A stretch of DNA of 42,296 nucleotides from Sphingobacteriales bacterium (GTDB taxonomy: Bacteria; Bacteroidota; Bacteroidia; Sphingobacteriales; Sphingobacteriaceae), in assembly GCA_013298995.1 (NCBI GenBank), contig JAAFJW010000007.1, forward strand, positions 1 to 42,296. Reading direction: 5' to 3'. Below, piece by piece: positions 1 to 42,296 of the stretch. The first letter of the stretch is position 1; the number at the start of each line of letters is the position of its first letter. The notes under the pieces are model-generated. The model did not search any database, was not told where the DNA came from, and was given only the letters and a program-made list of their open reading frames with translations. Made by a program: the position numbers and the translations under genes.

Positions 1-210
1 CTCACGCGGGGTTTCGGTAATATCAATCCCAACTTTAGATTTAATCCATTGCCTTTTTTCATCAATTAAAGAAATTAAAGAAATTGGTGTTTCACATATT
101 AACGATGCCAATTGGGTAAAACGATCAAAATCTTTTTCGTTTGCAGTATCTAAAATATTGTAGCTTTTAAGTGCTTTTAATCTTTTTGTTTCGTTATTAT
201 GGGCCGGCAT
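1..210 (-). CDS. GAF-domain signalling protein, probable sensor histidine kinase (5' part only)
   Basis: Seventy codons are readable from an ATG at 210 down to the window edge without a stop; the rest of the gene lies outside. The peptide contains [17 protein letters not shown], then residues of the type [25 protein letters not shown] split over the following positions, and ends in ITETPRE. This is the characteristic start of the cytosolic GAF domain that opens many bacterial sensor kinases and diguanylate cyclases. Which output domain follows cannot be seen; a histidine kinase is the commonest partner of this GAF type in Bacteroidota. The gene is divergent from the receiver gene at 1372, so it could be the kinase that phosphorylates that receiver, but about 1.2 kb separates them. 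Family assignment is good; function of the whole protein is inference. Confidence 0.75.
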
Positions 211-540
211 TTGTTTTTGTAATAATATTGGGTTTTTGTTTTTATAAATAAATGAAATTTATTTGGGTAAATAAAATAATTTCGGGCTTTTGCGCTTAGT
301 ATTTCGTTTTTTTACAAAAAAAGATTGTTTAATAGGCTTGCAAGCAACATAAACACTAAATCATTGGGCTAGTTGTGCTTATTTAAACCGCAATATTAAT
401 TTTTTATTAACTTTTTATTAATTTTTTACCAAATTTAACTTCGCATAAATCGTAATAATTTCATAAAATTTTTAAAGCCAAGTTTGTTATTTCTTACCTT
501 CTTTCTATCGATTTTAAAAGCAATATTTTAGCATCTTTAG

Positions 541-1059
541 TTATATAACTGCAGTTTCGGCACAAATAAAAATTTGATAAGGCTTAAAACAAACAGATAA
601 ATAGCATTTTAGATTTTTTTTGCCCACAAAATTGGTGAATTGGCAGCAAATAAATGCGAAGCCTTTACATTTTTTTAGCCTCGTAATTTAATAACCACAA
701 ATACAATAATTTAGCCCTATAAATTTTATGGTTTTATAATAACTAAAGTTTCGGAGCAATGATGATCCTTGTTTTTGAAATCTTAAACGCTTATTTTATA
801 GTTTATAGGGATTAATTATTTTTTTACATCTAAATTATGTGTCAATATTCGTGTATTCGTGGCTATAATTATGACGTTTTTTTGAAGCAGTAGCAAAGGC
901 TTCGCCTTTATTTATTTGCCACGAATATTGGCGTTAAATATCTTATTTTAAAGATTTCGTTGCTCCGAAACTTTAATAATAACAAGTGTAAATCGAATGC
1001 TTTAAATGGGAAATAGGCATTTAAAATACCGATACTTTGCCCCGAAAGTAGTTATATAA
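541..1059. repeat. Outer composite copy of the CCGAAA-ended dispersed repeat
   Basis: The left end reads TTATATAACTGCAGTTTCGG (541-560) and the right end reads CCGAAAGTAGTTATATAA (1042-1059), so the outermost ten bases are perfect inverted repeats and the inner GTTTCGG-type core is imperfect. The sequence just inside the left end (559-600) closely matches 41943-41983, and the sequence inside the right end (about 985-1046) closely matches 41987-42060. The copy near 41933 is only about 130 bases long, so this copy appears split by another element at 744-975 plus extra flanking DNA. It behaves like a MITE-type element with an insertion; no transposase is encoded. Confidence 0.6.
744..975. repeat. 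Inner MITE-like element with perfect 16-bp terminal inverted repeats
   Basis: TAAAGTTTCGGAGCAA at 744-759 is exactly reverse-complementary to TTGCTCCGAAACTTTA at 960-975. Inside, CAATATTCGTG (843-853) pairs with CACGAATATTG (920-930), and GCAAAGGCTTCGCCTTT near 892-909 is a small hairpin. The 232-bp unit has no reading frame of note. It shares its AGTTTCGG terminus with the larger repeat in which it lies, which suggests two related non-autonomous elements, one nested in the other. A part of its right half recurs, inverted and diverged, at 30709-30757. Confidence 0.6.
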
Positions 1060-1371
1060 TAATCACGTTACGGTGCAATATTTTTTTGATGTGTAGGGTT
1101 ATTTTCATCGCAATTTGGGCCTTATTTTTTTTATTACCGCATATAAAATTTAATAAAACTGTAAAAAATAAAAAATTTATACTAAAAATACTGTTTTTTC
1201 TAACGCAGTATGTGGTATTTTTAATGTATTTTACAATAAAAATATGCAAACACCTTTATTATTAATAGCTTTGCAATATAACTACATTTTTTTAGGCTTT
1301 TTCACAACAAAATATTAATAGTATTACAATCTGTAAACAATCACTTAACCTTAAAAAACTAACCTTGTGCC

Positions 1372-1743
1372 ATGCAAAAAATACTATATATAGAAGACGA
1401 ATTGTTGATGCAAAACATCGTAGATAAAATACTAACCAGAGAAGGCTACGAAGTGCAAGTAGCCAGCGATGGCAAAACTGGAATGCAAAAACTTACCGAA
1501 AACAACTTTGATTTCGACTTAATAATTACCGATATTATGATGCCTTATGCCAATGGTTTCGAAATTATTAGCAAGATACGAAACCATACCAGCCCTAAAA
1601 AAATACCCATAATTGTGGTATCAACCATTGGAAACGAGGATGCAATATTAGAAGCATTCAAATTAGGTGCTGATGATTTTTTAAAAAAACCAATTATGGC
1701 TGGCGAATTATTAATAAGGGTTAAAAGGCTTGCTGGCCAATAA
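1372..1743 (+). CDS. Stand-alone response-regulator receiver protein
   Basis: The 123-residue protein is a single CheY-type receiver domain with no output domain. The acidic pocket is E8/D9, the phosphoacceptor is D54 in the IITDIMMP segment, S84 stands at the conserved Thr/Ser position, and K106 precedes the conserved proline. It opens a run of six co-directional genes and lies 9 bases before the HEAT-like gene. In this setting it most likely passes a kinase signal by protein contact, perhaps to the HEAT-like protein, to control the polysaccharide machinery downstream; that partner is inferred. The cognate kinase is unknown; the divergent GAF protein at the left edge and the hybrid kinase at 11165-12691 are nearby candidates. 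Domain identity is certain, role uncertain. Confidence 0.9.
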   Translation: MQKILYIEDELLMQNIVDKILTREGYEVQVASDGKTGMQKLTENNFDFDLIITDIMMPYANGFEIISKIRNHTSPKKIPIIVVSTIGNEDAILEAFKLGADDFLKKPIMAGELLIRVKRLAGQ

Positions 1744-1752
1744 TTTACAGGT

Positions 1753-2916
1753 ATGGATTTTAGCTATTTTACAGATGCAAGTGTAGCACAATTATTAGAA
1801 GAGTTTTATTATTCGCCTTTAATTATACAAATAGCTATCTTTTTTATTTTTTTTTCGGTGCTGTGTATTTTGGTAACTTATACCTCCATACTTACCAAAC
1901 GACACAGAGGCTACCGTTTAGAAAAAAAATTAGAACGCATAAACCCGATTATTGATGAACTGATACTAAAAAATATTATTTTTAACGACGAGTTAAATAA
2001 AGAGGTAGAAGAAGGCGAACCAGCAAACTTAATACCGCTCCACGATTTCCAAAAAACCCCATTCAAATCAGCCTTTGGTAAGCAAGCACTTATTAACCGT
2101 ATTATAAGTTTTCGCAAAAGTTTTAAAGGCACCATAGCCTTTTATTTAAGGCAGTTATACATTGATTTAGAACTAGATAAGCAATCGTTTAACAAAATGA
2201 AATCTACCAAGTGGGATAAAAAAGTAGTAGCCTTGGTTGAACTTACGGCTATGGACATGTCCATAGCCGATGTAAATATATTACCCTTAACCAATAGTAA
2301 AAATAGCGAATTACGGGCCGAAGCCAGACACGCTTATATAAAACTAAGCAAAAATGAACCCTTTAAATTTTTTGATGTTGTTACCGAACCTTTATTAATG
2401 TGGGATCAGATACAACTATTTAAAATTATTACCACCACCGAAGATATTGCCATACCTAACTTTGCCCGCTGGGTAACCTATTCTACCAATAAAAGTATCG
2501 TTTCTTTTTGCTTAAAATTAATTGTTTACTACAATCAGGTTGATGGCATACCAGCTGTTATAAAACTATTAGATACTAAAGACCATGACCTAAGAGCTAG
2601 TGCAATAAATTGTTTAGGCAAACTTAAAGTAGATGAAGTAGAAAATAAACTTTTAGATATATATGGCAACCAAACCCTAAATTGCCAAATAGAAATTTTA
2701 AAAGCTATTGGAAGAATAAGAAGTGGAAAATCTATTGATTTTTTAAAGTACGAGTTTTTGCATTCCAGCGATTTTGATTTAAGAAAAAATGCAGCTCGGT
2801 CTATCATAAGCGGAGGCACAAAAGCGCAAGAAACCATACAGCTGCTGTTAGATACCGCCACAAATGAAAATTTATTGATATTAAAACATTGTATGAATCC
2901 TTTAATAAAGTTTTAA
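1753..2916 (+). CDS. Membrane-anchored HEAT-repeat-like protein
   Basis: The 387-residue protein has one strong membrane segment near residues 22-46, followed by a basic stretch (TKRHRGYRLEKKLERI), so the bulk should be cytoplasmic. From about residue 150 on it is built of repeated helix pairs of HEAT type, for example VDGIPAVIKLLDTKDHDLR followed by SAINCLGKLKVDEVENK, and later ILKAIGRIRSGKSIDFLKYE. HEAT arrays are docking surfaces. It lies between a receiver gene (9 bases upstream) and the first GT2 gene (6 bases downstream), so a role as an inner-membrane scaffold linking the signal to the glycosyltransferases is reasonable but inferred. No enzymatic motif is visible. Confidence 0.75.
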   Translation: MDFSYFTDASVAQLLEEFYYSPLIIQIAIFFIFFSVLCILVTYTSILTKRHRGYRLEKKLERINPIIDELILKNIIFNDELNKEVEEGEPANLIPLHDFQKTPFKSAFGKQALINRIISFRKSFKGTIAFYLRQLYIDLELDKQSFNKMKSTKWDKKVVALVELTAMDMSIADVNILPLTNSKNSELRAEARHAYIKLSKNEPFKFFDVVTEPLLMWDQIQLFKIITTTEDIAIPNFARWVTYSTNKSIVSFCLKLIVYYNQVDGIPAVIKLLDTKDHDLRASAINCLGKLKVDEVENKLLDIYGNQTLNCQIEILKAIGRIRSGKSIDFLKYEFLHSSDFDLRKNAARSIISGGTKAQETIQLLLDTATNENLLILKHCMNPLIKF

Positions 2917-2922
2917 AACAAC

Positions 2923-4359
2923 ATGTGGGAATTTATTACATCGTTTTACGAAAGCACCATATTTGTTTATGGCTTAATGCTTTTAATTATTTACGCCATT
3001 TTGGCCATACTATCTTTTATAGCTATTGCCAGCTATGTTAAAAAAAATAAATATTTTGATTACGATGCCATTGTAAGTTCGCCATTAACGCCGGGTATAT
3101 CGGTTATTGCACCCGCATTTAACGAAGGGCTTACCATTATATCGAACGTAAAATCGTTACTAACTTTAAACTATCCAGTTTTTGAAGTTATTATAGTTAA
3201 CGATGGCAGTACCGACGAAACATTGCAATTAATGATAGCCGAATTTAGCTTAATTGTAGTAGAATTTGCTTACAACCCCAAAATCAAAACCCAACCTGTA
3301 AAATGTATTTACAAATCTACCCAAGCGGCGTTTTCTAAACTTATAGTTATTGATAAAGTAAATGGTAAAAGCAAGGCCGATGCCTCAAATGCTGGCGTAA
3401 ATGTGGCCGCATACAATTACTTTTTATGCACCGATGTGGATTGTATATTGGATAAAGATACCCTTTTAAAATTGGTAGAACCCATAATGAAACACAACAA
3501 AGGCCGCGTTATTGCAACAGGTGCAACCCTGCGCATAGCAAATTCTTGCGATTTTGATGGCACATTAATTACCCGTATGCGCCCGCCAAAAAGCCTTATC
3601 CCTAGGTTTCAAGAAATCGAATATATACGCTCGTTTGTAATGGGAAAAGTAGGCTGGGGCTACATTAATTGCGTATCTAACGTATCGGGTGGCTTAGGTT
3701 TGTTTGATAAAGATATTGCTATTAAAGCTGGCGGATACGATTTTTTATCATTTGGCGAAGATATGGATTTAATAACCCGTATGTGCCGATACTCGGTTGA
3801 TAATAAAATAAAATACGCCATTTGCTATGTACCCATAACCCTATGCTGGACCGAAGGGCCAAGCACACTTAAAACCCTAATGCGCCAGCGCACACGCTGG
3901 GCAAGGGGGCTAGCACAAATAGTATCATCCCATTTTAGCCTATTGTTTAATCCTCGGTATGGTAAAATAGGGATGATAGCATTTCCTTACATATTTTTTT
4001 TCGAACTTTTAGCTCCCGTTATTGAGTTTTTAGGAATTCTATATTTCATTTTTCTGATTTATTTTGGATTAATTAACTGGCATTTTGCGCTATTACTACT
4101 TGTATTTGTATATAGCTATGCCGTAATGATTTCTACCCTAGCCATATTATGGGATCAATTTACTTTTAGGTATTATAAAACCTGGGGCGAAGTACTGCGC
4201 CTATGTTTAACCACCTTTCTCGAATTTTTCCTTTTCCATCCCTTTATAGTTATTTTTTCTATCAGAGGATATTTATTCTTTTTAAGCCGTAAAAAACATT
4301 CGTGGGGCAATATGGAGCGAAGAGGGTTTAATAACACAACTTTATCCACAGCTAAATAA
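2923..4359 (+). CDS. GT2-family membrane glycosyltransferase, first paralog
   Basis: This 478-residue protein is a processive-type family 2 glycosyltransferase of the NodC/PgaC/cellulose-synthase group. An N-terminal membrane helix (about 14-38) precedes the GT-A domain. Visible motifs are the nucleotide-sugar Asp in NDGSTD (D94), the metal-binding DVD (171-173), the catalytic-base region FGED (277-280) and the RQRTRW version of QxxRW (321-326). Three or four C-terminal membrane helices (about 347-460) follow and probably form the glycan channel. It is a close tandem paralog of the next gene but lacks that protein's insert after residue 190. It should build a beta-linked polysaccharide at the inner membrane; the sugar cannot be read from the sequence. 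Confidence 0.9.
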   Translation: MWEFITSFYESTIFVYGLMLLIIYAILAILSFIAIASYVKKNKYFDYDAIVSSPLTPGISVIAPAFNEGLTIISNVKSLLTLNYPVFEVIIVNDGSTDETLQLMIAEFSLIVVEFAYNPKIKTQPVKCIYKSTQAAFSKLIVIDKVNGKSKADASNAGVNVAAYNYFLCTDVDCILDKDTLLKLVEPIMKHNKGRVIATGATLRIANSCDFDGTLITRMRPPKSLIPRFQEIEYIRSFVMGKVGWGYINCVSNVSGGLGLFDKDIAIKAGGYDFLSFGEDMDLITRMCRYSVDNKIKYAICYVPITLCWTEGPSTLKTLMRQRTRWARGLAQIVSSHFSLLFNPRYGKIGMIAFPYIFFFELLAPVIEFLGILYFIFLIYFGLINWHFALLLLVFVYSYAVMISTLAILWDQFTFRYYKTWGEVLRLCLTTFLEFFLFHPFIVIFSIRGYLFFLSRKKHSWGNMERRGFNNTTLSTAK

Positions 4360-4369
4360 ACCACAAAAT

Positions 4370-5884
4370 ATGGAATTAACATTTTGGCAAAAAGTTGGTT
4401 ATTTTTACGAAAACATAATTTTTGTGTACGGCATAGCCTTGCTAGGGCTATATGCACTATTAGCCATATTATCATTTATAGGTATAAGGCGGTTTCAAAA
4501 AAGAAACACCTATACCGATTACACAAAAATACTACAATCGCCACTGACACCAGGTATTTCGATAATTGCCCCAGCGTTTAACGAAGGAGTTACCATTATA
4601 CAAAATGTACGCTCGTTACTTACACTTAACTACCCACGTTACGAAGTTATTATTATTAACGATGGCAGTACCGACGATACACTCGAAAAACTAATTGCCG
4701 AATTTGAATTAACCGAAGTAGCCTTTGCCTACAACCCACGCATACAAACACAGCCCGTAAAACGGATATTCAAATCATTTAATTCGGCTTACGATAAACT
4801 TTTGGTAGTAGATAAAGAAAACGGAAAATGCAAAGCCGATGGTGCCAATGCAGGTATAAACGCTTCGGCGTTCGATTATTTTTTATGTACCGATGTGGAT
4901 TGTATTATCGAAAAAGATACGCTACTAAAAATGATTAAACCCTTTATGGACGAACAAAACTCAACCATAAAACTGATAGGTAAACCTTGTGAAGAATGTG
5001 GCTTTCAACACATTATTGAAAACAATCAACGTGTAATAGCTACTGGTGCAACCCTGCGTGTAGCCAATTCATGCGAAATAGACGAAGGTGTGATTACACG
5101 TATTAAACCCCCTAAAAAATTAATCCCAAGGTTTCAAGAGCTTGAGTACATACGATCGTACGTATTAGGTAAAATGGGCTGGAGCATGATAAACTGTGTG
5201 CCCAATATATCGGGCGGCTTGGGTTTATTTGATAAAGATATTGCCATAAAAGCTGGCGGCTACGATCATAAATCGTTTGCCGAAGATATGGATATTATGA
5301 CCCGTATGTGTACCTATATGATAGATAACGGCAAAAAATACGCCATACGCTACATACCCACCACACAATGCTGGACAGAAGGGCCACCCAACCTAAAAAT
5401 ATTTAGCCGCCAGCGCACCCGCTGGGGGCGTGGCTTGGCTCAAATAATGAAAATACATAAAAAAGTAATTTTAAACCCCAAATATGGCCGGTTAGGCTTG
5501 GTGGTTTTTCCCTACAATCTTTTCTTCGAGTTTTTAGCACCTATTATTGAATTTACAGGTATTTTATACTACATCTACATTATTATAACAGGGCAAATAA
5601 ATTGGCATTTTGCACTTATATTATTGCTTTTTGTTTACCTATACTCGGTAATGATAAGCACATTAGCCATATTATGGGACCAGCTTACCTACCGCTATTA
5701 CAACACCTGGCGAGAGGTGTTAGGCCTAAGCCTAATGGCATTTTTAGAACCTTTTTTATATCATCCCTTAATTGTTTTTTTCGCTTTACGCGGATACGTG
5801 TTTTTCCTTTTTGGCACCAAACAAAAATGGGGAAATATGCAAAGGCAAGGGTTTGCCAAAAAAGCAACTGTACAACAAGTTTAA
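4370..5884 (+). CDS. GT2-family membrane glycosyltransferase, second paralog
   Basis: The 504-residue protein has the same design as its upstream neighbour: N-terminal helix (about 17-40), GT-A domain with NDGSTDD (D98), DVD (175-177), AED (304-306) and RQRTRW (347-352), then C-terminal membrane helices from about 370. Conservation of every catalytic motif means both copies should be active. It differs by an insert of about 27 residues (193-219) carrying C207, C210 and H214 in a CEECGFQH context, which could bind a metal or form a disulfide. The gene follows its paralog by 10 bases. Two GT2 enzymes could make a heteropolymer, form a heterocomplex, or serve different polymers; the sequence does not decide. 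Confidence 0.9.
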   Translation: MELTFWQKVGYFYENIIFVYGIALLGLYALLAILSFIGIRRFQKRNTYTDYTKILQSPLTPGISIIAPAFNEGVTIIQNVRSLLTLNYPRYEVIIINDGSTDDTLEKLIAEFELTEVAFAYNPRIQTQPVKRIFKSFNSAYDKLLVVDKENGKCKADGANAGINASAFDYFLCTDVDCIIEKDTLLKMIKPFMDEQNSTIKLIGKPCEECGFQHIIENNQRVIATGATLRVANSCEIDEGVITRIKPPKKLIPRFQELEYIRSYVLGKMGWSMINCVPNISGGLGLFDKDIAIKAGGYDHKSFAEDMDIMTRMCTYMIDNGKKYAIRYIPTTQCWTEGPPNLKIFSRQRTRWGRGLAQIMKIHKKVILNPKYGRLGLVVFPYNLFFEFLAPIIEFTGILYYIYIIITGQINWHFALILLLFVYLYSVMISTLAILWDQLTYRYYNTWREVLGLSLMAFLEPFLYHPLIVFFALRGYVFFLFGTKQKWGNMQRQGFAKKATVQQV

Positions 5885-5898
5885 CACAAGCTAAAAAA

Positions 5899-8787
5899 AT
5901 GAAATACTTAAATTTTAATACGCAAACCTTACTTAAATACAGTGCAATATGCTTGTTTGTAACATTAGCTACAACATTAAACGCACAAAATTTATTTAAA
6001 AACCAAGCCGACGAATATTACAGCCAAGCCATACAACAAACCCAAGCCAAGCACTATCCCAAAGCCATTTTACTAGCAAAGGAAGCATTAAACCAACGTA
6101 ATAATTTTTCGGATGCCCAAATTTTATTGGCCAAGCTGTATATGCTTACCAAGCAAAATAATTTGGCTTTAAAGCAAGTTAAAGATGTTTTAGAACGAGA
6201 ACCTAGGTATATTGATGCCTATTATTACGCTACTAACATCGAACTTAAAAATGGTAGATTTGAAGAAGCTTTGTGTTTTGTAGATGATGGATTATATTAT
6301 TTCCCACTTGATAAACATTTATTACTAAAAAAACTAGCCGTATTAGATACCGCCCGCCAAGTGTATAAAGGCAACGAACATGCCGACTATTTGCTAAAAC
6401 GTTTCCCTAACGATAGCACCGTAGAACGGGCTTACGTTTACCACCACATTACTACAGGGCAATATTATATGCGCCGAAAAAACACCCTATCGGCAATAGA
6501 AAATTTTATAAAAGCACTAGAGGTAGACCCCGAAAATACCGAAGCTACCCAATATTTATTTAACGCATACAGCAAAAGTGGCAATACCCAAGCAGCATTA
6601 GAACGGCTAAACAAAAGCCTGCTCGAAAACCCAAAATCATACCCTTATTTGATGAAAAAAGCGGGAATGCTAGAAGATACTTACCAATATGCCGAAGCCA
6701 TAAGCATTTTAAATTATATAGCAAAACTATACCCCAACTCCGATGCCCGAAAACGAGCTACAAATTTAAGGCTTACCGCAGCCAGGTTTTACGCCAATAA
6801 AGACCCCTACACCCTATACGAAGGTATTGCCGAACAATCTCCAGGAAACCGAGAAGTTATAAACAAATTAATAGCTTTAAATATGACCCACGAGCAATAC
6901 AATACCGCCTTAGGGTACATTAATAAAACTTTAAAAAACAACCCCAACGAAGAGTTTTTACTAGCCACCAAGGTTGATATTTTAACCTATCAAAAAAAAT
7001 ACACCCAAGCAGGTTACATAGCGCAAAAACTGTATGCCCGTAACAATAGCAAATACCGCCAAACTTTATTAGAACTAAAACTAGCCAGTGCCAAAGATTT
7101 TACAGCACAGCAAATGCCCGATTCGGCCATTGTAGAATACCAAAACGCATTAAAACTGGATGCCCGAAACAGCTACGCCCTAAATAACCTTAGCAATATT
7201 TACGTAGCCCAAAAAAATTACGATAAAGCCTTAGAAATAATTAACAAAGCCTTAAAATTATACCCAAATAATGAAGGCTTATTGTTAAAAAAATCGAGCA
7301 TATTGTTTGATGCTGGTAATATAGATGATGCCATTGCGGTATCAAAAAAACTGGTACTTAAAAACCCAAAAAACCCTAAATACTTGGCTATTTATACCGA
7401 CCAAAGTATGGCAGCAGGTAGCAATTTTATGAAAACCGAAGATTTTGACGAAGCCCGCGAGCAGTTAAAAAACGTAATTGCACAACAACCCAATAACCCA
7501 CAAGCTTTAAACTATTTAATAAATTTAGAAAGCGGTAGCAACAATTACAGCCAAGCATTAGCCTACATAAATACCGCTTTAAAAAACAATCCCAATAATA
7601 AAGAGCTGTTGCTAAAAAAAGCAAGTGTGCTACAGGATATGAAAAACTATAAAGAAGCCTACGCCATAAGCAGTAATTTAATGGCTCGCTACCCGTACAA
7701 AACCTTATATAAAAAATCTTACATTTTACAAACCATAGCATCAGGCAGGGCATACCAAAAATTAAATATGCCCGATAGTGCTTTGCTCGAATATCAAAAA
7801 GCATTAGCCGTATCGCCTACCGATTCGATGGCATTAATTTACACCATTAATACTTTAAACGATAAAAAACAAAACGATTCAACCTTAAAATACATACATG
7901 CTGGTATTAGCGCATACCCCAAAAGCGAGTATTTTCAGTTACAACGAACGGCATATTTGGCAAGTAAAAAACTATATCCCGAAGCTATTTTAGCTGCCGA
8001 TAGTTTGGTAAAAATTAACCCATCGCTGGCAAATATAGATTATGCGGCAATGCTAAAAAGCAAATCGTACCGAGACCAATTTGGCTTATTTTTTTTACAC
8101 ACCACGTTCGATGATAAAAACCTAACCGCATTTAATATTGCCACATTAGAGTATCGCCACTTTTTAAACAAAGGCAAAGGTGCTTACGCCGGCCGTGTAA
8201 ATTACGCTGCCCGCAACCAAGGTACTGGCATACAAGCCGAAGCAGAATTGTATTATAACCATAACCCTAAATTATATTCGTACGCTACGGCAGCCATATC
8301 AAACCAAATAATTTTTCCGCAAATATTGCTACGCTACTCGGCTTTTAAAATGCTAAGCAAAACTTGGGAAGGCGAAGCAGGCTTACGTTATTTTAAAAGC
8401 ATAAACTTTACCACCACATCTTTTGTACTATCGGCAGCCAAAACCTATAACGATTTTTGGTTTAACTTACGTGGATTTATAGTACGCGACCAAAACAGCA
8501 ATTTTTATAATGTAGCTAATTTTACAGGCCGCCATTTTATGAATAACGGGCAAGAGTATGTATCCTTTAACGCTGGCATAGGTAACTCGCCCGATGATGT
8601 AAGTACGCTTATACAGTTTCCTGCCTTGCAAGGTGTGGCCAGCGGCAACGTAGGCGTAGGTTACCAAAAAACTTTTAAATACCGTACCGCAGTAGGTATA
8701 AATGCCAACTGGATAAACCAAAAAATAAACAATACCAATTACCGCAACCAGTACGATATATACCTTACTTTTTTAAGGAGGTTTTAA
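5899..8787 (+). CDS. TPR-rich exported protein with C-terminal YaiO-type outer-membrane beta barrel
   Basis: The start at 5899 is chosen because it gives a clear signal peptide (about residues 1-30, ending TTLNAQ) and follows the upstream gene directly; an in-frame ATG at 5602 would run 99 codons through the glycosyltransferase gene. The 962-residue product has many tetratricopeptide repeats from about 31 to 710, with tandem units such as ALEVDPENTEATQYLFNAY and ALKLDARNSYALNNLSNIY. From about 724 to the C-terminal Phe it becomes amphipathic beta strands of the YaiO barrel type. PgaA, the poly-GlcNAc exporter, has the same TPR-plus-barrel layout. The likely job is to carry polymer made by the two glycosyltransferases across the periplasm and outer membrane. 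Architecture is well supported, substrate is inferred. Confidence 0.85.
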   Translation: MKYLNFNTQTLLKYSAICLFVTLATTLNAQNLFKNQADEYYSQAIQQTQAKHYPKAILLAKEALNQRNNFSDAQILLAKLYMLTKQNNLALKQVKDVLEREPRYIDAYYYATNIELKNGRFEEALCFVDDGLYYFPLDKHLLLKKLAVLDTARQVYKGNEHADYLLKRFPNDSTVERAYVYHHITTGQYYMRRKNTLSAIENFIKALEVDPENTEATQYLFNAYSKSGNTQAALERLNKSLLENPKSYPYLMKKAGMLEDTYQYAEAISILNYIAKLYPNSDARKRATNLRLTAARFYANKDPYTLYEGIAEQSPGNREVINKLIALNMTHEQYNTALGYINKTLKNNPNEEFLLATKVDILTYQKKYTQAGYIAQKLYARNNSKYRQTLLELKLASAKDFTAQQMPDSAIVEYQNALKLDARNSYALNNLSNIYVAQKNYDKALEIINKALKLYPNNEGLLLKKSSILFDAGNIDDAIAVSKKLVLKNPKNPKYLAIYTDQSMAAGSNFMKTEDFDEAREQLKNVIAQQPNNPQALNYLINLESGSNNYSQALAYINTALKNNPNNKELLLKKASVLQDMKNYKEAYAISSNLMARYPYKTLYKKSYILQTIASGRAYQKLNMPDSALLEYQKALAVSPTDSMALIYTINTLNDKKQNDSTLKYIHAGISAYPKSEYFQLQRTAYLASKKLYPEAILAADSLVKINPSLANIDYAAMLKSKSYRDQFGLFFLHTTFDDKNLTAFNIATLEYRHFLNKGKGAYAGRVNYAARNQGTGIQAEAELYYNHNPKLYSYATAAISNQIIFPQILLRYSAFKMLSKTWEGEAGLRYFKSINFTTTSFVLSAAKTYNDFWFNLRGFIVRDQNSNFYNVANFTGRHFMNNGQEYVSFNAGIGNSPDDVSTLIQFPALQGVASGNVGVGYQKTFKYRTAVGINANWINQKINNTNYRNQYDIYLTFLRRF

Positions 8788-8798
8788 TGGTATTGTAA

Positions 8799-11054
8799 AT
8801 GAAAAAACTATTCCCCATTATACTGCTTTTGTTTTTTTCGCTTACCGCGGATGCCTGTAAAGCTGGCCAAAAAACTTTGGTATTGGTGGCAAATGAGGCG
8901 GCTAAAACCCAAATAATTATTCCCGAAAATGCCACCATTGCCGAGCAAAAAGCAGCCCTAATTTTACAAACCTATATACAAAAAATAAGCAAGGCCAGCC
9001 TGCCCATAAATACCGAAAAAAAATGGAATAAAAATACGGCCATATTTATTGGGCGTACTGCATTGGCCGAAAATTACCATCCCACCAAAATAAAAAATGA
9101 TGGCTTTTTTATTGCCACCACCGCCAATAGTTTGGTAATATGTGGCGGTAGCGGCAAAGGCGTGGTGTATGGCGTTTACCATTTTTTAGAAAACTATTTG
9201 GGTTGCCATAAATACGCCAACGTACCTGCAAGCATAAAAACCAATAGCCAAATTAGCGTATCCTCGCCAATATGGGATTTACAAAATCCGCAATTTGTGT
9301 ACCGGCAATCGTATTACCCTGCATCGCTTGATACCGAATATATGGATTGGCATAAGCTGCAAAATTTCGAAGATTTATGGGGGCTGTGGGGGCATTCGTT
9401 TTTTAAAATCATCCCACCAAAAAAATATTTTAAAACCAACCCCAGCTATTTTGCAATGGTAAATGGGCAAAGGCAAGCCACCCAGCTATGTTTAAGCAAT
9501 GCCGAGGTTTACAAATTAACTATCCAATATTTTAAGTTGGCTATGGCCGATAAGCCCGATGCGCAATACTGGTCTATTGCGGCAAACGATGATGAAGGTT
9601 TTTGTACTTGCCCTAATTGCCAAAAAATTGATGCCCAAGAAGGAGGACCACAGGGTTCGCTAATACGGTTTGTAAATAGTGTGGCTAGGCAGTTTCCTGA
9701 TAAAATATTTACCACATTGGCATACACCTACACCGCAAAACCTCCCAAAACAAAACCCTTAAAAAATGTTTACTCAATTTTAAGTACCATTGATGCTTAC
9801 CGAAGCAACCCATTACCTACCGAAACCAGTGCCGCCACTTTCGGTAAAAATCTAAATAGCTGGTCGGCTTTAACATCAAATATTTTTGTATGGGATTATA
9901 GCACCCAGTTTACCAATTATTTATGCCCTTTCCCTAATTACGATAACGCAAAACCCAATTTATTTTTTTTGGCTGGTGCCGATGTTAAAGGCGTATTTGT
10001 ACAGGGTAGTGGCTATACATATAGCGATATGGCCGAGTATAACAGCTACTTACAAGCCAAATTATTATGGAACCCAAATGCCGATATTGTACAAATAAAA
10101 CAAGATTTTTTAAACGGCTATTACGGTAAAGCAGCACCATATATTGATAATTATTTAAGCCTACTAAAGCAAAACCTACATACAAAAAAAATAAATTTAG
10201 ATATTTACGGCAACCCGATAAACAATTATGCCAATTATTTATCACCACAAAATATAGATGAATACGCTCAACTATTAGATAAAGCCGAAGCAGCGGTTGA
10301 AACCCAAGCCAATATTTTACAGCGTGTAGCAAATGTACGTTTAGGATTAGATTTTGTGGTTTTACAACAATCAAAATTTTTTGGTTCTGAAAAATTTGGT
10401 TACCAAATAAAAGATGAAGAAAGCCAAAATGTTACCATAAACCCCAAGTGGCCAGCAAAAGTTAAAAAATTTGTTGCCCAATGTAAACTAGCCGGCGTTA
10501 CCGAACTAGCCGAAGGCGGCCAAAGCCCCGAAGCCTACCAAGCCGAGTGGGAACTTATTTTTACAAAACCATTTATACCCAACAAAGCTTTAAACGCCAG
10601 CATAAAATTAACCTACCCTTTTACACCCGATTTTGCTGCAAAAAAAGAAAAAACCTTGGTTGATAATGTTAACGGCTATTTAGATTTTAGTTATAATTGG
10701 CTGTTTTTTTATAACACCAATTTGGTAGCAACCATTGACTTGAATTCACCAAAAAAATTTAACCAAGTACAAACCCAGTTTTTATTGGATCCAAGGCATT
10801 ATATTTTTTTACCCACACAAGTAGTTTTAGAAACTTCAATAGATGGTATAAATTTTAAAACCCAAGGCATACAAAGCCTTGCCCCTACCGATGAAGATTA
10901 TACTGCCAGCATAAAAAAAGTAGGTTTTAATTTCCCCAATTTTACAGCAAGGTACATACGGTTAACGGCTGTATGCCCCAGCCAGTTGCCACAATGGCGT
11001 ATAAATAGCCGTAAAAAACCAGCTATTTGTTGTGATGAGATAAGTGTGTGGTAA
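8799..11054 (+). CDS. Exported DUF4838 / GH67-N-like protein, possible polysaccharide-processing enzyme
   Basis: The 751-residue protein starts with a signal peptide (MKKLFPIILLLFFSLTADAC); C20 sits in a poor lipobox, so lipoprotein or soluble export are both possible. Residues about 30-150 resemble the N-terminal domain of alpha-glucuronidases (GH67), including the GGSGKGVVYGVYHFLENYLG segment. The central DUF4838 region contains C269, C271 and C274 in FCTCPNCQ and an FVWDYSTQF segment typical of that family. The last 140 residues look like a discoidin-type (F5/8) sugar-binding module. It follows the YaiO gene by 11 bases and is the last gene of the run. A hydrolase or modifying enzyme acting on the exported polymer is plausible; no catalytic activity is known to me for DUF4838 itself. 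Confidence 0.75.
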   Translation: MKKLFPIILLLFFSLTADACKAGQKTLVLVANEAAKTQIIIPENATIAEQKAALILQTYIQKISKASLPINTEKKWNKNTAIFIGRTALAENYHPTKIKNDGFFIATTANSLVICGGSGKGVVYGVYHFLENYLGCHKYANVPASIKTNSQISVSSPIWDLQNPQFVYRQSYYPASLDTEYMDWHKLQNFEDLWGLWGHSFFKIIPPKKYFKTNPSYFAMVNGQRQATQLCLSNAEVYKLTIQYFKLAMADKPDAQYWSIAANDDEGFCTCPNCQKIDAQEGGPQGSLIRFVNSVARQFPDKIFTTLAYTYTAKPPKTKPLKNVYSILSTIDAYRSNPLPTETSAATFGKNLNSWSALTSNIFVWDYSTQFTNYLCPFPNYDNAKPNLFFLAGADVKGVFVQGSGYTYSDMAEYNSYLQAKLLWNPNADIVQIKQDFLNGYYGKAAPYIDNYLSLLKQNLHTKKINLDIYGNPINNYANYLSPQNIDEYAQLLDKAEAAVETQANILQRVANVRLGLDFVVLQQSKFFGSEKFGYQIKDEESQNVTINPKWPAKVKKFVAQCKLAGVTELAEGGQSPEAYQAEWELIFTKPFIPNKALNASIKLTYPFTPDFAAKKEKTLVDNVNGYLDFSYNWLFFYNTNLVATIDLNSPKKFNQVQTQFLLDPRHYIFLPTQVVLETSIDGINFKTQGIQSLAPTDEDYTASIKKVGFNFPNFTARYIRLTAVCPSQLPQWRINSRKKPAICCDEISVW

Positions 11055-11098
11055 AATAATAGCAGGCCTTATTGTTATTTGCAACAAATAGCTGGTTT
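11016..11098. terminator. Perfect 17-bp inverted repeat across the DUF4838 stop codon, between convergent operons
   Basis: AAACCAGCTATTTGTTG (11016-11032) is exactly mirrored by CAACAAATAGCTGGTTT (11082-11098). The left arm is inside the last codons of the DUF4838 gene, the stop codon lies in the 49-base loop, and the hybrid-kinase gene ends at 11165 on the other strand. The position suits a bidirectional transcription barrier or an mRNA 3'-end stabiliser. There is no long U-run after the stem, so it is not a standard intrinsic terminator. Confidence 0.45.
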
Positions 11099-11164
11099 AT
11101 TGGCTGTAAAATATATTGTATTACACAGCCAAGTATGCTTTTTATATACTTTATTTACAGATAA

Positions 11165-12691
11165 TTAAATATTCATTTTACGTAAATTCTCAACAAATAT
11201 TTTTTCTATTGCTATAAGTAAATCTTGTTTTAAAAAAGGTTTGCTTACATAACCACTTATACCTGCAAGCGTGTATTTTTCAATTTCAGCGGCATTGGCA
11301 GTTATAGCTATTATAGGTATATTACTAATGGTTGGGTTGGGGTGTGTTTTTATTTTCCGACTCGCCTCAAAGCCATTCATTTCTGGCATTTCTATGTCCA
11401 TTAAAATCAAATCGAAATATTTTTGCTTTACTATTTCCAATACCTCCACCCCGTTTTTTGCAGTTTCTATTGTTAAATTAGGGTACTCTTTCAACATTTT
11501 TTTTATTAGCGTAATGTTTACTTCATTATCATCGGCAATTAAAATTTGTAAACAGGTTTCGGTTAAGGGTATTTTTTGATTGATGGATGGATTTTCTACA
11601 ATGCCATTTGCTGTTTGCATAGGGATAGATACTTGTACACAGGTGCCTTGTTTTACCCCTGATAAAATTTGCATTTTACCATTCATGTTTTCAACCAGTT
11701 TTGTTACAATTGAAAGCCCCAAGCCCGAGCCTTCGATATCTGTTTGATGGAATTTTGTAAAACTGTTGATACTATTTTGTTTAGCATCTGGGAAACCTAT
11801 ACCTGTATCGGTAATGCTAAAATTAAATTCAACCGAGTTTTCATTTATGGTTTTACTTGTAATATTTAAACTAACACTTCCTTCGTTGGTAAATTTGAAA
11901 GCATTATCCAGCAAATTGATAAATATTTGCAATATCCTTGTTTTATCGCAAACTAAAAATGGAGGTATATTTTGTTGTATAACGGGGTTAAACAGCAAGT
12001 TTTTGGATGCCAAAATAGGCGTGTATATTTTTTGAATATGATTTATTAAATCGTAAACCGAAAAAGTGTTATAATTTATTTTTAATTCACCCGCTTCAAT
12101 TTTTGATAAATCTAGCAAATCATCAATTAATGATTTAATATGGTTACCACTTTTTCTGATTGTGTTTATTAAATCTTTTTGTTCGTTATTTAGCGGGGTT
12201 TTATCCAAAATTTCTAAAAAGCCTAGCACTGCGCCTAGGGGTGTTTTTAGGTCGTGGCTTATATTTGCAAGAAACTTGTTTTTAAATTTTTTTTCGCTAA
12301 TGTGTTGTTTTTCTTTTAGTAATTGTGTTTCTAGGGCAATAATACTGTCGTTTCTTCGCTGCACAATGGTTTGTAAATAATCGCAATTTTCGGTAAAATC
12401 ATAAAAAATAAGGTATGGATTTAAGGCATCGCTTCCCGAAAAAAATACGATATTGTAATTTCCCTTTACCCCGTTAATTTCCAAGTTTACACAGTGAAAA
12501 ACATGTTCTTTATTTTTATCGGGTAAAAGGTGGTTTATGGTTTCAAAAAATGGATGTAAATTACTTATTTGTGTGCCCTTGTTTGTTTCAAATAAGTAGT
12601 TATCAGTTTCGGTTATACGTCCATCGTGGCCAATTACTATAATTTGGCATTTACTGTTAATATATTTTTCTTTTAAAAACTCGGTTATCAT
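11165..12691 (-). CDS. Hybrid sensor histidine kinase with C-terminal receiver
   Basis: The 508-residue protein has a PAS-like N-terminal region (about 10-105), a helical linker, an HisKA domain with H146 in FLANISHDLKTPL, an HATPase domain (N263 in LLDNAFKF, DTGIGF at 295-300, GSGLGL at 321-326), and a receiver (about 382-500) with D432 in LILMDIEMPEMNG. No membrane segment is present, so it senses a cytoplasmic cue or a protein partner. Its ATG overlaps the stop of the small-GTPase gene by 4 bases, which implies coupled translation. A natural model is that the GTPase or the longin-like protein controls the kinase. There is no DNA-binding output domain, so a further phosphotransfer partner elsewhere is expected. 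Confidence 0.92.
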   Translation of the reverse strand: MITEFLKEKYINSKCQIIVIGHDGRITETDNYLFETNKGTQISNLHPFFETINHLLPDKNKEHVFHCVNLEINGVKGNYNIVFFSGSDALNPYLIFYDFTENCDYLQTIVQRRNDSIIALETQLLKEKQHISEKKFKNKFLANISHDLKTPLGAVLGFLEILDKTPLNNEQKDLINTIRKSGNHIKSLIDDLLDLSKIEAGELKINYNTFSVYDLINHIQKIYTPILASKNLLFNPVIQQNIPPFLVCDKTRILQIFINLLDNAFKFTNEGSVSLNITSKTINENSVEFNFSITDTGIGFPDAKQNSINSFTKFHQTDIEGSGLGLSIVTKLVENMNGKMQILSGVKQGTCVQVSIPMQTANGIVENPSINQKIPLTETCLQILIADDNEVNITLIKKMLKEYPNLTIETAKNGVEVLEIVKQKYFDLILMDIEMPEMNGFEASRKIKTHPNPTISNIPIIAITANAAEIEKYTLAGISGYVSKPFLKQDLLIAIEKIFVENLRKMNI

Positions 12692-13176
12692 TTTATCAAG
12701 TTTTTTGCTAGGTCATTAAAAATGAGTTCTACATTTTCTCCTGTTTTTGCACTCGAAAAATAATCAATTTTTAATTTATTGTTTTCTGCAATTTTTATGA
12801 AGGTGTTTTTTTCTATAAGGTCTATTTTATTTGCTACGGTAAGTAAATTTATTTTTGGATAATGGGTTTCTATATAATTTATTTCATCCGATAAATTAAT
12901 ATAAGTTGATTCTCTGGTGGCATCAAAAACATAAATAAAGCCTGATGTACCTAGTAAAAAACTTGGGCGTAATTTTTGCATATCTTCTTTGCCCTCAATA
13001 TCCCAAATTATTAAAGTTATTTCATCGTTATTTATCTGCACTGTTTTTTTTACAATATGCACCCCTACGGTTACCAAATAATCATCCGAAAAACTGTTTT
13101 TAACAAACCGTCTAATTAGCGATGATTTACCCACACCAAAATGACCTACTAAAACAATTTTTTTTAAGCTAAGCAT
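12688..13176 (-). CDS. Ras/Rab-like small GTPase
   Basis: The 162-residue protein is a single small G domain close in layout to eukaryotic Rab and to the prokaryotic Ras-like families (MglA and relatives). Motifs: P-loop GHFGVGKS (11-18), switch I Thr T36 in VTVGV, switch II WDIEGKE (58-64), NKID (116-119) and SSAK (141-144). The residue equivalent to the catalytic Gln of Ras is Lys (K63), so intrinsic GTP hydrolysis is probably slow and dependent on a partner. Its start overlaps the end of the longin-like gene by 8 bases and its end overlaps the kinase start by 4. There is no lipid-attachment motif. Family is certain, physiological role unknown. Confidence 0.93.
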   Translation of the reverse strand: MLSLKKIVLVGHFGVGKSSLIRRFVKNSFSDDYLVTVGVHIVKKTVQINNDEITLIIWDIEGKEDMQKLRPSFLLGTSGFIYVFDATRESTYINLSDEINYIETHYPKINLLTVANKIDLIEKNTFIKIAENNKLKIDYFSSAKTGENVELIFNDLAKNLIK

Positions 13177-13978
13177 TTATAAAATATTCTTTTAATTTTT
13201 GTTCAATATATTGTTTATTTCCGATATTTTTTTTGATGTGTTTATTTGCAAAATCAAATAAATCGTTTTCTACCCTGTTTTTAAAAACAGCATCAAACTT
13301 ACCCGATATTACTGCTGATATGTAATAGGTTGGGAAATTTTGAAGGTATATTTTATATAATTCGTACTCTATTAATTCTAAATTTTGGTCGCCTTTTATA
13401 AAAGCATCTTCTACAAAACTTTTTATGGCGGTTAGCATTCCTGCCAGCAAATCTTCATCTATAGTATCGGTATTAGAGTATCGGGCAATTATAAGTCCCG
13501 AGCCTTTTTCGATAATAAACAGTTGTAAAATTTTTGATTTTGCCATATCGGCCAATACAAAATCTATTTCGCTTACGCCGCTAAAAAACGACATTATCTT
13601 TCTGTACCAATATTTGAATGAAAGTTTTTGATTTATTTGGGCATTAATATTATCCGAAAGCGTTTTCATCTCGCTTTGGATATATTTTTTAATCATTTTA
13701 CCCAACAATGGAAATAAAATATTTACTACCTCATCTTGCGAATTTTTTATTTGCTCGGATAGTGCCTCGGTAATTGTTGGGCCTAGTTTTACTGGTATTT
13801 CTTCAACAAAGCTGGTTAGTTTGCGGCTAATTATTGGCTCAACTTTTTGTGATAGCTTTTCATCAATATTAACAGTATCGGTAAGGGTATCTACTTTTTC
13901 TAAAATTTTGTTAGCAAAGTTTCGGTCTTCGTCTAACAGAAGATCCCTTAATAAGGTTAATTTTTCGGCATCAGTCAT
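13169..13978 (-). CDS. Longin/roadblock-like GTPase-partner protein
   Basis: The 269-residue protein has a helical N-terminal half (about 1-130) with a segment around VEPIISRKLTSFVEE and ILFPLLGKMIKKYI, and a C-terminal alpha/beta domain (about 148-265). That domain has a strand-turn-strand ILQLFIIEKGSGLIIARYS, a helix LLAGMLTAIKSFVEDAF and a later strand FPTYYISAVISG, the signature I associate with roadblock/longin folds and with a family of N-terminal domains in some OmpA-like proteins of other phyla. Roadblock/longin proteins are the usual partners or activators of Ras-like GTPases (MglB for MglA). The gene overlaps the GTPase gene by 8 bases. A role as GTPase regulator or effector is therefore likely but inferred. 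Confidence 0.65.
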   Translation of the reverse strand: MTDAEKLTLLRDLLLDEDRNFANKILEKVDTLTDTVNIDEKLSQKVEPIISRKLTSFVEEIPVKLGPTITEALSEQIKNSQDEVVNILFPLLGKMIKKYIQSEMKTLSDNINAQINQKLSFKYWYRKIMSFFSGVSEIDFVLADMAKSKILQLFIIEKGSGLIIARYSNTDTIDEDLLAGMLTAIKSFVEDAFIKGDQNLELIEYELYKIYLQNFPTYYISAVISGKFDAVFKNRVENDLFDFANKHIKKNIGNKQYIEQKLKEYFINA

Positions 13979-13987
13979 TTTAAAGGT

Positions 13988-14386
13988 TTAGTAATCCTTT
14001 AAAATATTTTCGCCCATGTTAACCAATAATTCGCCCAAAGTTTTTCTATCTACTTTTTTGTGGGTTAACGTGGCAACGCTATCATTCGTTTTCGAATCCA
14101 GTTCGGTAATTCTGATATTCAAATCAGTTTCCAAATTATCAATCGTTTGCGATAGTTCTTTGTTTACTAATGCAATGTAATTTTCTAAATCCTCTTTTTT
14201 CTTATCTATTTCGTCTCTTAAAGTTTGAAAATCGCTATCAATTTGTTGGATATTTTCTCCAAAAATAAGATTTTTTATTGCTTCAATCCTCGAGGCTGAT
14301 TCTGGATGGTTAGCAGCCGTACTTGCTTCAATATTAGTTTCTATTGGTAAGGCACTTTCGTTATCTTTTTGTTGATTTTTAGACAT
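13988..14386 (-). CDS. Coiled-coil protein of the small-GTPase operon
   Basis: The 132-residue protein has a polar, probably disordered N-terminus (1-30), a helix with AIKNLIFGENIQQIDSDF, a long coiled coil (about 45-105) of alternating hydrophobic heptads, and a short C-terminal segment RKTLGELLVNMGENILKDY. It is the first gene of the minus-strand signalling operon, 9 bases upstream of the longin-like gene. The LFGENIQ start and the LGELL end look family-specific rather than random, and I associate this type of protein with small-GTPase/longin neighbourhoods in other bacteria, from memory only. A structural or oligomerising subunit of the complex is the simplest guess; no enzymatic motif is present. 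Confidence 0.65.
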   Translation of the reverse strand: MSKNQQKDNESALPIETNIEASTAANHPESASRIEAIKNLIFGENIQQIDSDFQTLRDEIDKKKEDLENYIALVNKELSQTIDNLETDLNIRITELDSKTNDSVATLTHKKVDRKTLGELLVNMGENILKDY

Positions 14387-14410
14387 TTAATTATTATTAT
14401 TTTTTTTTAC

Positions 14411-14418
14411 CAAAAATA
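14411..14418 (-). promoter_or_regulatory. Weak candidate -7 box for the GTPase operon
   Basis: Read on the minus strand this is TATTTTTG, which fits the Bacteroidota TAnnTTTG consensus, about 25 bases before the coiled-coil gene start at 14386. The expected TTG box about 20 bases upstream is not well matched, and the surroundings are A/T-rich, so a chance match is quite possible. Confidence 0.3.
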
Positions 14419-14468
14419 AAAAAAAATTAATGTTATAACATGTTTATTGTTATTTATTTAAGTAAAAA

Positions 14469-14488
14469 ATGTAATATTTTTGTTACAT
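14469..14488. promoter_or_regulatory. Small palindrome ATGTAA-N8-TTACAT upstream of the GTPase operon
   Basis: ATGTAA (14469-14474) and TTACAT (14483-14488) form a symmetric site in the 185-base gap between the GTPase operon start and the end of the acidic-protein gene. It could be an operator or a weak hairpin. Its half-sites and spacing are compatible with a dimeric regulator, but no regulator gene is adjacent. Confidence 0.25.
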
Positions 14489-14571
14489 AGAATGTGTTTT
14501 TAATTTTGGTGTGCCATCTTATTGCAGTAAGTGCATTTAATGAGGGTATTTTTTCAAAATAAAAAAAAATC

Positions 14572-15324
14572 TTATTCCTCTTCATCCTCACCTTCTCTTC
14601 CCCAGTATTCATCTTTCCAATTGTCCATCCTATTCATTGCCTCCATCTCATCTATAACTCCTGTATTAACTAGTATTTCTAAACAAGACATAGCGGTATT
14701 TTGGTCATCAGTTTCATCAATTATCGTGTTTAGTTTTTCTATTAATTGTTTATCAAGTTCGCTTTCGCTTAGGTCGTAATAATTTGCTAAAGCTTCTAAA
14801 GCTGCGTACTGTTCTTTGTTCCCTTTACTTTCTATAGACTTTAAAAGCAAGGCTCTAGCGTCTTTAATCACATAGTAATCAAGTAACTCTGAAATGGTTT
14901 TTAGTGCGTTTGAGCGGCGTTCGTCACAACTTTTGGTTTCTTCATTTTTTAAGTTTAATACTTGAATACTTAACTCCAAAATTAATAATAATATTTTTTT
15001 GTGCTTATTGGAGTAATCTTCACCCAGTAATAGTTCTTCATTTTCATCAACTTCAAAATCACTTAGTATGATAAAATTAAATGGTAAATCGATTATAGTT
15101 TTCCAAAAATCATCTTCTATATGCCTTATAATTCTGTTTCTAGTTTTAGCCATTAGCAAAATTTTATCACATAGTTTAACCATATCAGTGTACTCAACAT
15201 TGTAATAGTCTATACAGTTTAAGTCCATGCACAAGCTTTTATGCACATTTTTACCTGCTTTTTTCTCGATAATTAAATCAACAATCGAGCATATTTCTTC
15301 AATAGTTTTAAAATTATGTTTCAT
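14572..15324 (-). CDS. Uncharacterised acidic helical protein
   Basis: I do not recognise this 250-residue protein. It looks cytosolic and mostly helical, with no signal peptide or membrane segment. The middle and C-terminal parts (about 130-225) resemble a short run of HEAT/ARM-like helix pairs, including KEQYAALEALANYYDLSESE and TAMSCLEILVNTGVIDEMEA. The C-terminus is very acidic and ends in GREGEDEEE. Two Cys (32 and 37) flank a short asparagine-containing segment without a clear metal motif. It lies 19 bases downstream of the DMT permease gene and may be read with it. Possible roles include an adaptor or an immunity-type protein, but nothing in the sequence proves either. Confidence 0.6.
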   Translation of the reverse strand: MKHNFKTIEEICSIVDLIIEKKAGKNVHKSLCMDLNCIDYYNVEYTDMVKLCDKILLMAKTRNRIIRHIEDDFWKTIIDLPFNFIILSDFEVDENEELLLGEDYSNKHKKILLLILELSIQVLNLKNEETKSCDERRSNALKTISELLDYYVIKDARALLLKSIESKGNKEQYAALEALANYYDLSESELDKQLIEKLNTIIDETDDQNTAMSCLEILVNTGVIDEMEAMNRMDNWKDEYWGREGEDEEE

Positions 15325-15343
15325 GATTTTTGTTTTTTATAAG

Positions 15344-16213
15344 CTAAGCCATCTTTCGTTTTAAAACTGGGTAAGTAAATATGGCGGTAAAAATAATTAA
15401 TGCGCCTACATAAAATTGGTTGCTCATATGTTCGGTTTTACCAAAAAATAGTAAGGCCATAATTATAGCGTAAACGGGCTCTAAATTAGTGATTAATACC
15501 ACCCTAAAGGCCGATAAATGTTGCATCACCATAACGCCATATACATACGCTACCGATGTACACACAGTACCCAAAATAAACAAGTAAACTACATCGCTTA
15601 CAGGCAAATAAAGGTTTTGGTGTGTGCCGTTTTTAAATAACAGGTAAACCGAAACGCCTAAAAAAGCACCTACAAGTTCGTAAAAACTTATCACAATAGC
15701 ACTGCGGTTTTTTATTTGTTTGCCATTAATAATGGTGAATAAACTGGCCATTAAAGCACTGCTTAATCCCATTAAAATACCTTTGGTATATTGGCTTTCG
15801 AACTGGAATATAAGGTAAATGCCTAAAATAATTACCAAGCCTATAAGCACTTCGAGTTTCGAAATTTTTACACGGTTAAAAACAGGTTCTAATATGGAGG
15901 TAAATAAGGTTAATGATGATAAACAAACCATTGTTATTGATATGTTTGAGGCTTTTATAGCACCAAAAAAAAGTATCCAGTGCAAGCCCAGTAGTAGCCC
16001 TATGCCTAGCAGTTTAAGTATAGGCATAAAATCCGCCTTGAGCGAAATATTTTTTATTTTACAAAATATAGCCAACGATACGGCTGCAATAAGTACCCTA
16101 TACCACACCAGTTGGTATTCGTTTACACTTATTACTGCACCCAAAACACCTGTAAAACCCCATACCATTACCGTAATATGAAGCGTAATGATGCTTTTTT
16201 TTAAACTGCTCAT
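15344..16213 (-). CDS. EamA/DMT-family permease
   Basis: The 289-residue protein has ten predicted membrane helices arranged as two EamA repeats, ending in a basic tail (LKRKMA). Segments such as ILKLLGIGLLLGLHWILFFGA and the second-repeat VVLITNLEPVYAIIMALLFF with the conserved Glu-Pro are typical of drug/metabolite transporters of the RhaT/EamA class. These carry small metabolites or amino acids across the inner membrane, often outward; the substrate cannot be predicted. It starts 3 bases after the LptG-like gene stop, so the two are translationally close. Confidence 0.88.
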   Translation of the reverse strand: MSSLKKSIITLHITVMVWGFTGVLGAVISVNEYQLVWYRVLIAAVSLAIFCKIKNISLKADFMPILKLLGIGLLLGLHWILFFGAIKASNISITMVCLSSLTLFTSILEPVFNRVKISKLEVLIGLVIILGIYLIFQFESQYTKGILMGLSSALMASLFTIINGKQIKNRSAIVISFYELVGAFLGVSVYLLFKNGTHQNLYLPVSDVVYLFILGTVCTSVAYVYGVMVMQHLSAFRVVLITNLEPVYAIIMALLFFGKTEHMSNQFYVGALIIFTAIFTYPVLKRKMA

Positions 16214-16216
16214 ATT

Positions 16217-17311
16217 TTACTTTGGTGCTTTTACAAGCAAATATAAGCCTAACAATCCAAAAATAACATTAGGGATAACCACGGCTATTATAGGCGGTAA
16301 GCCTCCTTTTAGTGCAAATGTATTGGCAAATTGGATAAATAATATATATACAAAACTTAATAAAATGCCTAAACCTAGGGGCAAGCCCACGCCTCCCCTT
16401 ACCTTACGGGATGATAGAGCTACACCTATAAGCGTGAGTACGTAGGCCGAAAAAGGGTACGTCCAGCGTTTGTATTTTTCTAATTCGAGGTTTACCATAA
16501 TGCCCGAGCCACGTATTTTTTCTTTTTTAATTTTTTCGTTTAATTCCCAAAAATTCATGGCCGAGTATATGTTATCTCGGGCATCAAAATCAATGGGGCG
16601 CATATCTAAAAGTGTGTCTATTTTTGGGCCACGGCTCATATTTTCTTTTAAACCATCAACGCTACGCTTGGTATAATTTTCTATCGTCCATTTACGGCTT
16701 AGGGTATCAAACGAAATTCTATCGGCCATTATTTTGGTTTTTAGTTCATCGCCATTAAATTTTTCGAGCGAAAACTTGTTGCCTGTATTATTGGTATTAT
16801 CAAACGATTCTAAAAATATATACGTATTGCTATCTAATTGTAAATGAACATTGTTTTTATAGTTTTCGTGGTTTTTTAAAAACGTGTTTTCAAACGTTGT
16901 CATCAATCTATTGGTTTCGGGTATAATAAAAAGATTAAAACCCATACTTACTAAAAATATTAAGGTTGATGCAATAATGTAAGGCCTTAAAAAACGATTA
17001 AAACTTGCGCCACCGCATAGTATGGGCACAATTTCGGTTTGGTCGGCCATTTTGGCTGTAAAAAATATTACAGCAATAAAGTTTATTAAAGGCGATAAAA
17101 AGTTGAGGTAAAACGGTATAAACCCTGCATAGTACTGGAAAACGATACTGTACGTGGTAACATCGTTTTTTAAAAAATCGTCGAGCTTTTCTGATATATC
17201 AAAAACTACGGTAATAACCGTAAAAATACCCAAGGTAAAAATAAAAGTACCTAGGTATTTTTTGATAATATACCAATCAATCAGCTTTATGTATTTATCT
17301 AAAATATTCAT
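16217..17311 (-). CDS. lptG: LptF/LptG-family (YjgP/YjgQ) lipopolysaccharide-export permease
   Basis: The 364-residue protein has six membrane helices, three N-terminal (about 17-120) and three C-terminal (about 280-360), around a large periplasmic beta domain (about 130-270). This is the standard LptF/LptG layout of the ABC permease that lifts LPS from the inner membrane. The first cytoplasmic loop carries TAKMADQTEIVPILCGGASF, the coupling-helix region facing the LptB ATPase. Bacteroidota usually scatter lpt genes, so isolation from lptB/C is normal. The ATG touches the tgt stop codon. LptF and LptG are hard to tell apart here, so the symbol is provisional. Confidence 0.85.
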   Translation of the reverse strand: MNILDKYIKLIDWYIIKKYLGTFIFTLGIFTVITVVFDISEKLDDFLKNDVTTYSIVFQYYAGFIPFYLNFLSPLINFIAVIFFTAKMADQTEIVPILCGGASFNRFLRPYIIASTLIFLVSMGFNLFIIPETNRLMTTFENTFLKNHENYKNNVHLQLDSNTYIFLESFDNTNNTGNKFSLEKFNGDELKTKIMADRISFDTLSRKWTIENYTKRSVDGLKENMSRGPKIDTLLDMRPIDFDARDNIYSAMNFWELNEKIKKEKIRGSGIMVNLELEKYKRWTYPFSAYVLTLIGVALSSRKVRGGVGLPLGLGILLSFVYILFIQFANTFALKGGLPPIIAVVIPNVIFGLLGLYLLVKAPK

Positions 17312-18442
17312 TTAAAGCCTTGTTGCTAATTGTTTTACCATTTTATTTTTCCAATCGTAAAACTCGCCACTAATAATTTTAAGGCGGGCTTGTTGTACCA
17401 GCCAAATATAAAAATGTAGGTTGTGTAAGGTAGCAATTTGCGAACCTAATATTTCTTTCGAATGTATTAAATGGCGCAAATAGGCCTTGGAATAGTTTAC
17501 ATCCGAAAACAAAGTGCTATCGGCATCAATAGGCGAAAAATCGTTTTTCCATTTCTCGTTTTTAATATTTATAAAGCCGTGTTGGGTAAATAACATGCCA
17601 TTGCGGGCATTGCGGGTGGGCATTACACAATCAAACATATCAATACCTAAAGCAATGTTTTCGAGTAGGTTAATAGGTGTACCTACACCCATAAGGTAGC
17701 GTGGTTTATGGGCGGGTAATACGTTGCATACTACCTCCGTCATGGCGTACATTTCTTCGGCAGGCTCGCCTACCGATAGGCCACCTATGGCATTGCCTTC
17801 ACGCTCGCAACTGGCTATAAACTCGGCCGATTTTATGCGCAAATCTTTATACACCGAGCCTTGTACAATAGGGAAAAAAGTTTGTGTATAACCATATTTT
17901 CCTTCGGTTTCATCAAACCTAGTAATGCAGCGCTTTAGCCAGCGGTGCGTCATATCAATAGAACGGCGGGCGTAGTTAAACTCGCAAGGATAGGGTGTAC
18001 ATTCGTCGAAAGCCATAATAATATCGGCACCTATGGTACGCTGTATATCCATTACGTTTTCGGGCGTAAACAAGTGTTTCGAGCCATCAATATGGGATTT
18101 AAAAGTTACACCTTCTTCTTTAATTTTACGTACTTGTGCCAGCGAATATACTTGGTAACCGCCGCTATCGGTTAAAATGGGCTTATCCCAGCCTATAAAT
18201 TTGTGTAAACCGCCCGCTTTTTCAATGGTTTCTAAACCTGGCCTAAGGTATAAATGGTAAGTGTTTCCTAAAATTATTTGTGCTTTTATATCATTGGCTA
18301 GCTCGCGTTGGTGTACCGCTTTTACGGTACCAGCCGTACCCACGGGCATAAAAATAGGGGTTTGTATATCGCCGTGGTCGGTACTTAGGGTGGCCGCTCG
18401 GGCTTTACTTAAAGGGTCTTGTGCGTTTATTTTAAATTTCAT
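17312..18442 (-). CDS. tgt: tRNA-guanine(34) transglycosylase
   Basis: The enzyme exchanges guanine-34 for the queuosine precursor preQ1 in tRNAs for Asp, Asn, His and Tyr. The 376-residue length and motifs are canonical: D92 in TDSGGYQVYS, GGLSVGE (220-226), and the nucleophile region GIDMFDCVMPTRNARNG (D271 as nucleophile). The normally zinc-binding CxCxxC is absent: the aligned positions are S309, L311 and D314, while the fourth ligand H340 is kept. The catalytic domain is otherwise intact, so the enzyme is probably active; this loss may be shared by the whole lineage. The gene heads a minus-strand run with lptG-like and DMT genes. Confidence 0.96.
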   Translation of the reverse strand: MKFKINAQDPLSKARAATLSTDHGDIQTPIFMPVGTAGTVKAVHQRELANDIKAQIILGNTYHLYLRPGLETIEKAGGLHKFIGWDKPILTDSGGYQVYSLAQVRKIKEEGVTFKSHIDGSKHLFTPENVMDIQRTIGADIIMAFDECTPYPCEFNYARRSIDMTHRWLKRCITRFDETEGKYGYTQTFFPIVQGSVYKDLRIKSAEFIASCEREGNAIGGLSVGEPAEEMYAMTEVVCNVLPAHKPRYLMGVGTPINLLENIALGIDMFDCVMPTRNARNGMLFTQHGFINIKNEKWKNDFSPIDADSTLFSDVNYSKAYLRHLIHSKEILGSQIATLHNLHFYIWLVQQARLKIISGEFYDWKNKMVKQLATRL

Positions 18443-18465
18443 TAAGGTGCTTTTATCGCAAAAAT

Positions 18466-18473
18466 CAAAAATA
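18466..18473 (-). promoter_or_regulatory. Weak candidate -7 box for tgt
   Basis: On the minus strand the site reads TATTTTTG, a fit to TAnnTTTG, and would start transcription about 18 bases before the tgt ATG. A matching TTG box about 20 bases upstream is not apparent. The spacer 18443-18632 contains no other feature that I can support. Confidence 0.3.
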
Positions 18474-18632
18474 GCATTTTTTAAATTGCGTAATCGTTTT
18501 TAATTTATTAACAAAAACGGCGCAAATTAATATTTGATACACATACCTATTTTGGAAATTTTGGAATTGGTTAAATATATATTCAGCATCGTTTAATTGG
18601 GTAATGTTGCGATTACTTTCTAAATCAAAATT

Positions 18633-19547
18633 TTATAAACGTAACAAAGCACCTTCTTTAAGCGCATAAGTACTTAATAATGTTTTTTTGATATTTAACT
18701 TTTGTAATATAAACGATGTGATAACCGATGCTACCACAATCATATCAACCCTAAAAGCAATTAAACCAGGTGTATGCAGGCGTTGTTGTTGGGTTGATGT
18801 TTTAAAAAAATCTAATAATTGTTGTAATTCTTGGGTGTTAAAGTCAAAACTTTTTTCGGTATCAGGGTTAAAAATACGTCCTTTTTTTACATTTATTATT
18901 TCGGCATAAGTTTCGAACGAGCCTGCTGTACCTACCAAAACCTGTGGATTAAATATTTTACAGGCTTCAATTAAAGGCATTAAATTTTTTTCAAGGTAAT
19001 TTTGGATGGTTTTAATATCGGTAAAAGTTAAGCAGTTTTGCTGCATAAATAAATCCATCAGCCTTGCTGCACCTAGTTTAAAACTTTGTTTCCAGTAAAT
19101 TTGGCTGTGGTTGCACAATATAAACTCTACGCTACCACCGCCAATATCCATTATTAAAAATAGCTCATTTTTAAGATTTATTGCTGCTTTTGCGCCTTGG
19201 TAAATAAGTTCGGCCTCGGTATCGCCACTTATAGTTTGTATGTTTATATTGGTTTTTTGTAATACTTCGGCTATAAAATTTTGCCCATTTGCGGTATCTC
19301 TAACCGCCGATGTAGCAATAGCAATAACTTGCTTAACAGGGTATTGTGCAATTGTTTCACTAAATTTTACAAGAGTATCAATCCCTCTTTTATAAGCCTC
19401 AGGGGCGATAATAGCTTTATTAATGCCACCTTCGCCAAGCTTTACGGCTTGGTAAGTTTTATAATGAAATATAATTTCTCCATTAGGCAATACATCGGCA
19501 ATATTGAGATGAAAAGTATTGGTACCTATATCTATTACTGCTTTCAT
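18633..19547 (-). CDS. ppx: Ppx/GppA-family phosphatase (exopolyphosphatase-like)
   Basis: The 304-residue protein is the short form made only of the two actin-like ATPase subdomains. Visible motifs are the phosphate-1 loop DIGTNTFHL (6-14), ATSAVRDTANG, GDTEAELIYQG with the catalytic Glu, and the phosphate-2 loop MDIGGGSVEFIL. The short form without the HD-type C-terminal domain is common in Bacteroidota. It may hydrolyse polyphosphate or pppGpp; which one cannot be told from sequence. It lies downstream of the PIN-toxin cassette, which separates it from gltD, so its original upstream region may have been displaced. Confidence 0.92.
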   Translation of the reverse strand: MKAVIDIGTNTFHLNIADVLPNGEIIFHYKTYQAVKLGEGGINKAIIAPEAYKRGIDTLVKFSETIAQYPVKQVIAIATSAVRDTANGQNFIAEVLQKTNINIQTISGDTEAELIYQGAKAAINLKNELFLIMDIGGGSVEFILCNHSQIYWKQSFKLGAARLMDLFMQQNCLTFTDIKTIQNYLEKNLMPLIEACKIFNPQVLVGTAGSFETYAEIINVKKGRIFNPDTEKSFDFNTQELQQLLDFFKTSTQQQRLHTPGLIAFRVDMIVVASVITSFILQKLNIKKTLLSTYALKEGALLRL

Positions 19548-19649
19548 GGGTTTAATTTTAATTTATCTCAGTTCAATAAAGTTGAGGCTTATTCCGTCTG
19601 CCTAAATTGCAGCAAACCCCTTGTTGGGCGTTTGTGCTTCTTTTCTGGT

Positions 19650-20126
19650 CTATAAATCAAGCATTCCAAAAGTTTGACCAAATGGAACGTTAAGATCAAT
19701 AAATTGAAACGTTGGATTTAAGTGTTCTTTGAGCAAGTTGAATATTTTGTGGCTTTCAGTGTCTGATGAAAGATAAAATTCAACACTTTTTTCTACATCT
19801 GCTGTTGCAAACAATTTAGTGTCGTTTGGAATGATATTACGCTCTCGAAGTTGTAATTTATTTTTGTTTTGAAAAACCAGTTTTGCAAATTCACCAGTCT
19901 TTTTTGAGTGGTCGAGATTGAAAGGAATAATCTGCAAATTCTTTAATGGCAATTCGTGTATGTTGCCACCAACACAATATTCAGCAATCGAAATTGTTGA
20001 AACATACATCTTAATTTCATTTTGCAAGAAGTAGCGAAAATAGCCGTCTGCATTTTTGAACAACGGAGAGTCATCGTTAAGAAATCTTAGAAAGAAACTT
20101 GTGTCAAGTAAAACAGCTTTATGCAT
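19650..20126 (-). CDS. PIN-domain ribonuclease, probable VapC-like toxin
   Basis: The 158-residue protein has the PIN-domain acidic set: D8 in VLLDTSFFLRFL, E49 in ISIAEYC, D102 in IIPNDTKLFATA, and D122 in a later acidic turn. PIN proteins of this size paired with a small upstream partner are usually RNA-cleaving toxins of type II systems. Its ATG overlaps the stop of the upstream gene by 8 bases, so the two are co-translated. The upstream partner is much longer than a usual VapB antitoxin. A PIN nuclease acting in another pathway is possible but less likely. Confidence 0.75.
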   Translation of the reverse strand: MHKAVLLDTSFFLRFLNDDSPLFKNADGYFRYFLQNEIKMYVSTISIAEYCVGGNIHELPLKNLQIIPFNLDHSKKTGEFAKLVFQNKNKLQLRERNIIPNDTKLFATADVEKSVEFYLSSDTESHKIFNLLKEHLNPTFQFIDLNVPFGQTFGMLDL

Positions 20127-20910
20127 TGTTACCTGCTCTTAATTCTGTAAGCCAAGTGTCAGGATTTACATTTCCAAGCCAAGATTTTTTTGCTTTTTCA
20201 CGCAATGAATTTAAATACTGTTCGTCATAGGTTGGTTGAAAGTCAACTAACTCAACAAATTTCAAAGATGATTTATCTAACTCGCCAGTTTCACTATGTT
20301 GTTTCCCAATAGCTCTAATCCCATAAGGCTTTTTGTGTATTATGTTTTCTTCTAAATTTTCAAAAAATGAAACAGGTGTGAAAACAGTAACACTTCCAAA
20401 TTCATCTGTATTTATATGAATATTAGTTTTGTCTTTTCCCCCGGCATTAGTTATTTTTCCATAAAAATAGAATTCAGCATCTACCCAAATAGCTTCTGTT
20501 CTGTATAGTTTGGTTGTTTTGTCAACCTTAATTTCATTTGAATTGTCAAGCGAAGTTTTTATAGTGAAAGTGTAATCTTTTTTGGCAGCAATTTCTTGAA
20601 TATTCTCAAAAGCTTTTGCTGTGGATAATTCTAAAAAGTCAATGTTTTGTGATTGTTGAACTTGTCCAATTATGGCATTAAAGCCAATTATAAACTGAAT
20701 TGAAGTTTTAAAAATGTGCCTAACAGAACCTTCTTCAATTTTGTATGCGATATTGGGTCTGTCTTTCTTGTCGCCAGAATACAAAAGATTTTCAGCGTTT
20801 TCCAAAATAGAAATTACCTCCTTGATGTCGTAATTATCAGGCGAAAGTTCAAGATTTCCTTTTGAACCAGTTATCCTTATTTCTATTTGTCCAATTTTTT
20901 CCACAAGCAA
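20119..20910 (-). CDS. Partner of the PIN protein, putative long antitoxin
   Basis: This 263-residue protein has no database family that I can name. It is mixed alpha/beta, with a central beta-rich part (about 115-210). Its final residues, SWLGNVNPDTWLTELRAG, resemble the short C-terminal peptide with which VapB antitoxins wrap around their PIN toxins. That tail, the 8-base overlap and the gene order (partner first) suggest it neutralises the PIN protein. It has no recognisable DNA-binding domain such as a ribbon-helix-helix or AbrB fold, so autoregulation is unproven. The call is inference from context plus the tail motif. Confidence 0.55.
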   Translation of the reverse strand: MLVEKIGQIEIRITGSKGNLELSPDNYDIKEVISILENAENLLYSGDKKDRPNIAYKIEEGSVRHIFKTSIQFIIGFNAIIGQVQQSQNIDFLELSTAKAFENIQEIAAKKDYTFTIKTSLDNSNEIKVDKTTKLYRTEAIWVDAEFYFYGKITNAGGKDKTNIHINTDEFGSVTVFTPVSFFENLEENIIHKKPYGIRAIGKQHSETGELDKSSLKFVELVDFQPTYDEQYLNSLREKAKKSWLGNVNPDTWLTELRAGNNA

Positions 20911-20993
20911 GTTTAGTCAAAATGAAAAATTTAACGCTATTATTTAACAATAAAAGTTTGAATTATAGTGTTCGTCCAGCATAACGCCCAACA

Positions 20994-22475
20994 TTAGCTA
21001 TAACTATTTTCGTACATATCTACATTATCCTTACTTTCCAGTACCGAGTGTCCCATTAAAAACTGGTCAACTTTGCGGGCTGCTTCGCGGCCTTCGGATA
21101 TTGCCCATACTACCAATGATTGGCCACGGCGCATATCGCCAGCTACAAAAACCTTGCCTACATTGGTTCTAAAATCACCTTCTTTGGCATCCACATTTTT
21201 GCGGGCATCAAGGTTTACACCCAACTGTGCCAGCATACCATCGTATTGTGGGTTTACAAAACCCATAGCCAAAAATACTCGCTCGCAGGGTATTTCTCTG
21301 ATGCTGCCTTCTACTTCTTTAAATTTAGTTGGCCTACCCAAAAAATCGGTTTCCCACTCCACATCTACCAGCATTAAAGCTTTTAAATTTCCATCAGCAT
21401 CGCCAATAAATTCTTTGGTATTTACACCCCAGTGGCGTTGGCAACCCTCTTCGTGTGAGCTAGTTGTTTTTAAAATCATGGGATATTGCGGCCACGGCAT
21501 AGCCAAATTACGTTCTTTGGGTGGTTGCACCATTAATTCGAATTGTAAAATAGATTTTGCCCCTTGGCGGTTGGATGTGCCTACACAATCCGAACCCGTA
21601 TCGCCACCGCCTATTACTACCACATTTTTATCGGTAACCAAAATATCTTCTTGCTGTACAGGCAAACTGCTTACCCTTTTATTTTGCTGTTTTAAAAACT
21701 GCATGGCAAAGTAAATGCCTTTTAATTCCCTTCCGGGGATGGGTAAATCGCGAGGAATGGTAGAACCACCAGCCAACACTACGGCATCGTAATCTTTTAC
21801 CAAATCATTGGCTTCTATATCTTTACCTATTTCGGTATTGCATTTAAACACCACACCGCTATCTTCCATTATTTTAATACGGCGTTCAACTACTGTTTTT
21901 TCTAATTTAAAATCTGGGATACCGTAACGTAACAAGCCACCTGGTTTATCATCACGCTCGAAAACCGTAACCTCGTGGCCCACTTTTATCAATTGCGCAG
22001 CAGCGGCCAAGCCAGCTGGCCCACTACCTACCACGGCTATGGTTTTGCCAGTTTTTAAAATAGGAGCGTTTGCTTTTACAAAGCCTTTTTCGTAAGCAAT
22101 TTCGATAATATGTTTTTCAATTTCTTCGATGGCAATGGCTGGCTTGTTTATGCCTAGTACACAAGCAGCTTCGCAAGGTGCAGGGCAAATACGGCCTGTA
22201 AACTCGGGGAAATTATTGGTAGAGCTTAGTATTTCGTAGGCTTCTTCCCAGTTTTTTTTGTACACGGCATCGTTAAACTCGGGGATAACATTACCCAGCG
22301 GACAACCCGAGTGGCAAAAAGGAATGCCACAGTTCATACACCTTGCCGATTGTTGGTTTAGTTTTTCATCGCTGTAAAGCCCCACAAACTCTTTATAATT
22401 TTTTTTACGCTCTTGCGGAGATACTTTTTCTGGAAGCTCTCTTCCATATTCCATAAAACCTGTAACTTTTCCCAT
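20994..22475 (-). CDS. gltD: Glutamate synthase (NADPH) small subunit
   Basis: The 493-residue flavoprotein supplies electrons from NAD(P)H to the large subunit. The N-terminal Cys-rich region (CMNCGIPFCHSGCP, and RICPAPCEAACV at about 95-107) binds [4Fe-4S] clusters. An FAD-binding GSGPAGLAAAAQL follows (about 151-163), and an NAD(P)H-binding GGGDTGSDCVG lies near 289-299. The C-terminal VFVAGDMRRGQSLVVWAI completes the FAD site. It starts 7 bases after the gltB stop on the minus strand and completes the gltBD operon of ammonia assimilation. Its stop codon directly abuts the right core of the PIN-toxin cassette. Confidence 0.96.
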   Translation of the reverse strand: MGKVTGFMEYGRELPEKVSPQERKKNYKEFVGLYSDEKLNQQSARCMNCGIPFCHSGCPLGNVIPEFNDAVYKKNWEEAYEILSSTNNFPEFTGRICPAPCEAACVLGINKPAIAIEEIEKHIIEIAYEKGFVKANAPILKTGKTIAVVGSGPAGLAAAAQLIKVGHEVTVFERDDKPGGLLRYGIPDFKLEKTVVERRIKIMEDSGVVFKCNTEIGKDIEANDLVKDYDAVVLAGGSTIPRDLPIPGRELKGIYFAMQFLKQQNKRVSSLPVQQEDILVTDKNVVVIGGGDTGSDCVGTSNRQGAKSILQFELMVQPPKERNLAMPWPQYPMILKTTSSHEEGCQRHWGVNTKEFIGDADGNLKALMLVDVEWETDFLGRPTKFKEVEGSIREIPCERVFLAMGFVNPQYDGMLAQLGVNLDARKNVDAKEGDFRTNVGKVFVAGDMRRGQSLVVWAISEGREAARKVDQFLMGHSVLESKDNVDMYENSYS

Positions 22476-22482
22476 TTCTAAC

Positions 22483-25400
22483 TTAGCTTGTTTTTTGAAA
22501 TTGTTTTTTTTCTGATAATACTCTCTTGTACTCTTTAGGGAATACTTTTATAAATTTAACCGATTCATCGGCCCAGTTGTTAATTAAATATTCGGCGGCA
22601 TTACTTCCTGTTAAAGTATAATGTTTCTTTAATAAGGCAATAATTTGCTCTTCATCCTGTGGCGATAATGGGTCTAAATCTACCATTTCCATATTGCAGT
22701 TTTCTACAAAGTGGCCATCCACATCGTAAATCCAAGCAATACCACCACTCATACCAGCAGCAAAGTTACGGCCTGTTTTTCCTATAATTAATGCTTTTCC
22801 GCCTGTCATATATTCGCAACCATGGTCGCCCACGCCCTCTACTACGGCTACCGCCCCCGAGTTACGCACTGCAAAGCGTTCGCCAGCAAGCCCTCGTATA
22901 AATAACTCGCCCGATGTGGCACCATATAAAACTACGTTACCTACAATAATGTTATCTTGTGGCGCAAAAGTGCTTTCTTTGGCAGGATAAATGGCTATTT
23001 GTGCGCCCGAAAGGCCTTTACCTACATAATCATTGGCTTCGCCTTCCAGCTCAAACGATATTCCTTTTGATGCAAATGCACCAAAACTTTGCCCTGCCGA
23101 ACCCGAAAATTTGTAGTTAATCGTATTATCGGGCAAACCTTGGGAACCATATTTTTTTGCAATTTCGTTTGATAAAAGTGTACCAATAGTTCTATCTGTA
23201 TTTTTAACAGTAAACGACCCAAATACGGGTGTTTTATCATCAATTGCCGCTTGTGCTTGTGCAAGCAATTTCCAGTCGATAATATCGGCCATGCCGTGGT
23301 CTTGGCTTTCGCTGTTGTACAGTGTTAAGCCTTTGGGATTAAATACAGGGTACAATATGCCCGATAAATCTACTTTTTTGGCTTTCCAATGTTTAATGTT
23401 ATCTCGTTTTTTAAGAAACTGTACCCTACCTACCATTTCGTTGATGGTTTTAAAACCCAGTTCGGCCATAATTTCTCTTAGCTCTTCGGCCAAAAACTTA
23501 AATAGGTTTACCACATGCTCGGGCTTTCCGCTAAATAGTTTACGCAGTTCAGGGTCTTGCGTGGCTACGCCTACGGGGCAGGTGTTTAAATGGCATTTAC
23601 GCATCATAATACAACCGCCAGCAACTAAGGCGGCAGTAGCTACGCCCCATTCTTCGGCACCTAGCAATGCTGCAATAGCTAAATCTTTACCTGTTTTTAA
23701 TTGTCCATCGGCCTGTAAAACTACACGGCTACGCAGCTTGTTTTTTACCAAGGTTTGGTGTGCTTCGGCCAGGCCTAGCTCCCAAGGTAAGCCAGCATGT
23801 TTTACCGAGCTTATGGGCGATGCGCCTGTGCCTCCATCATAGCCTGCTATTAATATTACATCGGCATGTGCTTTGGCCACACCTGCGGCAATGGTACCTA
23901 CACCCGCTTTTGAAACTAGTTTAACATTAATGCGGGCGGCCCGGTTGGCATTTTTTAAATCAAATATTAGCTGAGCTAAATCTTCGATAGAATAAATATC
24001 GTGGTGTGGTGGTGGCGATATTAAGCCTACTCCTGGGGTAGAGTGGCGGGTTTTTGCAATCCAATCATCTACCTTGTGGCCAGGTAATTGCCCACCTTCG
24101 CCTGGCTTTGCACCTTGTGCCATTTTTATTTGTAATTCATCGGCATTGGTAAGGTAATTAATGGTTACGCCAAACCTTGCCGATGCTATTTGCTTTATAG
24201 CCGAACGCATCGAATCGCCATTAGGCATTGTTTCGTAGCGCATTTCATCTTCGCCACCCTCGCCTGTATTGCTTTTAGCACCTATGCGGTTCATGGCAAT
24301 AGCTAGGGTACTATGTGCCTCATGCGAAATAGACCCGAACGACATGGCACCTGTTGCAAAGCGTTTCATAATGTTTTCGGCTGGCTCAACCTCATCAATC
24401 GAAATAGATTCGCGGTGATGTGCAAAACATAACAAACCTCTGATAGTGTATAGTTTATCAGTTTGTTCGTTAATTACTTTGGCGTATTTTTTATACACCT
24501 CGTAGCTATTGGTACGGGTGGCATGTTGTAATAAATGAACTGTTTCGGGGTTAAATAAATGGGCTTCGCCTCGGCGTTTCCATTGGTAAATGCCCCCTTC
24601 GTTTAATAAATGTTGGTTGCTATCTTCACCTGCAAAACCTGTAACGTGTTTCATCAATGCTTCGCGGGCTAGGTCATCTAGGCTCATGCCTTCGATACGG
24701 CTAATACCACCTGTGAAGTGTTTTTTTACTACTTCTTTATTGATACCTAATATTTCAAATACTTGCGAACCATGGTATGATTGCAGGGTTGATATTCCCA
24801 TTTTCGAGAATATTTTTAACAATCCATCGCAAATGGCTTTGATATAGTTTTTGGTAAGATTTTTTATGTCTTGTGTGGTTTCTAATTTGCCTTCTTTATG
24901 CATCGTATCTATCGAAGCCAGTGCTAAATAAGGATTTATCGCGGTAGCACCAAAAGCTAATAAACAAGCAAAATGATGTACTTCCCATAAGTCGCCAGCT
25001 TCTACAACCAACCCAACAGAGCCCCTAAAACCTTGTTTAATAAGGTGGTGATGTACTGCCGAAACGGCTAATAATGAGGGTATAGGCGCATGGTTTGAGT
25101 CGATAGCCCTATCCGATAATATCAATACTTGGAAGCCATCGTTTACAGCATCTTCGGCATAGCGGCATAATCTATCAATTCCTTTTTGTAAAGAGCCTGC
25201 CTGCCCATCGGCCTTAAAGTAGGTTTGTAAGGTTTTAGATTGGAATAAACCTGTATCAATACTGCGTAGTTTTTCTAATTCGTAATCGTTAAGTATAGGT
25301 TGCTTAAGCGTTACGCAATGGCAGTGCATTTTATCTTCATCTAATAAATTACCATTGTTGCCAATAAAAGTTGCTAAGCTCATAACCAATCGTTCCCTAA

Positions 25401-27009
25401 TAGGGTCAATTGGAGGGTTGGTAACTTGTGCAAAAAATTGTTTAAAGTAGCTGGATATATGTTGCGGTCGGTCGGATAAAACGGCCAAAGGCACATCGGT
25501 ACCCATAGAGCCAATGGGTTCTTTACCATCAACAGCCATGGGTTTTACAATGGTTTCTAAATCTTCGCGGCTATAGCCAAATACTTTTTGGTAGCGGTAA
25601 ACCGATTCTTTTGATAAGCCAGTAAACGAAACTCTGGGCTCGGGCAGTTGCTCGATTTTTATTTTATAGTTTTCTAACCAACGGCCATAAGGCTGGCGGC
25701 TAGCTACTTGGTGTTTTATTTCTTCGTCGGTAATTATTTGTCCTTTTTCGGTATCAATTAAAAACATTTTGCCGGGCTGTAAGCGGCCTTTTTTCAATAC
25801 TGTTTTTTCATCAATGGTTAATACGCCAGCTTCGGATGCTACAATTACAGTTCCTTCGCTGGTGATTACATAACGTAGTGGGCGTAAGCCGTTTCTATCA
25901 AGCAATGCGCCTATTAGTTTGCCATCGGTAAAAGTTAAAGCGGCAGGACCATCCCAAGGTTCTATCAATGTGGCGTGAAACTCGTAGAATGCTTTTTTCA
26001 AAGGATCCATTAATTCGTTACCGTCCCAAGCTTCGGGTACTAGCATCATCATTACGTGTGGTAACGAGCGGCCACAGTGCATTAATAATTCAACAATATT
26101 ATCTAAACATGCCGAGTCGGACTGGTTATCATCAATTACGGGCATTAACATTTCCATTTCTTCGCCTGTAAAATATTGCGAGGCATAAGATTTTACGCCT
26201 GCAAAAAACCAATTTAAGTTTCCTGTTAGGGTGTTTATTTCGCCATTGTGCGATAAATACCTAAATGGCTGTGCTAATTTCCATGAGGGGAAAGTATTGG
26301 TTGAGAAGCGTGAATGTATCATACCAAATGCGGAAATTACACGGCTATCGGCCAAATCATTGTAATATTGGCGTACTTGGTAGGTGGTAAGCTGCCCTTT
26401 ATATACAATTATTTTACATGATAAGGATGCAAAATAACAGCAATCACTTGATGATTTATAGCTCTCTTTAACGGTTTTGGTAATTAAGCGCCTAAATATG
26501 TATAACTTTCTTTCAAAGTCTTCTTCGTTGCTAATAAATGCAGGTTTTTGAATAAAAATTTGATTAATATTAGGCTCAACCTCTAGTGCAGTTACACCAA
26601 TAGCCGAAGAATTTACAGGAACTTTACGGTAGCCTAAAATGTGTAAACCCATTTTTTGGGCACACAGGCTAATGGTTTTTTTGAGTGCTTTTTTTAACGA
26701 TGTATCGCTAGGGAAAAATACCATTCCTACACCGTAATCGCCTGGCTCACCAATATTTATTTCTAAGGCTGTACATTCTTCTAAAAAAAACTCATGAGGA
26801 ATTTGTAATAATAAACCTGCGCCATCTCCCGAATTAGGATCGCAACCACAGGCTCCCCTATGCTCCATATTTTCTAATATGGTAAGCGCATTCAGAACTA
26901 TGTCATGTGTTTTGTTTCCGTTTATATGGGTAATAAATCCTGTACCACATGCATCATGTTCAAAATTAGGGTTGTACAAACCCTCTGCTACGTTTTCTAA
27001 TTGATTCAT
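22483..27009 (-). CDS. gltB: Glutamate synthase large subunit
   Basis: The 1508-residue protein converts glutamine and 2-oxoglutarate to two glutamates with its GltD partner. C21 in FEHDACGTGF is the N-terminal glutaminase nucleophile exposed after removal of a 20-residue propeptide. The synthase half shows the FMN-binding GYDGGTGASPISS region and Fe-S cysteines in MMRKCHLNTCPVGVAT. The C-terminal beta-helix domain contains repeated Gly-rich turns such as GNVVLYGATSGELFIRG. Length and domain order match complete bacterial GltB. The 345-base region upstream contains no clear own promoter box. Confidence 0.97.
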   Translation of the reverse strand: MNQLENVAEGLYNPNFEHDACGTGFITHINGNKTHDIVLNALTILENMEHRGACGCDPNSGDGAGLLLQIPHEFFLEECTALEINIGEPGDYGVGMVFFPSDTSLKKALKKTISLCAQKMGLHILGYRKVPVNSSAIGVTALEVEPNINQIFIQKPAFISNEEDFERKLYIFRRLITKTVKESYKSSSDCCYFASLSCKIIVYKGQLTTYQVRQYYNDLADSRVISAFGMIHSRFSTNTFPSWKLAQPFRYLSHNGEINTLTGNLNWFFAGVKSYASQYFTGEEMEMLMPVIDDNQSDSACLDNIVELLMHCGRSLPHVMMMLVPEAWDGNELMDPLKKAFYEFHATLIEPWDGPAALTFTDGKLIGALLDRNGLRPLRYVITSEGTVIVASEAGVLTIDEKTVLKKGRLQPGKMFLIDTEKGQIITDEEIKHQVASRQPYGRWLENYKIKIEQLPEPRVSFTGLSKESVYRYQKVFGYSREDLETIVKPMAVDGKEPIGSMGTDVPLAVLSDRPQHISSYFKQFFAQVTNPPIDPIRERLVMSLATFIGNNGNLLDEDKMHCHCVTLKQPILNDYELEKLRSIDTGLFQSKTLQTYFKADGQAGSLQKGIDRLCRYAEDAVNDGFQVLILSDRAIDSNHAPIPSLLAVSAVHHHLIKQGFRGSVGLVVEAGDLWEVHHFACLLAFGATAINPYLALASIDTMHKEGKLETTQDIKNLTKNYIKAICDGLLKIFSKMGISTLQSYHGSQVFEILGINKEVVKKHFTGGISRIEGMSLDDLAREALMKHVTGFAGEDSNQHLLNEGGIYQWKRRGEAHLFNPETVHLLQHATRTNSYEVYKKYAKVINEQTDKLYTIRGLLCFAHHRESISIDEVEPAENIMKRFATGAMSFGSISHEAHSTLAIAMNRIGAKSNTGEGGEDEMRYETMPNGDSMRSAIKQIASARFGVTINYLTNADELQIKMAQGAKPGEGGQLPGHKVDDWIAKTRHSTPGVGLISPPPHHDIYSIEDLAQLIFDLKNANRAARINVKLVSKAGVGTIAAGVAKAHADVILIAGYDGGTGASPISSVKHAGLPWELGLAEAHQTLVKNKLRSRVVLQADGQLKTGKDLAIAALLGAEEWGVATAALVAGGCIMMRKCHLNTCPVGVATQDPELRKLFSGKPEHVVNLFKFLAEELREIMAELGFKTINEMVGRVQFLKKRDNIKHWKAKKVDLSGILYPVFNPKGLTLYNSESQDHGMADIIDWKLLAQAQAAIDDKTPVFGSFTVKNTDRTIGTLLSNEIAKKYGSQGLPDNTINYKFSGSAGQSFGAFASKGISFELEGEANDYVGKGLSGAQIAIYPAKESTFAPQDNIIVGNVVLYGATSGELFIRGLAGERFAVRNSGAVAVVEGVGDHGCEYMTGGKALIIGKTGRNFAAGMSGGIAWIYDVDGHFVENCNMEMVDLDPLSPQDEEQIIALLKKHYTLTGSNAAEYLINNWADESVKFIKVFPKEYKRVLSEKKQFQKTS

Positions 27010-27354
27010 TAAAAAAATAATATAATTTATGTTTAACTACTAAAGTACGAATATTTTAGATAAATTTATAAACCTCGCTAAAAAATTAAAATATTTTAAA
27101 AAAACAACCCTATTTTGGGTAAAAAAATTAATTATTTTAAATTTATTGCCTAATAATTCATAAAAGTACAAAAGCATAATTTTATAACTTGACACCCATT
27201 ATTTGATTAAAGCTTTACAAATAAACTTATTTTATTGCTTTAATGTTTGCACAGATTACAAAATATATTCTCTTATTTGTACATTAATTTGAAAGTTGTG
27301 TGCTATGCTTACAAACCGTTTGCGAACTCGGAAAATGTATTGTAACTTTGCATT
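27010..27354. other. Divergent spacer between gltB and the DUF6934 gene
   Basis: This 345-base A/T-rich region should contain the gltB control region on the left, for which I see no clean TAnnTTTG box on the minus strand. On the right, GTTGTGTGC at 27295-27303 marks the probable left edge of a cassette-like block, and a strong Bacteroidota-type promoter follows at 27319-27350. No gene or RNA structure was recognised. Confidence 0.6.
27319..27350 (+). promoter_or_regulatory. Bacteroidota-type promoter TTTG-N20-TAACTTTG
   Basis: TTTG at 27319-27322 and TAACTTTG at 27343-27350 are separated by 20 bases, a full match to the Bacteroidota -33/-7 consensus. Transcription should begin about 4-7 bases after 27350, almost exactly at the ATG at 27355. 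The DUF6934 mRNA is then either leaderless or starts translation at the downstream GTG (27376). The promoter lies inside the cassette-like block. Confidence 0.7.
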
Positions 27355-27798
27355 ATGCTTGATAATCATTACGATGTGAATATCTCGAAAGACTTTCAAA
27401 CCTTTGAATTTAAAAGCATTGGCTTAAAAGGCAATGTTACGAAAGTAGTACGTTACAGCGAAATCAATGTAAAAGGTTTTTACAATCTTGGCTTTGGCGA
27501 CAAAGACTCAATTACAGGGTTTATCAGCGACTTGACTGTAACTAACAACGGAGACAGTCAAAAAGTATTGGCAACGGTTGCGGTAACTCTTTATGCTTTC
27601 ACAGATAAAAACCCAGAAGCCACCGTACTTGCGACAGGTAGTACTGAAGCAAGAACAAGACTTTACAGAATGGGGATTACCAATAATCTTGAAGAAATTG
27701 AGAAAGATTTTATTATTATGGGACTGACAGAAGCAAACTGGGAAAATTTCAGAAAAAATGTTGCTTACGGAGCTTTTTTAGTTCGCAGAAAAATTTAA
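27355..27798 (+). CDS. DUF6934-family protein
   Basis: The 147-residue protein matches, from memory, the small Bacteroidota family DUF6934: FEFKSIGLKGNVTKVVRY near the start, NLGFGDKDS, NNGDSQKVLATVAVTLYAFT in the centre, GSTEARTRLYRMGI, and a final GAFLVRRKI. The function is unknown. The conserved basic GSTxARTRLYR and terminal VRRK could contact nucleic acid or a partner. It is followed 11 bases later by a 51-residue gene, a pairing that recalls toxin-antitoxin or restriction-of-growth modules, without proof. The start is ambiguous: ATG 27355 lies at the predicted transcription start, and GTG 27376 is an alternative. Confidence 0.7.
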   Translation: MLDNHYDVNISKDFQTFEFKSIGLKGNVTKVVRYSEINVKGFYNLGFGDKDSITGFISDLTVTNNGDSQKVLATVAVTLYAFTDKNPEATVLATGSTEARTRLYRMGITNNLEEIEKDFIIMGLTEANWENFRKNVAYGAFLVRRKI

Positions 27799-27809
27799 AT
27801 TTGTATAGT

Positions 27810-27965
27810 ATGAAGACAACGAAAAAAGAAACAGAGAAAAAACTTCCAAAGGGCTTCAAATTTAATTCAACTTTGGACAACAAATATGCCGACCAACCTT
27901 TGTTCAAAGACAAAGTGGACAGGGCAAACCATATTCTTAGGACAGTCGGACTTCCTAAGTTCTAA
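27810..27965 (+). CDS. 51-residue basic protein downstream of the DUF6934 gene
   Basis: A short open frame starts with ATG 27810, 11 bases after the DUF6934 stop. The product begins MKTTKKETEKKLPKGFKFNS and ends in VGLPKF, is rich in Lys (about one residue in four), and has no signal peptide or membrane segment. Clean start, close spacing and sensible composition support a real gene; no homolog family comes to mind. As a partner of the DUF6934 protein it could be an antitoxin, adaptor or nucleic-acid-binding peptide. Confidence 0.55.
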   Translation: MKTTKKETEKKLPKGFKFNSTLDNKYADQPLFKDKVDRANHILRTVGLPKF

Positions 27966-27987
27966 AATACTGCTGAGAAATAGCACA

Positions 27988-28087
27988 GCACACAACGTGG
28001 GTTTGGTAAAAGTGGGGCTTTAATGCTGAATTGAGCATTTGTGCTTCTATTTCCCCACCTTCGCCAAGCCGCAAAACGTTAAGAGCA
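27988..28087 (+). repeat. attC-like long imperfect palindrome
   Basis: The left arm (27994-28017) reads AACGTGGGTTTGG and continues to GTGGGG; the right arm (28053-28080) runs from CCCCAC through GCCAAGCCGC to ACGTT. They pair over most of their length with small bulges, as attC sites do when folded as single strands. The middle has a second small pairing (AATGC near 28023 with GCATT near 28035). It starts with GCACACAAC and ends GTTAAGAG, which departs by one base from the GTTRRRY core. It also separates the 51-residue gene from the membrane-protein gene, so it may double as a terminator. Confidence 0.5.
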
Positions 28088-28093
28088 AGCATA

Positions 28094-28621
28094 ATGAGAG
28101 AAATAAAGAGAATTGAAGTAAGCAGAAGCATTATTCTAAAAAAGCTTATTTTTAAAGAAAATTGGATTGATAGAATTGACCGTATTTTTATATATGTAGT
28201 TTTTGGAACATTAATTATTCTTCTAACTTTTATGATATTGAATGCAGACTTCAATCTACTAAAACAAAAACTTTTTTTATTAACTGCTTTTTCATTTACA
28301 ATATTTTTATCTCTTTATATTGTGTATCGAACAGCGAATGAGAAGATTTTAATAGAATTGACAACAAAATTTAATGAAGAGAAAAACAGACAAATATTAG
28401 TGATGTTTGCCTCCAAGAATAAACTTATAATTAACCGTGATTCAAAAGAATGTATAATTTTAAATACAAGGTTCTTTAGAACTATAGTAATTTTTATCAT
28501 AAAAAACAATATAGTTTTGTTTACAACTTTAACAGATGGGTTTCGAATCAATTTACCGACTTTATTTTTTCATTTGATTTTAAAACAAAGACTAAAAAAA
28601 GAATATAAACTTGCTTCATGA
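28094..28621 (+). CDS. Small membrane protein of unknown function
   Basis: The start at ATG 28094 is chosen because an in-frame TTG at 28031 lies in the loop of the attC-like palindrome. The 175-residue product has a basic N-terminus, two membrane helices (about 30-50 and 58-78), and a cytosolic C-terminal domain with short strands and KNNIVLFTTLTDGFRINLP before a Lys/Arg-rich end. I do not recognise it. The region has low GC and sits directly after the recombination-like palindrome, so it may be a second cassette gene; no matching core is obvious after its stop. Confidence 0.55.
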   Translation: MREIKRIEVSRSIILKKLIFKENWIDRIDRIFIYVVFGTLIILLTFMILNADFNLLKQKLFLLTAFSFTIFLSLYIVYRTANEKILIELTTKFNEEKNRQILVMFASKNKLIINRDSKECIILNTRFFRTIVIFIIKNNIVLFTTLTDGFRINLPTLFFHLILKQRLKKEYKLAS

Positions 28622-28696
28622 AACATATAAATTAACGACATATATAAATGTTAGAATTCAACAGACATTTATCTCAAATGAAATAATAAAAATACA

Positions 28697-29182
28697 ATGA
28701 ATAAAGCGGTTTTTTTGGATAGAGATGGAGTAATTAATAAAGAATTGGGCGATTATGTATGCCGGTTTGAGGATTTTGTTATCCTCGAGCATAATTTTGA
28801 GGCATTGCGTACTTTACAGCGTAAAGGATATTTGTTAATTATAGCTACCAACCAAGGTGGCATTGCCAAAGGCTGGTACACTTTGGATGAGTTAAATAAA
28901 ATGCACCAGCATTTAATTGCGGTATATAAAGCCGAAGGAATTGAACTTGCCGATATTTATTATTGCCCACACCACCCTTTATTTACGGGCGATTGCGATT
29001 GCCGAAAACCTAAGCCTGGGATGCTGCTGCGTGGTATCGAAAAATTTGATTTAGATGCTTCTAAAAGCTATTTTGTAGGTGATAAAACTACCGATGTGGA
29101 TGCTGCTAATGCCGCTGGGGTAAATGGTATTTTAATTGAGATAGACCAGCCTTTGGGTGAGATTTTGGGGTTGATAAGCTAA
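28697..29182 (+). CDS. gmhB: HAD-family histidinol-phosphate / heptose-bisphosphate phosphatase (GmhB-like)
   Basis: The 161-residue protein shows the HAD nucleophile and acid D8/D10 in FLDRDGVIN, the motif-2 Thr in IIATNQGGI, K104 before Pro, and GDKTTD (D129, D133) for magnesium. A zinc-binding C90-x-H92-x7-C100-x-C102 loop marks the GmhB/HisB-N subfamily, which removes phosphate from D-glycero-D-manno-heptose-1,7-bisphosphate during LPS core synthesis or from histidinol phosphate. No his or heptose genes adjoin, so the exact substrate is open. It converges with gltA on a shared terminator. Confidence 0.9.
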   Translation: MNKAVFLDRDGVINKELGDYVCRFEDFVILEHNFEALRTLQRKGYLLIIATNQGGIAKGWYTLDELNKMHQHLIAVYKAEGIELADIYYCPHHPLFTGDCDCRKPKPGMLLRGIEKFDLDASKSYFVGDKTTDVDAANAAGVNGILIEIDQPLGEILGLIS

Positions 29183-29238
29183 GATTGTTGAGCTTGTTTA
29201 GTTGGTGCAAAAGAACATGCACCACGGCGAAGGTAATA

Positions 29239-29277
29239 AAAAAGCCAGTTAGCAATAAGATGTTAACTGGCTTTTTT
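29239..29277. terminator. Bidirectional intrinsic terminator between gmhB-like gene and gltA
   Basis: AGCCAGTTA (29243-29251) and TAACTGGCT (29264-29272) form a 9-bp stem around a 12-base loop, followed by a T-run and preceded by an A-run, so it works on both strands. It lies between the convergent phosphatase gene (stop 29182) and citrate synthase (stop 29296). Confidence 0.85.
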
Positions 29278-29295
29278 ATACTATTTTAGTAAATT

Positions 29296-30582
29296 TTACC
29301 TATCCCCTATCTCAACAAACGCTCTATCCACCTCGCCTACATATATTTGGCGTGGGCGGCCAATAGGTTCTTTGTTTTCACGCATTTCTTTCCATTGGGC
29401 TATCCATCCCGGCAAACGGCCTAAAGCGAACAGTACGGTAAACATTTCGGTAGGGAAACCCAATGCCCGGTAAATAATACCCGAATAAAAATCAACGTTG
29501 GGGTATAGCTTACGCGATACAAAATAAGGGTCGCTTAGGGCTACTTCTTCTAGTTTTTTTGCAATATCTAACACGGGGTCGTTAATGCCTAGTTTTCCTA
29601 AAATATCGTCGCAAGCTTTTTTTATAATTTTAGCTCGTGGATCAAAATTTTTGTAAACACGGTGGCCAAAGCCCATTAATCGGAACGAATCGGTAGGGCT
29701 TTTGGCTTTATTTACCCATTTATCTACATCGCCACCATCGTTTTTTATTTGCTCAAGCATTTCTATAACGGCTTGGTTAGCACCGCCGTGTAATGGGCCC
29801 CATAGTGCCGAAATACCTGCCGAAATAGAGGCATATAAATTACAATCGGACGAGCCTACGATGCGCACTGTTGAGGTCGAACAATTTTGCTCGTGGTCGG
29901 CATGTAAAATTAGCAACACATTCATCGCATCTACAATGATAGGGTCGATAACTACCTCCTCGGTACGCTGGCCGAAAGTCATGTTTAAAAAATTACTTAC
30001 ATAATCAAACTTGTTTTGAGGATAAATATATGGATGACCTAGCGATTTTTTATATATCCAAGATACTATGGTTGACATTTTGGCCAGTAACTTGATAATA
30101 GTTAAATCAAATTCTTCGGGTGTAGGGTGTGCATTTAACGATTCGGGGTAAAACGATGATAACGAACACACCAACGATGACAACTGCCCCATAGGATGGG
30201 ATTTTGACGGGAAACCATCAAAAAACTTTTTCATATCCTCGTGTACAAGGGTATGCTTGCTTATTTCGTTCTGAAAACCAGTTAATTGTTGCTGCGTAGG
30301 TAAATTGCCATATATCAATAAAAATGCAACTTCTAAAAAGGTTGATTTTTCGGCCAATTGCTCAATAGGGTAGCCTCTGTACTTTAAAACACCTATTTCG
30401 CCGTCTAAAAAAGTAATGGCACTTTTTGTAGCTCCCGTATTTTTGTACCCATTATCTAAAGTGATATATCCTGTTTGATCCCTTAGTTTTGAGATGTCTA
30501 TGGCTTTTTCTTGCTCGGTTCCTTCGATGATTGCAAACTCAAATGTTTGATTTTCTAATTGTATAGTGGCTTTGTTTGACAT
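29296..30582 (-). CDS. gltA: Citrate synthase
   Basis: The 428-residue enzyme condenses acetyl-CoA and oxaloacetate at the entry of the citric-acid cycle. Active-site residues line up with the E. coli enzyme: H230 in LILHADHEQN, H265 in WGPLHGGANQ, H307 in MGFGHRVYKN and D364 in NVDFYSG. Length and the beta-rich N-terminal extension (about 1-60) fit the type II, hexamer-forming bacterial class. A TAAGTTTG hexamer (30602-30609 on the minus strand) lies about 20 bases upstream of the start and could be the -7 box. The gene is monocistronic. Confidence 0.97.
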   Translation of the reverse strand: MSNKATIQLENQTFEFAIIEGTEQEKAIDISKLRDQTGYITLDNGYKNTGATKSAITFLDGEIGVLKYRGYPIEQLAEKSTFLEVAFLLIYGNLPTQQQLTGFQNEISKHTLVHEDMKKFFDGFPSKSHPMGQLSSLVCSLSSFYPESLNAHPTPEEFDLTIIKLLAKMSTIVSWIYKKSLGHPYIYPQNKFDYVSNFLNMTFGQRTEEVVIDPIIVDAMNVLLILHADHEQNCSTSTVRIVGSSDCNLYASISAGISALWGPLHGGANQAVIEMLEQIKNDGGDVDKWVNKAKSPTDSFRLMGFGHRVYKNFDPRAKIIKKACDDILGKLGINDPVLDIAKKLEEVALSDPYFVSRKLYPNVDFYSGIIYRALGFPTEMFTVLFALGRLPGWIAQWKEMRENKEPIGRPRQIYVGEVDRAFVEIGDR

Positions 30583-30895
30583 GCTTGTAATATTATGATT
30601 GCAAACTTAATAAATACAATCATTGTTTTTTATAGTTTATTAGATTTTATATTTAATTGTTGAAATTATAAAATCGAAGTGGTGGTTTTGAGCTTTATAG
30701 CCAACGTTTCGGAGCTAATAAATATTTTAAATAAGACAATATAAACGCAATACCATTTTTATACAATCAACCAAGTATAAAAGCCACACAATTTCGTAAA
30801 TCTTTACATTATTTGCGGTATTTTTTTTTTAAATTTGGAAAAATCAATTATGGTAAATTAGCACTGATGTGTTAATTTATCCAATCATTTGGCTA
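30583..30895. other. Spacer upstream of gltA with a fragment of the CCGAAA-ended repeat
   Basis: This 313-base gap lies between the gltA start and the TonB-receptor stop. The minus-strand TAAGTTTG (30602-30609) may be the gltA -7 box. The segment GTTTCGGAGC through AAATAAGACAATATAAACGC at 30709-30757 matches, reversed and diverged, the right inner part of the repeat near 935-972. No clear terminator for the receptor gene was found. Confidence 0.5.
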
Positions 30896-33859
30896 TTAAT
30901 CTCCCAGCAGCCCATCAAACGTTATGGCCGCATAGTACAAGCCTCCCAAGGTTGGGCCACCAGCATATTGTATGTAACGGCGGTTAAAAATATTGGATGC
31001 GCCTACTTTTAGGCTTGCTTTTTGTTTAGGTACACGTAGGGTTACTTGGGCATCAAAGGTGTTAAAACTAGGTACAGTACCAGTTACTAATGGGCTTTCC
31101 CACAAAAAGGATTGTTGCCATTTATATACTATACTAAAGCCTACATTTTTAACTACTTCGCGGTTACCAAACGATAGGTTGGTACCCCACTCTGGAGTGT
31201 TAAAGCCAGTTACAAAAATATCGTTGCTTTGGTTGGTTCTGATTTTATTAAAACTAGCATTGGCTGCTATCGAATATTTTTTATAAAAGCTATACGTAAT
31301 ACCTACTGCCGAGCCAAAGTTGCGGTAATCGTTTTTGGCATTGGTGTAAACGCGGTAACGCTCTTGTCCGTTACTTGCAGCATTTGCGCCTGTGGCTGGT
31401 TGTGCTTCTCGGTTTCTATCAAGCATGGCTATTACGGCAGCATCGCTGTTTACGGTTTGGTCTTTGGGTACAAATACTTGCGCCTGACCTAAAAATCCGC
31501 TATAGGTATTGGTATAAGCATCAATATCTAAAATTAATTTGTTTTCTAACAACACGCTTTTGTACCCAATTTCTAAAGAGTTGATACGCTCGGGGCTGGC
31601 TTTGGGTAAATTGGCTACTTGTAGTAAGCCACGGTTGGCTAGTGCGGGGGCATCGGTATTGCCAGCGGCACTTACGGCGGCATTAAAGTTTATTACCGAC
31701 GCTTGGCTGTAACTGTTTTCCAAATAACCTAAGCCTTCGTTTATAATAGGCAAACTGCCCACACGCCTTACACGGCCATTATTTACGTACGATAATGCCT
31801 CGAATAATGCCGGGAAACGGTAGCCTTGCTGGTAGGTAAATCTAAAATTATGGTTTTTATCAACCGTGTAAACGGCGGCTAGGCGTGGGGTAAGTTTAGG
31901 GCTAAACTCGGGGTTATAATCAATCCTTAACGAGCCAAATAGCTTTAGTTTCTCCTCAAAAAATGTTTTGGTAACTTGCCCAAATGCACCTACTTTTTTG
32001 TAGTAAATAGGCTTACCAAAGCTGCCATCGGGCTGTTGTTTGTTTCTATCGGCAATGGGGCGGCTAAAATCAACAAAGTTATTTCCATCAGGCGTAATTT
32101 GGTAAAGGCGGGCATCGCCACCAATTAACAAATCGAATATTTTAACTTTTTTAGATAAATCCCACTGTGCTTCGGTGTGGTACATACGGCTTTTTTGCAG
32201 CAAGGCAGCACCACCTGTGGCTGGCGCATCGGGTATTAACCCCGATTTTATATCCCAATTGTTTATGCCAATAATGGTATTTTTTAAAGCATTAAACTCG
32301 GGCGTACCAGGCACTACACGGCTGGCATCGGCAGCTATACGAGCATTGGCGGTGGCGGTGGCTAAATCAACACCATTGGCTAATTGTGTGGTTAGGGCTG
32401 TTTTATATTTGGCTGCCCACACGCTATTGCTGCCACCGCTGGCTAAATCTAAATTATCGGCCAGGGGTTTTACGTTGTACGAATTGCCAGTGTTTTCGGT
32501 AGATAGGTAGGCCCGCACTACAAAATCAGTTCCTTTAAGCTCTAGTTTATGATTTTGTACCAGCACATTATCGAGCTGTATTTTGTTACCTCGCTGAAAA
32601 ACGCCATCCATTTTACCCACGCGGTACTGGTAGCTTAGCTCGGCTTGGTTGCTTATACGGTAGTGTAGGGCGGCATCAAACTTTAAATTATCCACTTTGG
32701 GGTTTACCAAATCAATCTCGTAATAACCTGTACGGGCTACACGCAGGGTTTGGTTGGTTTTATCGCCTATGGTTAGGCCAGTAATAGAAACTACGTTGCT
32801 GCCTGCAAGGGCATCGTCGCCGTATTTGTTCCAGCCATCAAAGGCTACGTTGTTGTTTCCGTTTAACTCCGCAAAAGCGGGATTGGCACTTTTTAAGTTG
32901 TTGGTATTTTGGTCGGTTCGGGTGTTCGATCGCCAATCGGTTCCTTGCATATAACTGCCATTAATTTTAAAAGCAAATTTATTGTTAAAAGCTTTGGCGT
33001 ACCTAAAAGCGGTTTCGGTTAAAACTGCAGGCGAATGATCCACACCATCTACATGGTTTAAGCCAGTTTTATGGTAAACGCTTAGGCCTTGGTAATAAAA
33101 AGGACTTTTGGTAAGCAGGTTAGCCATACCGTTAATGGCGTTCATACCGTACAGTGCCGATGCCGCCCCAGGCGTAATTTCGATGCTAGAAATATCCAAC
33201 TCGGTAGGGCCAATGGCGTTGCCTAACGGTACACCAAGGGTTGCAGCTTGCATATCAACCCCATCTACCAGTTGCATAAACCTAAAATTGTTGGGTATAT
33301 TAAAGCCACGGGTATTGGGTATTTTAAAGGTAAGGCTAGAGGTAGTCATTTGTACGCCTTTTACGTTTTCGAGGGCATCGTAAAAACTGGGTGCGGGCGA
33401 ATCTTTAAGTGCCCTAATATCTAATTTTTGTATGGCCACAGGCGATTTAAGTATGCTTTCTTGTACCCTACTGGCTGTTACTACCACCTCGTTACCCAGC
33501 AAAGTTTGGGTGCTTAACGCTATATTTACTTGCTGGCCAGTTTGTTTAACCTCAAATTCTTGAGATTTAAAACCAATGGTGCTAAACACCAAAGTAAACG
33601 GAAATTTTAATTTTGTTTTGAGGTTAAATTTGCCTTTATCGTTGGTTATGGTGCCAGAAACCGTACCTTTTATGGTTACGCTTACGGCGGGTATAGGTTC
33701 TTTGGTATCGCTATCAATTACCTGCCCTGTTATTTCTATTAGCTGGCCATCTTGTGCGTAAGTTATTTTATTTACGGCTATAAATACAGTAAAAATTAGT
33801 AGTGCCTTGGCGGCGATGCTTAAATAGTGGTTATAAAGTTTGTTAAAATGTGCTTTCAT
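30896..33859 (-). CDS. TonB-dependent outer-membrane receptor with carboxypeptidase-regulatory-like domain
   Basis: The 987-residue protein has a signal peptide (about 1-36, ending TYAQ), a CarboxypepD_reg-like beta domain (about 40-130, with SVTIKGTVSGTITNDKGKF), a plug (about 135-260, with LVDGVDMQAATLGVPLG and ITPGAASALYGMNAINGMAN), and a 22-strand barrel to the end. It imports a substrate that the cell cannot take up by diffusion, energised by TonB. There is no SusD-type lipoprotein, glycosidase or regulator next to it, so it is not a classical polysaccharide-utilisation locus, and the substrate (metal complex, peptide, cofactor or glycan) is unknown. Confidence 0.93.
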   Translation of the reverse strand: MKAHFNKLYNHYLSIAAKALLIFTVFIAVNKITYAQDGQLIEITGQVIDSDTKEPIPAVSVTIKGTVSGTITNDKGKFNLKTKLKFPFTLVFSTIGFKSQEFEVKQTGQQVNIALSTQTLLGNEVVVTASRVQESILKSPVAIQKLDIRALKDSPAPSFYDALENVKGVQMTTSSLTFKIPNTRGFNIPNNFRFMQLVDGVDMQAATLGVPLGNAIGPTELDISSIEITPGAASALYGMNAINGMANLLTKSPFYYQGLSVYHKTGLNHVDGVDHSPAVLTETAFRYAKAFNNKFAFKINGSYMQGTDWRSNTRTDQNTNNLKSANPAFAELNGNNNVAFDGWNKYGDDALAGSNVVSITGLTIGDKTNQTLRVARTGYYEIDLVNPKVDNLKFDAALHYRISNQAELSYQYRVGKMDGVFQRGNKIQLDNVLVQNHKLELKGTDFVVRAYLSTENTGNSYNVKPLADNLDLASGGSNSVWAAKYKTALTTQLANGVDLATATANARIAADASRVVPGTPEFNALKNTIIGINNWDIKSGLIPDAPATGGAALLQKSRMYHTEAQWDLSKKVKIFDLLIGGDARLYQITPDGNNFVDFSRPIADRNKQQPDGSFGKPIYYKKVGAFGQVTKTFFEEKLKLFGSLRIDYNPEFSPKLTPRLAAVYTVDKNHNFRFTYQQGYRFPALFEALSYVNNGRVRRVGSLPIINEGLGYLENSYSQASVINFNAAVSAAGNTDAPALANRGLLQVANLPKASPERINSLEIGYKSVLLENKLILDIDAYTNTYSGFLGQAQVFVPKDQTVNSDAAVIAMLDRNREAQPATGANAASNGQERYRVYTNAKNDYRNFGSAVGITYSFYKKYSIAANASFNKIRTNQSNDIFVTGFNTPEWGTNLSFGNREVVKNVGFSIVYKWQQSFLWESPLVTGTVPSFNTFDAQVTLRVPKQKASLKVGASNIFNRRYIQYAGGPTLGGLYYAAITFDGLLGD

Positions 33860-34205
33860 TTCGTTGTTTTTGATTTGGGATTTTATAAAATAATTTGAGG
33901 GTTTGTTTATTAGATTTTTAACAAATACAACAACACATTATTTTATTTTTTTGGTAAGATGTAGGGCGTGATGAATTGGGCGTAAATTTTAATTCCATAT
34001 AAAGTCTATCGATTTAGTAGGCAATTATAAAACAAAAAAAAATAAACTAAAAAATTTATTATACAAATAATACATAATGAGCATATTAAAAAATATTAGA
34101 CTATTTAATTGGTCAGTAATTTTAGAATTGTATGCAACTAAAGGCAAAATATTTGTTAACCCAACACAAAAAATAAGTCTTTTTTTTGTGTTGGGCTATA
34201 GAGTA
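33860..34205. other. Spacer between efflux operon and TonB receptor
   Basis: The 346 bases between the efflux operon's last gene and the receptor start hold the inverted repeat at 34160-34195, listed separately. The A/T-rich remainder should contain the receptor promoter, but no TAnnTTTG/TTG pair was found on the minus strand. No gene is apparent. Confidence 0.6.
34160..34195 (-). terminator. Perfect 14-bp inverted repeat after the RND operon
   Basis: CCCAACACAAAAAA (34160-34173) mirrors TTTTTTGTGTTGGG (34182-34195) around an 8-base loop, only 11 bases after the stop of the outer-membrane-factor gene. The A/U-rich stem supplies its own U-run, and the position makes it the likely terminator of the efflux operon. 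Confidence 0.7.
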
Positions 34206-35651
34206 CTATTGCCATCCGCCACCCAAGGCTTTATACATATTTACTAAAGCCGTATTTTGCTGTTTTTTGTAAATAATTAATTCTATTTGGGATTTTAGGG
34301 CGTTTTGCTGTGCTAAAAACACTTCTAAGTAACCCGCCTTACCAACACTAAAAAGTTCGGCCGAGGTTAAAATAGCTTGTTGCAATAAAACAACTTCTTG
34401 TTTTTTTAAGCGGTAAATTTCTTTGCTATTTTTAATATTATTAATGGCATTATATACTTCGGTAAAGCTGTTTACAATTAGTTTTTCGTAATTGATATAA
34501 GCGGCTTTTTGCTCGGCATTGGCTGCTAATAAGTCGGCTTTAATTTTACGACGGTTAAGCAAAGGGGCGGTTAAGTTGCCCATTAAGCCGTAGGCAATTG
34601 ATGAAGGCGTTTGTAACAAAAACTGGGTGTTAAATGCTTGCAAACCCATATTTGCATTGATATTAAAACTCGGATAAAAGGCCGCCCTGGCTGCTTTAAT
34701 GTTGGCATTGCTAGCCATTAATTCCAGTTCGGCTTGTTTAACATCGGGCCGGTTTACTAGTAACGATGATGGTATGCCCGTTGAGATTAAATTATCGAAA
34801 TCCTGTGAGCTAAAACTTGTATCCCTATCAATAACATCGGGATAAGCCCCACACAAAAAAGTTAATTTACTTTGAGTTTCTATAATTTGTTGGCTTATTT
34901 CTGTTTTAATTGCTTTTGAATTAAATATTTGTGCACTAAGCATTTCAACAGCCAATGAGTTGGCCTTACCTACTTCTTTTTTAATTTTAACTACATCCAA
35001 AGCCTCTTGTTGTAATACTATGTTTTCTCGTAAGATATTCATTTCTTTATCGAGCGCTAAAAGCAGGAAGTAAGTATTTGCAATTTCGGCCACTAAATTT
35101 GTAATAATAAAGTTTTTGCCATAGGTTGAAGCGGTAAATTTTGCGAGTGCTGCTTTTTTACGGCTTTTAAGTTTGCCCCATACATCGGCTTCCCAACTGG
35201 CCATAAAACCTATACCATAATCGGGTAAGGGATTGGGGATTTGCTGCTGTGGTGTTATGTTTTGTGATAGGTTGGTATCAAAATTACCAACCCCATCCAT
35301 GGTGTAGGTACTAAATTTGCGTAAGCCAGCATTGGCACCTATGCTTACCTCGGGCAATAAAAAACCTTTGCTAAAGTTAAGATTGGCTCGGCTAATTTCT
35401 ATTTTTTGTAATGCGATTTGTAAATCGAAATTTTTAACCAAGGCCGTATCTATTAGCTTGCTAAGGTTGGGGTCGAAAAATATTTTTTGCCATTTGGGTA
35501 ATTCTACAGCTAGGGTATCATCGGCCTTAGCCAAAAAAACTGTGGGTATTTTTTTAGCAATACTGGGCGTTGTATTACTAAGTTGCATTACTTTACAACT
35601 TAAAAAAAACAGTGCAATTAAGCCTAAACAAGTATATTTCAATTTAATCAT
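34206..35651 (-). CDS. RND efflux outer-membrane lipoprotein (OprM/NodT family)
   Basis: The 481-residue protein starts with a lipoprotein signal whose lipobox FLSC puts the lipidated residue at C19. The rest has the TolC-family repeat of two long-helix bundles (about 60-270 and 280-475); SSLLVNRPDVKQAELELMA is the usual second-half hallmark. It forms the outer-membrane duct of the tripartite pump encoded just upstream. Its ATG overlaps the pump-gene stop by 8 bases, so the two are co-translated. Confidence 0.94.
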   Translation of the reverse strand: MIKLKYTCLGLIALFFLSCKVMQLSNTTPSIAKKIPTVFLAKADDTLAVELPKWQKIFFDPNLSKLIDTALVKNFDLQIALQKIEISRANLNFSKGFLLPEVSIGANAGLRKFSTYTMDGVGNFDTNLSQNITPQQQIPNPLPDYGIGFMASWEADVWGKLKSRKKAALAKFTASTYGKNFIITNLVAEIANTYFLLLALDKEMNILRENIVLQQEALDVVKIKKEVGKANSLAVEMLSAQIFNSKAIKTEISQQIIETQSKLTFLCGAYPDVIDRDTSFSSQDFDNLISTGIPSSLLVNRPDVKQAELELMASNANIKAARAAFYPSFNINANMGLQAFNTQFLLQTPSSIAYGLMGNLTAPLLNRRKIKADLLAANAEQKAAYINYEKLIVNSFTEVYNAINNIKNSKEIYRLKKQEVVLLQQAILTSAELFSVGKAGYLEVFLAQQNALKSQIELIIYKKQQNTALVNMYKALGGGWQ

Positions 35652-38600
35652 TTTGGGGTGATGGTTGTGTGCTGGTATTATTTTTTTTAGGACTTAAACT
35701 GGCAAAAATTACATACAAGCCAGGTATAATGATTACGCCAAATATGGTACCAAACAACATACCACCAGCAGCGGCTGTGCCTATGGTTTGGTTACCTATG
35801 GCACCTGCACCCGTGGCTGTAACTAAAGGTATTAGGCCGGCAACAAAGGCAAAAGAAGTCATTAAAATAGGACGTAACCTTGCCACAGCACCTTCTATGG
35901 CTGCTTTTACTATGCTAAGGCCTTCTTTTTGTTTTAAAAGGGCAAATTCGATAATTAAAATCGCGTTTTTACCTAGCAAACCTATTAGCATTACCATGGC
36001 TACTTGGGCATAAATATTGTTTTCTAAGCCTAAAATATACAATAAAAATAGGGAGCCAAATATTCCAACGGGTAGTGATAACAAAACGGCAAAGGGCAAT
36101 AAAAAACTTTCGTATTGTGCCGCTAGTAGCAAGTAAACAAAAAGTAAGCATATTGCAAAAATGTATATTACTTGGTTGCCCGATAGGATTTCTTCCCTCG
36201 TCATGCCCGACCATTCGTATAAATAACCTTTTGGTAGTGTTTCTTTTGCCACTTCTTCTATTGCTTTTATGGCATCGCCACTGCTATAGCCATCGGCGGC
36301 TTCGCCATTTAGCATGGCCGATAAGTACATGTTAAACCTTGTTAATTGCTCGGGGCCATATACACGTTCGATTTTTGCAAAAAGCGAGTAAGGTACCATT
36401 TGGCCTTTATCGTTTTTAACACGTAGCTTTAAAATATCTTCGGGCTGGGTTCGGTATTTAGGGTCGGCTTGTAACATTACTTTATACATTTGGCCAAAAC
36501 GTATAAAATTTGTTGTGTAATAGCTGCCCATAAGTGTTTGTAGGTTGCTAAGGGCATTATCGGCGGTAACGCCTTTTTGTGCTGCAATATCAGGGTCGAT
36601 TCGTATTAAATACTGAGGAAATGTAGGGTTAAAACTTGTAAAAATATCTTTAATTTCTTTTCGTTTTTTTACCTCGGCAATAAAATTTTGGGTTGTTTTA
36701 AAGGTTTGGTTTAGGTCGCCTAAGCCTGTTTTATCCAATAAACGTAATTCAAAACCGCTGGCATTACCAAAGCCAGGTACCGCTGGCGGTGGAAAAAACT
36801 GTATTTGGGCATCTTTAATGTCTTTGGTTTTTTGCTCGAGTATGGCTATAATTTCATCGGCGGTATTTTTGCGTTCTTCCCAAGGTTTTAGGTTAATGGT
36901 GCTCATCCCAAAAGATGCACCTGTACCGTCGGTCATCATGTTATAACCAGCTAATGATGATACGCCTTCGATGCCTTCAATACTTTTCACTTGGTCATCT
37001 ACTTTGTTCATCACGGTTTCGGTACGCTCTAAAGTTGCCCCTACTGGTGTGGTAACGCTTACGTAAATAGTACCCTGATCTTCGGTAGGGATAAAACCAG
37101 TGGGTAAAAATTTACTAACTCCCCAAGTAGCAAAACAAAACACCAATAAAACAATTATGGTAAAACTTCTTACGTTTACTATTGCTTTTAAAATTGTTCG
37201 ATATTTTTCTGAAATTTTATTGTAATAATGGTTAAAGCCATCAAAAAATTTATCTAAAATATTTTTAGCCTTATTGGGGTCATGGTCTTTTAATATAATG
37301 GCGCACAATGCTGGCGTTAAGGTTAAGGCATTAACTGCCGATATTACAATGGCAATGGCCATTGTAACCGAAAACTGACGATAAAACACCCCTACTGGGC
37401 CATCTAAAAACGCAACAGGTATAAACACCGCACTCATTACTAACGAAATAGCAACAATAGCTCCACCAATTTCGTCCATCGCTTCGATGGTAGCCTGCTT
37501 GGCGGTTAAATGTTTTTCATGCATTTTGGCATGTACGGCTTCTACCACAACAATGGCATCATCAACCACAATACCTATGGCTAAAACTAGCGCAAATAAG
37601 GTTAATAAGTTTATCGAAAAACCAAACATTTGCATAAAAGCGAAAGTACCAATAAGCGAAACAGGTACAGCCAGTACAGGTATAAGGGTCGAGCGCCAAT
37701 CTTGCAAAAAAATAAATACCACCAAGGCAACCAGTATAAAAGCTTCTAAAAGTGTTTTTATAACTTCGTGGATTGAGGCATCTAAAAACCTAGAAACATC
37801 GTAGCTTATGGTATAGTCCATACCAGGCGGGAAGGTGGTTGATTTTAAAAATTCGAGCCTTTGTTTAATTTTAGAAATAACTTCACTTGCATTGGAGCCT
37901 GGCCTTTGTTTGAGGATAATGGCTGCCGATGGTTTTCCGTTTTCTTTTGATAGCACATCGTAATCTAAGGAGCCAAACTCAATATCGGCAACATCTTTTA
38001 ACCTTACCATTTCGCCTGTGGCACCTACTTTAATTACAATTTTTTCGTATTGTTCTTTTTGGGTAAGCTTGCCTGTGTAGCGCAGCACATATTGTAAGGA
38101 TTGCGCCGCCCGCCCCGAACTTTCGCCCACTTTACCTGGTGCGGCTTCTATGTTTTCGGCTTTTAATGCTTTGATAATATCTTCGGCCGATATTTCGTAA
38201 ACATCCATACGTTGTGGGTTTAGCCATACCCGCATGGCGTATTCACGTTGGCCCATTATATCGGCAAAACCTACACCATCAATTCTTTTTAATTCGGCAA
38301 GTACATTTATATCGGCAAAATTGTAAATAAATTTTTCGTCGATGGTGGTATCGCTACTTACAATATTAAGGTACATGAGCATGCTGTTTACCTCTTTTTC
38401 GGTTGATACGCCAGCTTTAATAACCTCTTCGGGCAGTTCGTCTAAAACTGTGGCTACACGGTTTTGTACGTTTACGGCGGCTAGGTCGGGGTTGGTACCT
38501 ACCTTAAAGTAAACTTGTACAATACTGGTACCATCGTTCCCCGAAACCGATGAAATATAATCCATACCAGGTACGCCATTAATGGCTCGCTCTAGCGGAG

Positions 38601-38787
38601 TTACTACTGCTTTTGCACATACTTCGGCATTGGCACCTGTATATTTGGTCGTAACCGATACGGCAGGTGGGGCAATATCAGGGTATTGAGTAATAGGTAA
38701 TTTGCTTAGCGATAGCAAACCAAATAAAGTTATAAACAAAGATATAACCAGCGAAAGAACCGGCCTTTCGATAAAGTTTTTAAGCAT
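35644..38787 (-). CDS. RND-family efflux transporter, HAE1 (AcrB/MexB) type
   Basis: The 1047-residue inner-membrane pump has the full twelve-helix RND layout with two large periplasmic loops. The proton-relay pair D409-D410 in GIVVDDAIVVVEA corresponds to the Asp pair in helix 4 of AcrB. The opening MLKNFIERPVLSLVISLF is typical of HAE1 multidrug pumps rather than the heavy-metal CusA class. It exports hydrophobic compounds or antibiotics in exchange for protons. The gene lies between adaptor and outer-membrane factor in the standard order; the C-terminal tail is short and polar. Confidence 0.96.
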   Translation of the reverse strand: MLKNFIERPVLSLVISLFITLFGLLSLSKLPITQYPDIAPPAVSVTTKYTGANAEVCAKAVVTPLERAINGVPGMDYISSVSGNDGTSIVQVYFKVGTNPDLAAVNVQNRVATVLDELPEEVIKAGVSTEKEVNSMLMYLNIVSSDTTIDEKFIYNFADINVLAELKRIDGVGFADIMGQREYAMRVWLNPQRMDVYEISAEDIIKALKAENIEAAPGKVGESSGRAAQSLQYVLRYTGKLTQKEQYEKIVIKVGATGEMVRLKDVADIEFGSLDYDVLSKENGKPSAAIILKQRPGSNASEVISKIKQRLEFLKSTTFPPGMDYTISYDVSRFLDASIHEVIKTLLEAFILVALVVFIFLQDWRSTLIPVLAVPVSLIGTFAFMQMFGFSINLLTLFALVLAIGIVVDDAIVVVEAVHAKMHEKHLTAKQATIEAMDEIGGAIVAISLVMSAVFIPVAFLDGPVGVFYRQFSVTMAIAIVISAVNALTLTPALCAIILKDHDPNKAKNILDKFFDGFNHYYNKISEKYRTILKAIVNVRSFTIIVLLVFCFATWGVSKFLPTGFIPTEDQGTIYVSVTTPVGATLERTETVMNKVDDQVKSIEGIEGVSSLAGYNMMTDGTGASFGMSTINLKPWEERKNTADEIIAILEQKTKDIKDAQIQFFPPPAVPGFGNASGFELRLLDKTGLGDLNQTFKTTQNFIAEVKKRKEIKDIFTSFNPTFPQYLIRIDPDIAAQKGVTADNALSNLQTLMGSYYTTNFIRFGQMYKVMLQADPKYRTQPEDILKLRVKNDKGQMVPYSLFAKIERVYGPEQLTRFNMYLSAMLNGEAADGYSSGDAIKAIEEVAKETLPKGYLYEWSGMTREEILSGNQVIYIFAICLLFVYLLLAAQYESFLLPFAVLLSLPVGIFGSLFLLYILGLENNIYAQVAMVMLIGLLGKNAILIIEFALLKQKEGLSIVKAAIEGAVARLRPILMTSFAFVAGLIPLVTATGAGAIGNQTIGTAAAGGMLFGTIFGVIIIPGLYVIFASLSPKKNNTSTQPSPQND

Positions 38788-38802
38788 AGAGATAGGGGTT
38801 AT

Positions 38803-39924
38803 TTAGTTAGTTGCCAATTGCTCCATGATGGTAAGCATTGAAATTTGTTTGGGTTTAATTACCATACCTTCTTTAGCATTTTGTATGCCTTCAAAAATTA
38901 TAGTTTCGCCCGCTTGTAAACCTTTACTTACCAAAAATAAATTAGGCAATCGGTTTTGCGATTCGATATTACGCACCCTTACCTTATTGCTTTTATCCAC
39001 TACATAAACATATAATTTATCTTGAATCTCGAAGGTTGCTTTTTGAGGAATAATTACCACATTATCTAACTTTTTACGCAGTTTTACTTTACCACTTGCC
39101 CCATGTTTTAAAATATTATTGGGATTTTTAAACCTCGCCCTAAAGGCAATATTACCTGTATTGGCATCAATAACGCCTTCAATAGTTTCAATTTTTCCCT
39201 TTTGGCTATGTGTGCTGCCATCTGCTAATATTAGTTCTACCGTTTTAGAGTTTACGCTATCGTGTTGCACATGCCTTATATAGCTTAAATATTCTTTTTC
39301 GGATACATTAAAATAGGCAAATACCTCCTTGTTTTCGGATATACTGGTTAGCAACGTACCATCATCAATTAAGCTACCAATTTTATTAGGTATGCGGTTA
39401 ATGATACCTGCAAATGGAGCCCGTATTTGTGTATTGTTTACTTTTAATTTTGCGTAAGAAATTTGTGCTTGTGTTTCTTCGCATTTTGCTTTTTTCGCTT
39501 CCAGTTTATTTTTTGCTAGTTCAACCTCGGTTTGCGAAATGATTTTTTTATCGGCCAGTTTATTTAAGTTTTTTACTTCTAATGTAGCCTCGTTTACTTC
39601 GGCAATAGCACTTTTATTTGCCCCTTTGGCCATGGCTAGTTCGTCATTATATTCCTTACTATTTATGCTAAACAAAAGCTGGTCTTTGCTTACTGTTTGC
39701 CCTTCGTCAACATATATTTTTTCTAAATAGCCTTTTAACCTTGCCCTAATTTCTACATTTTGTAATGATTGTATATTGGCTACATAATCAGTATAAGTTA
39801 CTGTATCGGTAGCAATGGCTTTGGTTACCAAAAATAATTCTTCTTGTTTTTCTTCGCTGTGCGATTGCGTACAAGCATTTAGAGAGATTAATGCTAACGC
39901 AAATAAATAAAGTTTTGTAGTCAT
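38803..39924 (-). CDS. RND efflux periplasmic adaptor lipoprotein (HlyD/AcrA family)
   Basis: An in-frame ATG at 39951 exists, but the start at 39924 gives a clean lipoprotein signal (MTTKLYLFALALISLNACTQ, C18), so the 373-residue form is preferred. Next come the lipoyl half-motif RARLKGYLEKIYVDEGQTVS, a coiled-coil hairpin (about 90-150), the second lipoyl half with IRAPFAGIINRIPNKIGSLI, and beta-barrel and membrane-proximal domains. It joins the RND pump to the outer-membrane factor. The stop is 15 bases from the pump start. No tetR/acrR-type repressor is adjacent. Confidence 0.93.
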   Translation of the reverse strand: MTTKLYLFALALISLNACTQSHSEEKQEELFLVTKAIATDTVTYTDYVANIQSLQNVEIRARLKGYLEKIYVDEGQTVSKDQLLFSINSKEYNDELAMAKGANKSAIAEVNEATLEVKNLNKLADKKIISQTEVELAKNKLEAKKAKCEETQAQISYAKLKVNNTQIRAPFAGIINRIPNKIGSLIDDGTLLTSISENKEVFAYFNVSEKEYLSYIRHVQHDSVNSKTVELILADGSTHSQKGKIETIEGVIDANTGNIAFRARFKNPNNILKHGASGKVKLRKKLDNVVIIPQKATFEIQDKLYVYVVDKSNKVRVRNIESQNRLPNLFLVSKGLQAGETIIFEGIQNAKEGMVIKPKQISMLTIMEQLATN

Positions 39925-40364
39925 ATTTTTTTTATAAAGAAACAATGCCATTTACTTTTGCTAAAAAAGATGTAAATATTATGATTATATTTTAGCAAGC
40001 TAAGCCATTCGTATAAATGCTTTATATTTATTGCACAATTATAGCATTAAATTTTATTATTGGCAATAAAAAACTTAATTCGATAGTTTTTTTTTAATTA
40101 TTGCCAATATTAGCATATAAATTAATACAAAATTTTGATTTTTTCGTTAAAAAACATAATTTATACCATTTACACTTATTGTATAGATGTATTTTTTCCA
40201 TAAAATCATAATAAAACGGGTTGCTATCTAACCTTTGCAGCAATAGTGTTTCATGTTTTGAAGTTTTAATGCTTGGTGTAAAGTTTTAACTAAACTCTTG
40301 GAGGTAAAAAAGAGGTAATTTTAACCTAGTTTATTTACTGGTGGTACTTACAAGCGGCTTTGTG

Positions 40365-40450
40365 TTTTTTGCGTTTTTCTTTTGCGCACTTTGCGGTTAA
40401 AATAATTTTAGGTTTCACCGCAAAAAACGCAAAGATTTACGCAAATCCTT
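40365..40450. repeat. Imperfect palindromic intergenic repeat (TTTGCGGT type)
   Basis: The left half contains TTTTGCGCACTTTGCGGTT and the right half contains CACCGCAAAAAACGCAAAG followed by ATTTACGCAAA; the halves pair over about 30 bases with mismatches around a TTTTAGG loop. Similar CCGCAAA-AACGCAAAG motifs are common between genes in Bacteroidota, to my recollection. It has no coding capacity and may be a REP/MITE-type element or a structured transcript end. Confidence 0.5.
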
Positions 40451-40520
40451 TTGCTTTTATACCCAGCTAATTTTACAAAAGTGCTAATTATAACAACATT
40501 TATAGGTTCTAAATATATTT

Positions 40521-40602
40521 TAATCCTCCGAAACTCCAATTTTAATAACGCTACCAATGGTATTTTAAATGCCCATTTTAAATTTATGACATTCGATTTA
40601 CA
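40521..40602 (-). repeat. Inverted, rearranged copy of the CCGAAA-ended repeat
   Basis: GGTATTTTAAATGCCCATTT and the later CATTCGATTTACA (within 40559-40602) match, in reverse orientation, the stretch around 987-1031 (TGTAAATCGAATGC and GGCATTTAAAATACC). The adjacent CCTCCGAAACT (40525-40535) corresponds to the repeat terminus. The order of parts is altered relative to the copy at 41933-42065. Confidence 0.5.
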
Positions 40603-40761
40603 GAAACATTTATAATAATTTATATAAATTCTATGGATTTAGTAGAATAATATAAAAAAATATGTTTATGATTGTAAAAAATAATTCAAAAATAGGGATG
40701 CCAAACAAGTACATCTTAAAATTAAAAACAAACTTGGCATAGGTTTTTAAAAAATAACTAC

Positions 40762-41928
40762 ATGAAAAACACAACCTACACCCTACAACAACTGGTAACC
40801 TACTTTTTAAAACTAGGCACATGGGGCTTTGGCGGCCCAGTTGCATTGGTAGGTTATATGCACCGCGATTTGGTTGAAAACAAAAAATGGCTAACCGAAG
40901 ACGAATATAAAGAAGGCCTAGCCCTAGCACAACTGGCACCTGGCCCATTGGCAGCCCAATTAGGTATTTACATTGGTTTTGTGCATTACGGCTTATTAGG
41001 GGCAACTTTGGTTGGCTTGGCCTTTGTATTACCATCGTTTATTATGGTGGTTTTGCTGGGTATGGCCTATAAAGTTTATAGTGGTTTGCCTTTAATGCAG
41101 GCTATTTTTTATGGTGTGGGTGCTGCCGTAATTGGTATTATAGGCATAAGTGCGTATAAATTAACCATAAAATCTATCAGTAAATTAGAAATTACAGCTA
41201 TAAAAAGTAATTGGATTTTGTGGCTTTTTTATGTTATTGGCATTGTAGTTACCGTAATAACCCAACGCGAAGATGTATTGCTTTTTATTTTGGCAGGCTT
41301 AATTTATATGCTAATAAAAGCCCCACCACAATGGATAAAAAAACCAAAAGTTTTACCCAGTTTATTAATTATTGGGCTAGGGTTTTGGGAATATAACCAA
41401 ACCACATTAATTAATATTGCCTTATTTTTTACCAAAGCTGGTGCATTTGTTTTTGGTAGTGGCCTGGCCATTGTGCCATTTTTACACGCAGGTGTGGTAA
41501 CCGAGTTTGGCTGGCTTACCGAACACCAATTTGTTGATGCCGTTGCCGTTGCAATGGTAACCCCTGGCCCAGTAGTAATTACGGTAGGCTTTATTGGCTA
41601 TTTGGTAGCGGGCTTTCCTGGTGCTTGTGTAGCGGCTTTAGCTACATTTTTGCCTTGCTATATTTTTACGGTTGCCTTTGCACCATCGTTTAAAAAAATT
41701 GCTAAAAACCAAAGCATAAAAGCCTTTGTTACGGGCATTACAGCTGCCGTTATTGGGGCTTTGGTAGGTTCGGTAGTGGTAATTGGTATGCGCTCTATTA
41801 GCGATATTTTTACCGCAACAGTTGCCGTAACAGCAGCTTTGGCATTAATTTACACTAAAAAAATTACCGAACCTTATATCATTTTAATAGCTGCAATTTT
41901 GGGGATTTTGGTTAAAACGATTTTATAA
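40762..41928 (+). CDS. chrA: Chromate transporter ChrA, long two-domain form
   Basis: The 388-residue membrane protein contains both CHR repeats. The first shows WGFGGPVALVGYMHRDLV and ALAQLAPGPLAAQLGIYIG; the second shows GAFVFGSGLAIVPFLHAG and AVAMVTPGPVVITVGFIGYL. Full-length ChrA proteins of this kind export chromate or related oxyanions using the membrane potential. About ten to twelve membrane helices are expected. The gene stands alone without chrB or other resistance genes, so a housekeeping anion-transport role is possible. A repeat and an IS30-type gene lie directly downstream. Confidence 0.95.
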   Translation: MKNTTYTLQQLVTYFLKLGTWGFGGPVALVGYMHRDLVENKKWLTEDEYKEGLALAQLAPGPLAAQLGIYIGFVHYGLLGATLVGLAFVLPSFIMVVLLGMAYKVYSGLPLMQAIFYGVGAAVIGIIGISAYKLTIKSISKLEITAIKSNWILWLFYVIGIVVTVITQREDVLLFILAGLIYMLIKAPPQWIKKPKVLPSLLIIGLGFWEYNQTTLINIALFFTKAGAFVFGSGLAIVPFLHAGVVTEFGWLTEHQFVDAVAVAMVTPGPVVITVGFIGYLVAGFPGACVAALATFLPCYIFTVAFAPSFKKIAKNQSIKAFVTGITAAVIGALVGSVVVIGMRSISDIFTATVAVTAALALIYTKKITEPYIILIAAILGILVKTIL

Positions 41929-41932
41929 ATAC

Positions 41933-42065
41933 CTAAAGTTTCGGCACAAATAAAAATTTGATACAAGGCTTAAACAAATAGATAATGTAAATACAATAAA
42001 TAAACTGAATGCTTTAAATAGAAAAAAGGCATTTAAAATACCAATATTCTGCTCCGAAAGTTCAG
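41933..42065. repeat. Compact copy of the CCGAAA-ended MITE-like repeat
   Basis: The element starts CTAAAGTTTCGG (41933-41944) and ends CCGAAAGTTCAG (42054-42065), inverted repeats that match at 10 of 12 positions. Its left half (41943-41983) matches 559-600 and its right half (about 41987-42060) matches about 985-1046 at the other end of the window, with few differences. At 133 bases and without a gene it looks like the basic unit of the family. It starts 5 bases after the chrA stop. Confidence 0.65.
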
Positions 42066-42164
42066 TAAGTAAAAGCCGATTAAAATAATAAACAAAGGTT
42101 AATTTTTTAATAATTACTGCTACCAACGTTTTAAATAATTTTATAATTGCCATAAGTGGCGGAT

Positions 42165-42296
42165 TCAAGTAATAAATGCAACTTTTCCGTTATTAGTTAA
42201 TGCATGTGAATATACTTGATTTGGGCTTAAGAAACCAAATCTTTTTCTTGGTCTGTTGTTCAATTTATCTTCAACAATTTTTATTTGTTCGTTTGT
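42165..42296 (-). CDS. IS30-family transposase, C-terminal end (cut by window edge)
   Basis: Forty-three codons and a TGA stop (42165-42167) are readable on the minus strand; the 5' part lies outside. The peptide includes EDKLNNRPRKRFGFLSPN, the conserved C-terminal signature of IS30-type DDE transposases (LNNRPRK-x-GF-x-P-N), and ends GKVAFIT. The insertion sequence therefore ends a little left of 42165, but its inverted repeat could not be recognised with confidence. Whether the gene is intact cannot be judged from this window. Confidence 0.8.
   Translation of the reverse strand, partial: TNEQIKIVEDKLNNRPRKRFGFLSPNQVYSHALTNNGKVAFIT

Follow-up and report, generated by a model that had tools for sequence, protein, structure and literature searches.

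Among the ways in which membrane polysaccharide synthases are controlled, c-di-GMP is the best known, and several described systems share parts with the locus analysed here. PgaABCD (PNAG) has in common with it a GT2 synthase, a TPR protein with an outer-membrane barrel and an exported polymer-acting protein, which is predicted in our case; the lipoprotein PgaB itself includes a hydrolase domain. In contrast to PgaABCD, the locus contains a receiver, a HEAT-repeat protein and a DUF4838 protein, and Pfam revealed no polysaccharide deacetylase of the PgaB type among the six operon proteins (for the TPR protein, among the best 25 of 28 families). With the type II cellulose system of E. coli (BcsA/B/C/G), the locus shares a membrane synthase and an outer-membrane exporter, while BcsB was found neither by Pfam nor by NCBIfam among the six genes. 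BcsG is an alkaline-phosphatase-superfamily transferase, and the same superfamily provides the LtaS-like PF00884 partners that are present at many homologous loci and absent from the operon described here. In E. coli YaiO/YaiP, a YaiO-domain outer-membrane protein of unproven function is located beside a GT2 enzyme, and we know of no receiver, HEAT or DUF4838 protein there. According to the available part of one account, the Bcs synthase module depends on c-di-GMP (PMC11470070). The accessible portion of the Bundalovic-Torma survey of synthase-dependent exopolysaccharide operons describes locus duplications and fusions, as also found here, and its main text, to the same extent, contains the terms 'Bacteroid', 'HEAT' and 'receiver' 0 times (PMC7112194).

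The analysed window comprises 42,296 nucleotides of contig JAAFJW010000007.1 from a Sphingobacteriales bacterium. Six open reading frames on the plus strand occupy positions 1372 to 11054, separated by gaps of 9, 6, 10, 14 and 11 bases in this order. The first-pass annotation, made from the letters alone, had described six adjacent genes with short gaps and assigned domains; gaps of 6-14 bases, a single direction and the Pfam matches agree with this description, which nevertheless overlooked a truncated kinase gene, an insert in the second synthase, the paralogy of the two synthases and the recurrence of the arrangement elsewhere. An inverted repeat at 11013-11101, with 20-nt arms (11013-11032 and 11082-11101) that are 95% complementary, spans the operon end and is a possible terminator. 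Upstream, an AT-rich intergenic stretch (211-1371) separates the operon from the divergent kinase gene. No Rfam family reached its gathering score in the window, including this stretch, and promoter-like sites upstream of the operon occurred at chance level (8 found versus 8.4 expected). The locus is best read as a variant of synthase-dependent exopolysaccharide secretion; its probable product is an exported, slime-like polymer of sugars. With somewhat better than even confidence, we read it as such a locus in which a kinase-receiver-HEAT-GT2 phosphorelay serves as the switch, a TPR-YaiO protein as the exporter and a DUF4838 protein as the processing component.

The core of the arrangement is the pairing of the HEAT protein with the synthase. 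The HEAT protein (1753-2916, plus strand; HEAT_2, 39.4 bits) carries a single N-terminal membrane span at residues 23-41 as judged by hydropathy, and its sequence matches in the PDB are designed and natural repeat proteins, which are uninformative on function. A GT2 gene directly follows HEAT in 40/40 loci around HEAT matches (the best 40 of 66 match places), and HEAT lies directly 5' of the GT2 subfamily in 72 of the 74 testable GT2-selected loci; because of these two counts, which like all locus counts here are over related loci with shared ancestry ignored, the gene arrangement exceeds chance. The 74 derive from 80 named loci, of which four were left out with the GT2 gene at a contig edge, as were L110 and L126, where a longer antisense frame displaced the GT2 frame during ORF picking and where the gap is still preceded by HEAT and followed by YaiO. 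The two exceptions are L131, whose upstream frame of 132 residues is truncated where the contig begins, and L154, a HEAT-GT2 fusion in which a Clostridium protein matches HEAT_2 weakly ahead of the GT2 domain (23.5 bits, below the cut-off of 27.7). HEAT was undetectable in 5/20 divergent loci. Flanked clusters, with at least two genes on each side, number 123 of the 142 found, and within them HEAT occurs in 38/38 chosen by HEAT, 66/66 chosen by GT2 and 14/19 divergent ones chosen by GT2.

HEAT-GT2 loci include members of Bacillota, Gemmatimonadota, Myxococcota and Terriglobia, and where the first-pass annotation had allowed that its families might rarely co-occur elsewhere, they were found together in many genera. 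Judged by these sequence comparisons, the set of six genes represents one subtype of a receiver-HEAT-GT2 core that recurs, and not a unique assembly. The remark that no described system has exactly this composition stands uncontradicted in the open-access literature among the matches listed, where no description of a receiver-HEAT-GT2-YaiO locus was found; it needs the qualification that the core is recurrent. DUF4838 is mentioned in a single listed paper, YaiO together with 'Bacteroid' in two whose titles point to other subjects, and no such operon appears in the available parts of accounts of F. collinsii (PMC9950754) and, among the best 12 of 36 text places, of B. cereus (PMC5911993). The GT2 enzyme encoded by fpgA of F. 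psychrophilum was considered and rejected, as the available text describes a 319-residue enzyme in a different operon (PMC4293000).

The stand-alone receiver (1372-1743, plus strand; Response_reg, 96.5 bits) contains the phospho-acceptor D54, K106 and the acidic pair E8/D9, and the phospho-accepting Asp is kept in 80/84 stand-alone receivers. In 88/123 flanked clusters, the first or second gene 5' of HEAT encodes a receiver, and adjacent receiver-HEAT pairs are at most 60 bases apart in 74/79 cases, with a median of 9. Kinases are concentrated upstream of the receiver (31/100 versus a background of 8/648). In the window, the N-terminal 70 residues of a hybrid sensor histidine kinase are encoded on the minus strand at 1-210, truncated by the contig end; 66/70 of them are identical to the start of L065:8486-12442, whose 1318-residue product contains PAS, HisKA, HATPase_c and two receiver domains. 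Both ends of the intergenic stretch are conserved in comparison with L065, its middle much less; L065 occurs twice among the 142 clusters, outside the 123. Outside Bacteroidota, receivers were found in 7/8 scanned upstream proteins, four of the seven with GGDEF, and the C-terminal receiver was closest to the stand-alone type in 5/6 scored upstream proteins; at L160, L162, L163 and L164, no receiver was seen upstream.

The first-pass annotation had suggested that receiver and HEAT protein replace the usual second-messenger control. The genome of the window gave neither GGDEF nor PilZ matches, and Pfam detected no PilZ domain on either synthase. Because GGDEF occurs in 1/31 and PilZ in 0/31 Bacteroidota genomes carrying the system, control genomes giving matches for both, and because kinases lie upstream of the receiver, this suggestion gains genomic support: the sugar-linking enzyme appears to be under the control of a two-component relay that acts by way of the HEAT membrane protein, and not of c-di-GMP. 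An exopolysaccharide locus could also be organised differently, with HEAT as an assembly scaffold or co-polymerase in the role of PgaD or BcsB and a receiver that governs another target, such as the localisation of the scaffold or a partner outside the operon. The membrane anchor on HEAT would suit such a role, as would the 30/118 flanked clusters with HEAT in which it adjoins GT2 without a nearby receiver. We consider this arrangement rather unlikely, since the receiver stands immediately 5' with the short spacing given above, its phospho-site is conserved and kinases are enriched upstream.

GT2 synthases A (2923-4359) and B (4370-5884), both on the plus strand and with Pfam matches of 71 and 67 bits, are the first and second copy of a tandem duplication in fixed order; B is a paralogue of A, 65% identical to it. 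Only the second, B, carries a 22-residue insert (4952-5017, plus strand) with a CxxC-x3-H motif (C207, C210, H214). An alignment of 23 homologues shows N93/D94/G95, D171/D173, E279/D280 and Q322/R323/R325/W326 to be invariant, which we take to be the GT2 catalytic motifs. Hydropathy indicates several C-terminal membrane spans past the catalytic domain, a feature of processive synthases, and the inner-membrane part of the general synthase-dependent kind, a GT2 enzyme with catalytic motifs and C-terminal spans, is thus present here. Sequence matches in the PDB represent the generic GT2 fold and do not name the sugar. That the GT2 pair instead makes a surface glycolipid or modifies protein or LPS glycans, while the YaiO protein has a separate envelope role, appears improbable to us. 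LtaS-like PF00884 proteins, the partners at many homologous loci, act in known systems on lipid-linked or periplasmic glycans, and 26/123 flanked clusters are without YaiO inside five genes, which would fit that idea, but YaiO is found within this range in 97/123, and the C-terminal spans argue in the same direction.

The exporter candidate (5899-8787, plus strand, start ATG at 5899), exported according to a signal peptide recognised by eye, combines TPR repeats (TPR_19, 143.6 bits) with a C-terminal YaiO barrel at about 8074-8784 (PF19413, 113.1 bits, cut-off 23.9; TIGR04390, 75.6 bits, cut-off 32). The barrel model resembles channels including PgaA, to which it aligns with a TM of 0.57-0.59 and a Z of 14.3 (4y25). 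Synthase-dependent exporters have 16-18 barrel strands according to the available part of PMC9601211. The periplasmic TPR part and outer-membrane barrel of the general kind are present here, with 14 predicted strands versus 16-18. The label 'Pga-like', taken as membership, did not survive, and a diverged but true Pga/PNAG system is very improbable: PgaC_IcaA is the top NCBIfam model for both synthases, and TPR plus a barrel that aligns to PgaA would suit it, but the locus does not class as Pga. The synthases score 113.3 and 115.0 bits against PgaC (TIGR03937, cut-off 422), and the TPR-YaiO protein scores 37.9 bits against PgaA (TIGR03939, cut-off 367), most strongly within its TPR region; in addition, 14 strands are predicted for the barrel, and no deacetylase was seen among the six genes.

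The DUF4838 protein (8799-11054, plus strand; PF16126, 294.1 bits, cut-off 26.6) is exported, with a weak lipobox at C20, and consists of a glycoside-hydrolase-like core (residues ~23-592) and a CBM32/F5_F8-like C-terminal domain (~593-751); further Pfam matches are Glyco_hydro_67N (28 bits) and F5_F8_type_C (29.6 bits). Its structure model is similar to GH115, GH84 and BT0459 (6q63: Z 23.9, rmsd 11.7, 521 aligned; GH115 4zmh: Z 18.4, rmsd 4.3, 491 aligned; GH84 6rhe: Z 16.3, rmsd 3.8, 359 aligned). D264, D366, H199 and E572 are invariant and represent catalytic candidates only. Of 68 YaiO genes found, 62 with a downstream gene were kept, and the DUF4838 gene accompanies a long TPR in 22/22 cases and a short one in 5/40; of the 28 DUF4838 frames in this comparison, those of L137 and L114 are short at the N-terminus. 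The product is thus a predicted glycoside-hydrolase-like protein linked to the long TPR arm, and the earlier proposal that it acts on the polymer is favoured by the predicted fold and this association.

Taken as an assembly line from inner to outer membrane, as the first-pass annotation had proposed, the locus fits a synthase-dependent exopolysaccharide system best, for which we infer the direction of signalling, the physical contacts, polymerisation, export and polymer processing. The two paralogous membrane GT2 enzymes would polymerise a nucleotide sugar and drive the chain through the inner membrane, from where the periplasmic TPR arm would lead it to the YaiO outer-membrane barrel. The DUF4838 protein, probably lipid-anchored, may dock on the long TPR arm and trim or bind the chain. 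A post-translational switch would run from the hybrid kinase through the stand-alone receiver and the membrane HEAT protein to GT2, and this phosphorelay would substitute for c-di-GMP control in genomes mostly without GGDEF or PilZ proteins.

In the overall weighing, near-obligate HEAT-GT2 adjacency across phyla, the Clostridium fusion, the kept phosphorylation residues, kinase enrichment and the rarity of GGDEF and PilZ were among the points for the best explanation; a receiver in only 88/123, a kinase in only 31/100, no HEAT in 5/20 divergent loci and 14 strands versus 16-18 were among those against it.

A broader proposal, which we offer tentatively, is that receiver and HEAT form a general allosteric switch of a large unnamed family of exopolysaccharide synthases, through which a phosphorelay would take the part played for cellulose by c-di-GMP and PilZ, with receiver-GGDEF-receiver forms outside Bacteroidota bridging to c-di-GMP. 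The subtype in the window would then be an obligate A+B pair, in which a CxxC knuckle that binds metal and is present only in B joins or gates the two synthases, with the long TPR and the DUF4838 hydrolase as a co-evolved processing module.

If true, a receiver-HEAT-synthase cassette that extends from Bacteroidota to Bacillota would represent a second way to switch such synthases, and it would provide a defined genetic handle on matrix biology in a phylum that is prominent in the environment and in the gut. With its two synthases in fixed order and its CxxC insert, the subtype found here would likewise make it possible to ask in a bacterium whether a synthase pair makes one polymer.

The first-pass annotation had described six adjacent genes in the window, and all six were recovered on the forward strand, separated by gaps of 9, 6, 10, 14 and 11 bases. 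Pfam and NCBIfam assign them to a receiver (1372-1743), a HEAT_2 protein (1753-2916), two GT2 synthases (GT2-A, 2923-4359; GT2-B, 4370-5884), a TPR protein with a YaiO domain (5899-8787) and a DUF4838 protein (8799-11054) that also carries GH67-N-like and F5/8-type C domains. In NCBIfam, the YaiO domain scores 75.6 bits (cut-off 32), while PgaC_IcaA, the top curated model for both synthases, reaches 113-115 bits and stays far below its cut-off of 422. Hydropathy predicts a single N-terminal membrane span for the HEAT protein, and an N-terminal span plus a C-terminal span cluster for the synthases. The annotation had overlooked the start of a hybrid histidine kinase gene at 1-210 on the reverse strand, which is cut by the window edge. 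Of its 70 residues, 66 are identical to the kinase start in the closely related locus L065, where the full protein has 1318 residues with PAS, HisKA, HATPase_c and two receiver domains. The 1.16 kb separating kinase and operon are conserved at either end, with much lower conservation in between. A second gene row converges on the operon from downstream. It contains another hybrid histidine kinase (11165-12691), a Ras-type small GTPase on the reverse strand (12688-13176; PF00071, 115 bits) and two proteins (13169-13978 and 13988-14386) for which Pfam returned no match over cut-off.

HEAT protein and synthase are nearly always neighbours in these loci; all locus counts refer to related sequences. 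Among 296 Bacteroidota genomes, the HEAT protein found matches in 46 and GT2-A in 70 (E ≤ 1e-40). GT2 matches were present in 40 of the 46 HEAT genomes, and the HEAT matches of the other six were 3.5e-5 or weaker. When loci were chosen by HEAT, a GT2 gene followed directly in 40/40 (40 of the 66 places listed). When 80 named loci were chosen by GT2 instead (the top 80 out of 309), 72 of the 74 judgeable cases had a HEAT gene immediately upstream in the same orientation, and HEAT matches are rare overall (76 of 1158 ORFs across these 80 loci). One of the two exceptions is cut by its contig; the other, L154 from a Clostridium MAG, encodes one protein in which a stretch of about 500 residues, matched weakly by HEAT_2 (23.5 bits against a cut-off of 27.7), lies N-terminal to the GT2 domain. 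A HEAT profile was also applied to another 20 loci, of which 19 came from genomes missed by the simple HEAT search; it revealed an upstream HEAT gene in 15 and none in five. Judged by record titles, the pair also occurs in Bacillota, Gemmatimonadota, Myxococcota, Terriglobia and Neomarinimicrobiota. Much longer HEAT proteins (about 640-1190 residues) are encoded in L047, L049, L051, L118, L119, L136 and other loci; the first three were scanned with Pfam and contain HEAT only.

In 88 of 123 clusters with at least two genes on both sides (142 clusters were found), the first or second gene upstream of HEAT encodes a receiver. Including the window's own, 84 stand-alone receivers were compared, of which 80 keep D54 and 83 keep K106. 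In 31/100 clusters, a histidine kinase is encoded among the two genes preceding the receiver, compared with 8/648 other ORFs. Among 31 system-carrying genomes of our choice, GGDEF was detected in one and PilZ in none, versus eight and five of 14 controls in the same search. Outside Bacteroidota, upstream proteins were scanned in eight loci: seven contain receivers, four of these also GGDEF, and the eighth (L160) is a TPR protein. In three additional loci of this kind, L162, L163 and L164, no receiver match was found upstream of HEAT. In multi-receiver proteins, the C-terminal receiver was closest to the stand-alone type in five of six scored, the exception being L149. This pattern fits a receiver that would act on the HEAT protein, with GGDEF gained or lost; we infer such signalling from gene order. 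In L272, the position of the stand-alone receiver directly upstream of HEAT is occupied by an actin-like protein (5853-6872; ALP_N, weakly MreB-like_C), and L269-L271 have genes of the same size there (L272 alone was scanned).

GT2-A and GT2-B are 65% identical and both keep the catalytic motifs. A tree of 42 sequences groups the seven first copies together (support 100/99). One change likewise suffices to set the seven second copies apart from them, although these are drawn as two branches split at a weak fork (84/84) rather than as a resolved clade. A single duplication would be compatible with this tree. At every column conserved to at least 90% in 115 single-copy GT2 proteins, at least one member of each copy group retains the conserved residue, though F264 (copy B numbering) is changed to Y in six of the seven second copies. 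An insert with the motif PCxECGxxH is present in all seven second copies and in those of two more tandem loci, L273 and L274; its two cysteines occur in 0/115 single-copy proteins. Because L091, one of these 115, and L270-L272 have a cysteine-free insert at the same place, the insert as such may be older. Among the 251 genomes searched from the window's family, with the best six candidates per genome scored, GT2 was found in 39 (E ≤ 1e-90) and an adjacent pair in four (G000, G310, G393 and G389). The six-gene order recurs in L085 (Chitinophaga sp. YR627), L086 (DUF4838 gene cut by the contig end), L087, L102, L273 and L274. L087 is a complete locus on a contig labelled Beijerinckiaceae that lies closest to Chitinophaga in the GT2 tree, and it is probably a misassigned contig or binning error.

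The structure model of the YaiO domain and last TPRs (mean pLDDT 93.5) has 14 strands; according to PMC9601211, known synthase-dependent exporters have 16-18. FadL-type channels, Omp33, CymA and OmpG come closest among solved barrels, with many ties at Z about 19-21, and the PgaA barrel 4y25 matches with TM 0.57-0.59 and Z 14.3. DUF4838 comes next after TPR-YaiO proteins of at least 600 residues in 22/22 cases, versus 5/40 after shorter ones (Fisher 2e-12, ignoring kinship of the sequences). We read this as a long TPR arm that would dock the DUF4838 protein, as the TPR part of PgaA is thought to dock PgaB. The DUF4838 model (pLDDT 90) matches GH115 and GH84 enzymes and BT0459, named a beta-hexosaminidase, from residue 23 to about residue 592; its C-terminus resembles CBM32-like modules. 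W197-G198-H199, C231, D264, C269, C271, C274, D366 and E572 are invariant in 14 sequences and, except for C269, in a second set of seven; H199, D264, D366 and E572 are candidate catalytic residues at most. By our own loose pattern, a lipobox-like motif is present in 20 of 28 DUF4838 proteins longer than 600 residues and is weak in the window's protein. Across the 296 genomes, DUF4838 occurs at 25 places in 23 genomes, with nine of the places, by coordinates, at a GT2 locus of the window's synthase family; it is not specific to the receiver-HEAT-GT2 system.

Other loci add further enzymes. A PF00884-type alkaline-phosphatase-superfamily protein, separate or fused to GT2, is encoded in 48 of the 123 flanked clusters and has no counterpart in the window's operon; two were scanned, with LtaS as top NCBIfam model below cut-off. 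By analogy to BcsG and cellulose, these loci suggest a polymer with phospho-group decoration. In L067, a glycerophosphodiester phosphodiesterase (14225-15106) trails the PF00884 gene behind GT2, which would fit decoration of a phosphoglycerol type. In L269, L270, L271, L272 and L091, a protein of about 800 residues with an NAD epimerase part and a PLP-enzyme-like second half lies between YaiO and DUF4838, hinting at polymers with an unusual sugar; the epimerase part from L272 scores 308 bits with the UDP-sulfoquinovose synthase model, below the cut-off of 575.

On the features tested, membership of the Pga or Bcs systems was rejected. The window locus resembles Pga and Bcs secretion in its working mode, and it matches synthase-dependent exopolysaccharide secretion, as a general kind, on the testable points.
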